Positions 1-64,000 of a stretch of DNA of 64,000 nt are shown here, one piece after another. The stretch is from contig DXIO01000091.1 of the NCBI GenBank assembly GCA_019112875.1, positions 58,507-122,506 of the forward strand. The letters are read 5' to 3'. Within the stretch, counting starts at the first letter, position 1, and each line of letters opens with the position of its first letter. Source of the DNA: Candidatus Aquabacterium excrementipullorum. GTDB lineage: Bacteria; Pseudomonadota; Gammaproteobacteria; Burkholderiales; Burkholderiaceae_C. Position numbers and translations under genes: made by a program. The notes under the pieces are model-generated. The model did not search any database. It had not been told where the DNA came from and was given only the letters and a program-made list of their open reading frames with translations.

Positions 1-551
1 CACAGCAGCGCCAACTGGCGCTGTACCTCATGGCGCATGCCCGGGCCGAGTACATCGCGCTCCTTCGCCCAGGTGCTCAGCAGCCCATAGGGATTCTCGC
101 GCACATGCGCCAGACGCAAGGGGATGCCCGCCAGGCGGCAGAGCATGGCCATCGGCAAAGCGCTCTGCGTCAGCGTGGTGAAGATCACCGCCGCGTCGAA
201 ACGGCCCGCCCGCAGCCGCGTCAGCAAGGCCTCGTCACTGGCAGGATCGCCAGCTGGCAACGACATGCCGGGGCCTTTCACCCACGAGGCTTCGTGCACG
301 AGCACTTCGTCCACCATGGGCAGGTAGGGTGCCAGTGCCGCGCCGGAGGGCGATGCCAGCAGACTCAGCCGGGCATGCGGCAAGGCTTGCCGGACCGCCT
401 TGAGCGCCGGCGTGCACATCAGCACATCACCCAGGTTGTCCAGGCGCACCAGCAGGACGGATCGTGCCTGCCGCCAGGCTTCAGGCATCGGAGGTCTGCC
501 CGGCAAAACAGCGTCAAACCGGTGCAAAGGGGCGATGAAGGTCATTCGCAT
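1..551 (-). CDS. Glycosyltransferase family 9 (heptosyltransferase-like) protein, N-terminal part, truncated by window edge
   Basis: Reverse-strand reading from CAT at 549-551 gives MRMTFIAPLHRFDAVLPGRPPMPEAWRQARSVLLVRLDNLGDVLMCTPALKAVRQALPHARLSLLASPSGAAL..., open to base 1; 'LLVRLDNLGDVLMCTPALKAVRQALP' is typical of GT9. Absent from the ORF track because it has no stop inside the window. Confidence 0.8.
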   Translation of the reverse strand, partial: MRMTFIAPLHRFDAVLPGRPPMPEAWRQARSVLLVRLDNLGDVLMCTPALKAVRQALPHARLSLLASPSGAALAPYLPMVDEVLVHEASWVKGPGMSLPAGDPASDEALLTRLRAGRFDAAVIFTTLTQSALPMAMLCRLAGIPLRLAHVRENPYGLLSTWAKERDVLGPGMRHEVQRQLALL

Positions 552-646
552 CACCTGGCAATCGGCGTTCCCATACGCGGATCCCGGCATCCCGTTTGCC
601 AACACCATGCAACGAGGCATGTGCCTCCCACCCTCAGGAGATCCTC

Positions 647-1006
647 ATGGCCACCAGCAGCATTCTCGGTGCTGAACACGCACCCGTTCTACCCTCAGGC
701 CGGGACAGCGGCTCGCTCGGTCCGAGCGACAGTTCCGACAGCGGCAGCGATGCCGGCAGCCTCGCCCCCGAGGCAGACAGTGACCGTCAGGCCACGGGCG
801 AACGCGCCTCCGTGGCAGCTGAGCCTGGCCTGGAAGGAGCCGACATTTCGCCCGACCGGATCACCTCTGGCCCTGACGCTGGCGACACAGCCCGAGACGA
901 AACGTGGACACCGGACAACAGCGCCCCACGGGCGCCAGACACCATCGAAGCGTTGGACTTCGACGACGACGCGATCGAGGACCCCGCACTCTCCAGCCGC
1001 AAGTGA
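647..1006 (+). CDS. Hypothetical acidic, probably disordered protein (about 119 aa)
   Basis: ATG at 647 preceded by CAGGAGATCCTC (SD). Translation MATSSILGAEHAPVLPSGRDSGSLGPSDSSDSGSDAG... is rich in D/E/S/G/P. Confidence 0.65.
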   Translation: MATSSILGAEHAPVLPSGRDSGSLGPSDSSDSGSDAGSLAPEADSDRQATGERASVAAEPGLEGADISPDRITSGPDAGDTARDETWTPDNSAPRAPDTIEALDFDDDAIEDPALSSRK

Positions 1007-1021
1007 AGGCAGCCCTGCGGC

Positions 1022-3868
1022 TCAGGCCAGGCGCCCGGCCATGCGGAAGGTGTTGCGCCCGGCCGCCTTCGCCTCGTAGAGCGCTTCATCGGCACGGGCC
1101 AGCAGGCGCGCGGGACTGATGTCGCCGCCTTCGTAGAGCGAGATGCCCAGGCTGGTGGACACGCTCAGCACGCGACCGCCGGCCACCGCGAAATCACTGC
1201 CTCCGACCGTGGCGATGATCTTGCGCGCCACGAACTGCGGCTCATCGATGGAGTTGAGCCCTTCGAGGATCACGACGAACTCGTCGCCCGCCAGGCGCGC
1301 CACGGTGTCGGTCTTGCGCACGCAGCTCTGCAGCCGGTGGGCGAACTCCTTGAGCACCTCGTCACCCGCCGAGTGGCCCAGTGAATCATTGATGGTCTTG
1401 AACTTGTCGACGTCCAGGAACATCAGGGCAATGGGCCGCTTGGACCGTGCGCACCGTGCCATGGCCTCTGGCAGCTTCTCCTCGAACTGCAGGCGGTTGG
1501 GCAGGCTCGTCAGCGAGTCGAAGCGCGCCAGCTGGCGCATCTGCTGCTCGGCGAGCTTGAGCACGGTCACGTCGGTACTCATGGTGTAGATGCCCAGCAC
1601 ACTGCCATCAGGACGGAGATCCGGCAGGTAGGACGTCTGCAGGTGGCGCAGCACACCCCTTGTCACCGACTGCATCTCGAAATCGACTCGCTTGCCAGAC
1701 AGCGCCTGATCGATCTGCAGACGACGCTCTTCGTACAGCGACGGCCCCACCACATCGAGCACGCGACGGCCCACTATGGCAGCGGGGTCCACGTCCAGCC
1801 AGTCGCGGAAGGTGCCGTTGGCGAACTGGAAGCGGTGCTCGCGGTCGATGTAGGCGATGAGCACCGGCAGGTTATCGGTGATGGTGCGCAGGCGGTCCTC
1901 GCCAGCGGCCAGCGCGATCTGGTATTGCTTGAGTGCGGTGACATCGAAGGTCATCAGGTAGAAGCCGCGCACCTTTCCCTGCTGATCTCGATCCGGCACC
2001 ATGTGCGCCTGGAAATGGAAGTCGCCACCGTTGAAGGGCGACACGCCTTCCATCGAGGCATAGCGCCCTGCCAGCGCTTCGCGGATGCCGGGCTCGTGCT
2101 GGCGGTAGTTGTCCTCGCCCAGGGCCTCGCGCAGCGTGATGCCGGGGATCTGCTCGCGCCGCACGCCCAACGCCTTGAGCCCGCGGTCATTGGCGAAGGT
2201 GCAGACCTCGTCGAGGTCGAAATGGCCGATCATCGCGGGAATGTTGTTGGTCACATCGCGCAGGCGCTGCTCCTTGTCGGCCAGCAGCACCTGGGCAGCC
2301 TGCATGCGCCGCTGATCGGCCACGACGCGCTCGGCCAGCGGGTGCACGCGGGACCGCAGCAGCCAGGTGCCCAGCGCCACGAACATCACCACCACCCCGA
2401 ACACGATGTTCAGGCGTGCCTTGAGCGGCGCGTACAGTTCGCTCACATCGGTCTTGACCTCCATGCCCAGGTTGAAGGTGCCCAGCTGCGAATAGCCGGA
2501 CTGGACGCGCTCGCCGCGCAGGTCCTTGACGATGTCGCTGCCGGTTTCACCCAGCAGGGCCCGGGCGATGGGCTGTTCTACACGGCCCTGGCGAAAGATG
2601 TCGATGTGCTTGTTGGCCGCATAGAAGCGCGACGGCATGCACACGGCCTGCCCTCCGACACGGCTGCACAGCAGGAGATCGCCACTGTGGCCGTTCTGCT
2701 GCAGATCCTGCATCAGCTCGGTGAGCATGTGCAGCCGCATCTCGCTGACCAGCACGCCCACCGTGCGGCCCTGGTGGACGACCTCGGTGCGGGTGCGCAG
2801 CAGCAGGCCGTTGTCCCACAGCAGCCAGGTGAATTCGCCTTCGATGGGCAGGCGCACATCGGCCTGGCCCATGCGCTGCTCGCCCACTTCCATCAACGGA
2901 TGGCCATTGCTGAGGTAGACGGACACGGCCGTGAAATCGTAGACGCTGAAGCTCTCGACCACCTCGCGCAGTTCGGCCAGGGCCTCTGCATCGTTGGGCT
3001 GTGCGTCCAGGCGCACCAGCAGCTTGCGCAGGTCCAGGTGCCGTGCCACGTCCTGAGCCGATTCGATGTCCTGTTCCAGGCTGTGCGCGAAGGCAATGGC
3101 CTGTCCGCGGGCCGTCTCGCCCGCCTCCCGCGCCACAGACTCCTTGAAGCCATCCTGCAGGACGGCGAAGGTGGTCATCCCCGACAGCACGGCCACCAGG
3201 CTGAGCACGGCCACGGCCGTGGCGGTGATGCGGTTCTCCTGCTGTTCGAAGCGCTTGGGCGGCTCCAGGCGGATCATCGCGATCCACAGCGCCGCGCCCA
3301 CGGTGACCAGCACGACCGAGGTCACGATGGACATCTTGTTGTAGTCCATCACCCGGTACAGGGCCTCCAGGTCCAGCAGGTAGCCCGCCAGACCTGACAG
3401 GCCCAGCAGCAGGCCGCCCAGCAGCAAGGTCATGATCAGTCCGCGCACCCAGCGGCCCGCCGGCCGGTCCTGGATCAGGGCCACGGCCGCGCCGAAGCAC
3501 ATGAAGGCCACGCAGCTGTTGGGCGCCATGCGGCCTGGATTGGCCGTGTCGGGCAAGGCCTGGTGGATGCGCGGCCAGTCGATGCCCAGGCTGAAGCCGA
3601 AGACGATCTGGGCCAGCACGGCCGCCGGCAGCACCAGCACCAGCAGGGCCGCCAGACGCGTGATCAGGCGGGCGCGCCGGTGCGCATCCCAGACCAGCCG
3701 GGCACTGGCCAGCGACAGCAGCCCCACGTTGAACACCGGGGGCGACGAACTGGGCAGCACCTGGAGCCAGGCCTGGTGCTGCAACAGCACGAATCCCATG
3801 ACCAGCAAGCCCACCGCCGCACACAACAGCGCGGCGAGCTGACGGCCCGAGACATGGAGGCGTTTCAT
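1022..3868 (-). CDS. Membrane sensor diguanylate cyclase with PAS domains and C-terminal GGDEF
   Basis: N-terminal TM helices, two PAS-like repeats ('LRDVTNNIPAMIGHFD', 'LRTITDNLPVLIAYID'), 'DSLTSLPNRLQFEEKL', 'ARLAGDEFVVILEGL', RxxD (RKTD) five residues upstream of AGDEF. Confidence 0.9.
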   Translation of the reverse strand: MKRLHVSGRQLAALLCAAVGLLVMGFVLLQHQAWLQVLPSSSPPVFNVGLLSLASARLVWDAHRRARLITRLAALLVLVLPAAVLAQIVFGFSLGIDWPRIHQALPDTANPGRMAPNSCVAFMCFGAAVALIQDRPAGRWVRGLIMTLLLGGLLLGLSGLAGYLLDLEALYRVMDYNKMSIVTSVVLVTVGAALWIAMIRLEPPKRFEQQENRITATAVAVLSLVAVLSGMTTFAVLQDGFKESVAREAGETARGQAIAFAHSLEQDIESAQDVARHLDLRKLLVRLDAQPNDAEALAELREVVESFSVYDFTAVSVYLSNGHPLMEVGEQRMGQADVRLPIEGEFTWLLWDNGLLLRTRTEVVHQGRTVGVLVSEMRLHMLTELMQDLQQNGHSGDLLLCSRVGGQAVCMPSRFYAANKHIDIFRQGRVEQPIARALLGETGSDIVKDLRGERVQSGYSQLGTFNLGMEVKTDVSELYAPLKARLNIVFGVVVMFVALGTWLLRSRVHPLAERVVADQRRMQAAQVLLADKEQRLRDVTNNIPAMIGHFDLDEVCTFANDRGLKALGVRREQIPGITLREALGEDNYRQHEPGIREALAGRYASMEGVSPFNGGDFHFQAHMVPDRDQQGKVRGFYLMTFDVTALKQYQIALAAGEDRLRTITDNLPVLIAYIDREHRFQFANGTFRDWLDVDPAAIVGRRVLDVVGPSLYEERRLQIDQALSGKRVDFEMQSVTRGVLRHLQTSYLPDLRPDGSVLGIYTMSTDVTVLKLAEQQMRQLARFDSLTSLPNRLQFEEKLPEAMARCARSKRPIALMFLDVDKFKTINDSLGHSAGDEVLKEFAHRLQSCVRKTDTVARLAGDEFVVILEGLNSIDEPQFVARKIIATVGGSDFAVAGGRVLSVSTSLGISLYEGGDISPARLLARADEALYEAKAAGRNTFRMAGRLA

Positions 3869-4065
3869 CGGCGAGCAGGGCGGCGTGCGCAAAGGTCGCA
3901 AAAGCGAAGAAAGTGGCCGCCCATGCATTCCACAACCATCGGTCCGGGTACCGGGGGCGGCAAGCCTCAGCGTACCCGTTGCACCTCATTCCAACACAAG
4001 GGTCGGGCCATCAAAAGCATGAAAACCGGGCAGAACCAACGCCTGCCCGGCTGACAAGGCCACGA

Positions 4066-5274
4066 TCATGCAGGCACGATGCCGTCCTGCTTGAACATGG
4101 CCTTGATGCCCCGCACCGCCTGTCGGATACGGGACTCGTTCTCGATCAGGGCAAATCGGACATGGTCGTCGCCGTGGTCACCGAAGCCGATGCCGGGCGA
4201 GACGCAGACCTTGGCCCGCGCCATCAGCTGCCTGGCGAACTCCAGCGACCCGAGGTGCTGGTAGCGCTGGGGAATGCGGGCCCAGATGTACATCGACGCC
4301 TTGGGGCAATCGACCGCCCAGCCTGCCTCGGTCAGCCCCTTGAAGAGCACATCGCGCCGCTTCTGGTACTGCGCGGCGATGTCCTTCACGCACTGCTGAT
4401 CGCCTTCCAGCGCGGCGATGGCGGCCACCTGCAGCGGCGTGAAGGTGCCGTAGTCGTGGTAGCTCTTGATGCGGGCCAGCGCGGCCACCAGCTCGGGGTT
4501 GCCCACCATGAAGCCCACGCGCCAGCCGGCCATGTTGTAGCTCTTGCTGAGCGTGAAGAACTCGACCGCGATGTCCTTGGCACCGGGCACCTGCATGATC
4601 GACGGAGCCTTCCAGCCATCGAACACGATGTCGGCGTAGGCCAGGTCATGCACGACGAAGATGTCGTGCTTGCGCGCCAGGGCGATCACGCGCTCGAAGA
4701 AGTCCAGTTCCACGCACTGCGCCGTGGGGTTGGACGGAAAACCCAGCACCATCATCTTGGGCTTGGGGTAGCTGCCGCGGATGGCCTTTTCCAGCTCGGC
4801 AAAGAAGTCCACGCCGGGCACCAGCGGCACGGAACGGATGTCGGCGCCCGCGATCACGGCGCCATAGATGTGGATGGGGTAGCTCGGGTCGGGCACCAGC
4901 ACCGTGTCGCCCCGGTCCAGCGTGGCCAGCATCAGGTGGGCCAGCCCCTCCTTGGAGCCGATGGTGACGATGGCTTCCTTGTCGGCGTCGATGTCGACGT
5001 CGTAGCGGTCCTTGTACCAGTGCGAGATGGCGCGCCGCAGCCGCGGGATGCCCTTGGAGGCCGAGTAGCCGTGGGTGTCGGGCCGCTGGGCCACTTCGGT
5101 GAGCTTGGCGACGATGTGCGGCGGCGTGGCCCCATCGGGGTTGCCCATGCTCATGTCGATGATGTCTTCACCGCGTCGGCGGGCGGCCAGCTTGAGTTCG
5201 GCCGTGATGTTGAAGACGTACGGGGGCAGGCGATCGATGCGCGCGAAGCGGCGCTTGCCTGGGGAAGCAGACAT
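4066..5274 (-). CDS. alaC: Alanine transaminase, class I/II aminotransferase
   Basis: [55 protein letters not shown]..., PLP Lys motif '[15 protein letters not shown]'. Confidence 0.9.
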
Positions 5275-5361
5275 GTGGTTTCCAATCAACGTGAGCGCCC
5301 GGAACCGTCCGAGCGACGCTGGCGGCGGATGGTGCCGCCGAGAAACATCATAGCGGCAAGA

Positions 5362-6102
5362 TCACCCCCAGCGCACGCTGCCCAGCCAGTCGCTCAGCAC
5401 GCGCGCGCCGGCCTCTTCCAGCGCACGGCCCAGTTGCACGTTGTCGGCCCGCAAGGCGGGGATGTCGATGTCGGCCTTGGACAATTCGCAAGCATGGCCG
5501 ATCAGCCAGCGTTCGAAGCGCGCGGCCTCGGACTCCGGATGGAACTGCAGCGCCAGCACATTGGCGCCAACCGAGAACGCCTGGTGGGGGTACAACGGGC
5601 TGGAGGCCAGACGCAGCGCGCCATCAGGCAGTTCGAAAGTGTCGCCATGCCAGTGCAGCACGGGCGTGCCGGCCAGGTGCTTGAGCGGCGATCGCGTGCC
5701 CTCGGGGCTCAACGACAGCTCACCGAAGCCGATCTCCTTGTGCTCACCGGGATAGACGCGCGCGCCCATCGCCTTGGCGATCAGCTGCGCACCCAGGCAG
5801 ATGCCCAGCGTGGGCCGGCCGGCACGCAAACGGTGACCGATGGCCGCCACCTCGTCTACCAGAAAGGGATAAGCCTCTTCTTCATAGACACCGATGGGGC
5901 CGCCCAGCACCACCAGCAGGTCGGCGCTGGCCACGCTGCTGCCCAGTTCATCGACGCCGGCCTGGCGGTACTGCACGCTGAAGCCCTGGTCGTCGAGCAC
6001 CTCGGCGAAGGAGCCCAGGTCCTCGAAGGAGAGGTGCTGCACCACGGTCACCGTCTTGCCCTCGTGCGGGCGGCTGCTGTTCACACTGCTGACTTGGTTC
6101 AT
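5362..6102 (-). CDS. Class I glutamine amidotransferase (GMP synthase-like domain)
   Basis: 'LGICLGAQLIAKAMGARVYPG' nucleophile elbow and 'ALQFHPE' His/Glu motif. Confidence 0.88.
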   Translation of the reverse strand: MNQVSSVNSSRPHEGKTVTVVQHLSFEDLGSFAEVLDDQGFSVQYRQAGVDELGSSVASADLLVVLGGPIGVYEEEAYPFLVDEVAAIGHRLRAGRPTLGICLGAQLIAKAMGARVYPGEHKEIGFGELSLSPEGTRSPLKHLAGTPVLHWHGDTFELPDGALRLASSPLYPHQAFSVGANVLALQFHPESEAARFERWLIGHACELSKADIDIPALRADNVQLGRALEEAGARVLSDWLGSVRWG

Positions 6103-6147
6103 GTCGACATCATCGTCAATAAAGGGCCCATGGCCAGCCCCTAGAAC

Positions 6148-6552
6148 TCAACCGGCCACGGCCTGGCGCTCGCGCTGGGCCAGTGCGGTGATGGTCTCCA
6201 CCACGTCCTTGACCTTGAAGGGCTTGAGCAGCACACGCCGAACCTGCAGTTGCTTGAAGGCCACGACGGCGCGCTCGTCGCAGAAATCGGCGGTGACCAC
6301 CACGGGCGCATCGCCCCGGCTGCGCGTGGCGCCGCCGCGCAGGGTGTTGATGAGCTTGAGGCCGCCGCCGTCTTCGCCCACCGAGATCACGAAGGCATCG
6401 AAGGGGCGGGCCATCAGCATCTGGGCCGCGGCCTCGTGGCTGGGCGCGGCATGGATGTCACCGAGATCCAGGCCGCGCGCCACCGAGGTGACGGTGCTGC
6501 GCAGCACGAAGTAAGGCTCCACCAGCAGCAGGCTGAAACGGTCAGACGGCAT
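6148..6552 (-). CDS. Response-regulator receiver-like protein, degenerate phosphoacceptor
   Basis: Receiver-like fold pattern 'FSLLLVEPYFVLRSTV...DAFVISV...VLLKPFKVKDVVETI'; conserved KPF retained, acidic pair and phospho-Asp not seen. Confidence 0.7.
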   Translation of the reverse strand: MPSDRFSLLLVEPYFVLRSTVTSVARGLDLGDIHAAPSHEAAAQMLMARPFDAFVISVGEDGGGLKLINTLRGGATRSRGDAPVVVTADFCDERAVVAFKQLQVRRVLLKPFKVKDVVETITALAQRERQAVAG

Positions 6553-7090
6553 GCAGGCTTCCTTCCCCTCTCACGTCACCGCCCTGCACGGCATCGTCGG
6601 GCGGGGCCTGGCCCAGCAGTTCGGCCACGACCAGTTCACGCAGCGAGCCCAGGATGGCCAAGTCGATCGCATCCACCTGGCGAGGCTTGGTGTCGATCAC
6701 GCACAGCGTGCCGGCCACGAAGCCGTTGGGCAGCATCAAGGGCGCGCCGGCGTAGAAGCGGATGTGGGGCTCACCGGTGACGAGCGGGTTGTCGTGGAAG
6801 CGCTCGTCTTTCAAGGCATCCTCGATCAACAGCACGTCGGACTGCTGCAGCGCATGGCCGCAGAAGGACACGTCGCGTGGTGTCTCGCACACGTCGACAC
6901 CCACGCGGGCCTTGAACCACTGGCGGTTCTCGTCGACCAGGCTGATCACGCAGATGGGCACGTCGAACTCGGCGGCCGCGAAGGCGGCCACGCGGTCAAA
7001 GCGTTCTTCAGGGGGCGTGTCCAGGATCAGCAGTTCGCGCAAGGCCTGCAGGCGCTGGAGGTCGTCGCTGGGAATGGGCGCGGGCTTCAT
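6542..7090 (-). CDS. Stand-alone GAF domain protein
   Basis: 'RLQALRELLILDTPPEERFDRVAAFAAAEFDVPICVISLVDENRQWFKARVGVDVCETPRDVSFCGHAL...GTLCVIDTKPR' typical GAF. Confidence 0.85.
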   Translation of the reverse strand: MKPAPIPSDDLQRLQALRELLILDTPPEERFDRVAAFAAAEFDVPICVISLVDENRQWFKARVGVDVCETPRDVSFCGHALQQSDVLLIEDALKDERFHDNPLVTGEPHIRFYAGAPLMLPNGFVAGTLCVIDTKPRQVDAIDLAILGSLRELVVAELLGQAPPDDAVQGGDVRGEGSLHAV

Positions 7091-7221
7091 GGGCTGTCGG
7101 TCTCACCAGGCGATTCAACAAGACGGCATGAACGGCCCCAAGCATCCGGGGGCGACGCGGTTTTGTCAATGCGCCAGGCGGTCAGCGCATGCGGGCTTTG
7201 CTTGGCCCCCATCAACACCCC

Positions 7222-8130
7222 TTACACCCGGCGCAAGCCCGGCGTCTTCTCGAAAAACTCGGCCATCCACTCCACAAAGGCCTGCACCTTGATCGACAGG
7301 TGCCGGTTCGACGGGAACAGCACGTGCACCGGCAGCGGGTCGGTCGTCCAGTCGGGCAGCACCGCCACCAGTTCACCGGCGCGGCAGGCGCACTCGAAGG
7401 TGAAGCTGGGCAACTGGCCGATGCCCAGGCCCGCGAGCACGGCGTCCTCATACACATTGGAATCGTTGACGGACAGGCCCCCGTCGGGCTGCAGCTCGAT
7501 GCGCTGTCCATCCTTGGCGAAGTCCCAGGTGGCGGCGTTGCGGCCCGGCATGAAGTAGTTCACCCAACGGTGGCCACGCAACTCGTCAGGATGGGCCGGC
7601 ACGCCGTGCACCTCCACGTAGGACTTGGCCGCGCAGGTCTTGAACTGCATCGAGCCGATGCGCCGCGCCACCAGCGTCGGATCGCTGACCTCGCCCACAC
7701 GGATCACGCAGTCCACGCCTTCGCTGACCATGTTGACCACCCGGTCGCTGCAGCCCATCTCCAGGCTGATGTCCGGGTAGCGCGTGAGGAAGTCGTTCAT
7801 GCCGGTGAACATCAGGAAGCTGGCCATGCTGGTGGGCACGTCCACGCGCAGGCGGCCGCTGGGCAGGCCCTGGCGGGGCGACACGGACTCGTCCGCCTCA
7901 CGCAAGTCATCGAGGATGCGGCGGCAGCGCTCGTAATAAGCCGCGCCATCGGCCGTGACCGTGACCTTGCGCGTGGTGCGGTGCAGCAATCGGACACCGA
8001 GTTGCGTTTCCAACTCCTGCACCAGGGTCGAGATGGTGGCCTTGGGGGCGTTCAAAAGCTCCGCCGCACGGGTAAACCCGCCCGTGTCGACCACCCCCAC
8101 GAAGGCTTCAATCGCTTTGATTTTGTCCAT
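7222..8130 (-). CDS. LysR family transcriptional regulator
   Basis: 'MDKIKAIEAFVGVVDTGGFTRAAELLNAPKATISTLVQELETQLGVRLLHRTTRKVTVT' LysR HTH. Confidence 0.93.
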   Translation of the reverse strand: MDKIKAIEAFVGVVDTGGFTRAAELLNAPKATISTLVQELETQLGVRLLHRTTRKVTVTADGAAYYERCRRILDDLREADESVSPRQGLPSGRLRVDVPTSMASFLMFTGMNDFLTRYPDISLEMGCSDRVVNMVSEGVDCVIRVGEVSDPTLVARRIGSMQFKTCAAKSYVEVHGVPAHPDELRGHRWVNYFMPGRNAATWDFAKDGQRIELQPDGGLSVNDSNVYEDAVLAGLGIGQLPSFTFECACRAGELVAVLPDWTTDPLPVHVLFPSNRHLSIKVQAFVEWMAEFFEKTPGLRRV

Positions 8131-8242
8131 TGTTCAGATTTCCGAACAGTCAATTCCGTTGTAGGTAGTTTATTGACATTGCAGCAATCAATACAGTCAC
8201 TTACCTCGAATACCCCCAGGCGCGCCGTTTGGCGCCTCCATC

Positions 8243-9070
8243 ATGTCCGATCTTCCTGAACTCGCAGGTCAACCCGACGAGCTGTTCGACTGGCCCGGCC
8301 ACGCTGGCCAGGTGCACGTGCGGCTGTTCCGGGGCGCGCCGCGCAAGAAGGCCAACGAGACGCTGGTGGTGTTTTTCCATCCGGGCGGCTTCGTGGTAGA
8401 CGACACCGAAGCGTCCGACCCTTGCCTGCGCGTGCTGGCCGACACGTGCGAGGTCAACATCCTGGCCCCCTGCTACACCCTGGCGCCCGAGCGCCCCTTC
8501 CCTGCCGCGGTCGAGGACGCCCACGCGGTATTGACCCAGGCCGTGCGGCAACGCACCAAGCTTGGATGGAAGGGCAGCCACCTGTTCGTGGCCGGTGTGG
8601 AAGCAGGGGGCAACCTGGCGGCCGTGTCGGCCATGGTGTGCCGCGATCGGCAAGGCCCCGAGCTGGCCGGACAGATCCTGATCATGCCGATGCTCGATGC
8701 CAGCCTGCACTGCGCCTCGATGCGCTGCGCCGCCGACGAGGATGCCACCCGCAAGGTGGCCCGCGACGTGGAGCGCAGCTACCGCCTGTACCTGCCCAAC
8801 CCGGCCGACCGCCTGCACCCCTACGCCAGCCCGCTGCACGCCAGCCGCCTGGGCAACCTGCCCCCGGCGCTGATCATGCACACGCAAGGCGACCCGCTCT
8901 CGGACGAAGGCCGTGCCTACGCCGACAAGCTGCGCCACGCCGGCAACGAGGTGGCGCAAATCACCCTTCCCCCGCCCGACGACATCCTCGACAACAAGGA
9001 GCGATGTTCGATCACCTCCGACGACCCCAGCGTGACCGCGATGAAGCAGTTCCTCAGCGCGCACCAGTGA
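8243..9070 (+). CDS. HSL-family alpha/beta hydrolase-fold protein, nucleophile Ser apparently replaced
   Basis: 'VVFFHPGGFVVDD' (HGGG-like) and 'GVEAGGNLAAV' where the family normally has GDSAGGNLAA. Confidence 0.8.
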   Translation: MSDLPELAGQPDELFDWPGHAGQVHVRLFRGAPRKKANETLVVFFHPGGFVVDDTEASDPCLRVLADTCEVNILAPCYTLAPERPFPAAVEDAHAVLTQAVRQRTKLGWKGSHLFVAGVEAGGNLAAVSAMVCRDRQGPELAGQILIMPMLDASLHCASMRCAADEDATRKVARDVERSYRLYLPNPADRLHPYASPLHASRLGNLPPALIMHTQGDPLSDEGRAYADKLRHAGNEVAQITLPPPDDILDNKERCSITSDDPSVTAMKQFLSAHQ

Positions 9071-9231
9071 GTCATCAGGAGGGGTTCGAACCCACCCTCC
9101 GGCCTTTCAGCCTTCCATAAAAACAAGAGACAGCACCCCAGATCGACAACAACATCAGTCTGTCAAACGCCATGCAGCACCCTCGTCATCACACCTTCGT
9201 CCATCTCCATCAGACCCCGGGAGCGTTCTCC

Positions 9232-10410
9232 ATGAAAACCGTCCAACCTCGCTTCGTCCTGAGCGCCCTTGCTGCCGCGCTCGCCATCGGTGCCCTCAGC
9301 GGCTGCGGTGAAGAGCAAAGTGCCCAGGCAGCCGCCGGTGGCGCGCCGCCCGCCGCGCCTGTGTCCGTCGCCGAAGTGATCACCCGCCAGGTGACCGAGC
9401 AGCGCGAGTTCTCCGGCCTGGTCGAAGCCATCGACCGCGCCCAGTTGCGCCCGCGCGTTTCCGGCTACATCGACCGCGTGCAGCTCAAGCCCGGCATGCT
9501 GGTCAAGAAGGGCGACGTGCTCTTCGTGATCGACCAGCGCCCCTACCAGGCCGAAGTGGCCCGCGCCGAAGCCGCCGCTGCCAGCTCGCAGGCCAAGCTG
9601 GAGCTGGCCCGCACCGAGCAGGCGCGCTCCAAGCGCCTGCTGTCTGAAAACGCCATCGCCCAGCGTGATTACGACGAGCGCTCGTCCAACGTGCAACAGC
9701 TCGATGCCGGCGCCCGCGCCGACCAGGCCGCGCTGCAGACGGCCCGCCTGAACCTGGAATGGACCACCATCCGCGCGCCCTTCGACGGCCGCGTCGGCAA
9801 GGCCGAAGTGACGGTGGGCAACCTGGTCGATGGCAGCACCGTGCTGACCTCGGTGGTGTCGGCCAACCCGATGTACGTGAGCTTCAACAGCGACGAGACC
9901 ACCTACCTGCAAGTGGGCAAGCTGGCCCGCAGCAACCCCGCCGCGCTGAAGGTGCGCATCGGCCTGGCCAACGAACAGGGCTTCCCGCACGCCGGGCGCC
10001 TGGAGTTCGTCGACAACCAGATCGACCCGCAGGCCGGCAGCGTGCGCATGCGCGCCGTGATCGACAACAAGGATGGTTTGCTGACCCCGGGCCTGTTCGC
10101 CAAGGTGCAGGTGGGTGAGGATTCCTCGACCGGTGCCGCCTCGACGCTGGTGGCCGAACGCGCCATCGGCACCGACCAGAACCGCAAGTTCGTCTACGTG
10201 GTCGCGGCCAACAACATCCCCGAGTACCGTCCGGTACAGCTGGGCACGACCGTGGGCCCGCTGCGCGTGGTCTCGTCGGGCCTGAAGGCCGGTGACAAGG
10301 TCGTGGTCGATGGCCTGCAGCGCGTGCGCCCTGGTGCGCCCGTGGCACCGCAGGTCGTGCCGATGGAAGCGCCGCAAGGTGGCGCCTCGGCCGCTGCCGC
10401 CAAGCAATAA
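9232..10410 (+). CDS. RND efflux periplasmic adaptor subunit (membrane fusion lipoprotein)
   Basis: Lipobox 'AIGALSGCGEEQ', 'QREFSGLVEAIDRAQLRPRVSGYIDRVQLKPGMLVKKGDVLFVIDQRPYQAE'. Confidence 0.93.
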   Translation: MKTVQPRFVLSALAAALAIGALSGCGEEQSAQAAAGGAPPAAPVSVAEVITRQVTEQREFSGLVEAIDRAQLRPRVSGYIDRVQLKPGMLVKKGDVLFVIDQRPYQAEVARAEAAAASSQAKLELARTEQARSKRLLSENAIAQRDYDERSSNVQQLDAGARADQAALQTARLNLEWTTIRAPFDGRVGKAEVTVGNLVDGSTVLTSVVSANPMYVSFNSDETTYLQVGKLARSNPAALKVRIGLANEQGFPHAGRLEFVDNQIDPQAGSVRMRAVIDNKDGLLTPGLFAKVQVGEDSSTGAASTLVAERAIGTDQNRKFVYVVAANNIPEYRPVQLGTTVGPLRVVSSGLKAGDKVVVDGLQRVRPGAPVAPQVVPMEAPQGGASAAAAKQ

Positions 10411-10428
10411 GTCAGCGAGGAACCCCTC

Positions 10429-13400
10429 ATGAACATTTCACGATTCTTCGTGGACAGGCCGATCTTTGCGGCCGTGCTGTCCATCCTGGTCTTCATCGCG
10501 GGTGCGATCTCCATCTTCAAGCTGCCCATCTCGGAATACCCCGAGGTGGTGCCGCCCTCGGTGGTGGTGCGCGCCCAGTTCCCCGGCGCCAACCCCAAGG
10601 TGATCGCCGAAACCGTGGCCGCCCCGCTGGAGGAGCAGATCAACGGCGTCGAGAACATGCTCTACATGTCCTCGCAGGCCACGACCGACGGCGTGCTCAC
10701 GCTGACCGTCACCTTCAAGATCGGCACCAACGTCGAGCAGGCCGAAACCCAGGTGCAGAACCGCGTGCAGCGCGCCCTGCCCCGCCTTCCCGAGGAAGTG
10801 CGCCAATTCGGCGTGACGACCGTCAAGGCCTCGCCCAACCTGACGCTGGTGGTCCACCTGCTGTCGCCCAAGGGCAGCTACGACGACGTCTACCTGCGCA
10901 ACTACGCCACCTTGAACATCAAGGACCGCCTGGCCCGCCTCAACGGCATGGGCGATGTGCAGATCTTCGGTGCCGGCGACTACGCCATGCGCGTGTGGCT
11001 GGACCCGCAGAAGGTCGCGCAGCGCGGCATGACGGCCGCCGACGTGGTGGCCGCCATCCGCGAGCAGAACGTGCAGGTGGCCGCCGGTGTGGTGGGTGCC
11101 CCGCCCGACACCAAGGCGCCCTTCCAGCTCTCGGTCAACGCCTCCGGGCGCCTGAGCACGGAAGAAGAGTTCGGCAACATCATCGTCAAGACCAACACCG
11201 ATGGCGGCATCACGCACCTGCGTGACGTGGCGCGCATCGAGCTGGGCTCCAACGGTTACGCGCTGCGCTCGCTGCTCAACAACAAGCCGGCGGTGGGCAT
11301 GGGCATCTTCGAGGCGCCCAACTCCAACGCGCTGCAGTTGTCGACCGACGTGCGCGCCGCGATGGACGAGCTGAAGAAGGACTTCCCGCCCGACGTCGAC
11401 TACGCCATCGTCTACGACCCGACGCAGTTCGTGCGCGACTCGATCAAGGCCGTGATCATGACGCTGCTGGAGGCCGTGGCCCTGGTGGTGCTGGTGGTGA
11501 TCGTGTTCCTGCAGACCTGGCGCGCGTCCATCATCCCGCTGCTGGCCGTGCCCGTGTCCATCGTCGGTACCTTCGCGGTGCTGCTGGGCTTCGGCTTCTC
11601 GATCAACACGCTGTCGCTGTTCGGCCTGGTGCTGGCCATCGGCATCGTGGTGGACGACGCCATCGTGGTGGTCGAGAACGTGGAGCGCAACATCGCCAAC
11701 GGCCTGAACCCGCGTGCTGCCACCATCCAGGCCATGAAGGAGGTCTCCGGCCCCATCATCGCCATCGCGCTGGTGCTGTGCGCCGTGTTCGTGCCCATCG
11801 CCTATGTGGCCGGCCTGACGGGCCAGTTCTACAAGCAGTTCGCGCTGACCATCGCCATCTCGACGGTGATCTCGGCCATCAACTCACTGACGCTGTCACC
11901 CGCCCTGGCCGCCGTGCTGCTCAAGCCGCACGACGCCCCCAAGGACCGGCTGGCACGCGGCATGGACTGGCTGCTGGGCGGCTTCTTCAAGCGCTTCAAC
12001 CGCGTGTTCGACCGCGCCTCGCACCGCTACCAAGGCGGCGTGCAGGGCACCCTGAACCACAAGGTCGCCACCATGGGCGTGTACCTGGTGCTGTGCGTGG
12101 CCGCGTTCTTCGTGTTCAAGGCCGTGCCCTCGGGCTTCGTGCCGGCGCAGGACAAGCAGTACCTGGTGGGCTTCGCGCAGTTGCCTGATGCCGCCTCGCT
12201 GGACCGCACCGACGCCGTGATCCGCCGCATGTCGGACATCGCCAAGTCGGTGCCCGGCGTGGCCGAATCGGTGGCCTTCCCCGGCCTGTCGATCAACGGC
12301 TTCACCAACGCGCCCAACGCCGGCATCGTGTTCTACACGCTGGAGGACTTCCACAAGCGCAAGGGTGACCCTGCCCGCACGGGCGACGCCATCGCGGCCG
12401 AGGTCAACAAGCGCCTGGGCGCCATCCAGGATGCCTTCATCATGGTGTTCCCGCCGCCCGCGGTGAACGGCATGGGCGCCATCGGCGGCTTCAAGCTGTT
12501 CATCGAAGACCGCGGCAACGTGGGCTACGACGAGCTGTACAAGGCCACCATGGCCCTGCAGATGAAGGCCTGGCAGACGCCGCAACTGGCCGGTGTGTTC
12601 AGCAGCTACCAGATCAACGTGCCGCAGCTGTTCGCCGATGTGGACCGCGTCAAGGCCAAGCAGATGGGCGTGCCTTTGAGCAGCATCTTCGACACGCTGC
12701 AGATCAACCTGGGCTCGCTGTACGTCAACGACTTCAACAAGTTCGGCCGCACCTTCCAGGTGATGGCCCAGGCCGACGCGCCCTTCCGCAGCACGCCCGA
12801 GTCGATCTCTCAACTCAAGGTGCGCAGCAACAGTGGCGAGATGGTGCCCTTGGGCAGCCTGCTGAAGATCTCGGACAGCTACGGCCCCGACCGCGTGCAG
12901 CGCTACAACGCCTACGTGGCGGCCGACATCAACGGTGGCGCCGCCCCCGGCGTGTCGTCTGGCCAGGCCAAGGAGATCATGGAGAAGATCGCCGCCGAGA
13001 CCCTGCCCAAGGGCGTGGGCTTCGAGTGGACCGACCTGACCTACCAGGAGATCCTGGCCGGCAACACCATGGTCTACGTGTTCCCGCTGTGCGTGCTGCT
13101 GGTGTTCCTGGTGCTGGCCGCGCAGTACGAAAGCTGGACGCTGCCCCTGGCCGTGATCCTGATCGTGCCGATGTCGATGCTGTGCGCGTTGGCCGGGGTG
13201 TACATCACCAAGGGCGACAACAACATCTTCACGCAGATCGCGCTGTTCGTGCTGGTGGGCCTCTCGGCCAAGAACGCGATCCTGATCGTCGAGTTCGCCC
13301 GCGAGCTGGAACACCATGGCCGCACCATCGTCGCCGCCGCGCTGGAAGCCAGCCGCCTGCGTCTGCGCCCGATCCTGATGACGTCCATCGCGTTCATCAT

Positions 13401-13620
13401 GGGTGTGGTGCCCCTGGTGTTCTCCAGCGGCGCCGGTTCGGAAATGCGCCATGCCATGGGCGTGGCCGTGTTCGCCGGCATGCTGGGCGTGACGCTGTTC
13501 GGCCTGTTCCTGACGCCGGTGTTCTACGTGCTGCTGCGCTTCCTGGCCGTGCGCCTGGAAGGCCGCCGCACCGACGAGCCCCAGGTCCCGCCTCAAGACG
13601 CCCTCATCCAGGAGGCTTGA
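10429..13620 (+). CDS. RND efflux transporter permease (HAE1 family)
   Basis: 'MNISRFFVDRPIFAAVLSILVFIAGAISIFKLPISEYPEVVPPSVVV', TM4 'GIVVDDAIVVVENVER'; 1063 aa. Confidence 0.95.
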   Translation: MNISRFFVDRPIFAAVLSILVFIAGAISIFKLPISEYPEVVPPSVVVRAQFPGANPKVIAETVAAPLEEQINGVENMLYMSSQATTDGVLTLTVTFKIGTNVEQAETQVQNRVQRALPRLPEEVRQFGVTTVKASPNLTLVVHLLSPKGSYDDVYLRNYATLNIKDRLARLNGMGDVQIFGAGDYAMRVWLDPQKVAQRGMTAADVVAAIREQNVQVAAGVVGAPPDTKAPFQLSVNASGRLSTEEEFGNIIVKTNTDGGITHLRDVARIELGSNGYALRSLLNNKPAVGMGIFEAPNSNALQLSTDVRAAMDELKKDFPPDVDYAIVYDPTQFVRDSIKAVIMTLLEAVALVVLVVIVFLQTWRASIIPLLAVPVSIVGTFAVLLGFGFSINTLSLFGLVLAIGIVVDDAIVVVENVERNIANGLNPRAATIQAMKEVSGPIIAIALVLCAVFVPIAYVAGLTGQFYKQFALTIAISTVISAINSLTLSPALAAVLLKPHDAPKDRLARGMDWLLGGFFKRFNRVFDRASHRYQGGVQGTLNHKVATMGVYLVLCVAAFFVFKAVPSGFVPAQDKQYLVGFAQLPDAASLDRTDAVIRRMSDIAKSVPGVAESVAFPGLSINGFTNAPNAGIVFYTLEDFHKRKGDPARTGDAIAAEVNKRLGAIQDAFIMVFPPPAVNGMGAIGGFKLFIEDRGNVGYDELYKATMALQMKAWQTPQLAGVFSSYQINVPQLFADVDRVKAKQMGVPLSSIFDTLQINLGSLYVNDFNKFGRTFQVMAQADAPFRSTPESISQLKVRSNSGEMVPLGSLLKISDSYGPDRVQRYNAYVAADINGGAAPGVSSGQAKEIMEKIAAETLPKGVGFEWTDLTYQEILAGNTMVYVFPLCVLLVFLVLAAQYESWTLPLAVILIVPMSMLCALAGVYITKGDNNIFTQIALFVLVGLSAKNAILIVEFARELEHHGRTIVAAALEASRLRLRPILMTSIAFIMGVVPLVFSSGAGSEMRHAMGVAVFAGMLGVTLFGLFLTPVFYVLLRFLAVRLEGRRTDEPQVPPQDALIQEA

Positions 13621-13624
13621 TCAC

Positions 13625-15142
13625 ATGATGTCCCTTCGACACACCCTCACCCCGCTGATGCTGGCACTGGTGCTGGCCGGGTGCGCCACCGCGCCCGAGC
13701 CCCGCGATGCCAAGCTCAGCGTGCCGGCCGGCTTCAAGGAAGCCGCCGCGACCGAAGCCAACGCCACGACCACCGCCGCCGCGCCGCAAGGCCAGTGGAA
13801 AACCGCCGAGCCCTCGGAAGCCGCCCCGCGCGGCGCCTGGTGGCTCGCCTTCGACGACGCCAAGCTCAACGAACTGCAACAGCAGGCTGAAGCCGCCAAC
13901 CCCAGCCTTGCGGTCGCCGCGGCCCGGGTCAAGGCCGCCCGTGCCTCGCTGGGCAGTGCCCGGGCTGACCGACTGCCGCAGGTGGGCATCAACGCTGGTG
14001 TGACGCGCCAGAAGTACGCGCCGGCCCAGCAGGGCTACTCGGCCGACACCAACTTGCCCCCGGGCACGGTGTGGAACGCCGGCCTGAGCGCCAGTTACGA
14101 GGTCGACCTGTTCAGCCGCGTGGCCAACAGCGTGAACGCCGCCCAGGCCGACGCGCAGGCCAGCGAAGCCACCTACCGCTCGGTGCTGCTGACCCTGCAG
14201 GCCGACGTGGCCCAGGCCTACTTCAACCTGCGCACGCTGGATGCCGAAGTGGCCGTGCTGGAGCGCACCCTCGGCCTGCGCCAGGAAACGTCGAACCTGA
14301 TCGGCAAGCGCAAGGACGCGGGCGACGTGTCCGAGCTGGACGTGGCCCGTGCCCGCACCGATCTGGCCACCACGCGCGCCGAACTGCAGGGCGTGCGCGG
14401 CCAGCGTGCGCAGGTGGAACATGCCCTGGCGCTGCTGCTGGGCCAGGCCCCGGCCAACTTCAACCTCGCACCGCAGCCCCTGGCCACGGATGCCAAGGTG
14501 CCGCACGTGCCGGCCGGCCTGCCCTCGGCCCTGCTGGAGCGCCGCCCCGACGTGGCCGCCGCGCAGGCGCAGATGATGGCCGCCACGGCCCGCGTGGGCC
14601 AGGCCCGCTCGGCCGTGTTCCCGGCGCTGATGCTGACGGCCAATGGCGGCAACGCCTCGTACGAGCTGCACAACCTGTTCGACTGGAGCGCGCGCGCCTG
14701 GCTGGTCAACGCCGTGCTGTCGATGCCCCTGTTCGATGGCGGCCGCAACAAGGCCAACATCACGCGGGCCGAGGCCTCGCTGGACGAATCGGTGGCCAGC
14801 TACCGCCAGACCGTGCTGGGCGCCTTCGGCGACGTGGAGGACAAGCTCTCGGGCCTGGCCGCCGTGCGTGACCAGACCGAGTCGCTGGACGAAGCCGTGG
14901 TGGCCGCGCGCCGCTCGGCCGAACTGGCCGACAAGCGCTACCGCGCCGGTGAAGACAGCTACCTCACGCTGATCGACACGCAGCGCAGCCTGCTGGCCAT
15001 CGAGCGCCAGGCCGTGCAGTTGCGCGGTTCGTGGGCCACCACCACGGTGGGCCTGATCCGCGCGCTGGGTGGCAGCTGGGGCGAGCCGTCGGCCGCACAG
15101 GCATCCGCCCCGCCTCAAGGGGATGCGGTCAAGCCGCTGTAA
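13625..15142 (+). CDS. Efflux outer-membrane factor lipoprotein (NodT/OprM type)
   Basis: Lipobox 'LALVLAGCATAPEP', 'PRGAWWLAFDDAKLNELQQQAEAANPSLAVAAARVKAARA'; follows adaptor and permease. Confidence 0.93.
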   Translation: MMSLRHTLTPLMLALVLAGCATAPEPRDAKLSVPAGFKEAAATEANATTTAAAPQGQWKTAEPSEAAPRGAWWLAFDDAKLNELQQQAEAANPSLAVAAARVKAARASLGSARADRLPQVGINAGVTRQKYAPAQQGYSADTNLPPGTVWNAGLSASYEVDLFSRVANSVNAAQADAQASEATYRSVLLTLQADVAQAYFNLRTLDAEVAVLERTLGLRQETSNLIGKRKDAGDVSELDVARARTDLATTRAELQGVRGQRAQVEHALALLLGQAPANFNLAPQPLATDAKVPHVPAGLPSALLERRPDVAAAQAQMMAATARVGQARSAVFPALMLTANGGNASYELHNLFDWSARAWLVNAVLSMPLFDGGRNKANITRAEASLDESVASYRQTVLGAFGDVEDKLSGLAAVRDQTESLDEAVVAARRSAELADKRYRAGEDSYLTLIDTQRSLLAIERQAVQLRGSWATTTVGLIRALGGSWGEPSAAQASAPPQGDAVKPL

Positions 15143-15145
15143 AAC

Positions 15146-15177
15146 AAAAAGGGCTGCAGATCCTGCAGCCCTTTTTT
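15146..15177. terminator. Bidirectional intrinsic terminator between the RND operon and the convergent HAF gene
   Basis: AAAAAGGGCTGCAG-ATC-CTGCAGCCCTTTTTT, perfect stem with A-tract and T-tract. Confidence 0.93.
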
Positions 15178-15189
15178 CTTGCTCGGCGC

Positions 15190-16332
15190 TTATGCCGCCC
15201 GAGCGGACCGGGTTCTGCGGTGAAGCCTGAGCAGAGACACGGCCAGCAAGCCCATCATCGACATCACCTGAGTATTCACCTCCGGAACGGGTGACAACAC
15301 ATAGCCCTGGTAGAAGCCCTGGGGATTCACGCCCATGCCCACGATCTGCCCGGCCTCGTTGATGTCCGTGGCCGACAGCAGGGTCCAGCCCGTGGCCACC
15401 ACGTCAGCCAGGCTGTTGAGATCGATCACTTCACCATGCAGCCACATCACGGCGCGCTGGTCGTTCGATCCACTGAAATTGCGATCGCTGAAGCCCACGG
15501 CCACGCCAGCGTTGTTGATGGCCAGGGCCGCGCTCCAGTCGTCACCGGCCAACCCGCCCAGCACGGTGCGCTGGCCGTCTTGCCACAGCACGGCCTTGTC
15601 CAGTTCGATGCCCACGATCTGGCCGACATCGTTGATGTCGTAGGCGGAATCACCGAACCGGGATGCCGATGATCCGCTGAGATCAATCAGTTGTCCCTTG
15701 TCCCACAGGACGGCATGCTTCGAACCGAACCCGTCAGCGGCGCTGGAGTACCCCACTACCTGACCCGACGCGTTGATGGCATTCGCGCCGCTGCTGCCGG
15801 TGGCGGTCAAGGCACCAAGGTCCACCATGCTGGTGCCGTTCCAGAGAAAAGCCCGGTCCTTGTGGTCGCTGTAAGGCAGCAAGGTGTCGCTGACACCCAC
15901 GACCTGGCCGCTGTTGTTGATGTCGTAAGCCGTGCTGTTCCGGCCTCCGGAGAGCACCCCCAGGCTCACCATGGCCCCGTTGGTCCATAAGGCGGCTTCG
16001 TAACCGTAGACGATCTCGCCAGGCCTGATGGGGAAGGCGCCGCCAACCACCTGGCCCGCATCGTTGAGGCCATAAGCGCTGGACTGGTAGCGGGTTTCCA
16101 GATCGGAAATGACACCGCCTTGCCACATGAACACCGTCTCACGCGGCGCGAAGCTGCTGCCGGCCACCTGGCCATGCTCATTGATGCCGCCAGGCGTGCT
16201 CATCCTGCCGTCGGGCGGGTAACCGATGTCGGTGAACGTCCATTCACCAGCCGCCTGAGCGCTTTGCGCGGCCAAGGCCAGCGCCAACATTCCCAGCCAG
16301 CGGTAGCCGGCCCCCTGCATGCCAAAGTTCAT
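15190..16332 (-). CDS. HAF-repeat extracellular protein with PEP-CTERM-like C-terminus
   Basis: Signal peptide 'MLALALAAQSAQA'; repeats 'INEHGQVAG', 'LNDAGQVVGGAF', 'INNSGQVVGVS', 'INASGQVVGYS', 'INDVGQIVGIE', 'INEAGQIVGMG'; C-terminus 'SPVPEVNTQVMSMMGLLAVSLLRLHRRTRSARAA'. Confidence 0.8.
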   Translation of the reverse strand: MNFGMQGAGYRWLGMLALALAAQSAQAAGEWTFTDIGYPPDGRMSTPGGINEHGQVAGSSFAPRETVFMWQGGVISDLETRYQSSAYGLNDAGQVVGGAFPIRPGEIVYGYEAALWTNGAMVSLGVLSGGRNSTAYDINNSGQVVGVSDTLLPYSDHKDRAFLWNGTSMVDLGALTATGSSGANAINASGQVVGYSSAADGFGSKHAVLWDKGQLIDLSGSSASRFGDSAYDINDVGQIVGIELDKAVLWQDGQRTVLGGLAGDDWSAALAINNAGVAVGFSDRNFSGSNDQRAVMWLHGEVIDLNSLADVVATGWTLLSATDINEAGQIVGMGVNPQGFYQGYVLSPVPEVNTQVMSMMGLLAVSLLRLHRRTRSARAA

Positions 16333-16432
16333 TGTCTTGCTCCCTGATGAACGGCCATTATCGTCACATGGCGTCACATTTCATCCAGGGGGTCCCTCAT
16401 TCGTGTGGTGGCCCGCGCGCTCGCGGCAGGCA

Positions 16433-17179
16433 TCATCGCCCTGACACCATCGTCCAGCCGAAATCCGACATCGGCAGTTGAAAACGCGCATGCCGGATGT
16501 CCACGCCGAAAGGCTCCACCGGCGACAGCAGCGAGAAATCCGTGCTGCTGCTGACCTGCGCCCGCACGTTGGCACGCAGAACCACCTGCGTGTCCAGCAC
16601 CGTCTTGATGGGCACGCGCAGCGGGCCGGCCAGCTCGCCCGACACGTCCAGCGCCAGCGCCAGCGGGATCTGGGCCGACACGGGCACGGCCACCTTCACG
16701 GGTACCACCACCTTCACCGGGATCGTCACCGGAAAGCTCGGCCACCACGACACCACCGGCACCTCGGCGCTCACCGTGGTGTCCACCGGGATGTCGCCTT
16801 CGAAATTCACCACCGTGTGCACCGGCACCACCGTGTCGATCACGGTGTGCGCTTTCAAGTTGTTCTGCACCTGCACGCGCACCTCCTGGTTCAGGGGCAG
16901 CCGCAGGCGCTGGGTCGATTCCAGGTGCGTGAGCACGGGCTCGGCCACCTCGGCCCGCGCGGCCAGGCCTTCGGGCAGGCGGAGTTGCACGGGCTGATCG
17001 CGCATCTCCAGCACCGTGACCCACTCGCGCCGCACGTAGAAGAACCCGGCCACCACCAGCGCCAACCACAGCAGCGCGGTCAGCAGGCTCACCAGCAGCA
17101 GCGCGCGGCGCGTGACGGGACGGTTCCAGCCTCCGGGGGCCGGCGGTGGTGCTGACGGGGCCAAGGTTTGCGTGGACAT
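16433..17179 (-). CDS. Hypothetical membrane-anchored V/P/I-rich repeat protein (paralogue B)
   Basis: One N-terminal TM (ALLLVSLLTALLWLALVVAGFFYV) then 'VVPVHTVVNFEGDIPVDTTVSAEVPVVSWWPSFPVTIPVKVVVPVKVAVPVSAQIPL'. Confidence 0.8.
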   Translation of the reverse strand: MSTQTLAPSAPPPAPGGWNRPVTRRALLLVSLLTALLWLALVVAGFFYVRREWVTVLEMRDQPVQLRLPEGLAARAEVAEPVLTHLESTQRLRLPLNQEVRVQVQNNLKAHTVIDTVVPVHTVVNFEGDIPVDTTVSAEVPVVSWWPSFPVTIPVKVVVPVKVAVPVSAQIPLALALDVSGELAGPLRVPIKTVLDTQVVLRANVRAQVSSSTDFSLLSPVEPFGVDIRHARFQLPMSDFGWTMVSGR

Positions 17180-17189
17180 CGACCCGTGC

Positions 17190-18083
17190 TCAGCGGCTGC
17201 GCAGTTTCAGGCCTTCGCCACCGACATGGGACGATGGTGTGGACACGGCGGGCGCTGGTGCCGCCTCTGCCCCACGTGCTGGCTCGGCCAGCCCACCAAC
17301 GCCCACCGCCCCACTGGCCACGGGCCCGGCCACCGGCCACTGCTTGGGCCACCAAGGCGGTGCCTCCCGCGGCAGCACGCGGATCGCATCGAAGGGCAGA
17401 TCCAGCCGCACCAGTTGCAGGCCGGCCTCCACCACCTGGCCCGGGAAGGTCAAGGTGGCGTCCACCGGCGCAGTCACCGGCAGGCTCATGGACTGCTTGA
17501 TCGGGATGGTGGTTTCGAACACCGTGTCCACCTGTGCGTGCAGCGGTTCTGGCAGGCGCACCACGGCCGGCATGTTCAGCGACACGGGGATCTGCTTGCG
17601 CACCGGAATCACGATGTCCACCGGCACGTCGGCGCGCAGCGGCACGCGGCCCTTGATGGGCAGGGTCACGTTGAAGCCCAGCACGCGCGTCTGCACCTTG
17701 GCATCCAGGTCGATGGCCTGGTCCACCTTGAGCACGTGCTTGACGGGCACCTCCAGGTCGATGGGCACCATGGTGTCCACCGCCACCTTGATCGGGATGG
17801 GCTCGGTGATGGGGATGCTGAGCGCCTGCGAGATGGGCACGCGCACCGGCAGGCGCTCATCGACCTTGACCTGCACCCGGTTGCTCACGGCCGCGCGCAC
17901 GGCCAACTGCTCCGGCAGCTTGATCAGCGCCGTCTGCTCCTTGAGCGCCACCTGGGCCACCAGGTGGTTCCAGGCCCACCAGCCGGCGCCTGCCGCCAAG
18001 GCCGTCATCAACAGCAGCAGCAAGGCCGCCGTGAGGATGAGCGTGCGCCAGGTGACGGGTTTGGACGGTGGCAGGACAGGCAT
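17190..18083 (-). CDS. Hypothetical membrane-anchored V/P/I-rich repeat protein (paralogue A)
   Basis: One N-terminal TM (LILTAALLLLLMTALAAGAGWWAW) then 'LPVRVPISQALSIPITEPIPIKVAVDTMVPIDLEVPVKHVLKV...RVPLRADVPVDIVIPVRKQIPVSL'; resembles the downstream gene. Confidence 0.8.
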   Translation of the reverse strand: MPVLPPSKPVTWRTLILTAALLLLLMTALAAGAGWWAWNHLVAQVALKEQTALIKLPEQLAVRAAVSNRVQVKVDERLPVRVPISQALSIPITEPIPIKVAVDTMVPIDLEVPVKHVLKVDQAIDLDAKVQTRVLGFNVTLPIKGRVPLRADVPVDIVIPVRKQIPVSLNMPAVVRLPEPLHAQVDTVFETTIPIKQSMSLPVTAPVDATLTFPGQVVEAGLQLVRLDLPFDAIRVLPREAPPWWPKQWPVAGPVASGAVGVGGLAEPARGAEAAPAPAVSTPSSHVGGEGLKLRSR

Positions 18084-18196
18084 CGTGCGGGCACTCCAGG
18101 CCGAAAGCCGCTGAGGTCTATATCATGGCATCCCCTTCCAGGGCCTGCCCGCCCCGGCGACGCCCTTTGCCAACACCGCTGATCCAGAACAACCCC

Positions 18197-18406
18197 ATGA
18201 CCGGCCTGCTCACCGACCTGGACACGGCCCGCGCCGCCTTCCAGGCCCTGCAAGAACGCGCAGCCAGCCAGGGCGTCACCCTGCGCGCCCCGCCGCCCGA
18301 ACCGACCACCTGCTGCGGGCGAGGCTGCAACGGCTGCGTGTGGGAAGGCTTCTACGCGGCCGCCAACTATTGGCGAGACGAAGCGATGTTGATCCTGGAA
18401 GACTGA
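18197..18406 (+). CDS. Small Cys-rich oxidoreductase-like domain protein
   Basis: 'EPTTCCGRGCNGCVWEGFYAAANYWRDEAMLILED', CCGxGCxxCVW motif. Start could also be 18125. Confidence 0.7.
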   Translation: MTGLLTDLDTARAAFQALQERAASQGVTLRAPPPEPTTCCGRGCNGCVWEGFYAAANYWRDEAMLILED

Positions 18407-19944
18407 TCCAGCGGCTTGCCCGGCACCGGCATCACCGGAATCGTCTTGCGCTTCTTGCTCAGCGCGTACTCCCGGTGAGAGAGTGATTGCCCCAGGAACT
18501 CGCGCAGCGTCGGCCCATGACGCCGAAGCCGCGTGTCCATCACGAACTCCCGCACCTCGCTGAACCACACGCGCCGCCCCATGCGCGTGTACCAGCGCAT
18601 GGCATGGCGGTAGTCCGGGTCGCGGTGCAAGAGCATCCGTGCCACCTGGCTGGGCCGCATCTGCACAAAGACCTCGATCAGCTTGAACCACAGGAAGACG
18701 CGCCACGGTGGCACCTTGCCGCCGCTGAGCACCTGGTGCTTGTAGTCCCAGCGGCGCGTATCCTCCTGGATCACCTGGCGATCCTGCACGTCGTCGAAGA
18801 AGGGCGTCCAGCGGTGCGGCGTGGCGTACAGCAGCTGGATCTGGTCGGGGTCGTAGCTCAGCAGGTGGCGGAAGGTCTTCCAGTAGTCGCGATCGGTCTC
18901 TTCCTGGAACCCGATCACGCAGGTGGCCATCGAGATGATGCCGTGCTCGCGCATCAGGGCGATCGCCTGCCGGTCTTCCGTGGTGGTGGCCTTCTTGCGG
19001 ATGGCCTCGATCGTGGCCTCGTCATAGCTCTCGATGCCCAGCAGGAAGCGGATCACGCCAGCGCGCTTGTACAAGTGCAGGATGTCGGCATCGCGCACGA
19101 TGTCGCCGGCACGGGTGGAGCCGACCAGCAGCAGCGGCACGTTCTCGGCGATGAGTGCTTCAAGAAATGCCTTCCAGGCCTTGCGCGAGCCGGTGGGCAG
19201 CTCGTCGGCGAAGTTGATCAGCTCGACGCCCTGCTCGCGGTGCAGGCGCGCCAGCTCCTTCGCGAACCTGACCGGATCACGGTGGCGCCATTGCGTCCAG
19301 TAGCCACGCTGGCCGCAGTAGCTGCACGGGTAGGGGCAGCCGCGCGAGAACTGCACCACCACCGCGCGCTTGCCACCCCAGTAGCTGTAACGGCTGTGCT
19401 CGATCAGCTCCCAGCCCACGCGGTAATCGTCGAGGTCGCGGATCATCTCGGCCGGCGGCGTGTCGGTGGGCACCCCGTCGCGCCGGAAGGCGATGCCGTC
19501 CACCTCGTCCAGCGGCGTGCCTTGGTCCAGGGCCTGCATCAGCTGCAGGGCCGTGCGTTCGCCTTCGCCACGCACGATGAAGTCGATGCAGGCGTGATCG
19601 CGCAGGATCTCGTCCCAGTGGTAGGTAGGATGCACGCCGCCATAGACGATCAGCGTGTCCGGGCAGACGCGTTTGATGCGCTCACACAGGTCGATCACGG
19701 TGACATGGACCGAGCTGGAGCCCGAGTGCCCGATCATCAGCACCGATGGCGGCTGCACGCTCACGGCCTGCACGATCTCGCCCAGGGTCATGGGGCCGAA
19801 TTCGGCATCCACCAGCCGCACCATGAAGCCTGCGTCGATCAAGGGGCCGCCAATGCTGAGCAGGCCCAGCGGCGGCAACTGCTCTTTCGGAATGCGGCTG
19901 CCGATGGCCGTGTGCGGCGGGTTCAGCAATAAAACGTCCATCAC
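18367..19944 (-). CDS. Cobalamin-binding radical SAM protein, BchE/P-methylase-like family
   Basis: N-terminal 'MDVLLLNPPHTAIGSRIPKEQLPPLGLLSIGGPLIDAGF' B12-type domain, 'RGCPYPCSYCGQRGYW' radical SAM CxxxCxxC. Confidence 0.85.
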   Translation of the reverse strand: MMDVLLLNPPHTAIGSRIPKEQLPPLGLLSIGGPLIDAGFMVRLVDAEFGPMTLGEIVQAVSVQPPSVLMIGHSGSSSVHVTVIDLCERIKRVCPDTLIVYGGVHPTYHWDEILRDHACIDFIVRGEGERTALQLMQALDQGTPLDEVDGIAFRRDGVPTDTPPAEMIRDLDDYRVGWELIEHSRYSYWGGKRAVVVQFSRGCPYPCSYCGQRGYWTQWRHRDPVRFAKELARLHREQGVELINFADELPTGSRKAWKAFLEALIAENVPLLLVGSTRAGDIVRDADILHLYKRAGVIRFLLGIESYDEATIEAIRKKATTTEDRQAIALMREHGIISMATCVIGFQEETDRDYWKTFRHLLSYDPDQIQLLYATPHRWTPFFDDVQDRQVIQEDTRRWDYKHQVLSGGKVPPWRVFLWFKLIEVFVQMRPSQVARMLLHRDPDYRHAMRWYTRMGRRVWFSEVREFVMDTRLRRHGPTLREFLGQSLSHREYALSKKRKTIPVMPVPGKPLDQSSRINIASSRQ

Positions 19945-20027
19945 ACCCCCTTCGATTCTTTATGAGGAGATGCTACCCGGGCCGGCCAGGCGCCGGGCCT
20001 TGGTTTGTCCTAGGCGTTGCGCCGGCG

Positions 20028-21056
20028 CTAGTCCACCGTGGCCAGGGCCTGCCCGTGGCGCGACGCGCTCGGCGGGTGCCCGATGATCCGCTTGAACGCC
20101 CGACTGAACGAGGCCTCGGAGTCATAGCCCAGGCGATCAGCCGCGACGGCGATGCGCATGCCGTCGTCGGCGATCCAACGCCGCGCCTGGAACATCTTGA
20201 TCTTGGCCACGTAGCGGGCCGGGCTCTCGCCCATGGTGCGCGTGAAGGCCTCGGCGAAGCGCGAGCGCGAGGCGCCCATCAGGTCGGCCAGCACGGGCAC
20301 GCTCCAGTCGCCCTCCGGATCTGCATGGATGGCGGCGATCACCTTGCCGATCTTCGGGCAGCGCACCGCCGCGATCCAGCCGGTGGAATCACTGCAGCCA
20401 CACTCCACCCACGCGCGGATGATGCTGGCCGCCAGCACATCGGCCAGGCGCGCCAAGATGCCGCAGGCGCCGATGCGGCCCAGCGAAACCTCGCGCTCCA
20501 TGGCCTCCAGCAGGGCCGGCACGCTGGGGTCGCGCTGGGCCAGGTCACCGGCCAGCATCACGTCCGGCATCATCGCGATCAGCGGGTGCAGCGGGTCCAG
20601 GTTGAAGCGCATGGTGCCGCAGAACATCACGTCTTTCGGGCCGGCGATCTGCGGTGTGGTCATGCCATCCGGATCACGCTCGCGTGGCCCGCCGCCCACC
20701 AGGTAGATGTTCTCGGACACGGGCACGCGCGCCAGGGATGCGATGTCCACCGCTGGCGCTTCGGGCGCACTGGCCAGGATGTGGAAGCACCCTCGCGGCA
20801 GCAGCACGGCATCGCCCTGGTTGAGCCGCACCCAGTCCTGCGTCTCGGTGCGCAGCCAGCAGCCACCGCTGCCCACGAAGTGGAAACGCGCCGAGCGCTG
20901 TGCCGGAAACGCGATGGCCCAGGGCTCGTTCATCACGCAGCGGCCGTACTCGACCCCATCCAGGCGCAGGCCCAGGAGAATCTCGGCCAGCAGGTCTTTG
21001 GGCTCCTGAGGTGCGGTGACGGGCGCCCGCGCCACAGTGGACAAAAAGTCAAGCAT
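20028..21056 (-). CDS. AraC family transcriptional regulator with cupin sensor domain
   Basis: C-terminal double HTH 'DWSVPVLADLMGASRSRFAEAFTRTMGESPARYVAKIKMFQARRWI...RLGYDSEASFSRAFKRIIGHPPS'. Confidence 0.92.
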   Translation of the reverse strand: MLDFLSTVARAPVTAPQEPKDLLAEILLGLRLDGVEYGRCVMNEPWAIAFPAQRSARFHFVGSGGCWLRTETQDWVRLNQGDAVLLPRGCFHILASAPEAPAVDIASLARVPVSENIYLVGGGPRERDPDGMTTPQIAGPKDVMFCGTMRFNLDPLHPLIAMMPDVMLAGDLAQRDPSVPALLEAMEREVSLGRIGACGILARLADVLAASIIRAWVECGCSDSTGWIAAVRCPKIGKVIAAIHADPEGDWSVPVLADLMGASRSRFAEAFTRTMGESPARYVAKIKMFQARRWIADDGMRIAVAADRLGYDSEASFSRAFKRIIGHPPSASRHGQALATVD

Positions 21057-21143
21057 TCCGGCTCTTTCGGCATTCAAACGCCTTGAGCTTATCCATAAGC
21101 TGACAACCCCTGATGACAAAGGCCATTGGCCTCGTGACCGCCC

Positions 21144-22388
21144 ATGACTTCCTCGATCTGCCCTGAATGCCTGGACGATGCCGCCGCCGCGCCAGCATCC
21201 GAGGCATCCGTTTCAACATCCACCGGCGCCCCGGCCGAAGCGCTGTGGCCCGCCGTGGCCTCGCTGGCCCTGGGCGTGTTCGGCCTGGTGACGGCCGAGT
21301 TCCTGCCCGCCAGCCTGCTGACCGCGATGGCGACCGATCTCCACGTCAGCGATGGTGCGGCGGGCCAGGCCGTCACGGCCACGGCCCTGGTGGGCGCGGT
21401 GGCGGCGCCGTCCATCCCCCTGCTCACGCGCAGGCTGGACCGCAAGCTGGTGATGCTGGCCCTGACCATCCTGCTGGTGGTTTCGAACGTGATGGCCGCC
21501 ACGGCGTCCAGCCTGCCGGTGCTGCTGGTAGCGCGCGTGCTGCTGGGCATCGCGCTGGGCGGCTTCTGGTCCATGTCGGCCGCGCTGGCCATGCGGCTGG
21601 TGCCCGATGCCCTGTTCGCACGGGCCATGTCGTTCATCCTCACTGGCGTGTCGGTGGCCACCGTGTGCGCCGCCCCCATCGGCGCATGGATGGGCGATAC
21701 CTGGGGCTGGCGCAGCGCCTTCATCGCGGCCGGCGTGGTCAGCGTGCTGACGCTGGCGGTGCAACTGTTCACCCTGCCGGCACTGCCCCCGCGCGACAAC
21801 CCCAACCTGCGCGTGCTGGGCGAGCTGCTCACGCGGCCCACCGTGCGCGTGGCCCTGTTGGCCGTGCTGCTGGTGATCTCGGGGCACTTCGCCGGCTTCA
21901 CCTACATCCGCCCGCTGATGGAGCACGTCACGCAGATGTCGGTGAGCACGATCACCGCCGTGCTGCTGGGCTACGGCATCGGCGGCTTCTTCGGCAACTT
22001 CGTCGGCGGCTGGCTGACCGGCCGCAGCGAGCGGATCGCCATCGTCTGCGGCGGCGGCATGGTGGCCGTGCTGGCCGCCACGCTGCTGATCGGGGCGCAT
22101 TCGGTGATCGTCACGGCCATCGCCGTCACGCTGTGGGGCTTCGCATTCGGCGCCTTCCCCGTGGGCTTCCAGACCTGGATCGTGCGGGCCGCGCCCGACC
22201 AGGCCGAGGGGGCGGGCGGGCTGCTGGTCGCGGCCTTCCAGATCGCGATCGCCAGCGGGGCCATCGGCGGCGGGCTGCTGGTCGACCACATTGGCGCGCT
22301 GGGGGGCCCCACCTTCGCGGTGGCCGCGATCACGCTGGGCACCCTGCTCACGCTGCGCCATGGCCCGCGTACCGTGCATGCCACCTGA
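21144..22388 (+). CDS. MFS transporter
   Basis: 414 aa, 12-TM hydropathy pattern, 'LTRRLDRKLVMLALTILLVVSNVMAA' loop 2-3 region. Confidence 0.9.
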   Translation: MTSSICPECLDDAAAAPASEASVSTSTGAPAEALWPAVASLALGVFGLVTAEFLPASLLTAMATDLHVSDGAAGQAVTATALVGAVAAPSIPLLTRRLDRKLVMLALTILLVVSNVMAATASSLPVLLVARVLLGIALGGFWSMSAALAMRLVPDALFARAMSFILTGVSVATVCAAPIGAWMGDTWGWRSAFIAAGVVSVLTLAVQLFTLPALPPRDNPNLRVLGELLTRPTVRVALLAVLLVISGHFAGFTYIRPLMEHVTQMSVSTITAVLLGYGIGGFFGNFVGGWLTGRSERIAIVCGGGMVAVLAATLLIGAHSVIVTAIAVTLWGFAFGAFPVGFQTWIVRAAPDQAEGAGGLLVAAFQIAIASGAIGGGLLVDHIGALGGPTFAVAAITLGTLLTLRHGPRTVHAT

Positions 22389-22421
22389 CTCGCTGACATC
22401 ACGTCCACAGGAAGCTTTCAG

Positions 22422-23459
22422 ATGACGATCGGCCACAGCACCGTCAACCGCCGCATCCTTCTGGCGGCTCACCCGCAGGGCCTGCCCACCGCGCAGGACT
22501 TCCGCCTTGACACGCGGCCCATCCTCGCACCGGCCGATGGCCAGGTGCTGCTGCGCACGCTGTACCTGTCGCTCGATCCGTACATGCGCAACCTGATGGA
22601 GAAGGTGGGGCCGGGCTACGCACCGCCGGTGCCACTGGGCGAGACCATGGTCGGGGGCACGGTCAGCCGTGTGGTCGCCTCACGCCACCCGCGCTTCACG
22701 GTGGGCGAGTTGGTGCTGGGCAATGCGGGTTGGCAGGACTACGCCGTGTCCAATGGCGACGATCTGATGCCGCTCGGCGATCTGGCACAGCCCTCGCTGG
22801 CCCTGGGCGGCCTGGGCATGCCCGGCTTCACCGCCTACGTGGGCCTGCAGGACATCGGCCAGCCGCGCGCGGGCGAAACGGTCGTCGTGGCTGCGGCCAC
22901 TGGCGCTGTCGGCGCGGTGGTGGGGCAACTGGCCAAGCTGCAAGGCGCGCACGTGGTCGGCATCGCGGGCGGCGCCGACAAGTGCCGCCATGCCGTGGAC
23001 CACCTGGGTTTCGATGCCTGCCTGGACCGGCACGATGCACAACTCGCGCAGCATCTGGCCCAGGCCTGCCCTGATGGCATCGACGTCTACTTCGAGAATG
23101 TGGGCGGCGCCGTGTTCGATGCCGTGCTGCCGCTGCTGAACCTCGGCGCGCGCATTCCCGTGTGCGGCTTCATCGCCCACTACAACGACGCCGGGCCATC
23201 AACCGGCCCGGACCGCCTGCCCGGGCTGGTCGCCACCCTGCTGCAAAAGCGCGTGCGCATGCAGGGCTTCATCATCCTGGACCACTACGGCGAGCGCTTC
23301 GATGCCTTCCGCCGCGAGATGGCGCAGTGGATGGCGCAAGGCCGCATCAAGCTGGATGAAGAGGTGATCGATGGCCTTGAAAACGCGCCCGAGGCCTTCC
23401 GCGGCCTGCTGCAGGGCAGGCACCTGGGCAAGCTGGTGATCAAGGTGTCGGACGATTGA
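22422..23459 (+). CDS. NADP-dependent MDR oxidoreductase (curcumin/alkenal reductase-like)
   Basis: 'VLLRTLYLSLDPYMRNLM', 'AATGAVGAVVGQLAKLQGAHVVGIAGGADKC', 'VDVYFENVGG'-type motif (GIDVYFENVGGAVFDAVLPLL). Confidence 0.92.
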   Translation: MTIGHSTVNRRILLAAHPQGLPTAQDFRLDTRPILAPADGQVLLRTLYLSLDPYMRNLMEKVGPGYAPPVPLGETMVGGTVSRVVASRHPRFTVGELVLGNAGWQDYAVSNGDDLMPLGDLAQPSLALGGLGMPGFTAYVGLQDIGQPRAGETVVVAAATGAVGAVVGQLAKLQGAHVVGIAGGADKCRHAVDHLGFDACLDRHDAQLAQHLAQACPDGIDVYFENVGGAVFDAVLPLLNLGARIPVCGFIAHYNDAGPSTGPDRLPGLVATLLQKRVRMQGFIILDHYGERFDAFRREMAQWMAQGRIKLDEEVIDGLENAPEAFRGLLQGRHLGKLVIKVSDD

Positions 23460-23613
23460 GCCGCGCAGCAGCCGCTTCGTTCAAGCAGTAGTGCGCCCGG
23501 CGTCCATCCATATGCGCATTGCTTCGTTTCGAGGGCAGGACACAACTTCTACGATTTGTGACGTGAGATTGCACACGCTGTGCACTCACCAAACATCCAA
23601 GGAGTTGCACACC

Positions 23614-24468
23614 ATGCACACGTTCGCATTTGCTCGCCGCCTCGCACCCGTGGCCCTGGCCGCCCTCACATTGGCCGCGGCTTCTGTCTCTGCCCAGGCC
23701 GCCGTCGCCTTCAACGCTTTTGCCTTCGATTCGGCCGTGTCCACCAGTGGCGCCTTCGGCGGCGTCAACGGCATCTACGGCAATGGCGATGTGCGCCTGG
23801 ACAGCGTCAGCTTCAACGGCCAGACGCTCACGCAGAGCGGCCTTCAGACCGTGGCCAGCACCACCATCGTGCTGGACGACGGCATCGACGTGGCACGGGG
23901 CGGGCACAACCTGGCCTCCGGCCGTGGCATCAACAGCGTGGCCGATGGCTGGGTGGGCGAAGGCACCGCCACCATCACGCCCACCAGCGCGGACCTGCAG
24001 AGCGCGCTGGCCAATTACAACCTGACCAGCATCGTCGTGACCCGCGAAGCGCCCGGCCTGGCCATCGTCGACGTGAGCTTCGCCAACCCCACCAACACCT
24101 TCTTCCTGTGGGAGCGCGGCGCCAACAGCGACCTGCTGGTGCAGGCACTGGACGACAACGGCGGCGTGATCGGCAGCTACACCGTGCTGCGCCAGAACTA
24201 CACCAACACCGGCATCATCGTCACCACCGACAACGGCAGCTTCCTGAACAATGGACAAGCGCTGGGCGCCATCGGCTTCCAGACGGACACGGCCGTCAGC
24301 CGCCTGCGCCTGGCCAGCTTCAGCACCGACACGATCAACTTCAACGGGCCGGACTACAAGATCCTGGCCACGGCGCAGCCGGTGCCCGAGCCCGGCAGCT
24401 GGGCCCTGCTGGCCAGCGGCCTGGGCGTGATCGCCATGCTGGGACGGCGTCGCAAGATCGAAGGCTGA
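23614..24468 (+). CDS. PEP-CTERM sorting domain surface protein
   Basis: AAGGAG SD upstream of ATG 23614; signal peptide 'LAALTLAAASVSAQAA'; C-terminus 'PVPEPGSWALLASGLGVIAMLGRRRKIEG'. Confidence 0.9.
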   Translation: MHTFAFARRLAPVALAALTLAAASVSAQAAVAFNAFAFDSAVSTSGAFGGVNGIYGNGDVRLDSVSFNGQTLTQSGLQTVASTTIVLDDGIDVARGGHNLASGRGINSVADGWVGEGTATITPTSADLQSALANYNLTSIVVTREAPGLAIVDVSFANPTNTFFLWERGANSDLLVQALDDNGGVIGSYTVLRQNYTNTGIIVTTDNGSFLNNGQALGAIGFQTDTAVSRLRLASFSTDTINFNGPDYKILATAQPVPEPGSWALLASGLGVIAMLGRRRKIEG

Positions 24469-24610
24469 CACCCGCCACAAGGCCTGACGCCTCAAAGGGG
24501 CGTCCCTGGGCGGGCCACCGTGCCCGGCACCTCCATGCGCTTCGTCAGCGTGGGCGACAGCACACAGAGGATCGCGGGCCTGCTGGCCTACCTGCGCACG
24601 CAGCAGCAGC

Positions 24611-25255
24611 TCACACCAGCGCAGCCTGCCCCTGCAGCACGGCAGGGCCGCTCGCGGCCTGCTCGGCCGATCGGGCGCCCCAGGTGTGCGTGTTGGACAC
24701 CTCGATGCCGGCCATGGCCTCGTCCCACTCTTCGCGCCGCACCGCGTGCCAGGCACGGCCCAGGTGCACGGGGCCTTCGGCATCCAGCAGCAGCACCATC
24801 GAGCCCTCGATCAGCGGCGCGGTCAGCGCGCGGAAGCCCTGAGAACGGATCAAGCCCTTCACCTGCTCCGCCTGCAAACCGCTCAGCATGTCGCGCAGCA
24901 GGCGCGCCAGCTCGGCCGTATCGCTCACCTCGGTGTCCTGCGGGGCCAGGCTGTCGATGCTGCCGTTGTGCATCAGCAGCAGGCCCGGGTGCACCACGAA
25001 GGGATGTGCCATCTCGTGGTTGACGTCGCCGTGCGTGGCCCGGCGCAGGTGCAGGTAGACCTCGGTGTCCAGCGGCAGGCGGGCGTTGTGCGCGATCAGC
25101 TCCTCGTAGGACAGCCCCCGCGCCCAGACCAGCTGCCCCGGCGCCCCACCGTCACGGTGGAAAAAACCCCAGCCATGGTGGTTGTGCCGCCAGGCGTTTT
25201 CAAGGAAATCGGCGGTGATGCGGCGTCCAGGAGACTTCTTGATGATCAGACACAT
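24611..25255 (-). CDS. Class II glutamine amidotransferase
   Basis: Starts MCLIIKKSPGRRITADFLENAWRHNHHGWGFF; Cys2 nucleophile position fixes the start at 25255 rather than 25327. Confidence 0.8.
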   Translation of the reverse strand: MCLIIKKSPGRRITADFLENAWRHNHHGWGFFHRDGGAPGQLVWARGLSYEELIAHNARLPLDTEVYLHLRRATHGDVNHEMAHPFVVHPGLLLMHNGSIDSLAPQDTEVSDTAELARLLRDMLSGLQAEQVKGLIRSQGFRALTAPLIEGSMVLLLDAEGPVHLGRAWHAVRREEWDEAMAGIEVSNTHTWGARSAEQAASGPAVLQGQAALV

Positions 25256-25455
25256 AGGTTGATGTTGCCGGACAAGCGCCGGCGGCCATGCGGGCAGGAA
25301 CTGGTCAAACCTTAGACTGTTCCCCATTTATCGCAAGAAACATTCCATCAGACGCTTATGCGACACCCTCATGACAGGCTCTCGCCTGCAAAGTTGTCGC
25401 ATCTCTGATATGTTTCGCGCCTCCACACAGACAGAGGCTCCGAGGAGAGCGCATC

Positions 25456-26973
25456 TTGACCCCCCTGATTGAACGACTGCGCGCCCTGTCGCCCGAGCAG
25501 CTGCAAGGCATGCGCCGCGGCATTGAAAAGGAGAGCCTGCGCACCACGCCGGATGGCCAACTGGCGCTGACACCGCACCCGCGTCCGCTGGGCTCGGCGC
25601 TGACGAACCCGCACATCACCACCGACTTCAGCGAATCGCAGCTGGAGCTGGTGACCGGCGCGCACACCAGCGCGGCACAGGCCGTTCAAGAACTCACCCG
25701 TGTGCACCAGTTCGTCTACCGCGCCTTGGGCCGCGAGCAGATGTGGGTCAGCAGCATGCCCGGCGATCTGCCGCCGGATGCCGGCATCCCGATCGGCCAG
25801 TACGGCAGCTCCAACGTGGGCCTGGCCAAGCGCGTCTACCGCATCGGCCTGTCGAACCGCTATGGCCCGCGCATGCAGACCATCTCCGGCATCCACTACA
25901 ACTGGTCGATGCCGGGCCTCAGCAACGACGACTATTTCGCGCTGATCCGCAACTTCCGCCGCCAATCCTTCCTGCTGCTGTGGCTGTTCGGCGCCTCGCC
26001 CGCCACCACCGCCGGCTTCGTCGATGGACTGCCGCATGGCCTGCAACCGCTCGGTGACCAGACCATGTACCTGCCGCATGCCACCTCGCTGCGCATGGGC
26101 CGCCTAGGCTACCAGAGCGATGCGCAAGGCGCCCTGGCCGTGAGCTACAACAGCCTCAAGGGTTATGCCGCCTCGTTGCAGGAGGCCTTGACGCGCCCCT
26201 ACCCACCTTACGAGGCCTTGGGCGTTCAGGATGAGGCCGGCGGCTACAAGCAACTGTCCACCTCGCTGCTGCAGATCGAGAACGAGTTCTACAGCACCAT
26301 CCGTCCCAAGCGCGTGATCCGGTCGGGCGAGCGCCCGCTGCATGCCCTGCGCGAACGCGGCGTCGAGTACGTCGAGGTGCGCTGCATGGACCTGAACCCC
26401 TTCCTGCCCGTGGGCATCGACGAGGCCACGGCGCGCTTCCTGGACACCTTCCTGCTGCACTGCCTGCTGTCGGACAGCCCGCCCGACACCCCGCAGGAGA
26501 TCGCGGCCCTGGCGCGCAATCAGCAAAGCACTGCCGCACGCGGGCGCGAACCTGGCCTGCACCTGGAGCGTGACGGCCAGCCCGTGCTGCTGACGGATTG
26601 GGCCCGCGAGATCGTGGACGCCTGCCTGCCGATCGCGGAGCAACTGGATGCCGTGCTGGGTGGCCATGGCCATCGCCAGGCCTGGGAAGCCGCCTCGGCA
26701 GCGGTGAACGACCCGGCCAGGTTGCCATCCGCCGCCGTGGTCGCAGCGATGCAGCAGGATCCCGCAGGGGGCCACGTGGGTTTCGCGCTGGCACGATCGG
26801 CCAACGCGCGAGACGCGTTGCTGGCGCTCGATCTGCCCGAGAACGCGCGCGCCGCCTTCGAGCGGCAGGCCGCCGACTCCATCCAGGAGCAGGCCGCCAT
26901 CGAAGCCGCCGACACCCTGCCCTTCGAGGCCTTCCGGCAAGACTACATGTCGCCCTCACACCTGGTGGTGTGA
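25456..26973 (+). CDS. gshA: Glutamate-cysteine ligase
   Basis: 'RRGIEKESLRTTPDGQLALTPHPRPLGSALTNPHITTDFSESQLELVTG' and 'RMQTISGIHYNWSMP' typical of proteobacterial GshA. Confidence 0.95.
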   Translation: MTPLIERLRALSPEQLQGMRRGIEKESLRTTPDGQLALTPHPRPLGSALTNPHITTDFSESQLELVTGAHTSAAQAVQELTRVHQFVYRALGREQMWVSSMPGDLPPDAGIPIGQYGSSNVGLAKRVYRIGLSNRYGPRMQTISGIHYNWSMPGLSNDDYFALIRNFRRQSFLLLWLFGASPATTAGFVDGLPHGLQPLGDQTMYLPHATSLRMGRLGYQSDAQGALAVSYNSLKGYAASLQEALTRPYPPYEALGVQDEAGGYKQLSTSLLQIENEFYSTIRPKRVIRSGERPLHALRERGVEYVEVRCMDLNPFLPVGIDEATARFLDTFLLHCLLSDSPPDTPQEIAALARNQQSTAARGREPGLHLERDGQPVLLTDWAREIVDACLPIAEQLDAVLGGHGHRQAWEAASAAVNDPARLPSAAVVAAMQQDPAGGHVGFALARSANARDALLALDLPENARAAFERQAADSIQEQAAIEAADTLPFEAFRQDYMSPSHLVV

Positions 26974-26982
26974 GGCCATCGC

Positions 26983-27222
26983 TCAGCAGCGGCCAGAACG
27001 GCGGCTGCGCGGGTTGAGCTTGTCGATCTCCGTCAACTGCTGCTTGAGCAGGATCAGCAGGGTCCGCGCGTCGTCGACCGGAATCGACAGGCAGCTGGTG
27101 GTGGCGGCCTCCTCGCCCTTGCTTTGGCGGGGCTGCACCAGCACATCGACCCCCAGCTCGATCAGGCCCTTGTTGTGCCTGGCCGATTTCAGGCGTTGCA
27201 GTTCGAGGTCGTAGGTCTTCAT
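26983..27222 (-). CDS. Hypothetical 79-aa protein coupled to eutC
   Basis: [69 protein letters not shown]...; ATGA overlap with eutC stop. Confidence 0.7.
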
Positions 27223-28100
27223 GTGTTGTTCTCCGGCGGGGAATCGATGCGGGATTGTCGGGCAATCTCGGGCATCGGCCCGCCGGGCAGCAGGAATGAG
27301 GCGCTCGCCAAGGCACTTTCACCGGCTGGCGTGCCGGTTTCGTCCTTGAGCGCGACACCCGTCAGCCCTCGGCGCCGGGCCTCGTCCATCAGCCAGTGCA
27401 GCTTGTCCGCCGCCTCGGCATACCCCAGGCCCGCCGGCCGGATGTTGGAGATGCAGTTGCGCTGAGCGTCACTCAGGCCCACACGTGGCATCCAGCTCAT
27501 GTACAGGCCCATGCTGTCGGGCGAGCTCAGGCCTGGCCGCTCGCCGATCAGCACCACGACCAGGCGCGCGCCCAGCAGCTCGCCCACCTCGTCGGCCACG
27601 GCCACACGTCCTTGTTCGACCACGCTCAGCGGCGCGATACGCCAGCCCTCGCCCTGAAGGCGCGGCAGCACGGCCTGCAGGAAAGGCAAGGCATGGCGGC
27701 CGATGGCCAGGGCCGACAAGCCATCGGCCACGACGAAGGCCACGTCATGAGGCCTTGCCTCGGCATCGCCGCGACAGGCCAGCAACGCTTCGCGCGATGG
27801 CGCGTCCAGCCGCCGCCCCAGATCCGGCCGCTGCAGGTAGATGCCGCGATCGGCAGCCGCACTGTGCAGGCGCAGGCAGCCGTGGCCCAGTGCCTGCAAG
27901 GCGGCGTGCAGCGCCTCGGCATCCAGTGCCAGGTGCACGGCATCACGGGCCTGCGCATGCGCCAGTTGAAAGGCCAGTTGCGGCGCCGTGGGCTGGCTCA
28001 CCCCGGCACGGCCCAGCGCGATGCGGGCGTCGGTGAGCCGCTTCAACAGCATCCACGGATTGGCGATGACCTTGGCTGCGTGGTCTGGCATCGTGCTCAA
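27219..28100 (-). CDS. eutC: Ethanolamine ammonia-lyase small subunit
   Basis: '[28 protein letters not shown]', '[54 protein letters not shown]'. Confidence 0.95.
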
Positions 28101-29497
28101 GCCCCCAACAAGGCTGCTTGAAACAGCGGTGGCAGCGATTCATGCAGCCTGAAGCCCGTGCCCGCTTCGCTGAAGATGCGCGCCTGCGCCAGCCAGGCCT
28201 CGAACTCCGGCGCCGGCCTCAGCCCCAGCACCCGGCGCACATACAGCGCATCGTGGAAGGACGTGGTCTGGTAGTTCAGCATGATGTCGTCCGCGCCTGG
28301 CACACCCATCACATACGTGCAGCCAGCCGCGCCCAGCAGGGTCAGCAACGTGTCCATGTCGTCCTGGTCGGCCTCGGCATGGTTGGTGTAGCAGACGTCG
28401 CAGCCCATGGGCAGGCCCATCAGTTTGGCGCAGAAGTGGTCCTCCAGCCCGGCGCGGATGATCTGCTTGCCGTCATACAGATACTCCGGACCGATGAAGC
28501 CCACCACGCTGTTGACCAGCAGCGGCTTGAACGCACGCGCCACCGCATAGGCCCGCGCCTCGCAGGTCTGCTGATCGACGCCATGGTGGCCATGGGCCGA
28601 CAGCGCGCTGCCCTGCCCCGTCTCGAAATACATCACGTTGTCGCCTACGGTGCCGCGCTTCAAGGACAGCGCGGCATCGCGCGCCTCGGCCAGCAGCGCC
28701 AGGCTGACGCCAAAGCTCTGGTTGGTGGCCTCGGTGCCCCCGATGGACTGGAACACCAGGTCCACCGGCGCGCCGCGCTCGATGGCGGTCAAGGTGTTGG
28801 TCACGTGGGTCAGCACGCACGACTGCGTGGGGATGCCGTAGTGCGCGATCACCTCGGCCAGCATCGTCACCAGGCGGATCACCTGGGGCACGTTGTCGCT
28901 GGCCGGGTTGATGCCGACCACCGCATCGCCGCTGCCGTACATCAGGCCATCGAGCACGCTGGCCGCGATGCCGCTGGCGTCGTCCGTCGGGTGGTTGGGC
29001 TGCAGCCGCGTGGACAGTCGGCCCGGCAAGCCGATGGTGTTGCGGAAGGCCGATCGCACCTCGCACTTGCGGGCCACCAGGATCAAGTCCTGATTGCGCA
29101 TCAGCTTGGTCACGGCGGCGGCCATCTCGGGCGTGATGCCCGGCGCCACGCTGGCAAGCACGGCCGAATCGGTGTCGTCGGCCAGCAGCCAGTTGCGGAA
29201 GTCGCCCACCGTGAGGTGCGATATCGGCGCGAAGGCCTGCGCATCGTGCGTGTCGATGATCAGGCGCGTGACCTCGTCTTCCTCGTAGGGAATCAGCGCC
29301 TCATCGAGGAAGGTGCGCAAAGGCAGTTCGGACAGCGCCATCTGCGCCACCACGCGCTCCTGCGCGGTGTGCGCAACCACACCGGCCAGCACATCGCCCG
29401 ATCGCGCGGGCGTGGCCTTGGCCATCAGGTCTTTCAGGTCGCGAAAGCTGTGCGTGTGCACGCCGACGCGGTGGGTGTAGGAGGCAGCTGGGGGCAT
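28097..29497 (-). CDS. eutB: Ethanolamine ammonia-lyase large subunit
   Basis: '[23 protein letters not shown]', '[19 protein letters not shown]', '[57 protein letters not shown]'. Confidence 0.95.
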
Positions 29498-29643
29498 GGC
29501 GAGCGTGGTCGAACATCGGGCCCCGGCAAGAGCGCCGGCAAAGACGGATGCCTGCAGCCTGCCATCGGCATGCTGGCCTTGCAAGCAATGAAGATGCCCG
29601 ATGCGCGGGCAAGGCTTCAGGCGATCGACACCACCAACAGGCC

Positions 29644-31044
29644 TCAGCCCTCGTCTGCGTCGTCCACGGCAGGCGCCTGAACGCCCCCCCGCAACTGCGC
29701 CAGCCGATCACCGATCTTGATCTCCAGCCCGCGCGGCACAGGCTTGTAGAAGGCCTGCGGCGCCATGCCGTCGGGGAAGTACTGCTCGCCCTTGGCCACG
29801 CCACCGGGCTCGTCGTGCGCATAACGGTAGTTCGCGCCGTGGCCCAGTTCCTTCATCAGCTTGGTGGGCGCATTGCGCAGGTGCATGGGCACGGGCCGGC
29901 TCTGGTCCTTGGCCACCCAGGCGCGCGCGGCCTTGTAGGCCACATAGGCTGCATTGCTCTTGGGCGCCATGGCCAGGTAGATCACGCACTGCGCCAGGGT
30001 CAGTTCGCCTTCGGGGCTGCCCAGGCGCTCGTAGGTCTCGGCGGCATCGAGCGCCATGCGCAGCGCGCGCGGATCGGCCAGACCGATGTCCTCGCTGGCC
30101 ATGCGCACCAGGCGCCGCACGATGTAGCGCGGATCCACGCCGCCATCGAGCATGCGCACGAACCAGTACAGCGCGGCATCCGGATCGGAGCCGCGCACCG
30201 ATTTGTGCAGCGCGGAGATCGTGTCGTAGAACTGATCGCCCCCCTTGTCGTAGCGGCGCAGTTGCTCGCCCAGCGAGCGCTCCAGGGCGGCCTCGTCGAT
30301 CTCGGCCTGCCCACGCAGCAAGCCGGCCAGCGTCTCGTAGGTATTGAGCAGGCGGCGCGCATCGCCATCGGCATAGGCGATGAGCCGATCGGCCGCGGAA
30401 GGTGTCAACGCCGGGCCTTGCAGTTCGGTCTGGCCGCGTTGCAGCAACTCGCGCATCGCGGCTTCGTCCATCGAGCGCAGCACGTGCACGGTGGCGCGCG
30501 ACAGCAGCGCCGCGTTCACCTCGAACGACGGGTTCTCGGTGGTGGCCCCGATGAAGGTGAACAGGCCCGACTCCACATGCGGCAGGAAGGCGTCCTGCTG
30601 TCCCTTGTTGAAGCGGTGCACCTCGTCGACGAACACGATGGTGCGCCGGCCACGCTGCTGCGCCATCTGCGCGTAGTCCACCGCCTCGCGGATGTCCTTG
30701 ATGCCGCCCAGCACGGCCGAGATGGTCACGAATTCCGCGTCCACCGCGCCGGCCATCAGGCGCGCCAGCGTGGTCTTGCCCACGCCAGGCGGCCCCCACA
30801 GGATCATCGAATGCGGCTGGCCCGATCCAAACGCCACGCGCAGCGGCTGTCCCGGGCCCAGCAGGTGCGCTTGCCCGGCGACCTCGTCCAGCGTCCTGGG
30901 GCGCAGGCGCTCGGCCAGTGGGGCGTGCGGCGACGCCGCTTGCCGGCTGGCGCGTTTGGGCAAATCGCCCGATGCCTTCGGGGTTCCGGGCGCATGGCCG
31001 CCGTCACCGGGCGGGTCGAGGGGCAGATCAAGGCTTTCCTGCAT
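29644..31044 (-). CDS. rarA: Replication-associated recombination protein A
   Basis: 'LAERLRPRTLDEVAGQAHLLGPGQPLR', Walker A 'GPPGVGKTTLARLMA', Walker B 'IVFVDEVHRFNKGQQDAFLPHVE'. Confidence 0.95.
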   Translation of the reverse strand: MQESLDLPLDPPGDGGHAPGTPKASGDLPKRASRQAASPHAPLAERLRPRTLDEVAGQAHLLGPGQPLRVAFGSGQPHSMILWGPPGVGKTTLARLMAGAVDAEFVTISAVLGGIKDIREAVDYAQMAQQRGRRTIVFVDEVHRFNKGQQDAFLPHVESGLFTFIGATTENPSFEVNAALLSRATVHVLRSMDEAAMRELLQRGQTELQGPALTPSAADRLIAYADGDARRLLNTYETLAGLLRGQAEIDEAALERSLGEQLRRYDKGGDQFYDTISALHKSVRGSDPDAALYWFVRMLDGGVDPRYIVRRLVRMASEDIGLADPRALRMALDAAETYERLGSPEGELTLAQCVIYLAMAPKSNAAYVAYKAARAWVAKDQSRPVPMHLRNAPTKLMKELGHGANYRYAHDEPGGVAKGEQYFPDGMAPQAFYKPVPRGLEIKIGDRLAQLRGGVQAPAVDDADEG

Positions 31045-31193
31045 ACCCTGATTGTCGCAGCCCGCCCAAGCCCCCGGAGTAACCCTTGATAACCCCCCTT
31101 CAAACGCCCAATTCATCACGTTTACCCGCTATTGCCCTCTGTTTGATCGGCGCATGCTGAAGCTCTCATCCACCTTTGCACAGAGGTTTCGTC

Positions 31194-31301
31194 ATGCTGA
31201 CCATTGGTATCCTTTGCCTTGTCGCCGTGCCCGCTCTGCTGTTTTTTGGCGTTCGCGGCCTCCGCACTGCCAACGATCTCTCGATGAAGCGCCCCGAGTA
31301 A
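31194..31301 (+). CDS. 35-aa single-TM micro-protein
   Basis: ATG 31194 to TAA 31301: MLTIGILCLVAVPALLFFGVRGLRTANDLSMKRPE; AGAGG SD-like sequence 7 nt upstream; not in the provided track (below size cut-off). Confidence 0.55.
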   Translation: MLTIGILCLVAVPALLFFGVRGLRTANDLSMKRPE

Positions 31302-31375
31302 GGGCCCACGCACTGCGGTGTCAGAGCGGTCCCCGCTCTTCCCGCACCGGCCCGCATCAGCGGCGCCTGAGGGGG

Positions 31376-31404
31376 TGGACAACTCCGTACAAACCCGCCA
31401 TAAT
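31376..31404 (+). promoter_or_regulatory. Sigma-70-like promoter for the DEAD-box helicase transcript
   Basis: TGGACA-N17-CATAAT; predicted start about 310 nt upstream of the helicase ATG at 31721. Confidence 0.6.
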
Positions 31405-31465
31405 GGCGGTCTTCGCTTGTTATGAAGCGGATGCAAGTTCATCCCCTCTGACCTTTTTCAAGCCG

Positions 31466-31644
31466 GGTTGCACCGTCGGGTGCCAACCAAAAACGTGTCT
31501 TGAGTTCCGGTTGGCGGCGATGCCGTCGCTCTCAAACCGACTCACCGTGACCCCTCAGCGCCGAGCGCGCTTGTCACGAAGTACGGACACGAATCCCACA
31601 GCGACCTAACCAAGCCCTGTGCTGGCAACGAGCCACACGGGCTT
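31466..31644 (+). promoter_or_regulatory. Structured 5' leader upstream of the DEAD-box helicase
   Basis: GGTTGCACC/GGTGCCAACC stem competing with GCCAACC/GGTTGGC (31482-31488 with 31509-31515), then AAGCCCTGTG...CACACGGGCTT hairpin at 31612-31644. Confidence 0.45.
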
Positions 31645-31720
31645 TGCGGCTTTGGCCTTTTCGCGACCCCATCGTGGTCGACGGGCCAGCGCCGCGCTTT
31701 GCCTTGGCTTGAAAGAAGTT

Positions 31721-33724
31721 ATGAACAACGATCACGACAACATCGACAACACCACCCCGTCGCAGGACGTGGCGCCCGCCATCGACGAGCACACGGCGTC
31801 GCAGCTGGACGCCCTGAGCCGCCGCCTGGAAGCCGAAGCCCGCGCCGACGCGGCCTTTGGCGATGGCGAACAACTCGAAGGCGAAGAAGCCCCCGCCGAT
31901 GGCGCCGGCTTCGCCGACCTGGGCCTGAGCCCCCTGCTGATCCAGGCCCTGGCCGATTCCGGCTACAGCAACCCGACGGACGTGCAGATGCGCGCCATCC
32001 CGGCGGCCCTGGAAGGCAAGGACCTGCGCGTGGCCTCCAGCACCGGCAGCGGCAAGACCGCCGCCTTCATGCTGCCCGCGCTGGAGCGCATCATCGCCGC
32101 CCGTGGCGACAACACCAAGCGCCGCGAAAAGGGCAAGGTGCACGGCCCGCGCGTGCTGGTGCTGGCCCCCACCCGTGAACTGGCCCTGCAAGTGGCCAAG
32201 GCCGCCTCCACCTACGGCCGCCACATGCAAGGCCTGCGCGTGGCCACCGTCGTGGGCGGCGTGCCCTACGGCTACCAGCTCAAGGCCCTGAAGGGCCCGC
32301 TGGATGTGCTGATCGCCACCCCCGGCCGCCTGCTGGACCACCTCAACAGCGGCGCCGCCGTGCTGAGCAACCTGGAAACGCTGGTGCTCGACGAAGCCGA
32401 CCGCATGCTGGACATGGGCTTCATCGAGGACATCGAGACCATCGCCCAGCAGACCCCCGAAGACCGCCAGACGCTGATGTTCAGCGCCACCTTCGCCGGT
32501 CACGTGGGCAAGCTGGCCGAACGCCTGACGCGCAACTCGCTGAACATCGAAGTGGCCTCGCACACCGACAGCCACGACAACATCGAGCAGCGCCTGCACG
32601 TGGCCGACACCCTGGCCCACAAGAACGACCTGCTGGACCACCTGCTGACCACCAAGGACGTGGACCAGGCCGTGGTGTTCACCAGCACCCAGCGTGATGC
32701 CGACATCCTGGCCGACCGCCTGGCCGACATGGGCCACGCCGTGGCCGCGCTGCACGGAGGCATGCCGCAAGGCCGCCGCAACCGCGTGCTGCAAGGCCTG
32801 CGCATGGGCCAGCTGCGCGTGCTGGTCGCCACCGACGTGGCCGCCCGCGGCATCGACGTGCCCACGATCACCCACGTGATCAACTACGGCATGCCGATGA
32901 AGCCGGAAGACTACGTGCACCGCATCGGCCGCACGGGCCGTGCCGGTCGCAGCGGCCTGGCCGTGACGCTGGCCGAGCGCCGCGACATCCCGATGGTGCG
33001 CCGCATCGAGCGCTTCACCACGCAACGCATCCCCGAGGCCGTCATCGCCGGCCTGGAGCCCAAGACCAAGCTGCAGGCCGAGCGCGGTGGCCCCGCACGC
33101 GGCAAGAAGCCGATGCCCGGCCAACGCCACCGTGATGACCGCGGCTTCGGCGGCGGTTCGCGCGGCGGCTTCGGCGGCGACCGTGGTGATCGCGGTTTCG
33201 GCGGCGAACGCAACTTCGGTGACCGTGGTGGCGAGCGCAGCTTCAACGACCGCGGCGATCGTGGTGGTTTCGGTGGCGGCGACCGCGCCGGCTTCGGTGG
33301 CCCGCGTGCTGGCTTCAGCAAGCCCGAGCACCACGACCCGCGCTTCCGCCCGTTCGAAGGCGACAACGGCCAGGGCCCGCGTGAAGGCCGTGACGGTGGT
33401 GGCTTCAAGCCCCGCCATGGCGATCGCCCGCACGGCGAGCGTTCGTTCGGTGACCGCGCCCATGGCGACCGCCCCTTCGGCGACCGTCCGCACCGTGGTG
33501 ACCGTGAGCAGCGTCCGTTCGGCGACAAGCCTGCCTTTGGCGACAAGCCCTTCGGCGACCGCAAGCCTTTCGGCGGCAAGCCGGCCGGCGCTGGCAAGCC
33601 CTACGCGGGCAAGTCCTTCAGCGGCGACCGCAAGCCCTTCGGCGACAAGCCTGGCTTCAAGTCGGGTGGCCCCAAGCCTGGCTTCGGTGGCAAGCGCCCC
33701 GGCTTCGGCAAGCGCGAAGGCTGA
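31721..33724 (+). CDS. DEAD/DEAH-box RNA helicase (RhlE-like) with long FGD/RGG-rich C-terminal tail
   Basis: 'ASSTGSGKTAAFMLPALERI', 'VLVLAPTRELALQVA', 'VLDEADRMLDMGF', 'MFSATFAG', 'HRIGRTGRAGRSG'. Confidence 0.95.
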   Translation: MNNDHDNIDNTTPSQDVAPAIDEHTASQLDALSRRLEAEARADAAFGDGEQLEGEEAPADGAGFADLGLSPLLIQALADSGYSNPTDVQMRAIPAALEGKDLRVASSTGSGKTAAFMLPALERIIAARGDNTKRREKGKVHGPRVLVLAPTRELALQVAKAASTYGRHMQGLRVATVVGGVPYGYQLKALKGPLDVLIATPGRLLDHLNSGAAVLSNLETLVLDEADRMLDMGFIEDIETIAQQTPEDRQTLMFSATFAGHVGKLAERLTRNSLNIEVASHTDSHDNIEQRLHVADTLAHKNDLLDHLLTTKDVDQAVVFTSTQRDADILADRLADMGHAVAALHGGMPQGRRNRVLQGLRMGQLRVLVATDVAARGIDVPTITHVINYGMPMKPEDYVHRIGRTGRAGRSGLAVTLAERRDIPMVRRIERFTTQRIPEAVIAGLEPKTKLQAERGGPARGKKPMPGQRHRDDRGFGGGSRGGFGGDRGDRGFGGERNFGDRGGERSFNDRGDRGGFGGGDRAGFGGPRAGFSKPEHHDPRFRPFEGDNGQGPREGRDGGGFKPRHGDRPHGERSFGDRAHGDRPFGDRPHRGDREQRPFGDKPAFGDKPFGDRKPFGGKPAGAGKPYAGKSFSGDRKPFGDKPGFKSGGPKPGFGGKRPGFGKREG

Positions 33725-33800
33725 TCAGGCCTTGATGTCGTGAGCAGGCCGGCGGCAACCGCCGGCTCTGCTGCTCAAGTCAAGCCCGAGATCGCTCGGA

Positions 33801-34520
33801 TCAGGGCTGCTTGAGCACATCCGCCCCCGCCGGGGGCGTGAATTGAAAGCGCGAAGCCGGCACCGCCGACTTCGTGTCGAAACGGGTGAAGTCCAGTCGC
33901 GACTTCTGCCCGAAGCTGTCGAGCACTTCCAGGGCCACCAGCGTGCCCCCCGTGAAGCCGACACGCACCGATTGGAACTGCCCGTCCTTCGCACGAGGCA
34001 AGGCTTCGGCCCATTCGATCAAACCTGCCGCCTGCGTTGTCGCCGGGGTCGCGGACGCCGCACCCTGTGATCCCGTGGGTGGCACGGCTTTGAGCGTGAA
34101 ATCCTTCTCCAGTGACGATCCCGACAGCAGCGCCGCCGGCGTGGCGCCCAGAGCCTGGCTCATGGGGCGCTCCGTCACCTGGTTCAGGTCGGCGTCGTAC
34201 TGCCACACCGTCTTGCCGTCACCCACGATCAACTGCTCCATCGGCTTGTCGTAAGCGAAGCGGAAGCGGTTGGGGCGCTGGAACTCCAGCGTGCCGGTCG
34301 AGGTGCGCACCTTCTTGCCATCCGGCGAAGTCACCGTCTGCTTGAAACTGGACTGGCCGCTGTGCACGTCTTTCACGAAGGCGCGCAGCGAAGCCACGGC
34401 ATCGGCATGCGCAGGGGCTGCCCACGAAGCCGACACGCACGCGGCCATCACGGCCACACGAGATACCGTGGAAACATGGGAAAGAACGACAGCGGGCGCG
34501 GTGTACCAAGACTGCTTCAT
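33801..34520 (-). CDS. lolA: Outer membrane lipoprotein carrier protein
   Basis: 'VKDVHSGQSSFKQTVTSPDGKKVRTSTGTLEFQRPNRFRFAYDKPMEQLIVGDGKTVWQYDADLNQVTERPM'. Confidence 0.93.
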   Translation of the reverse strand: MKQSWYTAPAVVLSHVSTVSRVAVMAACVSASWAAPAHADAVASLRAFVKDVHSGQSSFKQTVTSPDGKKVRTSTGTLEFQRPNRFRFAYDKPMEQLIVGDGKTVWQYDADLNQVTERPMSQALGATPAALLSGSSLEKDFTLKAVPPTGSQGAASATPATTQAAGLIEWAEALPRAKDGQFQSVRVGFTGGTLVALEVLDSFGQKSRLDFTRFDTKSAVPASRFQFTPPAGADVLKQP

Positions 34521-34567
34521 CGGATCAGGGCCTTCCAGTGGGATCGGATATCCGATTGTTCCATGGC

Positions 34568-35167
34568 TTACTGTGTCCGCCTTTGCCGCAGGGCCACTGC
34601 CCCCGCCACGGCCAGGCCTGCCAGTGCCAGCGCGAAGGACCCGGGCTCGGGCACGCTGGTCACCAGCACGCTCGAAGGCGCGATGGACCAGTCCGCGTCA
34701 CCCGGCTTCTTCCACTGCAGGATGATGCCGTCGTAGGTGTAGTTTTCGAACAGGCGCACGTCCAGTGCATGGGCGCCAGCCGTCAGCGTGGCCGTCCCCT
34801 GGTTCTCGCCGAACCACTGCAGGGTCGGGTTGTTGATCACCGACTGGTTGTCGATGAACACCTGCACGCCGTCATCGGCCACGGTGCGGAACTGGTAGGT
34901 GCCGGCGTCCGCGATCAGCAGGTAACCCGCCCAGGTCACGGTGTAGAGCTCGTCGACGCCCAGCGGGTTCCAGCGGTAGGTGTTGGTGCCATCCCAGTGG
35001 TCGATCTGCGGATCGACGAAGGTGCCGACCTTGTCCAGGCCCACCGTCGAGATCTTGCCGTCCAGGCCGATCGTCCAGCCGTGGTAGACATTGGCCGTCA
35101 GATCGGCCCAGGCCGTGCCCACCATCGAGGTGCTCAGGGCCAGCGCGGCCATCCAGGATGCTTTCAT
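34568..35167 (-). CDS. PA14-like domain protein with PEP-CTERM sorting signal
   Basis: 'VTWAGYLLIADAGTYQFRTVADDGVQVFIDNQSVIN' PA14-like; C-terminus 'SVPEPGSFALALAGLAVAGAVALRQRRTQ'. Confidence 0.88.
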   Translation of the reverse strand: MKASWMAALALSTSMVGTAWADLTANVYHGWTIGLDGKISTVGLDKVGTFVDPQIDHWDGTNTYRWNPLGVDELYTVTWAGYLLIADAGTYQFRTVADDGVQVFIDNQSVINNPTLQWFGENQGTATLTAGAHALDVRLFENYTYDGIILQWKKPGDADWSIAPSSVLVTSVPEPGSFALALAGLAVAGAVALRQRRTQ

Positions 35168-35281
35168 GCTCGTTCTCCTTGTTCGAGGTGAACGGCATCC
35201 TAGGATTGGCCCTCGCATGGCAGCCATCCCTAACACCGCAAGGAAGCGCCCTCGTTTGAAGGAGAGGGTTGGGAGAATCGG

Positions 35282-37795
35282 TCAGGCGTCCCAGGGTGCG
35301 GCGGTGGCCCCGCCCTCGCCACCACGCGCCGGCGTGACGATCTCGCGGTTGCCATTGGTCGACATGCTGGACACGAGCCCGGATTTCTCCATCTGCTCCA
35401 GCAGGCGCGCCGCGCGGTTGTAGCCGATGCGCAGGTGGCGCTGCACCAGCGAGATCGAGGCCTTGCGGTGCTGCAGCACGATGGCCACAGCCTGGTCGTA
35501 CATCGGGTCGGATTCGCCATCGCCGCCACCGGCCGGCGAGCCGTCGAGGTTGCTGCCCTCGTCGCCCAGCGAGCCGCCCTCGAGGATCCCCTCGATGTAG
35601 TTGGGCTCACCCTGCGTCTTGAGGTACTCGACCACGCGGTGCACTTCGTCGTCGCTGACGAACGCGCCGTGCACCCGCACGGGCAGGCCAGTGCCGGGTG
35701 CCAGGTAGAGCATGTCGCCCTGCCCCAGCAGCGCCTCGGCGCCCATCTGGTCGAGGATGGTGCGGCTGTCGATCTTGCTGGACACCTGGAACGAGATCCG
35801 CGTCGGGATGTTGGCCTTGATCAGGCCCGTGATCACGTCGACACTGGGGCGCTGCGTGGCCAGGATCAGGTGCACGCCGGCCGCGCGGGCCTTCTGCGCC
35901 AGGCGCGCGATCAGCTCTTCGATCTTCTTGCCGACCACCATCATCAGGTCGGCCAACTCGTCGATCACGATCACGACGAAGGGCAGGCGCTCCAGCGGCT
36001 CGGGCTCTTCCGGTGTCAGGCTGAAGGGGTTGGGGATCAGTTCGCCGCGCGCCTTGGCCTCGTCGATCTTCTTGTTGAAGCCGGCCAGGTTGCGCACGCC
36101 CATCTTACTCATGAGCTTGTAGCGGCGCTCCATTTCGCCCACCGCCCAGTTCAGCGCGTTGCCGGCCTGCTTCATGTCGGTCACGACCGGGCACAGCAGG
36201 TGCGGGATGCCTTCGTAGACGCTCATTTCCAGCATCTTCGGGTCGATCAGGATCAGGCGCACGTCGCGCGCCTCGGCCTTGTAGAGCAGGCTCAGGATGG
36301 TGGCGTTGATGCCCACCGATTTACCCGAGCCGGTGGTGCCGGCCACCAGGCAGTGCGGCATCTTGGCCAGATCGACCACCACGGGCGCGCCGACGATGTC
36401 CTTGCCCAGGCCGATGGTCAGCATCGACTGCGCATCGTTGTAGACCTGCGAGCCGAGGATCTCGGTCAGGCGGATCATCTGGCGCTTGGCGTTGGGCAAC
36501 TCCAGCGCCATCAGGTTCTTGCCGGGGATGGTCTCGACCACGCGGATGGACACCAGCGACAGCGAGCGCGCCAGGTCCTTGGCCAGGTTGACGATCTGCG
36601 AACCCTTCACGCCCGTGGCCGGTTCGATCTCGTAGCGCGTGATGACCGGGCCGGGCGAGGCCGCCACCACCCGCACCTCGACGCCGAAATCCTTGAGCTT
36701 CTTCTCGATCATGCGGGAGGTCATCTCCAGCGAATCGGCGGTGACGGTCTCCATGCGGCCGCCGGCGGTGTCCAGCAGGTCGATCTGCGGCAGCTTGGTG
36801 TCGGCCATGTCGCTGAACAGCGGCTTCTGCTTTTCCTTGATGATGCGGTCGGACTTGGGCACCTCCATCACCGGCGCCTCGATGACCAGCGGGATCGGCG
36901 CCTGGGGTGGCAGGGGCTGCGGCGGTGCATCATCGTCGCCCGTCAGCTCCAGATCCGGCGGCTGCACGGGCTGGTGGCGCACCACCTCGACCTCGCGCTC
37001 GTGCGCGCGCTCGCTGGCGGCCTGCTGGCCCAGCACCTGGTCCAGATGCGCCTCGCGCTGGGCTTCGCGGCGCTCCTTGAGCAGGTCGCCCACCGAGCCG
37101 ATGCGCTCGGCCACGTCCAGCCACGAGAAGCGCAGCGCCATGGCCATGCCGGTGACCAGCATCGCGATCCACAGCACGCCCGAGCCGTTGAATCCCAGCC
37201 ACTTGGTGCTCAGCGGCCCGAGCACCAGGCCCAGGATGCCGCCGGCGTGCTCACCCGCGATGGCCGGTTCGACACGGTACAGGCGCGTCCATTCCAGCGC
37301 GCAGCTGGCCGACAGCAGCAGGGCCACGCCCAGCCAGAAGCGCCAGCGCGGGTAGTCGGCACCCGGCACGTGCTGTCCCAGGTGGGCCAGGGCCGGGTCA
37401 CGCCGCAGCCAGCGCGCGAAGGCGCTGAGCCACACGCGCCCGCCGATGATCAGCGTCCACCAGCCAGAGAAGCCCAGCAGGCAGTACAGCAGGTCGGAGG
37501 CCAGCGCGCCCAGGTGGCCCACCCAGTTGGCGGCCTCGCGGTTCAGGCCGGAGGTGCTGAACGCGGCATCCAGCCGGTTGTGGCTGATCATCGCCAGCAG
37601 CAACAGGATCCAGGCGAGTGCGCCGATCAGCAGTGAGGCCTGGAAGCGGAACGTGGTCTCGACCGGTGTGGAAGGCACGGTCGTGGCGGATGCCGGCTGA
37701 CGGTGCAGGCGCCCGGTCAGGCGCAGGGACGTGGCGGGATCATGGCGGCGGTCGTCGCCGCCGTCCGCGTTCAGGGAGCCCAAGGGGTAGGTCAT
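35282..37795 (-). CDS. ftsK: DNA translocase FtsK
   Basis: N-terminal TM region; '[22 protein letters not shown]'-type Walker A ([24 protein letters not shown]); gamma domain '[44 protein letters not shown]'. Confidence 0.97.
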
Positions 37796-38020
37796 GCTCG
37801 GATTGTGCGGCAGATTGCAGGGGTGATCGCCCCGGATCTGCCTGGAGGACATGCCCGCTTACCCTTTTGTTCAGGCGTCAAACGGGCGACATCCATGGGC
37901 GTTGCGGCACCAGCATTCAGAACGCAAATGGCCGCCACGCGGGCGACCCACGGTGGCGGCGGCTGGCGCCGGAGCGCCAAGGCTGAAACGAATCGGTGAA
38001 AGCCGGGCGCACAGGGCAAC

Positions 38021-38095
38021 GCCGGGCCGCCCCAAGTGGCCCTGTCCCCCTCGGGGGGCGGGCTGGGCGCAGCCCGGCCCTGGGGGCACTGTCAG
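38021..38095. repeat. GC-rich intergenic palindromic repeat
   Basis: GCCGCCCCAAGTGGCCCTGTCCCCCTCGGGGGGCGGGCTGGGCGCAGCCCGGCCCTGGGGGCACTGTCA; nested hairpins just 3' of the Crp/Fnr gene. Confidence 0.5.
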
Positions 38096-38763
38096 GCCGT
38101 GGCGACCAGGCGCTCCTTGAGCACCACGCTGCCGGTGTCCTGCGTCTCGATGAGACCGCGCTCTTCCAGATCCTTCATCACGCGGGACACCATCTCGCGC
38201 GAGGCGCCCACATGCTTGGCCAGGTCCTGGCGCGACACCTTGCCGCGGATCACCTTGGCGCCGTGGTCCTCGTCGGCCATGTCCAGCAGAGCACGGGCCA
38301 CGCGGCCGTACACGTCCAGCAAAGCCAGGGATTCGATCTGGCGGTCGGCATTGCGCAGGCGCTGCACCAGACCACGCAAGATGGCGTAGGACAGCGACGA
38401 GTTCTCCGGCAGGCAGCGGGCGAACTCCTGGCGACCCAGCACCAGCACGTCGGTCTGCACCTCGGCGCGCACCGTGGCCGAATGCGGCTCGTTGTCGATC
38501 AAGCTCATTTCGCCGATGTAGTCACCGGCTTCCAGCACAGCCAGGATCACCTCGCGGCCACGCTCGTCGGCGGCGACCACGCGGGCACGGCCGGTCAGCA
38601 GGATGAACAGGGAGTTGGTCTTGCGCCCGCGTTCGACGATCAGCTCGCCCCGGCGGTAGCGGCGCTTGACCACGCTCTCGGCGATGGACTCCGCCTGCGC
38701 CTGGGTGAGCATGGAGAACAGCGGCACGCGCCGGATCAGATCGAGGTTGGACAACATGGCCAT
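38092..38763 (-). CDS. Crp/Fnr family transcriptional regulator
   Basis: 'MAMLSNLDLIRRVPLFSMLTQAQAESIAESVVKRRYRRGELIVERG...' cNMP fold; HTH 'RQDLAKHVGASREMVSRVMKDLEERGLIE'; GAGGAG SD before 38763. Confidence 0.93.
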   Translation of the reverse strand: MAMLSNLDLIRRVPLFSMLTQAQAESIAESVVKRRYRRGELIVERGRKTNSLFILLTGRARVVAADERGREVILAVLEAGDYIGEMSLIDNEPHSATVRAEVQTDVLVLGRQEFARCLPENSSLSYAILRGLVQRLRNADRQIESLALLDVYGRVARALLDMADEDHGAKVIRGKVSRQDLAKHVGASREMVSRVMKDLEERGLIETQDTGSVVLKERLVATA

Positions 38764-39047
38764 GGCAGCTCCTCTTTGGTGCCTTGCGGTTGCATATGCA
38801 ATCGGGTTTGGGGTGGTTCGTCGACGCCCGCAGCACGGCCAAACCAGCCCGTGCGACGTGCAGTCCGTCACCAGTCCCTACAATTTTCGGCATCGGTGCC
38901 GGAATTTTTAGACATTTTTTCGTTTTGCGTGCGAAGACCATGTCCGAAGGTGCACCGACAAAGATGGCCATTAAAAGAATTGATGCCCTCACACCCCTTG
39001 CGAAACACGGCGCTGGCGCACAATTCGTGCCTGAAAGGCTCCTCTAG

Positions 39048-40007
<960 letters not shown>

Positions 40008-40061
40008 TCGCCGGGAAATGGGCCTTCCGGCGCATGCCGGCGGCGCCTGATTGGCCTGAAG

Positions 40062-40090
40062 TTGGCGAATGCGCTATTTCTGGCTATAAT
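40062..40090 (+). promoter_or_regulatory. Sigma-70 promoter for rpmB-rpmG
   Basis: TTGGCG-N17-TATAAT. Confidence 0.8.
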
Positions 40091-40259
40091 CTCGGTTTTC
40101 CCAAATTCGTCCCGGCTTTTGGGGCGGTTACTTTGGCTCTTTGAGCTTTGGTGCTGCTAGAAGCCGGAAGGGTGAGTTACCCAAGCACAGGTTTCGGTCT
40201 GTCCTTGCTCTGCCCACCGATCCGCAACATAACGCCTAATCAGCGAACGGAGAAGCGTC

Positions 40260-40493
40260 ATGGCACGCGTCTGTCAAGTCACGGGCAAGGGCCCGATGGT
40301 GGGGAACAATGTTTCCCACGCCAACAACAAAACCAAGCGTCGTTTCCTGCCCAACCTGCAGTACCGCCGCTTCTGGGTCGAGAGCGAAAACCGTTGGGTG
40401 CGCCTGCGCATCAGCACGGCCGCTCTGCGTTTGATCGACAAGGTGGGCATCGACCAGGTCCTGACGGACCTGCGTGCCCGCGGCGAACTGTGA
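40260..40493 (+). CDS. rpmB: 50S ribosomal protein L28
   Basis: [52 protein letters not shown]... Confidence 0.98.
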
Positions 40494-40508
40494 TTGGAGA
40501 GGTGAACC

Positions 40509-40679
40509 ATGGCTGCTAAAGGCGGACGCGAAAAGATCAAGCTGGAATCCACTGCGGGTACCGGCCACTTCTACACCACCACCAAGAACAAGAAGACCAC
40601 GCCCGAAAAGCTGGAATTCAACAAGTTCGACCCCAAGGCTCGCAAGCACGTGGCCTACAAAGAAGTGAAGCTGAAGTAA
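40509..40679 (+). CDS. rpmG: 50S ribosomal protein L33
   Basis: [56 protein letters not shown] (56 aa; below track cut-off). Confidence 0.97.
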
Positions 40680-40700
40680 TCCTTCCGCTGCTTTCTCAAG

Positions 40701-40739
40701 AAACCGCCCAGGCCCACGCCTCGGCGGTTTTTGTTTTTT
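40701..40739 (+). terminator. Intrinsic terminator of rpmBG
   Basis: AAACCGCC...GGCGGTTTTTGTTTTTTG. Confidence 0.88.
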
Positions 40740-40789
40740 GCCCTCCGCTCATGGACAATCCAACGCCGGCTGGAGGCATGCAACGGCCT

Positions 40790-41045
40790 CAGCATGCCGC
40801 CCCCCCGAAGGGGCGAGGCTGCGCTGGGCAGGGCGACTGGGTGGCGTCGAGGAGCGCAGGCTTGGGCAGGTTGCCCCTGGCCTGTGGCCAGGGGATGGCG
40901 AGGATGTCTGAGGGCCCTCTGGGCCCGAGTTCCGCAGCCACCTGCCCAAGCCGAGCACCGCAGAGCAGTCCTGCCTGCGGCAGGACCGCCACCCGTGGAG
41001 CCATGCCCAGCGCAGCCTCGCCCCGGAGCCCCCACAAGGCATGCT
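40790..41045. repeat. Large nested palindromic intergenic element (about 250 bp)
   Basis: Exact 20-bp inverted repeat GGGGCGAGGCTGCGCTGGGC (40810-40829) / GCCCAGCGCAGCCTCGCCCC (41005-41024); inner 13-bp inverted repeat GGCTTGGGCAGGT (40859-40871) / ACCTGCCCAAGCC (40940-40952); perfect hairpins CCCCTGGCC-TGT-GGCCAGGGG (40874-40894) and GTCCTGCC-TGC-GGCAGGAC (40968-40986). Confidence 0.85.
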
Positions 41046-41053
41046 CCGAATAC

Positions 41054-41087
41054 AAAAAAGCCTCGCTAGAAACCAGCGAGGCTTTTT
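41054..41087. terminator. Bidirectional intrinsic terminator downstream of the desaturase gene
   Basis: AAAAAAGCCTCGCT-AGAAACC-AGCGAGGCTTTTT. Confidence 0.9.
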
Positions 41088-41107
41088 AGAGAGAGCGGCT
41101 TTAAAAC

Positions 41108-42334
41108 TTAGGCGTGCGCAGCCCGCAGCTTCAGCGAGAACTCCTGCAGCGCCTTGATCCCGCTGCCCTCGGCCCGCTGACACCAGGCCTGCAGATCCAC
41201 CACCAGTTGCTCCCCCGACACGTTCGTGCGCGTCCATACCTGGCGCAGTTCTTCACGCATCGTCAGCAGCTTGTCCAGGCTCGGGTGCTCCGCGCGCGCC
41301 TTCTCGATGTCGATGCGCAGCGAATGCGGCACCTTCTCGTCATCGCGGTGCATCCAGTGGCGCACCTTCTGCAGCTTGACCGCCGCCGCCTGCTGCCCAT
41401 TGGACTTCAGGCGCGACAACTCGGCAGAGCACGCCGCACGCACCTCACGCGCATAGGAAGCCATCAACTCATAACGGTGGGCCGCCAGGGCCTCCAGCGT
41501 CTTGGCATCGGCCACGGGCTTGACCTCACCCAGCGTCAGGCGAGGCGGCACCTTGCGCACCTTGGCCAGCTTGAGCATCTCCAGGCCACGGATGTAGGTC
41601 CAGCCGATGTCGAACTCGTACGACTTGACGGACAGCTTGGCCGAGGTTGGGTAGGTGTGGTGGTTGTTGTGCAGCTCTTCGCCACCGATCAGGATGCCCC
41701 AGGGGCTGATGTTGGTGGAGGCATCGGCCGCCTCGAAGTTGCGGTAGCCCCACCAGTGGCCCAGGCCGTTGATGATGCCGGCGGCGGTGATCGGGATCCA
41801 CAGCATCTGCACGGCCCACACGGTGATGCCGATGGCGCCGAACAGGGCGATGTCGATCAGGAACATCAGGAACACGCCCTTGGCCGAGAAGCGCGTATAG
41901 ACATTGCGCTCCAGCCAGTCGTTGGGGGTGTTGTGGCCGTACTTGGCCAGGGTCTCTTTGCGGGCGGCCTCTTCGGCGTACAACTCGCGGCCGCGCAGCA
42001 GCACGGTCTTGATGCCGTGGGCGACGGGGCTGTGGGGGTCTTCTTCCGTCTCGCACTTGGCGTGGTGCTTGCGGTGCACGGCCACCCATTCCTTGGTGAC
42101 GGTGGCGGTCGTGAGCCACAGCCAAAAGCGGAAGAAGTGCGAGGCGATCGGGTGCAGGTCCAGCGAACGGTGCGCCTGGCAACGGTGCAGGAAGATCGTG
42201 ACGGACGCGATGGTGATGTGCGTCAGCACCAGGGTGTAGAGCACCACCTGCCACCAGGCGGCGTCCAGGAGTCCGTCGGACAGCCAGCTGACCACAGAAT
42301 CCAGCAGAGCCGAGGACGTCAGGAAATCAAGCAT
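41108..42334 (-). CDS. Acyl-CoA/fatty acid desaturase (delta-9 type)
   Basis: His boxes 'HRCQAHRS', 'HRKHHAKCETEEDPHSP', 'HNNHHTYP'. Confidence 0.93.
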   Translation of the reverse strand: MLDFLTSSALLDSVVSWLSDGLLDAAWWQVVLYTLVLTHITIASVTIFLHRCQAHRSLDLHPIASHFFRFWLWLTTATVTKEWVAVHRKHHAKCETEEDPHSPVAHGIKTVLLRGRELYAEEAARKETLAKYGHNTPNDWLERNVYTRFSAKGVFLMFLIDIALFGAIGITVWAVQMLWIPITAAGIINGLGHWWGYRNFEAADASTNISPWGILIGGEELHNNHHTYPTSAKLSVKSYEFDIGWTYIRGLEMLKLAKVRKVPPRLTLGEVKPVADAKTLEALAAHRYELMASYAREVRAACSAELSRLKSNGQQAAAVKLQKVRHWMHRDDEKVPHSLRIDIEKARAEHPSLDKLLTMREELRQVWTRTNVSGEQLVVDLQAWCQRAEGSGIKALQEFSLKLRAAHA

Positions 42335-42574
42335 CTAAAAGACCTCACAGAGAACGCGCGATTGTATTAGAGCCCCGACGTTCTTCCACTTGCTGCAACG
42401 CAAGATCACCTGAAGGAGTGGTGGTGGGGGCGCACCGCACTCCGTCGCCAGTGTGAGGCTGCAGGGATGGCGCAGTGTCAGGGTAAGACCCATCAAATGC
42501 GCGGTATTCACGAGACTGTCCGTTTTTGCCTCGTTCAGCAAGCGTTCACCTTGCAGACAGACCTGAAGTGGTGC

Positions 42575-43375
42575 TCAAAGTTCCGAAGACAAGGCTTCGG
42601 CGATCTCGTCGTGCAGGCGGGTGGCCAGGGCGCGGCGGTCGGCGTGGGTCACACGCTCGGGCGGCAGCACGGTCACGTTGACGGTAAGGTTTTCCGCGCA
42701 GGCGATCCACCACAGGGACTGGACCAGCGAGGTGTCGCCCACGTAGGCCGCCGCCGGGCTGACGGCGTTGTGCGCATCGCTGTAGCGGATGGCGATCGGC
42801 TGCACGGGCACGTCGGCGTCGATGGCCGATTGCAGCAGGTTCGCGTGGAAGTGCAGCAGGCGGTGGCCGTCGCCGGTGGTGCCTTCGGGGAAGACGGCGG
42901 CGGTGTGGCCATCGCGCAGGGTCTGGGTGAGCAGGCCCATGGCGCGCATGGCGTCACGGCGGCGGGCGCGCTCCAGGTAGATGGTGCCGGCCAGGGTCAC
43001 CATGCGGCCGACGATGGGCCACTGCCCGACTTCGGCCTTGGAGACGAAGCGGCTGGGATCGGTGGCGTTGATGGCCATGATGTCCATCCAGGACACGTGG
43101 TTGCCGACGATCAACTTGGCACTGGGATGCGGCGTGCCCCTGACAAGCAGCTTGGCGCCCAGGCAATGGAACACGGCGGCCGACCAGAGGCGCACATTGG
43201 CTTGCTGAGTGGCATGGTCCATGGCCTCGAAGCGCCAGCGCATGATCAGCGAGACACGCCACAGGTAGACGGCCATGTGCAGGATGCGTTTGATCGCGCG
43301 CAGCCGCCGTGCCCAGCCGATGTCGGCGTCGGGCCGGATCAGCGCGCTGGCGTCGGTGGCGGAGCGGTCGGACAT
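42575..43375 (-). CDS. 1-acyl-sn-glycerol-3-phosphate acyltransferase family protein
   Basis: 'VGNHVSWMDIMAI' (HX4D) and 'AVFPEGTTGDG'. Confidence 0.9.
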   Translation of the reverse strand: MSDRSATDASALIRPDADIGWARRLRAIKRILHMAVYLWRVSLIMRWRFEAMDHATQQANVRLWSAAVFHCLGAKLLVRGTPHPSAKLIVGNHVSWMDIMAINATDPSRFVSKAEVGQWPIVGRMVTLAGTIYLERARRRDAMRAMGLLTQTLRDGHTAAVFPEGTTGDGHRLLHFHANLLQSAIDADVPVQPIAIRYSDAHNAVSPAAAYVGDTSLVQSLWWIACAENLTVNVTVLPPERVTHADRRALATRLHDEIAEALSSEL

Positions 43376-43400
43376 AGCGGTACTGCCAGGCTCTGGGCGA

Positions 43401-44744
43401 TCAGGCGCCTGCGGTCTCGGCTTCGTGCGCGATCTGGCCGGCCACCAGCGTGGCGCGCACGCGCCCCGGCAGCTCGAACCCGGTCGATTCGTAGGCGAAG
43501 GGCGTGTGACAGCCCTGGCTGACCAGCTGGCTGCCGTCGACCTTCCAGCTCACGGTGGGGTCGAAAATGCAGACATCGGCCACGCCGCCCTGCACCAGGC
43601 GGCCGGCGCTGGAGGCCAGCGAGCCGATGGCCTCGCCCAGCACCTTGACCGGGCCGCTGGTGACGGTGGCCAGGGCGGCGGCCAGGCGCTTGCCATCCAG
43701 CGATGCGGCCGGGCCGGCTTCCAGGCCCGCGCCCTTGAGGGCCAGGCTGAGCAGCAGCTCCAGGCCGGTGGCGCCGGGCTCGGCTTCGCCGAAGGGCAGC
43801 ATCTTCTCGTCTTCGCTGACGGGGGTGTGGTCGGACACGAGGGCGTCGAGCGTGCCATCCTTGAGGGCGGCCTGCAGGGCGTCGCGGTCACGGCCCTGGC
43901 GCAGCGGCGGCACCACGCGCATGGCGGAGTTGAAGAAGCCGATGTCCATGTCGGTCAGCATCAGCGAGTTGATGCTCACATCCGCCGTGATGGGCAGGCC
44001 CTCGGCCTTGGCGCGGCGCACGATCTCGACGCCAGCGGCGCTGGACAGGCGGCACAGGTGCACGCGCGCGCCGGTGACGCGCACCAGCTCGACGATGGTG
44101 TGCAGCGCGATGGTCTCGGCGGCCACGGGCACGCCCGACAGGCCCAGGCGCGTGGCGATGGCGCCGCTGGCGGCCACGCCCTTGCCCAGCCAGGCATCCT
44201 GCGGACGCAGCCAGACGGTGTAGCCGAAGGTGGCGGCGTATTGCAGCGCGCGTTGCAGCACCTGGGTGTCGCGAACGGGGGCTTCGGCCTGTGAATAGCC
44301 CACGCAGCCGGCTTCATGCAGCTCAGCCATCTCGGTGAGGGTTTCGCCCTTCAGGCCGCGCGTGAGCGCGCCCAGCGGGAACAGGCGGCAGCGGCTGAGC
44401 TTGCGGGCACGCAGCTTGAGCATCTCGACCAGGCCGGGCTCGTCGAGCGTCGGGTCGGTGTCGGGCAGGCAGACCACGCTGGTCACGCCACCGGCAGCGG
44501 CGGCGGCCAGCTCGGATTCGAGCATGCCTTCGTGTTCGTGGCCGGGCTCGCGCAGGCGCACGGCCAGGTCCACCAGGCCGGGGGCGACGATGCAACCGGT
44601 CGCGTCGATCACGCGGTCGGCATCGAAATCGGCGTTGACCTGGCCGATGCTGACGATGCGGCCGGTGGCCAGGGCCAGGTCACCAACGGTGTCGAGGCCA
44701 CCCACGGGGTCGATCAGGCGACCGTTCTTGATCAGGACTTTCAT
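43401..44744 (-). CDS. pyrC': Dihydroorotase-like protein, probably non-catalytic (PyrC')
   Basis: MKVLIKNGRLIDPVGGLDTVGDLALATGRIVSIGQ... amidohydrolase family; metal-binding HxH replaced ('DLAVRLREPG'); adjacent to pyrB. Confidence 0.85.
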   Translation of the reverse strand: MKVLIKNGRLIDPVGGLDTVGDLALATGRIVSIGQVNADFDADRVIDATGCIVAPGLVDLAVRLREPGHEHEGMLESELAAAAAGGVTSVVCLPDTDPTLDEPGLVEMLKLRARKLSRCRLFPLGALTRGLKGETLTEMAELHEAGCVGYSQAEAPVRDTQVLQRALQYAATFGYTVWLRPQDAWLGKGVAASGAIATRLGLSGVPVAAETIALHTIVELVRVTGARVHLCRLSSAAGVEIVRRAKAEGLPITADVSINSLMLTDMDIGFFNSAMRVVPPLRQGRDRDALQAALKDGTLDALVSDHTPVSEDEKMLPFGEAEPGATGLELLLSLALKGAGLEAGPAASLDGKRLAAALATVTSGPVKVLGEAIGSLASSAGRLVQGGVADVCIFDPTVSWKVDGSQLVSQGCHTPFAYESTGFELPGRVRATLVAGQIAHEAETAGA

Positions 44745-44752
44745 ACGCGTGC

Positions 44753-45715
44753 TCAGGCGTCGTTGCCGGCGATGATGGACATGACCGCCATGCGGACGGC
44801 GATGCCGAAGGTGACCTGCGGCAGGATCACGCTCTGCGTGCCATCGGCCACGGCGGAGTCGATCTCCACGCCGCGGTTGATGGGGCCGGGGTGCATGACG
44901 ATGGCGTCCGGCTTGGCCAGCGCCAGCTTCTCGGGCGTGAGGCCGAACTCCTTGAAGAACTCGCCGGCGCTGGGCAGCATGCCGCCGGACATGCGCTCGT
45001 TCTGCAGGCGCAGCATGATCACGACGTCGGCATCGCGGATGCCTTCGGCCATGTCGTGGCACACGCGCACGCCCATCTCGCGCAGGTCGCCGGGCACCAG
45101 CGTGCGCGGGCCGACCACGCGCACCTCGGGCACGCCCAGGGTGGTCAGCGCGTGGATGTTGGAGCGGGCCACGCGCGAGTGCACGATGTCGCCCACGATG
45201 GCCACGGTCAGCTTGGTGAAGTCCTGCTTGTAGTGCCGGATCGTGTACATGTCCAGCAGCGCCTGCGTGGGATGCGCGTGGCGGCCGTCACCGGCGTTGA
45301 CCACGTGCACATGCGGCGCCACATGCTGGGCGATCAGGTAGGGCGCGCCGGATTCGGCGTGGCGCACCACGAACATGTCGGCGTGCATCGCGCTCAGGTT
45401 GGCGATGGTGTCGAGCAGGCTTTCGCCCTTGGAGGCCGACGAGCGCGCGATGTCCAGGTTGATCACGTCGGCGCTCAGGCGCTTGGCCGCGATCTCGAAG
45501 GTGGTGCGCGTGCGCGTGCTGTTCTCGAAGAACAGGTTGAAGACGCTCTTGCCGCGCAGCAGCGGGATCTTCTTGACCTCGCGGTCGTTGACGCTCACGA
45601 AGGTGCCGGCCGTGTCCAGGATCTGGTGGATCACGTCGCGGGGCAGGCCCTCGGTGCTCAGCAGGTGGATCAGCTCGCCGTGCTTGTTGAGCTGGGGGTT
45701 GCGTCGTTGCATCAA
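44753..45715 (-). CDS. pyrB: Aspartate carbamoyltransferase catalytic subunit
   Basis: '[30 protein letters not shown]', '[12 protein letters not shown]'. Confidence 0.97.
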
Positions 45716-46230
45716 ACCCTCTCGAAATGGAATGTGAACTGGCCGGTGGCGTCATCGCGGCCCAGGGACACGCGCTCTTCGGCCGGCAGGGTGATGCGCG
45801 CGGCCGAGAAGGCCGGCTCGATGGGCAGCTCGCGCCCGCCACGGTCCACCAGCACCACCAGGGTGACGCTGGCCGGGCGGCCGAAGTCGAACAGCTCGTT
45901 GATCACGGCGCGCGTGATGCGGCCGGTGTAGAGCACGTCGTCGATCAGCAGGATGTGGCGGCCTTCGATCTCGAAGGGGAGTTGGGTGGCATCACGCGAG
46001 ACGGCCATGCCGCGGCGGCTGAAATCGTCGCGGTGCAGGGCCGACGAGATGGTGCCGTGCGGCTCGCTGCGGCCCAGGTCCTTGCTGAGGCGTTCGGCCA
46101 GCCAGGCGCCGCCGGACCACACGCCCACGAGGGCCGTGTCCTGGTCCAGCAGCTTGCGCACGCCCTTGAGCAGGACGTCGTACAGCTGCTCGGCGTCAAG
46201 CCTCAGCGAGGGTTGGGAGGTGCTGCTCAT
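45712..46230 (-). CDS. pyrR: Bifunctional pyr operon regulator/uracil phosphoribosyltransferase-like
   Basis: '[47 protein letters not shown]'. Confidence 0.93.
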
Positions 46231-46664
46231 GGGGCGGGATCCTCCGATGAAGATGATGATGATGATGGAGCGAGGCCGCGCGCGGCAGTCTCGTCGAAAT
46301 ACTGTTGCAGGATGATGGCGGCCGAGGCCGAATCCAGGTCATCCGGGTCGTCGCGCTCGGCCTCGACGCTGGAGTAGCGCTCGTCGACCTCGTGCACGGG
46401 GAGGTGGAAGCGGCCGTTGAGCTGGCGGGCGAAGCGGCGGGCGCGCTGCGTGATCTCGTGCTCGGCGCCGTCGGGGTGGAGGGGCACGCCCACCACCAGC
46501 GCGTCGGGGCGCCACTCGTCGATCAACTTCTTGATCTGGTTGAAGCGGGCATCGCCCTCGGCCGCGATGGTGCGCAGGGGCTGGGCCTGGCGCATCAGAT
46601 CATTGCCGCAGGCCACGCCCACGCGCTTGAGGCCATAGTCGAAGGCCAGCAGAGTACTGGTCAC
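46227..46664 (-). CDS. ruvX: Holliday junction resolvase RuvX (YqgF)
   Basis: '[17 protein letters not shown]', '[28 protein letters not shown]', '[14 protein letters not shown]'. Confidence 0.94.
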
Positions 46665-46722
46665 AGACGAGCCTCCACCCCGCGGGCTGCGGCCTGAGCG
46701 CCTTCGGGCGGCCGTGCGGCGC

Positions 46723-47304
46723 TCATGCGTGCCCGGCCTCGGACGACAGGAACCCCCGGTCGATGCCCAGCAGGGACAAGGCGCGGTCGTAGCGTTCTTC
46801 CACCGGCGTGTCGAAGATGATCTCGCGGTCGGCCGGCACGCTCAGCCAGCCATTGCGGCTGAGTTCTTCTTCGAGTTGGCCGGCGCTCCAGCCCGAGTAG
46901 CCCAGGGTGATCAGCACCTTGCGCGGGCCGGCGCCGTTGGCCATGGCTTCGAGCACGTCACGCGAGGTGGTCATCTCCAGGCCGCCGTCGATCTTGAGGG
47001 TGGAGTTGTAGTGGCCGCCCTCTTCGTCGAGCTGCTCGTGCAGCACGAAGCCGCGCTCGGTCTGCACCGGGCCGCCCAGGTAGACAGGCGTGGCCAGCAG
47101 GTCGTCGCGCTCGAGCACCAGATCGACCTTCTCGAACAGCTGCTGCACGCCGATCTCGATCGGACGGTTGATGATCAGCCCCAACGCGCCGCGTTCGGTA
47201 TGCTCACACATGTACACCACCGCGCCCGCGAAATTGCCATCGGTCATGCCCGGCATGGCAATCAGGAACTGGTTGGTGAGGTTGATCGGGGGGCTGTCGG
47301 ACAT
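46723..47304 (-). CDS. YqgE/AlgH family protein
   Basis: '[40 protein letters not shown]'. Confidence 0.95.
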
Positions 47305-47354
47305 GGGCGGGATTTTAAGTCCTGCGCGATCCCCTCCGCTGACGATGGAACACG

Positions 47355-48839
47355 ATGAGTGAACAGATCGACGCCGCCCTGGTTTGGTTTCGCCGGGATT
47401 TGCGCCACACCGACCATGCGGCGCTGTACCACGCCCTGAAAAATGCCCGCAAGGTGTGGTGCGCCTTCGTGCTGGACACGGACATCCTGGCCCCCCTGCC
47501 CCGCCAGGACCGCCGGGTGGCCTTCATCCTGGACAGCCTGACGGAGCTGGACGAGGGCTTGAAGGCCCTCAAGCGCGGATCCGGCCTCATCGTGCGCCAC
47601 GGCAGCGCGCTCAAGGAGCTGCCGCGCCTGGCGGCCGAGCTGGGGGTGCAGGCCGTCTACGCCAACCACGACGACGACCCGGCCGCCCTCGCCCGCGACG
47701 CCGCCGTGCGCGGCAAGCTCAGCGACCTGGGCGCGGCCCTGTACACCACCAAGGATTGCGTGATCTTCGAGCGCAACGAGGTGCTGACCGGCAACGACAC
47801 GCCCTATGGCGTCTTCACGCCCTACAAGAACGCCTGGCTGCGCAAGCTGGAACCGTTCTATGTGAAGCCCTACCCCGTGGACCGCCACGCCGGGCATCTG
47901 GCCGCCATCCCGGACAAGATCGCCCCCCAACCCCACGTGCCCTCGCTGGCCGACATCGGTTTCGAGCCCTGCGACGACCTGAAGGTGCCCGCCGGCATGA
48001 GCGGCGCCGAAGCCCTGCTGGACGACTTCCTGCCCCGGCTGGACCGCTACGACGAGACGCGTGATTTCCCGGCCGTGAAGGGCCCCAGCTACCTGTCGAC
48101 CCACCTGCGCTTCGGCACCGTCAGCATCCGCCGCCTCGCTGGCATCGCCTGGGAGCACGCGCAAAAAGGCTCGCGCGGCGCGCAGGTCTGGCTATCGGAG
48201 CTGGTCTGGCGCGATTTCTACCACCAGATCCTCTTTCACCACCCGCACGTGGTGGGCCACGCCTACAAGCGCGACTACGAGCGCATCAAGTGGCGGCGCG
48301 GCAAGGAGGCCGAGGCCGATTTCCTGGCCTGGTGCGAGGGCCGCACCGGCTACCCGCTGGTGGACGCGGCCATGCGCCAGATCAACCAGACGGGCTACAT
48401 GCACAACCGCCTGCGCATGGTGGTGGCCAGCTTCCTGGTGAAGGATCTGGGCATCGACTGGCGCCGGGGCGAGGCCTACTTCGCCGAGAAACTGCTGGAT
48501 TTCGACCTGGCGGCCAACAACGGCGGCTGGCAGTGGGCGGCCTCGACCGGCTGCGATGCGCAACCCTGGTTCCGCATCTTCAACCCGGTCAACCAGAGCG
48601 AGAAGTTCGATCCGCAGGGCAAGTTCATCCGGCGCTATGTGCCGGAACTGGACGCGCTGCCCGAACGCGCCCTGCATGCGCCCTGGCAGGCCAGGCCGGC
48701 GGATCTGCCGGAGGGCTTCAAGCTCGGGCGGGACTACCCCAAGCCCATCGTGGACCACGACAAGGCCCGGCAGGAAACGCTGGACCGCTACGGCGTTCTC
48801 AAGAGCGACGACAAACCCGCCGCCAAGCCACGCCGCTAG
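47355..48839 (+). CDS. phrB: Deoxyribodipyrimidine photolyase (CPD class I type)
   Basis: 'ALVWFRRDLRHTDHAALYHAL', 'WRRGEAYFAEKLLDFDLAANNGGWQWAASTGCDAQPWFRIFNP'. Confidence 0.95.
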   Translation: MSEQIDAALVWFRRDLRHTDHAALYHALKNARKVWCAFVLDTDILAPLPRQDRRVAFILDSLTELDEGLKALKRGSGLIVRHGSALKELPRLAAELGVQAVYANHDDDPAALARDAAVRGKLSDLGAALYTTKDCVIFERNEVLTGNDTPYGVFTPYKNAWLRKLEPFYVKPYPVDRHAGHLAAIPDKIAPQPHVPSLADIGFEPCDDLKVPAGMSGAEALLDDFLPRLDRYDETRDFPAVKGPSYLSTHLRFGTVSIRRLAGIAWEHAQKGSRGAQVWLSELVWRDFYHQILFHHPHVVGHAYKRDYERIKWRRGKEAEADFLAWCEGRTGYPLVDAAMRQINQTGYMHNRLRMVVASFLVKDLGIDWRRGEAYFAEKLLDFDLAANNGGWQWAASTGCDAQPWFRIFNPVNQSEKFDPQGKFIRRYVPELDALPERALHAPWQARPADLPEGFKLGRDYPKPIVDHDKARQETLDRYGVLKSDDKPAAKPRR

Positions 48840-48842
48840 CGC

Positions 48843-49883
48843 TCAGAACAGCTCGACGTCGCCCTCGTGCCTGGCCTCTTCGACGGCCCCGGCAGCCACC
48901 AGGGCCTCGTGGTTGAGCACGCGGTTGCGCCCCTGGTGCTTGGCCTCGTAGACCGCATCGTCGGCCCGCGCGAACGCCGCGCTGGGCGTGTCCGAGCCCA
49001 GCACCTGCGTCATGCCGATGCTGACCGTCACCTGCCCGACCTGCGGGAACACATAGTGCGCCATGTTGTGGCGCATGCGCTCGAAGGCGGCGAAGGCACC
49101 GTCTTTCTCATTGCAGCGCAGCATCACCACGAACTCTTCGCCCCCGAAGCGGAACAGGCGGTCGTAGTGGCGGAAGGTCTGGCGCATGATGCGCGCCACC
49201 AGCACCAGCACCTCGTCGCCGATGAGGTGGCCGAAGCGGTCGTTGACCTGCTTGAAGTGGTCGATGTCGATCACGCCCAGCCACCAGGTGTCGCCCACCT
49301 GCCGACGGCGGTCTTCGTGCTCTTCGGAGATGCCCACCGTGCGGGGCAAGGAGGCCGCCATGAAGGTGGTGTCGAAGGTCTGGCGATTGAGCAGCGCCGT
49401 GAGCGCATCGCGCTGACTGGAGTCGAGCAGGCGCTGGAAGTTGTCGAACACCTTCAGCAGGGTCTCGATCTGGCGGATCTCGCTGGGCGTGAGGGGGTGG
49501 GCGGTCTCGATCTCGATGACGCCAGGCTGGTGGGAGTCGCCCATCAGCGGCAGCAGGGTCAGCCAGCCCTCGAGTTCGGGTGGCTGGGTGGGCACCTGCA
49601 GCACGGCCTGCAACTCCAACGCTTCCTGGCGCATGGGGAACGCGTCGATCTCGGGCAGATCCTGCGGATCGATCCAGCTCGGGTCGGCCGAGAGCAGACT
49701 GCCCGGGCGCGACACGCCGCAAGACAACCAGCGGGGCAAGGCATCCTTGTCCAGCACCACGCGGTGGACGCCGGCGGCGCGCGCCTGCATCATCGACCCC
49801 AGGGCCTGGGCCAGGGAGAGGTCAAGTTGCTCGCGGTCACGCAGCGCGGTCAGGGAGACCAGATGCTCTATCGCGCTGTTCAT
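48843..49883 (-). CDS. Diguanylate cyclase (GGDEF)
   Basis: 'DALTALLNRQTFDTTFMAA', 'RHYDRLFRFGGEEFVVMLR' (RxxD I-site plus GGEEF). Confidence 0.93.
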   Translation of the reverse strand: MNSAIEHLVSLTALRDREQLDLSLAQALGSMMQARAAGVHRVVLDKDALPRWLSCGVSRPGSLLSADPSWIDPQDLPEIDAFPMRQEALELQAVLQVPTQPPELEGWLTLLPLMGDSHQPGVIEIETAHPLTPSEIRQIETLLKVFDNFQRLLDSSQRDALTALLNRQTFDTTFMAASLPRTVGISEEHEDRRRQVGDTWWLGVIDIDHFKQVNDRFGHLIGDEVLVLVARIMRQTFRHYDRLFRFGGEEFVVMLRCNEKDGAFAAFERMRHNMAHYVFPQVGQVTVSIGMTQVLGSDTPSAAFARADDAVYEAKHQGRNRVLNHEALVAAGAVEEARHEGDVELF

Positions 49884-49941
49884 ACCACTCCATCCAAAGG
49901 CCGGAGGGCACCCTGCGCGCGGGCGCCCCTGCGTTCACTGC

Positions 49942-52900
49942 TCAGCCTTCGGCGCCCTGCTGCGACAAAGCCGCATGGGTGTAGCGCGCCACCAGGCTCA
50001 CCAATTCTTCCTCACTGTACGGCTTGCCCAGGTAATGGTTCACACCCAACTCGGCGGCGTAATCACGATGTTTCTGCGCAATCCGTGACGTAATCATCAC
50101 GATGGGCACATCTTTCCAGCGTTCGTCACCGCGCAGGTTGCGCACCAGGTCGAAGCCGTCCATGCGCGGCATTTCGATGTCCGAGAGCACGACCAGCGGG
50201 ATTTCCTCGGCCATTTTCTCCAGCGCGTCCAACCCGTCTTTGGCCAGGGTTACCCGGTAGCCTTCACGCGTCAGCAGGCGCTGGGTGACGCGGCGCACGG
50301 TGAGCGAATCATCGACCACCAGCACGAGCGGCGCGGCCGGGGCTTCCAGAGGTGCCGGGGCACGCACAATCGAGGCGGCCTGTTCGCCTTCGGCAGCAGC
50401 AGCCTCATCGGACAGGCGCGCCTGACGCGCCCAGGCCTGCGCCTGGTTGCCATACACGGTGGCCAGGGCCACGGGGTTGTAGATCAGGGCCACGGCGCCG
50501 GAGGCCAGCAAGGTCATGCCGGCCAGGCCGGGCACGCGCGACAGCTGCGGCCCCAGGTTCTTGACCACCACGTCCTGGTTGCCCAGCACTTCATCGACGT
50601 GCAGCGCCACGCGCTGCTGGGCCGAGCGCACCACCACCACGGGCAGCGAGCGGCCTTCGGCCGTGCCGCGCGGGCTGTGCTGCAGCAGCGCGCCGAACCA
50701 GAAGAAGGGCAGCGTCAGGTCCGCGTAGGGCATGGTGCCACTGGCGTAGGCCTGCTCGATCTCTTCGGCACGGGCGCGGCGCACCAGTTCGACCAGGTTG
50801 GTCGGGATGGAGACGACCAGGTCTCCGCAGCGCACCATCACCACCTTGGTCACGGCGGTGGTGAGCGGCAGGATCAGCTTGAAGCTGGTGCCCTGCCCGG
50901 CTGCCGTGGCGGTCTCGATGCGGCCGCCCATGGCATTGACGTCGGCACGGACCACGTCCATGCCAATACCCCGGCCGGCGAGCTCGGTCACCGTTTCAGC
51001 GGTCGAGAAGCCCGGGGTGAAGATCAGTTGGGCCAGCTCGGCCTCCGAAGCCTCGGCGCCGGGGGCCAACAGGTTCTGCGCTTCAGCCTTGCGGCGGATG
51101 CGGTCCAGGTCGAGGCCGGCGCCGTCGTCACGGAACTCGATGGCGACTTCGTTGCCCTCTTGATGCACGGCCACGATGATCGTGCCCATGGGCTCCTTGC
51201 CCTGGGCCTGGCGCGTGGCCGGGGCCTCCACGCCGTGGGTGACACTGTTGCGCAGCAGGTGCTCGAAGGCACCGGCCATGCGGTCCAGCACGCCACGATC
51301 GACCTCGGTGTGCCCGCCGACCAGGTCCAGGCGCACCTGCTTGCCGGTTTCCTTGGCGGCCTGGCGCACGACGCGGTACAGGCGGTCGGACAGGCCTTCG
51401 AACTCCACCATGCGCGTGCGCAGCAGGTCGTCCTGCAGGTCACGCGTCAGGCGGGATTGGGCGGCCAGCTGGTCTTCCGCCGATTCAAGGTTGCGGATCA
51501 GGCCACGCTGCACGGTGGCCACGTCGTTCACCGACTCGGCCATCATGCGGGTGAGTTCCTGGAAGCGCGTGTAGCGGTCGAACTCCAGCGGATCGAAGTT
51601 CTGCTGCTGGGCCCGAGCCGCTTCCATGCGGGTGCTCAGTTGCGTCTCGGCTTGCAGTTCGATGTCGCGCAGTTGCTGGCGCAGGCGGTCGAGGTTGTCG
51701 GTCAGGTCGCCCACGGAGCCACGCATCTGCTGCATCTGAGCCGACAGGCGGGTGCGCGCGATGGAGACCTCGCCGGCATGGTTGACCAGGCGATCAAGGA
51801 GACGGGGCCGCACGCGCACGGCGGCGATGCTGGACGCGGTGGCCGCATCGGCGCCGGCCTGGGCACCGCCCGGCTGGAAGTCCGTGCGCACGCTGGACCA
51901 GTCGATGGGTGCCACGGCCGATGCCGGCGTGCCTTCGGTCGGCAGCGACTGGACGTGGGCCACCTGGCTGGACGGCAGGTCGGCGAAATCGCTGTCGCTC
52001 GGCAGCGCACCGGTGTCCAATGCGTCCGCGGATGCGGGCGATGCGTCGGCCACGTGATCGGCCATCAGCGAGGCCGGGCGTTGGGCCAGGTCCTGCTGGG
52101 CCGACAGATCGCGGCGCTGCAGCGATTCGAAGACCTCGGCCAGCACGTCGCTGCGGGCCTCCAGCGGCTCCAGGTCGACCGCAGTGATCTGCTCGCCGGC
52201 GATCAGGCGTTCGATGGCCGACTCCATGCGGTGGGCCAGCTCGCCCAGGCGCATGGCACCCGCCAGGCGCGCGCCCCCCTTGAAGGTGTGCAGCGTGCGC
52301 ATGCAGGCATCGGCCAGATCGCGACGTTGCGGCTGCTGCACCCACTGGCGCATGTCGGCGGCCAACTGGGGCAACAGTTCCAGCGCCTCTTCTTCGAAGA
52401 TGGGGAACAGGTCGGCGTCGATGGCATCGACGGCCTCGATGTCGGCATCGGGGCCCAGGTCCACATCGGTGCCGACGGCGCGCACCACGTGCTGGTCGGT
52501 GGGCTCGGCCTGCAGTGGCTCGAAAGGCTTGATCTCGGGCAGGCCAAGCGCCATGGTCTGGGCGGCAGGCTCATCGGTGGGCAGGGGCTGAACGTCCGGC
52601 AGCGATGGCTCGGGCAGCGGCTCAAGCGCGGGCTCGATCAATGGCTCGGCCAATGACCCGGTGTCGACCACGAGGTCGGCGATGGGTTCGGCGAGAGGCT
52701 CAGCGTCCACGATGACATCGGCCACCGGCAGCGCATCGTCGCCCTCCTCATCGTCATCGTTGCGAACCAGGCGGAGGTGCTGGCGCGCGGCCACTTCCTG
52801 GCGCAACGCCTCGGACGGCTCGAAATGCTCCAGTTGCTGCAGCAGGTCGTCGTTGGGCGACTTCAGGAAGCCGGCGGCGAACTGGTGCAGCAGGCGGCGG

Positions 52901-55900
52901 ATCTCCTCGGCCGCGTCGTTGAACAGGGCCGCAGAGACCTCATCGCCACGCCCCGCACCTTGCGAACGGGTCAGCGCATGCTCCAGCGCGCGCGCCAGGC
53001 GCGACAGCTCGGTATAGCCGACGGTGCCGGAGTTGCCGGCGAGCGAATGCGCCAGGGCCACCGCTTCGTCACTGATGGGCTGGTGCCACTCCAGCGCCCA
53101 TTCGCCCAGCTGCATGCTCAGGCGGCGGGATTGCTCGTCGGCCTCATTGAGGTAGATGTTGAACAGCGGGATGCTGATGCGCAGCGGACCGATCACCTTG
53201 ACCTGATCGTCGTCGTTCAGGCCTGGCTCGACGAGCGGTTCGGGCTCGGCGGTGACGGGCACGGGCTCAGGCGCCACGTCCGGGGACAGGTCCAGCAGCA
53301 CGTCCGGTTCGGGCTGGGGCTGGAACGCGGGCTCAAGCATTGTTTCGGCTTGAGGCTCCGCAGCTTGCGGCGTTGGCGTCAGGTCCAGATCGCCGAAGCC
53401 GGACACCACCACCGGCTCACCACCTTCGAGCACCTGGATGTCCAGCGGGGCTTCGGCCAGTTCGGTGAGTTCAGGCAGGGCTTCGGGCGACAAGGCCTCG
53501 TCGGCGGGATCACCAGCCACCTCGCTCACTTCAGGCAGCGCGTCCAGGGCAGCTGGCTCCGACGGGAGCGTGTCGGAGAACGCCGGCGGTTCGGTATCGG
53601 CGAACACGGGGGTCGCATCGAGGGCGTCTGCCTCGCGCGCCACCTCATCGGTCTTGAGGTCGAGCACGATGCGGTCCACGGCCTCGTCCAGGCCCGGCGG
53701 CACTTGCAGGGGCTCCCCCGGTTGCACGGGGATCTCCAGTTCGGGGGCGGACAGCACGTCAGCCACGGTGTCGAGCAAAGGCGCGGGCTCGGCGGCTGCG
53801 GCCGCGGCCGCCAGGGCCTGCGCTTCGGCTTCGCGCGCCACGGCGTCGTCATCGACCAGCGACACCTCGATCAGCTCCACCTCGGGGGGCAGCTCGGGCA
53901 CGTCCAGCAACGCAGCCGGCGCCGACGAGGAGTCCAACGGCTCGTCATGAGGCACGAGGTCGGTGGCGCGGAACGCATCGGCGTCCGCGTCGGTGTCGAG
54001 CACCGGCGCCTCCAGGGTCGACACCTCCAAAGTCGGCACATCCACCAATGGCAGGTCCGCGGCAGGCTGCTCGTGCACAGGCAGGTCCAGCACCACGGGC
54101 GCGGCGGGCACTTCGTCAGGCCCCACCACCGTTTCGCGGCGGCCATGCAGGCGCAAGGCCTCGGCCGCGGCCACCAGGCCGGCGGGCGACCAGCCACGGG
54201 CCTGGCGCGCCTCGATGGCGTTCACCCAGCGCTCCAGGTGGCTCAGCGCCTCGATGCTCAGACCCATCAGCTCGTCGCTGGCGGGGTTCTGCGTGGCCAG
54301 CCAGGCGTTGTAGAGCTGCTCGAAACCCCAGGCCGCATCGCCGAAATCGCCCAGGCCCACCATGCGCGAGCTGCCCTTGAGCGTGTGGAAGGCACGGCGC
54401 ACCGTGGTCAGCAGGGTCACGTCGTCCGGCTGGCGCGACAGGCCGGCCAGGGCCGCGCGGGCCTCGCCGATCACTTCGCGCGCCTCCTCGATGAAGATGT
54501 CGCGCATCTCATCGTCTTCTTCCAGGCCGGTGGCTTCGGGCACCACGGGCTTTTCGGGCACCAAAGGCGCCTGGGGCACGGGCTCGGGCAGCACATCGAT
54601 GGGCTCATCGACGCCGACCGGCTCGGTCACGGACTGCACGAAATCGTTCAGCGCGGCCACGGCTTCGTCGCGGGCCTGCTGCTGCTCGGCGTGGTCGTCG
54701 GTGGCGGCGGCACGGTCCAGCGCGGCCTGGGCGTTGGCCAGGCTGGCGGCCAGCGAGGGCTGCTCCTGCACCAGCGGCGTGTCGGCCAGGTGCTGGATCT
54801 CGTCGGACAGGTCGGCCAGGGGCACGTCGGCGCGCACCACAGACTCGGCCAGGGTTTCGGCCACCTCTTGCGTGTGCACGCGCTCGACCTGCTCGGCCGG
54901 CCGTGCCATCACCTCGATGGGATCGACGTCGGGCTGGGGCTGCGGTGCACGGCCCATGATGGGCGAGAGCACGCCGGCATCGGCATTGAACACGAACAGG
55001 TTCTTGGCCAGGCCAGGCTGCACGGCCAGCATGTCCACCAGAAAGCCGACAGCCCCCAGGTTGGAGGCCAGGCGATCATGCACACCGCCTTGCGCAGCCT
55101 GCAGCAGGTCCGCACCCGGCAGCAGCAGGGATTCGACATCGCTGCGCATGCGCGACACGGCCTGCGCGGCGGCGTCCAGGCCCAGCACGGCCAGCACACC
55201 CTTCATGGCCTGCAGCTGCGAGGGCACCTCGACCAGCGGCGTCACGTTCTCATGGTCACGGAAGAACTGGTCGATGCGCTTTTCGCACTCGCCCAGGGCC
55301 GTGCGCAGCTCCTGCACCACACTGCCGATGGTCTGGCGATCAGACACCTGGCGGTACAAGGCCTCCATCCAGGCTTCAAGCGGCTCGGCCGGCTGGCCTG
55401 AGGACACGGCCTGCAGGCGTTCGGCCAGGCGCTGGACACGCTGGCGCTCTTCCGGGTGCTCGAACTCGGCCTCGTCCAGCGAGGCCTCCAGGTACAGCAG
55501 GCTGGTGGCCACTTCCATGGCCAGCGCGGCATCGGGGGCCGCACCGGACTTCACCGTGGCGTCCACGGCGTCGACCAGGGCATGGCCCAGGGCCTCGCCA
55601 TCGGGATAAAGGCGACGGATCGAATCGGACACCAGCGAGAAAGGCTCATGCAGGCCATTGAGGCGCAGCAGTTCGCCACCGGCCACGGACGACCAGGCCT
55701 CCTTGGCCGACGAAACGCGCTTGACGGCCTGGGCCACCCAGGCGGGATCGAAACGGCCCAGCGCGGATTGCACCAGGTCCACGGGCTGGTGGGTGCGCAG
55801 GCGGAAGGCCTCGCGCAAGCGGTCGAGCACGCCGTGGCTGGACGCGGCGGCGGCGCCAGCGTCATTCGCAGGTTCGGCCTGCGCGCAGAAGAACAGCAGC

Positions 55901-56733
55901 TCGTGCGCCAGCCGATCGGACGGCATGCCGGGCTGGCGCGCCAGGGTGCGCAACTGGCTCAGCAGGGCCGAGAGCACGCGCTTGACGTGCAGGCTCAGCG
56001 GCAGGCGCTCTTGCGCCAGGGCCTCCAGGAAGCCGCAGGCCAGCACCCAGGTGGCGGCCTCGCGGTGGGCCTGACGGGCTTGCGCATCGGCGGCCAGTTG
56101 GCCACACAGCTCCACCAGACGCTGGGCCTTCGACACCGGCGCGCCCTTGAGCAGTTGCAGCAAGGTGGTCTCGAACTCGGACACGGCCTGTTCGTCGACC
56201 CGGCGTGGGGTGGCATCGGCCGGGGCGGCCAGGGGCACGTCCAGCGACACGGACGGCCACTCCTGCACCCACAGATCGGAAGGCCGGGCCAGCTCGGAGC
56301 CGGACAGCGCCATCAGCGCTTCGTATTGAGGGAACAACGCCAGCGAGGACACCTGCTTGCCCGCCAGGCGGCGGCGCATCAGGTCCAGCAGCGCGAACGA
56401 CGCAGCCTCGACCGCCTTGACGGCCTGTTCATTGATGGACTGCGGCCGCGCCACGATGCGTTGCACCACGGCTTCGCTCGCGCGCAGCAGCATGGCGCCG
56501 GCGGGCAGACCGGCCAGCTCCAGCGCGCCCACCCCCTGGTGGATCTGCTGGCGGGCCGAGCGCAGCACGGCCGGGTCCAGGGCATCGACATCGGAAAAGC
56601 CCGTGGCCTCCGCCTCTTTGAGGCAGCGGTGCAGCGCCTTGTGGGCCGCCTCCAGGGACTTGCGCACTTCCTCGTGCACCCACGCGAGTGCACTGAGGTC
56701 GTCCGACATGGGCGTGGCTTGCGAGCTGTCCAT
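49942..56733 (-). CDS. chpA: Type IV pilus/twitching chemotaxis hybrid histidine kinase (CheA-type, multiple Hpt, CheW-like, receiver)
   Basis: Hpt sites 'HTLKGSSRMVGLGDF', 'AHSLAGNSGTVGYTEL', 'HTFKGGARLAGAMRLGELAHRME'; kinase 'EHLLRNSVTHGVEAPATRQAQGKEPMG', 'GRGIGMDVVRADVNAMGGRIE'; receiver 'LVVDDSLTVRRVTQRLL...SDIEMPRMDGFDLV'. Confidence 0.95.
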   Translation of the reverse strand: MDSSQATPMSDDLSALAWVHEEVRKSLEAAHKALHRCLKEAEATGFSDVDALDPAVLRSARQQIHQGVGALELAGLPAGAMLLRASEAVVQRIVARPQSINEQAVKAVEAASFALLDLMRRRLAGKQVSSLALFPQYEALMALSGSELARPSDLWVQEWPSVSLDVPLAAPADATPRRVDEQAVSEFETTLLQLLKGAPVSKAQRLVELCGQLAADAQARQAHREAATWVLACGFLEALAQERLPLSLHVKRVLSALLSQLRTLARQPGMPSDRLAHELLFFCAQAEPANDAGAAAASSHGVLDRLREAFRLRTHQPVDLVQSALGRFDPAWVAQAVKRVSSAKEAWSSVAGGELLRLNGLHEPFSLVSDSIRRLYPDGEALGHALVDAVDATVKSGAAPDAALAMEVATSLLYLEASLDEAEFEHPEERQRVQRLAERLQAVSSGQPAEPLEAWMEALYRQVSDRQTIGSVVQELRTALGECEKRIDQFFRDHENVTPLVEVPSQLQAMKGVLAVLGLDAAAQAVSRMRSDVESLLLPGADLLQAAQGGVHDRLASNLGAVGFLVDMLAVQPGLAKNLFVFNADAGVLSPIMGRAPQPQPDVDPIEVMARPAEQVERVHTQEVAETLAESVVRADVPLADLSDEIQHLADTPLVQEQPSLAASLANAQAALDRAAATDDHAEQQQARDEAVAALNDFVQSVTEPVGVDEPIDVLPEPVPQAPLVPEKPVVPEATGLEEDDEMRDIFIEEAREVIGEARAALAGLSRQPDDVTLLTTVRRAFHTLKGSSRMVGLGDFGDAAWGFEQLYNAWLATQNPASDELMGLSIEALSHLERWVNAIEARQARGWSPAGLVAAAEALRLHGRRETVVGPDEVPAAPVVLDLPVHEQPAADLPLVDVPTLEVSTLEAPVLDTDADADAFRATDLVPHDEPLDSSSAPAALLDVPELPPEVELIEVSLVDDDAVAREAEAQALAAAAAAAEPAPLLDTVADVLSAPELEIPVQPGEPLQVPPGLDEAVDRIVLDLKTDEVAREADALDATPVFADTEPPAFSDTLPSEPAALDALPEVSEVAGDPADEALSPEALPELTELAEAPLDIQVLEGGEPVVVSGFGDLDLTPTPQAAEPQAETMLEPAFQPQPEPDVLLDLSPDVAPEPVPVTAEPEPLVEPGLNDDDQVKVIGPLRISIPLFNIYLNEADEQSRRLSMQLGEWALEWHQPISDEAVALAHSLAGNSGTVGYTELSRLARALEHALTRSQGAGRGDEVSAALFNDAAEEIRRLLHQFAAGFLKSPNDDLLQQLEHFEPSEALRQEVAARQHLRLVRNDDDEEGDDALPVADVIVDAEPLAEPIADLVVDTGSLAEPLIEPALEPLPEPSLPDVQPLPTDEPAAQTMALGLPEIKPFEPLQAEPTDQHVVRAVGTDVDLGPDADIEAVDAIDADLFPIFEEEALELLPQLAADMRQWVQQPQRRDLADACMRTLHTFKGGARLAGAMRLGELAHRMESAIERLIAGEQITAVDLEPLEARSDVLAEVFESLQRRDLSAQQDLAQRPASLMADHVADASPASADALDTGALPSDSDFADLPSSQVAHVQSLPTEGTPASAVAPIDWSSVRTDFQPGGAQAGADAATASSIAAVRVRPRLLDRLVNHAGEVSIARTRLSAQMQQMRGSVGDLTDNLDRLRQQLRDIELQAETQLSTRMEAARAQQQNFDPLEFDRYTRFQELTRMMAESVNDVATVQRGLIRNLESAEDQLAAQSRLTRDLQDDLLRTRMVEFEGLSDRLYRVVRQAAKETGKQVRLDLVGGHTEVDRGVLDRMAGAFEHLLRNSVTHGVEAPATRQAQGKEPMGTIIVAVHQEGNEVAIEFRDDGAGLDLDRIRRKAEAQNLLAPGAEASEAELAQLIFTPGFSTAETVTELAGRGIGMDVVRADVNAMGGRIETATAAGQGTSFKLILPLTTAVTKVVMVRCGDLVVSIPTNLVELVRRARAEEIEQAYASGTMPYADLTLPFFWFGALLQHSPRGTAEGRSLPVVVVRSAQQRVALHVDEVLGNQDVVVKNLGPQLSRVPGLAGMTLLASGAVALIYNPVALATVYGNQAQAWARQARLSDEAAAAEGEQAASIVRAPAPLEAPAAPLVLVVDDSLTVRRVTQRLLTREGYRVTLAKDGLDALEKMAEEIPLVVLSDIEMPRMDGFDLVRNLRGDERWKDVPIVMITSRIAQKHRDYAAELGVNHYLGKPYSEEELVSLVARYTHAALSQQGAEG

Positions 56734-56743
56734 CAGGTCGTCC

Positions 56744-59077
56744 TCAGGCGATCTTGAAACGCGCCACCGACTGCTGCAGTTCGTCGGCCGTCTTGGACAG
56801 CTCACGCACCAACTGCGCGGTCGAGCGCGTGCCGTCACCGGTCTGCTCGGTCACCGCGAAGATGTGCTGGATGTTGGCCACCACCACGTTGGCGGATTCG
56901 GCTTCGCGCAGCGCCTGCGACGAGATCTCCTGAATCAGCTCGGCCAGCTGGCGCGACACGCGGTCGATGTCGTTCAGGGCGGTACCGGCGGCGTCTGACA
57001 GCCGGGCCCCTTCCACCACCTTCTGCGTGGAGCGCTCCATGGCGCCCACGGCATCCTGCGTGTCGGTCTGAATGGTGCGCACCAGCGCCGCGATCTGCCG
57101 GGTCGCATCGCCCGAGCGTTCGGCCAGCCGCTGCACTTCTTCGGCCACCACGGAGAAGCCGCGGCCCGCTTCACCGGCGGAGGCCGCCTGGATGGCGGCG
57201 TTCAGCGCCAGCACGTTGGTCTGCTCGGTAATGTCCGAGATCAGCTCGGTGATTTCGCCGATCTCCTGCGACGATTCGCCCAGGCGCTTGATGCGCTTGG
57301 AGGTTTCCTGGATCTGCTCGCGGATGGTGTTCATACCGCCGATGGCATCCTGCACGGCCTTGAGGCCCGAATCCGCCGCGTTCAGCGATTGGCGCGCCAC
57401 CTCGGCGGAGTGCTGGGCCTGGGCCGACACTTCGTTGATTCGGCCCGCCATGTTCAGCACGGATTCGCCGGTTTCGCGGATCTCGCGCAGTTGCTCGTCG
57501 GAGGCGGCCAGCAGCTCGGTCGATGTGGCTTCCACCTGGCCAGTGGTGTCCGACACCCGCGACACCGTGCCCTGCACCTGGGCCACCAGGGTGCGCAGCT
57601 CTTCCACCGTGAAGTTCACCGAGTCGGCGATGGCGCCCGTGATGTCTTCCGTCACCGTGGCCTGTTGCGTCAGATCGCCTTCGGCCACCATCTGCAATTC
57701 GTTCATCAAACGCAGAATGGCCGCCTGGTTGGCGTCGTTCACGCGCTTGGCTTCATGCTCTTGCCGTTCGGCCTGTTGGCGCTGGAATTCAGCGACCTGC
57801 GCACGGTGGCGCTGCTCGGCCAGGTAGACGTTGACCAGCCCGTAGCCCGCCGCACCGGCCAGCGCCAGGAACACCAGCAGCAGCGCCACGTTGACACCAC
57901 CAATGCCGGCGCCTTCGGCCAGTTGCTTCTGGGCCTGCTCCAGCCCCTTGCGCAGCGGTTCGCTGTCATCGACGATGCTGACCTGCGCGTCACGCGCGGC
58001 CACCAGGCCCTGCAGCGAGCCCAGGATGTAGCTGGACTGCGTGCGCATCTCTTCGAACAGCTTGAGCAGCGCTTCGAGCTGTTCGCGCACTTCCGGGTCG
58101 CGCGTGCCGGGCAGGCGCAGTTCGGGGTTGCCGTTGGTCAGGCCTTCGGCCAGTTCCTTGAAGGCGTTCAAGTCCTTGCCCAGCAGGAACACGGCCTCGG
58201 TGGACACGCCTTCCACGGTCAGGAACTCGTTGGCCGACTTGCCGATCCGCTGCGTCAACATCACCAGCTGGTTCAGGGCCTGCAGTTCGGCGGGCGACAC
58301 GCCGCCCTTCTCGATCTTGGTCGTGGCGATGCCTTCGGCCAGGTCCAGCAGGTCGGACGAATGGCCGTTCACCTCGCGCAGCGAGCTGCTCACCTTGGTC
58401 AGCACGTCCTTCTGCTTGAGCACGAAGCCGGCGTTCTTCTCGGCGCGGTCCACCAGGGGCAGCAGCGGCTTGAGCACGCCCTGCACCCCCGTCGGCGCCG
58501 CGGAGATGCCCAGAGCGGCATCGCCCTGCGTCAGGCCGCGCACGTTGGCGGCCAGCACCTTGGACGAATCCGCCACCTCATCGAACGACTGAGCCCGGCC
58601 CACCAGGGCCTGCGACACCGACTTGGCCAAGCGTTGCGACTGCATCAGCGCCTGGCCGGTGGCGCCGGCCTGCGTGGCGCGGCGGTCGGCGGCGTTCACC
58701 GCGAAGATGGCGCTGGCCACCAGACCGACCACGCCCAGAATCACCCCGCCCACCAGCAGGCGCTGCTGGCGCTCCAGCCCCAGGTTGCCGATCAGCGGCA
58801 GGTTGGTCTTGGGCTCGGGCGGGAGCTGGTCACCCAGGTCCAGGTCGGGCTTGAGACGGGTGTCGTGGTAATCCGCCGGAAATTCGGACGGAGCCGCTTC
58901 GGAGATGATGGATTCCTCCTGCACCGAGGTGGTCGGCAGGCCCGAATGCGCGGTCTGCGTGTCCACCGTCTGGGCGCCGTCGGCCGTGACCAGCCCTTCA
59001 GCCACCAGGGCTTCGGATTGGACCTCGTCTTCGTCGCGCGACTTGCCCAGGTCCTTGATACGGCTCAGAAAGCTCAT
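56744..59077 (-). CDS. pilJ: Methyl-accepting chemotaxis protein PilJ-like
   Basis: TM segments, type IV pili sensor region, signalling hairpin 'ISDITEQTNVLALNAAIQAASAGEAGRGFSVVAEEVQRLAERS'. Confidence 0.93.
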   Translation of the reverse strand: MSFLSRIKDLGKSRDEDEVQSEALVAEGLVTADGAQTVDTQTAHSGLPTTSVQEESIISEAAPSEFPADYHDTRLKPDLDLGDQLPPEPKTNLPLIGNLGLERQQRLLVGGVILGVVGLVASAIFAVNAADRRATQAGATGQALMQSQRLAKSVSQALVGRAQSFDEVADSSKVLAANVRGLTQGDAALGISAAPTGVQGVLKPLLPLVDRAEKNAGFVLKQKDVLTKVSSSLREVNGHSSDLLDLAEGIATTKIEKGGVSPAELQALNQLVMLTQRIGKSANEFLTVEGVSTEAVFLLGKDLNAFKELAEGLTNGNPELRLPGTRDPEVREQLEALLKLFEEMRTQSSYILGSLQGLVAARDAQVSIVDDSEPLRKGLEQAQKQLAEGAGIGGVNVALLLVFLALAGAAGYGLVNVYLAEQRHRAQVAEFQRQQAERQEHEAKRVNDANQAAILRLMNELQMVAEGDLTQQATVTEDITGAIADSVNFTVEELRTLVAQVQGTVSRVSDTTGQVEATSTELLAASDEQLREIRETGESVLNMAGRINEVSAQAQHSAEVARQSLNAADSGLKAVQDAIGGMNTIREQIQETSKRIKRLGESSQEIGEITELISDITEQTNVLALNAAIQAASAGEAGRGFSVVAEEVQRLAERSGDATRQIAALVRTIQTDTQDAVGAMERSTQKVVEGARLSDAAGTALNDIDRVSRQLAELIQEISSQALREAESANVVVANIQHIFAVTEQTGDGTRSTAQLVRELSKTADELQQSVARFKIA

Positions 59078-59137
59078 TGCTAGGTGCTCCAGTGATGCTT
59101 CTTCAAATCCTGCGGGTGCGGCTGGCCGTGAGGCCCC

Positions 59138-59674
59138 TCAAGCCGCCACCCTCAGGAAGGCCTCGTCCGAGGCCAGTGCGGCGAGATTGAGTTCGTACCA
59201 GGGACGTCCCTGGGCATCGGCCAACTCGGCCGTCACGAAATGCGGGCGCGCGCCGGAGGTGGCCGGCGCTTCGCTCATGTCCTGCGGGCGTCGCAGCCCC
59301 AGCAGTCGGTCGATGAGCAGCGCGGAGTTCAGTTGCAGCGCGGCATTGAAGGCCACCAGCCGGCCCGCGTCCTTGCTGGCCAGATCAAGGGGGGACACCG
59401 GCCGCGCGGGCAGCCCCATGAAGGCGGCCAGGTCGATCACGCCGTGCAACTGGCCGCGCAGGTTGGCCACGCCCAGGAACCAGGCCTGGCTGTGCGGCAC
59501 GGGTTGCAGGCCCGTCAGCGAGAAGATCTCGCCGGCCTGCTCCAGCGGCAGCAGGAAGCCATGGCCGCCCGCCTCCACCGCGAGCCAACTGCGCGTGGGC
59601 GCGCTCTCGCGCACCAGGCGGAGCCGTTCCGCCAGGCGTTGCTGCAATTCCCTCAGTGCTTCCTTGTTGGCCAT
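59138..59674 (-). CDS. pilI: Chemotaxis coupling protein CheW/PilI-like
   Basis: 'WLAVEAGGHGFLLPLEQAGEIFSLTGLQPVPHSQAWFLGVANLRGQLHGVIDLAAFMG'. Confidence 0.92.
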   Translation of the reverse strand: MANKEALRELQQRLAERLRLVRESAPTRSWLAVEAGGHGFLLPLEQAGEIFSLTGLQPVPHSQAWFLGVANLRGQLHGVIDLAAFMGLPARPVSPLDLASKDAGRLVAFNAALQLNSALLIDRLLGLRRPQDMSEAPATSGARPHFVTAELADAQGRPWYELNLAALASDEAFLRVAA

Positions 59675-59703
59675 GTCGCGATGCCCCTCCCGTGGCGCGG
59701 CGC

Positions 59704-60069
59704 TCAGCCGAAGGCTTTGATCTTGGACAGCAGTTCTTCAGGATTGACCGGCTTGACCACGTAGTCCTTGGCGCCCTGGCGCAGGCCCCACACGCGGTCG
59801 GTCTCCTGGTTCTTGCTGGAACAGATGATCACGGGGATGTCGGCATAGGCCGGATCGCGCGTGATGGCGCGCGTGAGCTGGAAGCCGTTCTGGCCGGGCA
59901 TCACCACGTCCATCAGGATCAGGTCGGCGCGGTCTTCCTGCAGGCGCTTGAGGGCGTCTTCGCCGTTCTCGGCGGTTCGCACCTGGTAGCCGCGCTTGGT
60001 CAGCAGCTCGGACAGCACGTGCAGTTCGGTCTTGGAATCGTCGACCAACAAAATCTTCTGAATCGGCAT
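59704..60069 (-). CDS. pilH: Response regulator PilH
   Basis: 'KILLVDDSKTELHVLSELLTKRGYQVRTAENGEDALKRLQEDRADLILMDVVMPGQNGFQLTRAITRDPAYADIPVIICSSKNQETDRVWGLRQGAKDYVVKPV'. Confidence 0.94.
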   Translation of the reverse strand: MPIQKILLVDDSKTELHVLSELLTKRGYQVRTAENGEDALKRLQEDRADLILMDVVMPGQNGFQLTRAITRDPAYADIPVIICSSKNQETDRVWGLRQGAKDYVVKPVNPEELLSKIKAFG

Positions 60070-60113
60070 GTTCACATCCTTGGAGTTCTACGGGGCCTGC
60101 GCGCCAATGCGCA

Positions 60114-60530
60114 TCAGGCGCCGGGGGATTCGGTCGTGGCGCGGGCGGTGAAGGTGGCCACCGCCTGCAGCAACTGATCCTTGGTGAAGGGCTTGGTCAG
60201 ATAGTCCTGCGAGCCCACCATGCGGCCGCGCGCCTTGTCGAACAGCCCGTCCTTGGACGACAGCATGATCACCGGCGTGGCGGCGAACTTGGGGTTGCGC
60301 TTGATGATGGCGCAGGTCTGGTAACCGTCGAGCCGCGGCATCAGGATGTCGCAGAAGATGATGTCCGGCAGGTGGTCGTTGACCTTGGAGAGCGCGTCGA
60401 AACCGTCCTCGGCCAGCAGCACTTCGTAGCCACCCTGCTTGAGGAAGATCTCGGCACTGCGCCGGATGGTGTTGCTGTCATCGATGACAAGCACCTTGGT
60501 GGGTACGCGATCCCCTGCGTCAGATCCCAT
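60114..60530 (-). CDS. pilG: Response regulator PilG
   Basis: 'KVLVIDDSNTIRRSAEIFLKQGGYEVLLAEDGFDALSKVNDHLPDIIFCDILMPRLDGYQTCAIIKRNPKFAATPVIMLSSKDGLFDKARGRMVGSQDYLTKPF'. Confidence 0.94.
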   Translation of the reverse strand: MGSDAGDRVPTKVLVIDDSNTIRRSAEIFLKQGGYEVLLAEDGFDALSKVNDHLPDIIFCDILMPRLDGYQTCAIIKRNPKFAATPVIMLSSKDGLFDKARGRMVGSQDYLTKPFTKDQLLQAVATFTARATTESPGA

Positions 60531-60612
60531 GTCGCTCACGAAACGAATCCTCCAGCGATCGCCCCGGGTGTCAGGCCCCGGCAACAGGCCAGGCAGACAC
60601 CGGCACGGCGCT

Positions 60613-60786
60613 TCAAATCTGCACCATCTCGAAATCGTCCTTGCGGGCCCCGCATTCCGGGCAGACCCAGTTCATCGGCACGTCTTCCCAGGCCGTGCCG
60701 GGCGCGATGCCTTCTTCGGGCAGCCCTGCCGCCTCGTCGTAGATCCATCCACAAATCAGACACATCCAGGTACGGGAAGCTTTCAC
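60613..60786 (-). CDS. Rubredoxin
   Basis: VKASRTWMCLICGWIYDEAAGLPEEGIAPGTAWEDVPMNWVCPECGARKDDFEMVQI; two CxxCG-type motifs; GTG start at 60786. Confidence 0.95.
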   Translation of the reverse strand: MKASRTWMCLICGWIYDEAAGLPEEGIAPGTAWEDVPMNWVCPECGARKDDFEMVQI

Positions 60787-60953
60787 GTTTTCAGGGCCGG
60801 CATGAATACAATCGACCCATTGTAGCCACGCCAACCCTCACGAAACGCAGGGTTTCTGGGCACTTCTACCCACGGGCTCCCTGGTGTAACGATTCAATAC
60901 AACTCTCTTTTGCACCCAGGGCCTTCCATCACGGAAACACACCGGCAGACTAC

Positions 60954-61904
60954 ATGACGCCCATCTCCGCATCCCCTCAGGACCCTGGCCTTCCCGACGA
61001 ACAGGCGCTGGAGCCCAGCACGCCGGCGTGCGTGCTCACCTTCAACGTGAACGACCCGAGCGGCGCCTCCGGCATCTCGGCCGACATCACCACCGTGGCC
61101 TCCATGGGGGCGCACGCGCTGCCCGTGGTCACCGGCGTGCTGGTGCGCGACACCGCCGAGGTGTTGGACAGCTACGACATCGACGCCGATGCCGTGGTCG
61201 AACAGGCCCGCACCATCCTGGAAGACACGCCCATTTCCGCCTGGAAGGTCGGCTTCCTGGGCAGCGCCGAGAACGTCAGCGCTGTCGCCGAGATCCTGGC
61301 CGACTACTCCGACGTGCCGCTGGTGGTCTACCTGAGCAACGTGTCCTGGCTCGATGAAGAGCGCCAGTCCTCCTACCTGGACGCCTTCAAGGAACTGATC
61401 CTCCCCTCGGCCACCGTGCTGGTGGGCAACCACCAGACGCTGACCGACCTGCTGCTGCCCGATTGGGAATCCGAGCGCACGCCCTCGGCGCGCGAACTGG
61501 CCGTGGCCGCCAACGCGCTGGGCACCCAGTTCGTGCTGGTCACCGGCATCCAGTTGCCCGACCAGTTCATCGACAACGTGCTGGCCTCGCCGCAAGGCGC
61601 CCTGGCCGGCGAGCGCTTCGAGCGCTTCGAGACCAGCTTCGTGGGCGCTGGCGAGACCCTGTCGGCCGCGCTCACCGCCATCCTGGCCACCACCGAGGCG
61701 GTGGACCAGGCCGTGTCCGAGGCCCTGAGCTTCCTGGACCAGTCGCTCGACTCGGGCTTCCGCCCCGGCATGGGCGGCGTCATCCCCGACCGCTTCTTCT
61801 GGGCACTGCCGCCCGAAGGGCCAGGCGAAGGCGATCCCGACGGTGGTGAAGGCCACGGAGCCGACGAGCCCAACACCCCGCCCAACCCCCGCCATGTCCA
61901 CTGA
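60954..61904 (+). CDS. ThiD/PdxK-like ribokinase-fold protein, divergent
   Basis: '[41 protein letters not shown]' similar to ThiD N-terminus; '[14 protein letters not shown]' anion-hole region. Confidence 0.8.
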
Positions 61905-63207
61905 TTCCCGCGCCCAAGCCACCAACCAGTCCCTGTTCGAACGCGCCCAGGCCGTCATCCCCGGCGGCGTGAACTCGCCCGTGCGCGCTTTTCGGGCCGT
62001 GGGCGGCACGCCACGCTTCATCGCCCGGGCGCAGGGCGCCTACATGTGGGATGCCGAAGGGCAGCGCTACATCGACTACATCGGCTCCTGGGGCCCGATG
62101 ATCCTGGGCCATGGCCACCCCGAGGTGCTCGACGCCGTGCGCAAGGCCGTGGAGGAAGGCTTCTCCTATGGCGCGCCTACCGAGCGCGAGATCGAGCTGG
62201 CCGAGGAGATCCTGAAGCTGGTGCCCAGCGCCGAGCAAGTGCGCCTGGTCAGCTCGGGCACCGAGGCCGCCATGAGCGCCATCCGCCTGGCGCGCGGCGC
62301 CACGGGTCGCGCCAAGCTGGTCAAGTTCGAAGGCTGCTACCACGGCCACGCCGATGCCCTGCTGGTCAAGGCCGGCTCGGGCCTGGCCACCTTCGGCCAC
62401 CCCACCAGCGCGGGCGTGCCCCCCGAGGTGGTGCAGCACACGCTGGTGCTCGAATACAACAACGTCGCGCAGCTTGAAGAAGCCTTTGCCGAACAAGGCA
62501 GCGAGATCGCCTGCGTGATGATCGAGCCCATCGCCGGCAACATGAACTTCGTGCGCGCCAGCGTACCGTTCATGACCCGCCTGCGCGAGCTGTGTACCCA
62601 GCATGGTGCGCTGCTGGTGCTCGACGAGGTGATGACGGGTTTCCGCGTGGGCCTGCACAGCGCCCAAGGCCTGTACGCGCAGCTGATCCCCGGCTTCAAG
62701 CCCGACCTGTCGGTGTTCGGCAAGGTGATCGGCGGGGGCATGCCACTGGCGGCCTTCGCCGGGCCGCGCGCCATCATGGAACAGCTGGCACCGCTCGGTC
62801 CGGTCTACCAGGCCGGCACGCTGTCGGGCAACCCGGTGGCCACGGCCTGTGGGCTGGCCACGCTCAAGCTGATCCAGCGTCCTGGCTTCTTCGAGGCCCT
62901 GGGCCAGCGCACCCGCGACCTGACCGACGGCCTGCTCGCCGTGGCGCGCGAAGCCGGCGTGCCCATGGCGGGTGACTGCCAGGGCGGCATGTTCGGCTTC
63001 TTCTTCGGCCCCGAGCTGCCGCAGAACTACCCCGCCGTGCTGGCCACCGACAAGGACCGCTTCAACCGGTTCTTCCACCAGATGCTGGACGGCGGTGTCT
63101 ACCTGGCGCCGGCGCTGTACGAGGCTGGCTTCGTCAGCGCCGCGCACACGGCGGACGACATCGCGGCCACGCTGGACGCGGCACGCCGCGCCCTGACGGC
63201 GGGTTGA
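61894..63207 (+). CDS. hemL: Glutamate-1-semialdehyde 2,1-aminomutase
   Basis: '[66 protein letters not shown]', '[18 protein letters not shown]'. Confidence 0.97.
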
Positions 63208-63265
63208 GCCGGCCGCGTGCGCGCAAACCGCACGCGAACAGCATCACAACCACCCGATCAGGCGC

Positions 63266-63294
63266 GTGGCAGTGTCACGGGGGCGGCTTAAAAT
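63266..63294 (+). promoter_or_regulatory. Candidate promoter of mpl (possibly leaderless)
   Basis: GTGGCA-N17-TAAAAT with the -10 ending 7 bp before the ATG at 63302; flanked by inverted repeat GGGGCGG/CCGCCCC (63280-63301). Confidence 0.5.
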
Positions 63295-63301
63295 CCGCCC
63301 C

Positions 63302-64000
63302 ATGCACATTCACATCCTCGGCATCTGCGGGACGTTCATGGGCGGCGTCGCCGCCCTGGCACGCGAGGCAGGCCACAAGGTCACGGGTTGCGATGCGGGT
63401 GTCTACCCGCCGATGAGCGACCAGTTGCGGGCACTGGGCATCGACCTGATCGAAGGTTATGGCCCCGAACAGATCGAGTTGAAACCCGACCTGTTCGTGG
63501 TGGGCAACGTGGTGTCACGCGGCAATCCCCTGATGGAAGCCATCCTCGATGCCGGCCTGCCCTACACGAGCGGACCGCAGTGGCTCAGCGAGAACGTGCT
63601 GCGCGGCCGCCATGTGCTGGCCGTGGCCGGCACGCACGGCAAGACCACCACCACCTCGATGCTGGCCTGGATCCTGGAAGACACGGGCCACCAGCCAGGC
63701 TTCCTGGTCGGCGGCGTGCCCGAGAACTTCGGCGTGTCGGCCCGCCTGGGCCGCGTCGATGACGCCAGCCGCCCCGGCACCGGCCACCCCTTCGTGATCG
63801 AGGCCGACGAGTACGACACCGCCTTCTTCGACAAGCGCAGCAAGTTCGTGCACTACCGTCCGCGCACGGCCGTGCTCAACAACCTCGAGTTCGACCACGC
63901 CGACATCTTCCCGGACCTGGCCGCCATCGAGACGCAGTTCCACCACCTGGTGCGCACCGTGCCGCGCGGCGGGCGCCTGGTCGTCAACGCGCGTGAAGAC
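63302..64000 (+). CDS. mpl: UDP-N-acetylmuramate:L-alanyl-gamma-D-glutamyl-meso-diaminopimelate ligase, truncated by window edge
   Basis: 'MHIHILGICGTFMGGVAALAREAGHKVTGCDAGVYPPMSDQLRALGI', 'VLAVAGTHGKTTTTSMLAWILE', 'IEADEYDTAFFDKRSKFVHYRP'. Confidence 0.96.
   Translation, partial: MHIHILGICGTFMGGVAALAREAGHKVTGCDAGVYPPMSDQLRALGIDLIEGYGPEQIELKPDLFVVGNVVSRGNPLMEAILDAGLPYTSGPQWLSENVLRGRHVLAVAGTHGKTTTTSMLAWILEDTGHQPGFLVGGVPENFGVSARLGRVDDASRPGTGHPFVIEADEYDTAFFDKRSKFVHYRPRTAVLNNLEFDHADIFPDLAAIETQFHHLVRTVPRGGRLVVNARED

Follow-up and report, generated by a model that had tools for sequence, protein, structure and literature searches.

In the stretch of DNA analysed here (the window, 64,000 nucleotides), the gene at positions 8243-9070 (+) is the Aquabacterium version of LlpE, and the aligned sequences identify the loss of the nucleophile serine (Ser) as a family trait of pump-linked LlpE-type proteins. 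From these sequences, a role in binding or sensing drugs is more probable for LlpE than that of the lipase of its annotation.

The llpE gene has been described at the head of the CeoAB-OpcM and BpeEF-OprC operons (PMC4396416, PMC5587915). The same arrangement as in the window has been published as ceoR-llpE-ceoAB-opcM in Burkholderia cenocepacia (PMC1557404) and as bpeT-llpE-bpeEF-oprC in B. pseudomallei, and it is only in the latter that co-transcription was shown (PMC5587915). The gene product has been labelled as a putative lipase/carboxyl esterase (PMC1557404, PMC5587915) and, in the first of these reports, as periplasmic. Deletion of llpE leaves the export of known antibiotics unchanged (PMC4396416, PMC5587915), and further study has been called for (PMC4396416). 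A 'lipase' locked into a pump operon without a role in export has been a long-standing puzzle since the discovery of the CeoAB-OpcM operon, and the loss of Ser turns experiments toward binding and induction. In the openly accessible literature, a search that the original llpE papers (Nair et al.) fell outside, no mention of Ser loss in LlpE or of a Ser-less hydrolase in an efflux operon was found.

The llpE cassette in the window

The open reading frame is intact, starts with ATG, and encodes 275 amino acids. It is the first gene of an MFP-RND-OMF operon, all four genes lying on the same strand with short gaps, and a LysR gene is adjacent to it. The components of the cassette are as follows:

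7222-8130 (-): LysR-type regulator in the CeoR/BpeT position, divergent from the hydrolase gene (Pfam HTH_1 and LysR_substrate); a LysR gene adjoins all 16 genus orthologues
8131-8148 (no strand): likely LysR operator, a conserved palindrome (TGTTC-N8-GAACA) abutting the LysR start codon
8243-9070 (+): LlpE-family pseudo-esterase of the alpha/beta-hydrolase fold, with no evident signal peptide and a shortened N-terminal cap
9232-10410 (+): periplasmic adaptor (MFP; Pfam HlyD_D23/HlyD_3)
10429-13620 (+): RND (AcrB/OqxB/CeoB-like) inner-membrane transporter (Pfam ACR_tran; NCBIfam RND_permease_1 above cut-off)
13625-15142 (+): outer-membrane efflux channel (OMF; Pfam OEP)

The MFP reading frame opens at 9172, and its likely, lipoprotein-like start at 9232 was chosen from sequence. 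TGTTCA-N6-TGAACA is found at the LysR start in most genus orthologues, the window copy carrying one change. A sequence-only reading of the window had placed an HSL-family hydrolase upstream of an RND pump and divergent from LysR; the genes between 7222 and 15142 bear out this placement, whereas the identity as LlpE was missed. In comparison with its closest orthologue, the hydrolase gene has a dN of 0.053 and a dS of 0.49 (simple counting method, high G+C), a ratio similar to those of the MFP and OMF genes, and it is under purifying selection.

Some other genes were noted around the cassette. Positions 6148-6552 (-) encode a receiver-like protein (Response_reg below cut-off), in which the acidic pair and the phospho-acceptor Asp seem to be missing (LLLVEP..., FVISVG), and this gene overlaps a GAF-domain gene at 6542-7090 (-). 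A tblastn search of L032, the nearest orthologous locus, recovered neither of the two. Just past the efflux operon, positions 15190-16377 (-) encode a HAF-type repeat, DUF3466-like protein, for which the corresponding place in L032 contains no match.

Loss of catalytic residues in the window protein

The residues and segments that bear on catalysis are located in the window as follows:

8378-8392 (+): oxyanion-hole motif, reading HPGGF against HGGGF in HSL and APGGF in a sub-clade
8594-8611 (+): nucleophile elbow GVEAGG, in which Glu120 (codon GAA, 8600-8602) replaces Ser
8816-8833 (+): HPYASP (His192), with His in 55/55 LlpE-type proteins and Asp in 33/56 Ser-type HSLs
8888-8911 (+): GDPLSDEG, with the catalytic-acid position kept (Asp217, codon 8891-8893)
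8966-9034 (+): segment in place of the catalytic-His loop, LPPPDDILDNKERC(255)SITSDDPS

The protein matches Pfam Abhydrolase_3 at 185 bits (gathering score 25), as befits the alpha/beta-hydrolase fold, and its best PDB sequence relatives are Est8, 2YH2, and Est2. In an alignment with solved HSL esterases that spans 220 residues, E120 falls exactly on the nucleophile Ser. Of the features of an active HSL/type IV esterase, the catalytic Asp of DPLxDE is retained as D217, while the Ser of GDSAGG is absent, HPGGF stands in place of HGGG, and no catalytic His follows the last strand in either the window protein or its orthologues. The sequence-only reading had described this same set of residues, and each of its elements is found as it stated. 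Ester hydrolysis by a Ser-His-Asp triad is not expected of the window protein because Ser and His are absent. Another Ser as the nucleophile was also considered and rejected at the sequence level: there is no GxSxG elsewhere in the protein, and Ser159 lies outside the elbow and is absent from the Asp-type members of the family described below. In the segment replacing the His loop, the first of two cysteines (Cys) of the orthologues is retained, and the second corresponds to Ser263.

Residue 16 of the window protein is matched to residues 54-55 of Est2/2YH2, which leaves the N-terminal cap approximately 38 residues short. A simple hydropathy test detected no hydrophobic N-terminus in the 55 LlpE-type members, which suggests that LlpE would be located in the cytoplasm, contrary to the 'periplasmic' label (PMC1557404). 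A structure model computed from the window protein and one relative reached a pLDDT of 50 and a pTM of 0.59; since this pLDDT is too low for triad geometry, the model was used for the fold alone, and Foldseek puts this weak model on HSL esterases.

Orthologues in the genus

Among the 61 related genomes searched, the hydrolase gene is present in 16 of the 37 genomes of the genus (58-90% identity), including Aquabacterium soli (NZ_RSED01000004). All 16 orthologues carry G[V/C]EAGGNLAAVSA, and the divergent LysR gene followed by hydrolase, MFP, RND, and OMF genes is found in every one examined, one contig ending inside the RND gene. The invariant Glu at the elbow excludes chance, and a sequencing error or a strain mutation behind GVEAGG is thereby ruled out. 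The sequence-only reading had proposed to check whether the substitution is conserved and linked to the RND operon, and both hold among the genus orthologues. One genome contains another cassette, 43% identical, whose elbow likewise has Glu (GEEAGG).

Two further genomes of the genus have the LysR gene without the hydrolase gene, the LysR gene sitting at a contig end. LysR matches in G048 and G043 were rejected as llpE-less cassettes, as they are other LysR genes with no adjoining pump.

Elbow residue and pump linkage across the family

Homologues were collected from the genus, order, class, and phylum (approximately 1,130 genomes) and from a plasmid collection, which yielded 112 non-redundant proteins whose elbow residue was assigned by alignment column. 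The genome sets are samples, and candidates were picked by similarity to the LlpE-type family. With gene context at many loci resting on 1.5-kb flanks, Ser occurs in none of the 54 homologues found in a LysR-MFP/RND context (36 Glu, 17 Asp, and 1 Gln), whereas the homologues without pump linkage comprise 56 with Ser, one with Glu (an orphan, L052/L080), and one with an alignment gap. The open reading frame is intact in all 54 cassettes read. The Asp forms include LlpE of B. cenocepacia, whose gene lies upstream of ceoA/ceoB and whose elbow reads GHDAGG, so that the textbook LlpE is also without Ser. Because every pump-linked member read lacks the nucleophile Ser and nearly always has a carboxylate in its place, the lipase annotation of LlpE is probably wrong. 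Orthologues with GxSxG, which would have spoken against the sequence-only reading, were sought among the 54 and none was found; its proposal of a pseudo-hydrolase tied to the RND operon is well supported across them, while the ligand-binding or sensory role that it suggested fits the evidence and may apply.

A quick tree was computed without the elbow columns, with SH-aLRT as its only support measure. A single branch (99) splits Ser from non-Ser proteins, placing the window protein together with authentic Burkholderia LlpE and separate from the other HSLs. Support is 99 for a clade of the Asp forms and 81 for another that unites the Glu forms with the Gln form. Pump-linked members also occur in Alphaproteobacteria (Azospirillum), and more pump-linked Glu forms were found in genomes from a different class of the phylum.

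Several loci depart from the usual arrangement. The orphan L080 (G134:C1, 7454-8386) is a Glu-type homologue (GEEAGG) with no LysR gene or RND pump within approximately 7 kb. Two Azospirillum plasmid loci lack an OMF gene in their Asp-type llpE-MFP-RND cassettes; in one (L097) the LysR gene is oriented in the same way as llpE, and in the other (L100) an IS256 transposase occupies the expected LysR place. On plasmid pBRH01 of Mycetohabitans rhizoxinica HKI 454 (L098, 4801-8886), an intact Asp-type llpE and a LysR gene lie beside a broken pump, in which the MFP gene lacks its middle and the RND match stops after approximately 382 residues.

What LlpE may do

By analogy with the plant gibberellin receptor GID1, and from the sequence evidence above, we consider the chances slightly better than even that the LlpE-type pseudo-esterase works in the cytoplasm as a partner of LysR and the pump, binding a ligand without hydrolysing it. 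The protein keeps the HSL fold together with the elbow, the catalytic-acid loop, and a pocket region, and it would be produced in the cytoplasm alongside the RND pump that LysR controls. What used to be the active site might then accommodate a pump substrate or an inducer, the elbow carboxylate contributing to the site, and LlpE could sense, carry, or buffer this ligand and so adjust the LysR regulator or the ligand supply, comparable to GID1 for gibberellin. That antibiotic export is unaltered when llpE is deleted (PMC4396416) is in keeping with such a role. It has been reported that CeoAB-OpcM is inducible by chloramphenicol and salicylate (PMC11200565) and that an additional regulatory factor was postulated for the induction of BpeEF-OprC (PMC5587915). 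Together with a below-cut-off kinship to chloramphenicol hydrolases, these observations make a sensor or carrier for pump substrates the most economical reading. If LlpE does sense inducers, this would bear on the induction of CeoR/BpeT-type pumps, for which the extra factor was postulated. Two points count against this reading: no phenotype is known for the loss of LlpE (PMC4396416), and the Asp clade, which retains an Asp-His-Asp set with HGGG, could be catalytic.

The latter point raises the unlikely alternative that LlpE is an enzyme with other chemistry, using the elbow carboxylate as a nucleophile or acid/base, at least in the Asp clade. A carboxylate is kept at the elbow in 54 of the 55 LlpE-type proteins despite a mean pairwise identity of 41%, and the Asp forms have HGGGF exactly in 16 of 17, the acid loop, and a C-terminal His in 17/17. 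However, one member has Gln at the elbow, and none of the PDB relatives listed was recognised as an acidic-nucleophile HSL, their annotations being those of ordinary esterases, lipases, and serine hydrolases. The Glu clade, the window protein included, also argues against it: the catalytic His is lost in 36 of 37 (L116 may keep it), its position having drifted to G, N, Q, E, I, or P, and the oxyanion motif varies (HPGGF, APGGF, HAGGF, HGGAF, and others). In the Glu forms the His was therefore free to drift and the carboxylate was not. In a segment ranking, the better conserved stretches include the elbow, oxyanion, and HPYASP segments, and the former His loop is not among them.

With regard to the Cys residues of the Glu forms, at least two are present in the C-terminal segment in 31 of 37, versus 0 of 17 Asp and 6 of 52 Ser forms. 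These proteins might be metal- or thiol-based sensors, in which the Cys (often CxC) of the His-replacing loop, Glu120, and His192, a residue common to the Asp and Glu clades (55/55), would bind metal or sense electrophiles; the pump driven by MexT, a CeoR homologue, responds to nitrosative stress (PMC11200565). This is distinctly improbable, as the window protein has the first Cys only, the Cys spacing differs between sub-clades, and the Glu forms are Cys-rich overall (6.8 versus 4.1 per protein). Within the Glu forms, three cassettes of the Cupriavidus metallidurans type (L092, L093, and L099) form a long-branched sub-clade, probably a third LlpE variant, whose members carry HAGGF and end in a conserved CGDGVE...C segment.

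The strict pump linkage and the family-specific motif HPYAxP could also be accounted for by a ligand-free protein-protein adaptor that serves, for instance, LysR or the pump. We give this little credence, since an adaptor would have no need of the conserved elbow and oxyanion segments of a former active site, and llpE is intact in M. rhizoxinica beside the broken pump, although the LysR gene is kept there. That llpE is a functionless passenger in the course of decay, as the missing catalytic residues and the lack of a known deletion phenotype (PMC4396416) might suggest, is largely contradicted by purifying selection, open frames in 54/54 cassettes, a nearly invariant elbow carboxylate, and a spread over two proteobacterial classes, and is most improbable.

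Comparison with known systems

Burkholderia LlpE shares with the window protein the divergent LysR gene followed by hydrolase, MFP, RND, and OMF genes, as well as the non-Ser branch of the tree, but it has an Asp elbow (GHDAGG), HGGG, and a C-terminal His, in contrast to Glu, HPGG, and no His in the window. The HSL/type IV esterases (Est2, Est8, LipP1) share with the window protein the fold family, the elbow, and the position of the acid loop, whereas the latter protein lacks Ser and His and has a short N-terminal cap and an altered oxyanion motif. Haloalkane dehalogenases and epoxide hydrolases use an Asp nucleophile at the alpha/beta-hydrolase elbow. The acidic elbow residue is thus shared, although these enzymes belong to another sub-family with a different oxyanion design, and the Glu forms of LlpE are without the essential His.

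The EstDL136-type chloramphenicol hydrolases are related in HSL sequence (145 bits for the window protein against NF033149), and CeoAB-type pumps are induced by chloramphenicol (PMC11200565). However, the window protein is far under the NF033149 cut-off of 500, has lost Ser, and lies in another gene neighbourhood.

GID1 descends from the HSLs and, having lost a catalytic residue, serves as a receptor without catalytic activity (PMC3531792). It differs from LlpE in keeping Ser, the residue that it lost being His, and in a lid fitted to gibberellin; a receptor role of LlpE is proposed by analogy only. As a tentative and rather doubtful extension of this analogy, LlpE might be a widespread bacterial counterpart of GID1, a family of HSL-fold pseudo-enzymes in Burkholderiales and some Alphaproteobacteria that would use an active site with a carboxylate substitution to detect a drug or inducer inside the cytoplasm and control a LysR-driven RND pump, the site of the Glu clade having been further rebuilt with Cys.
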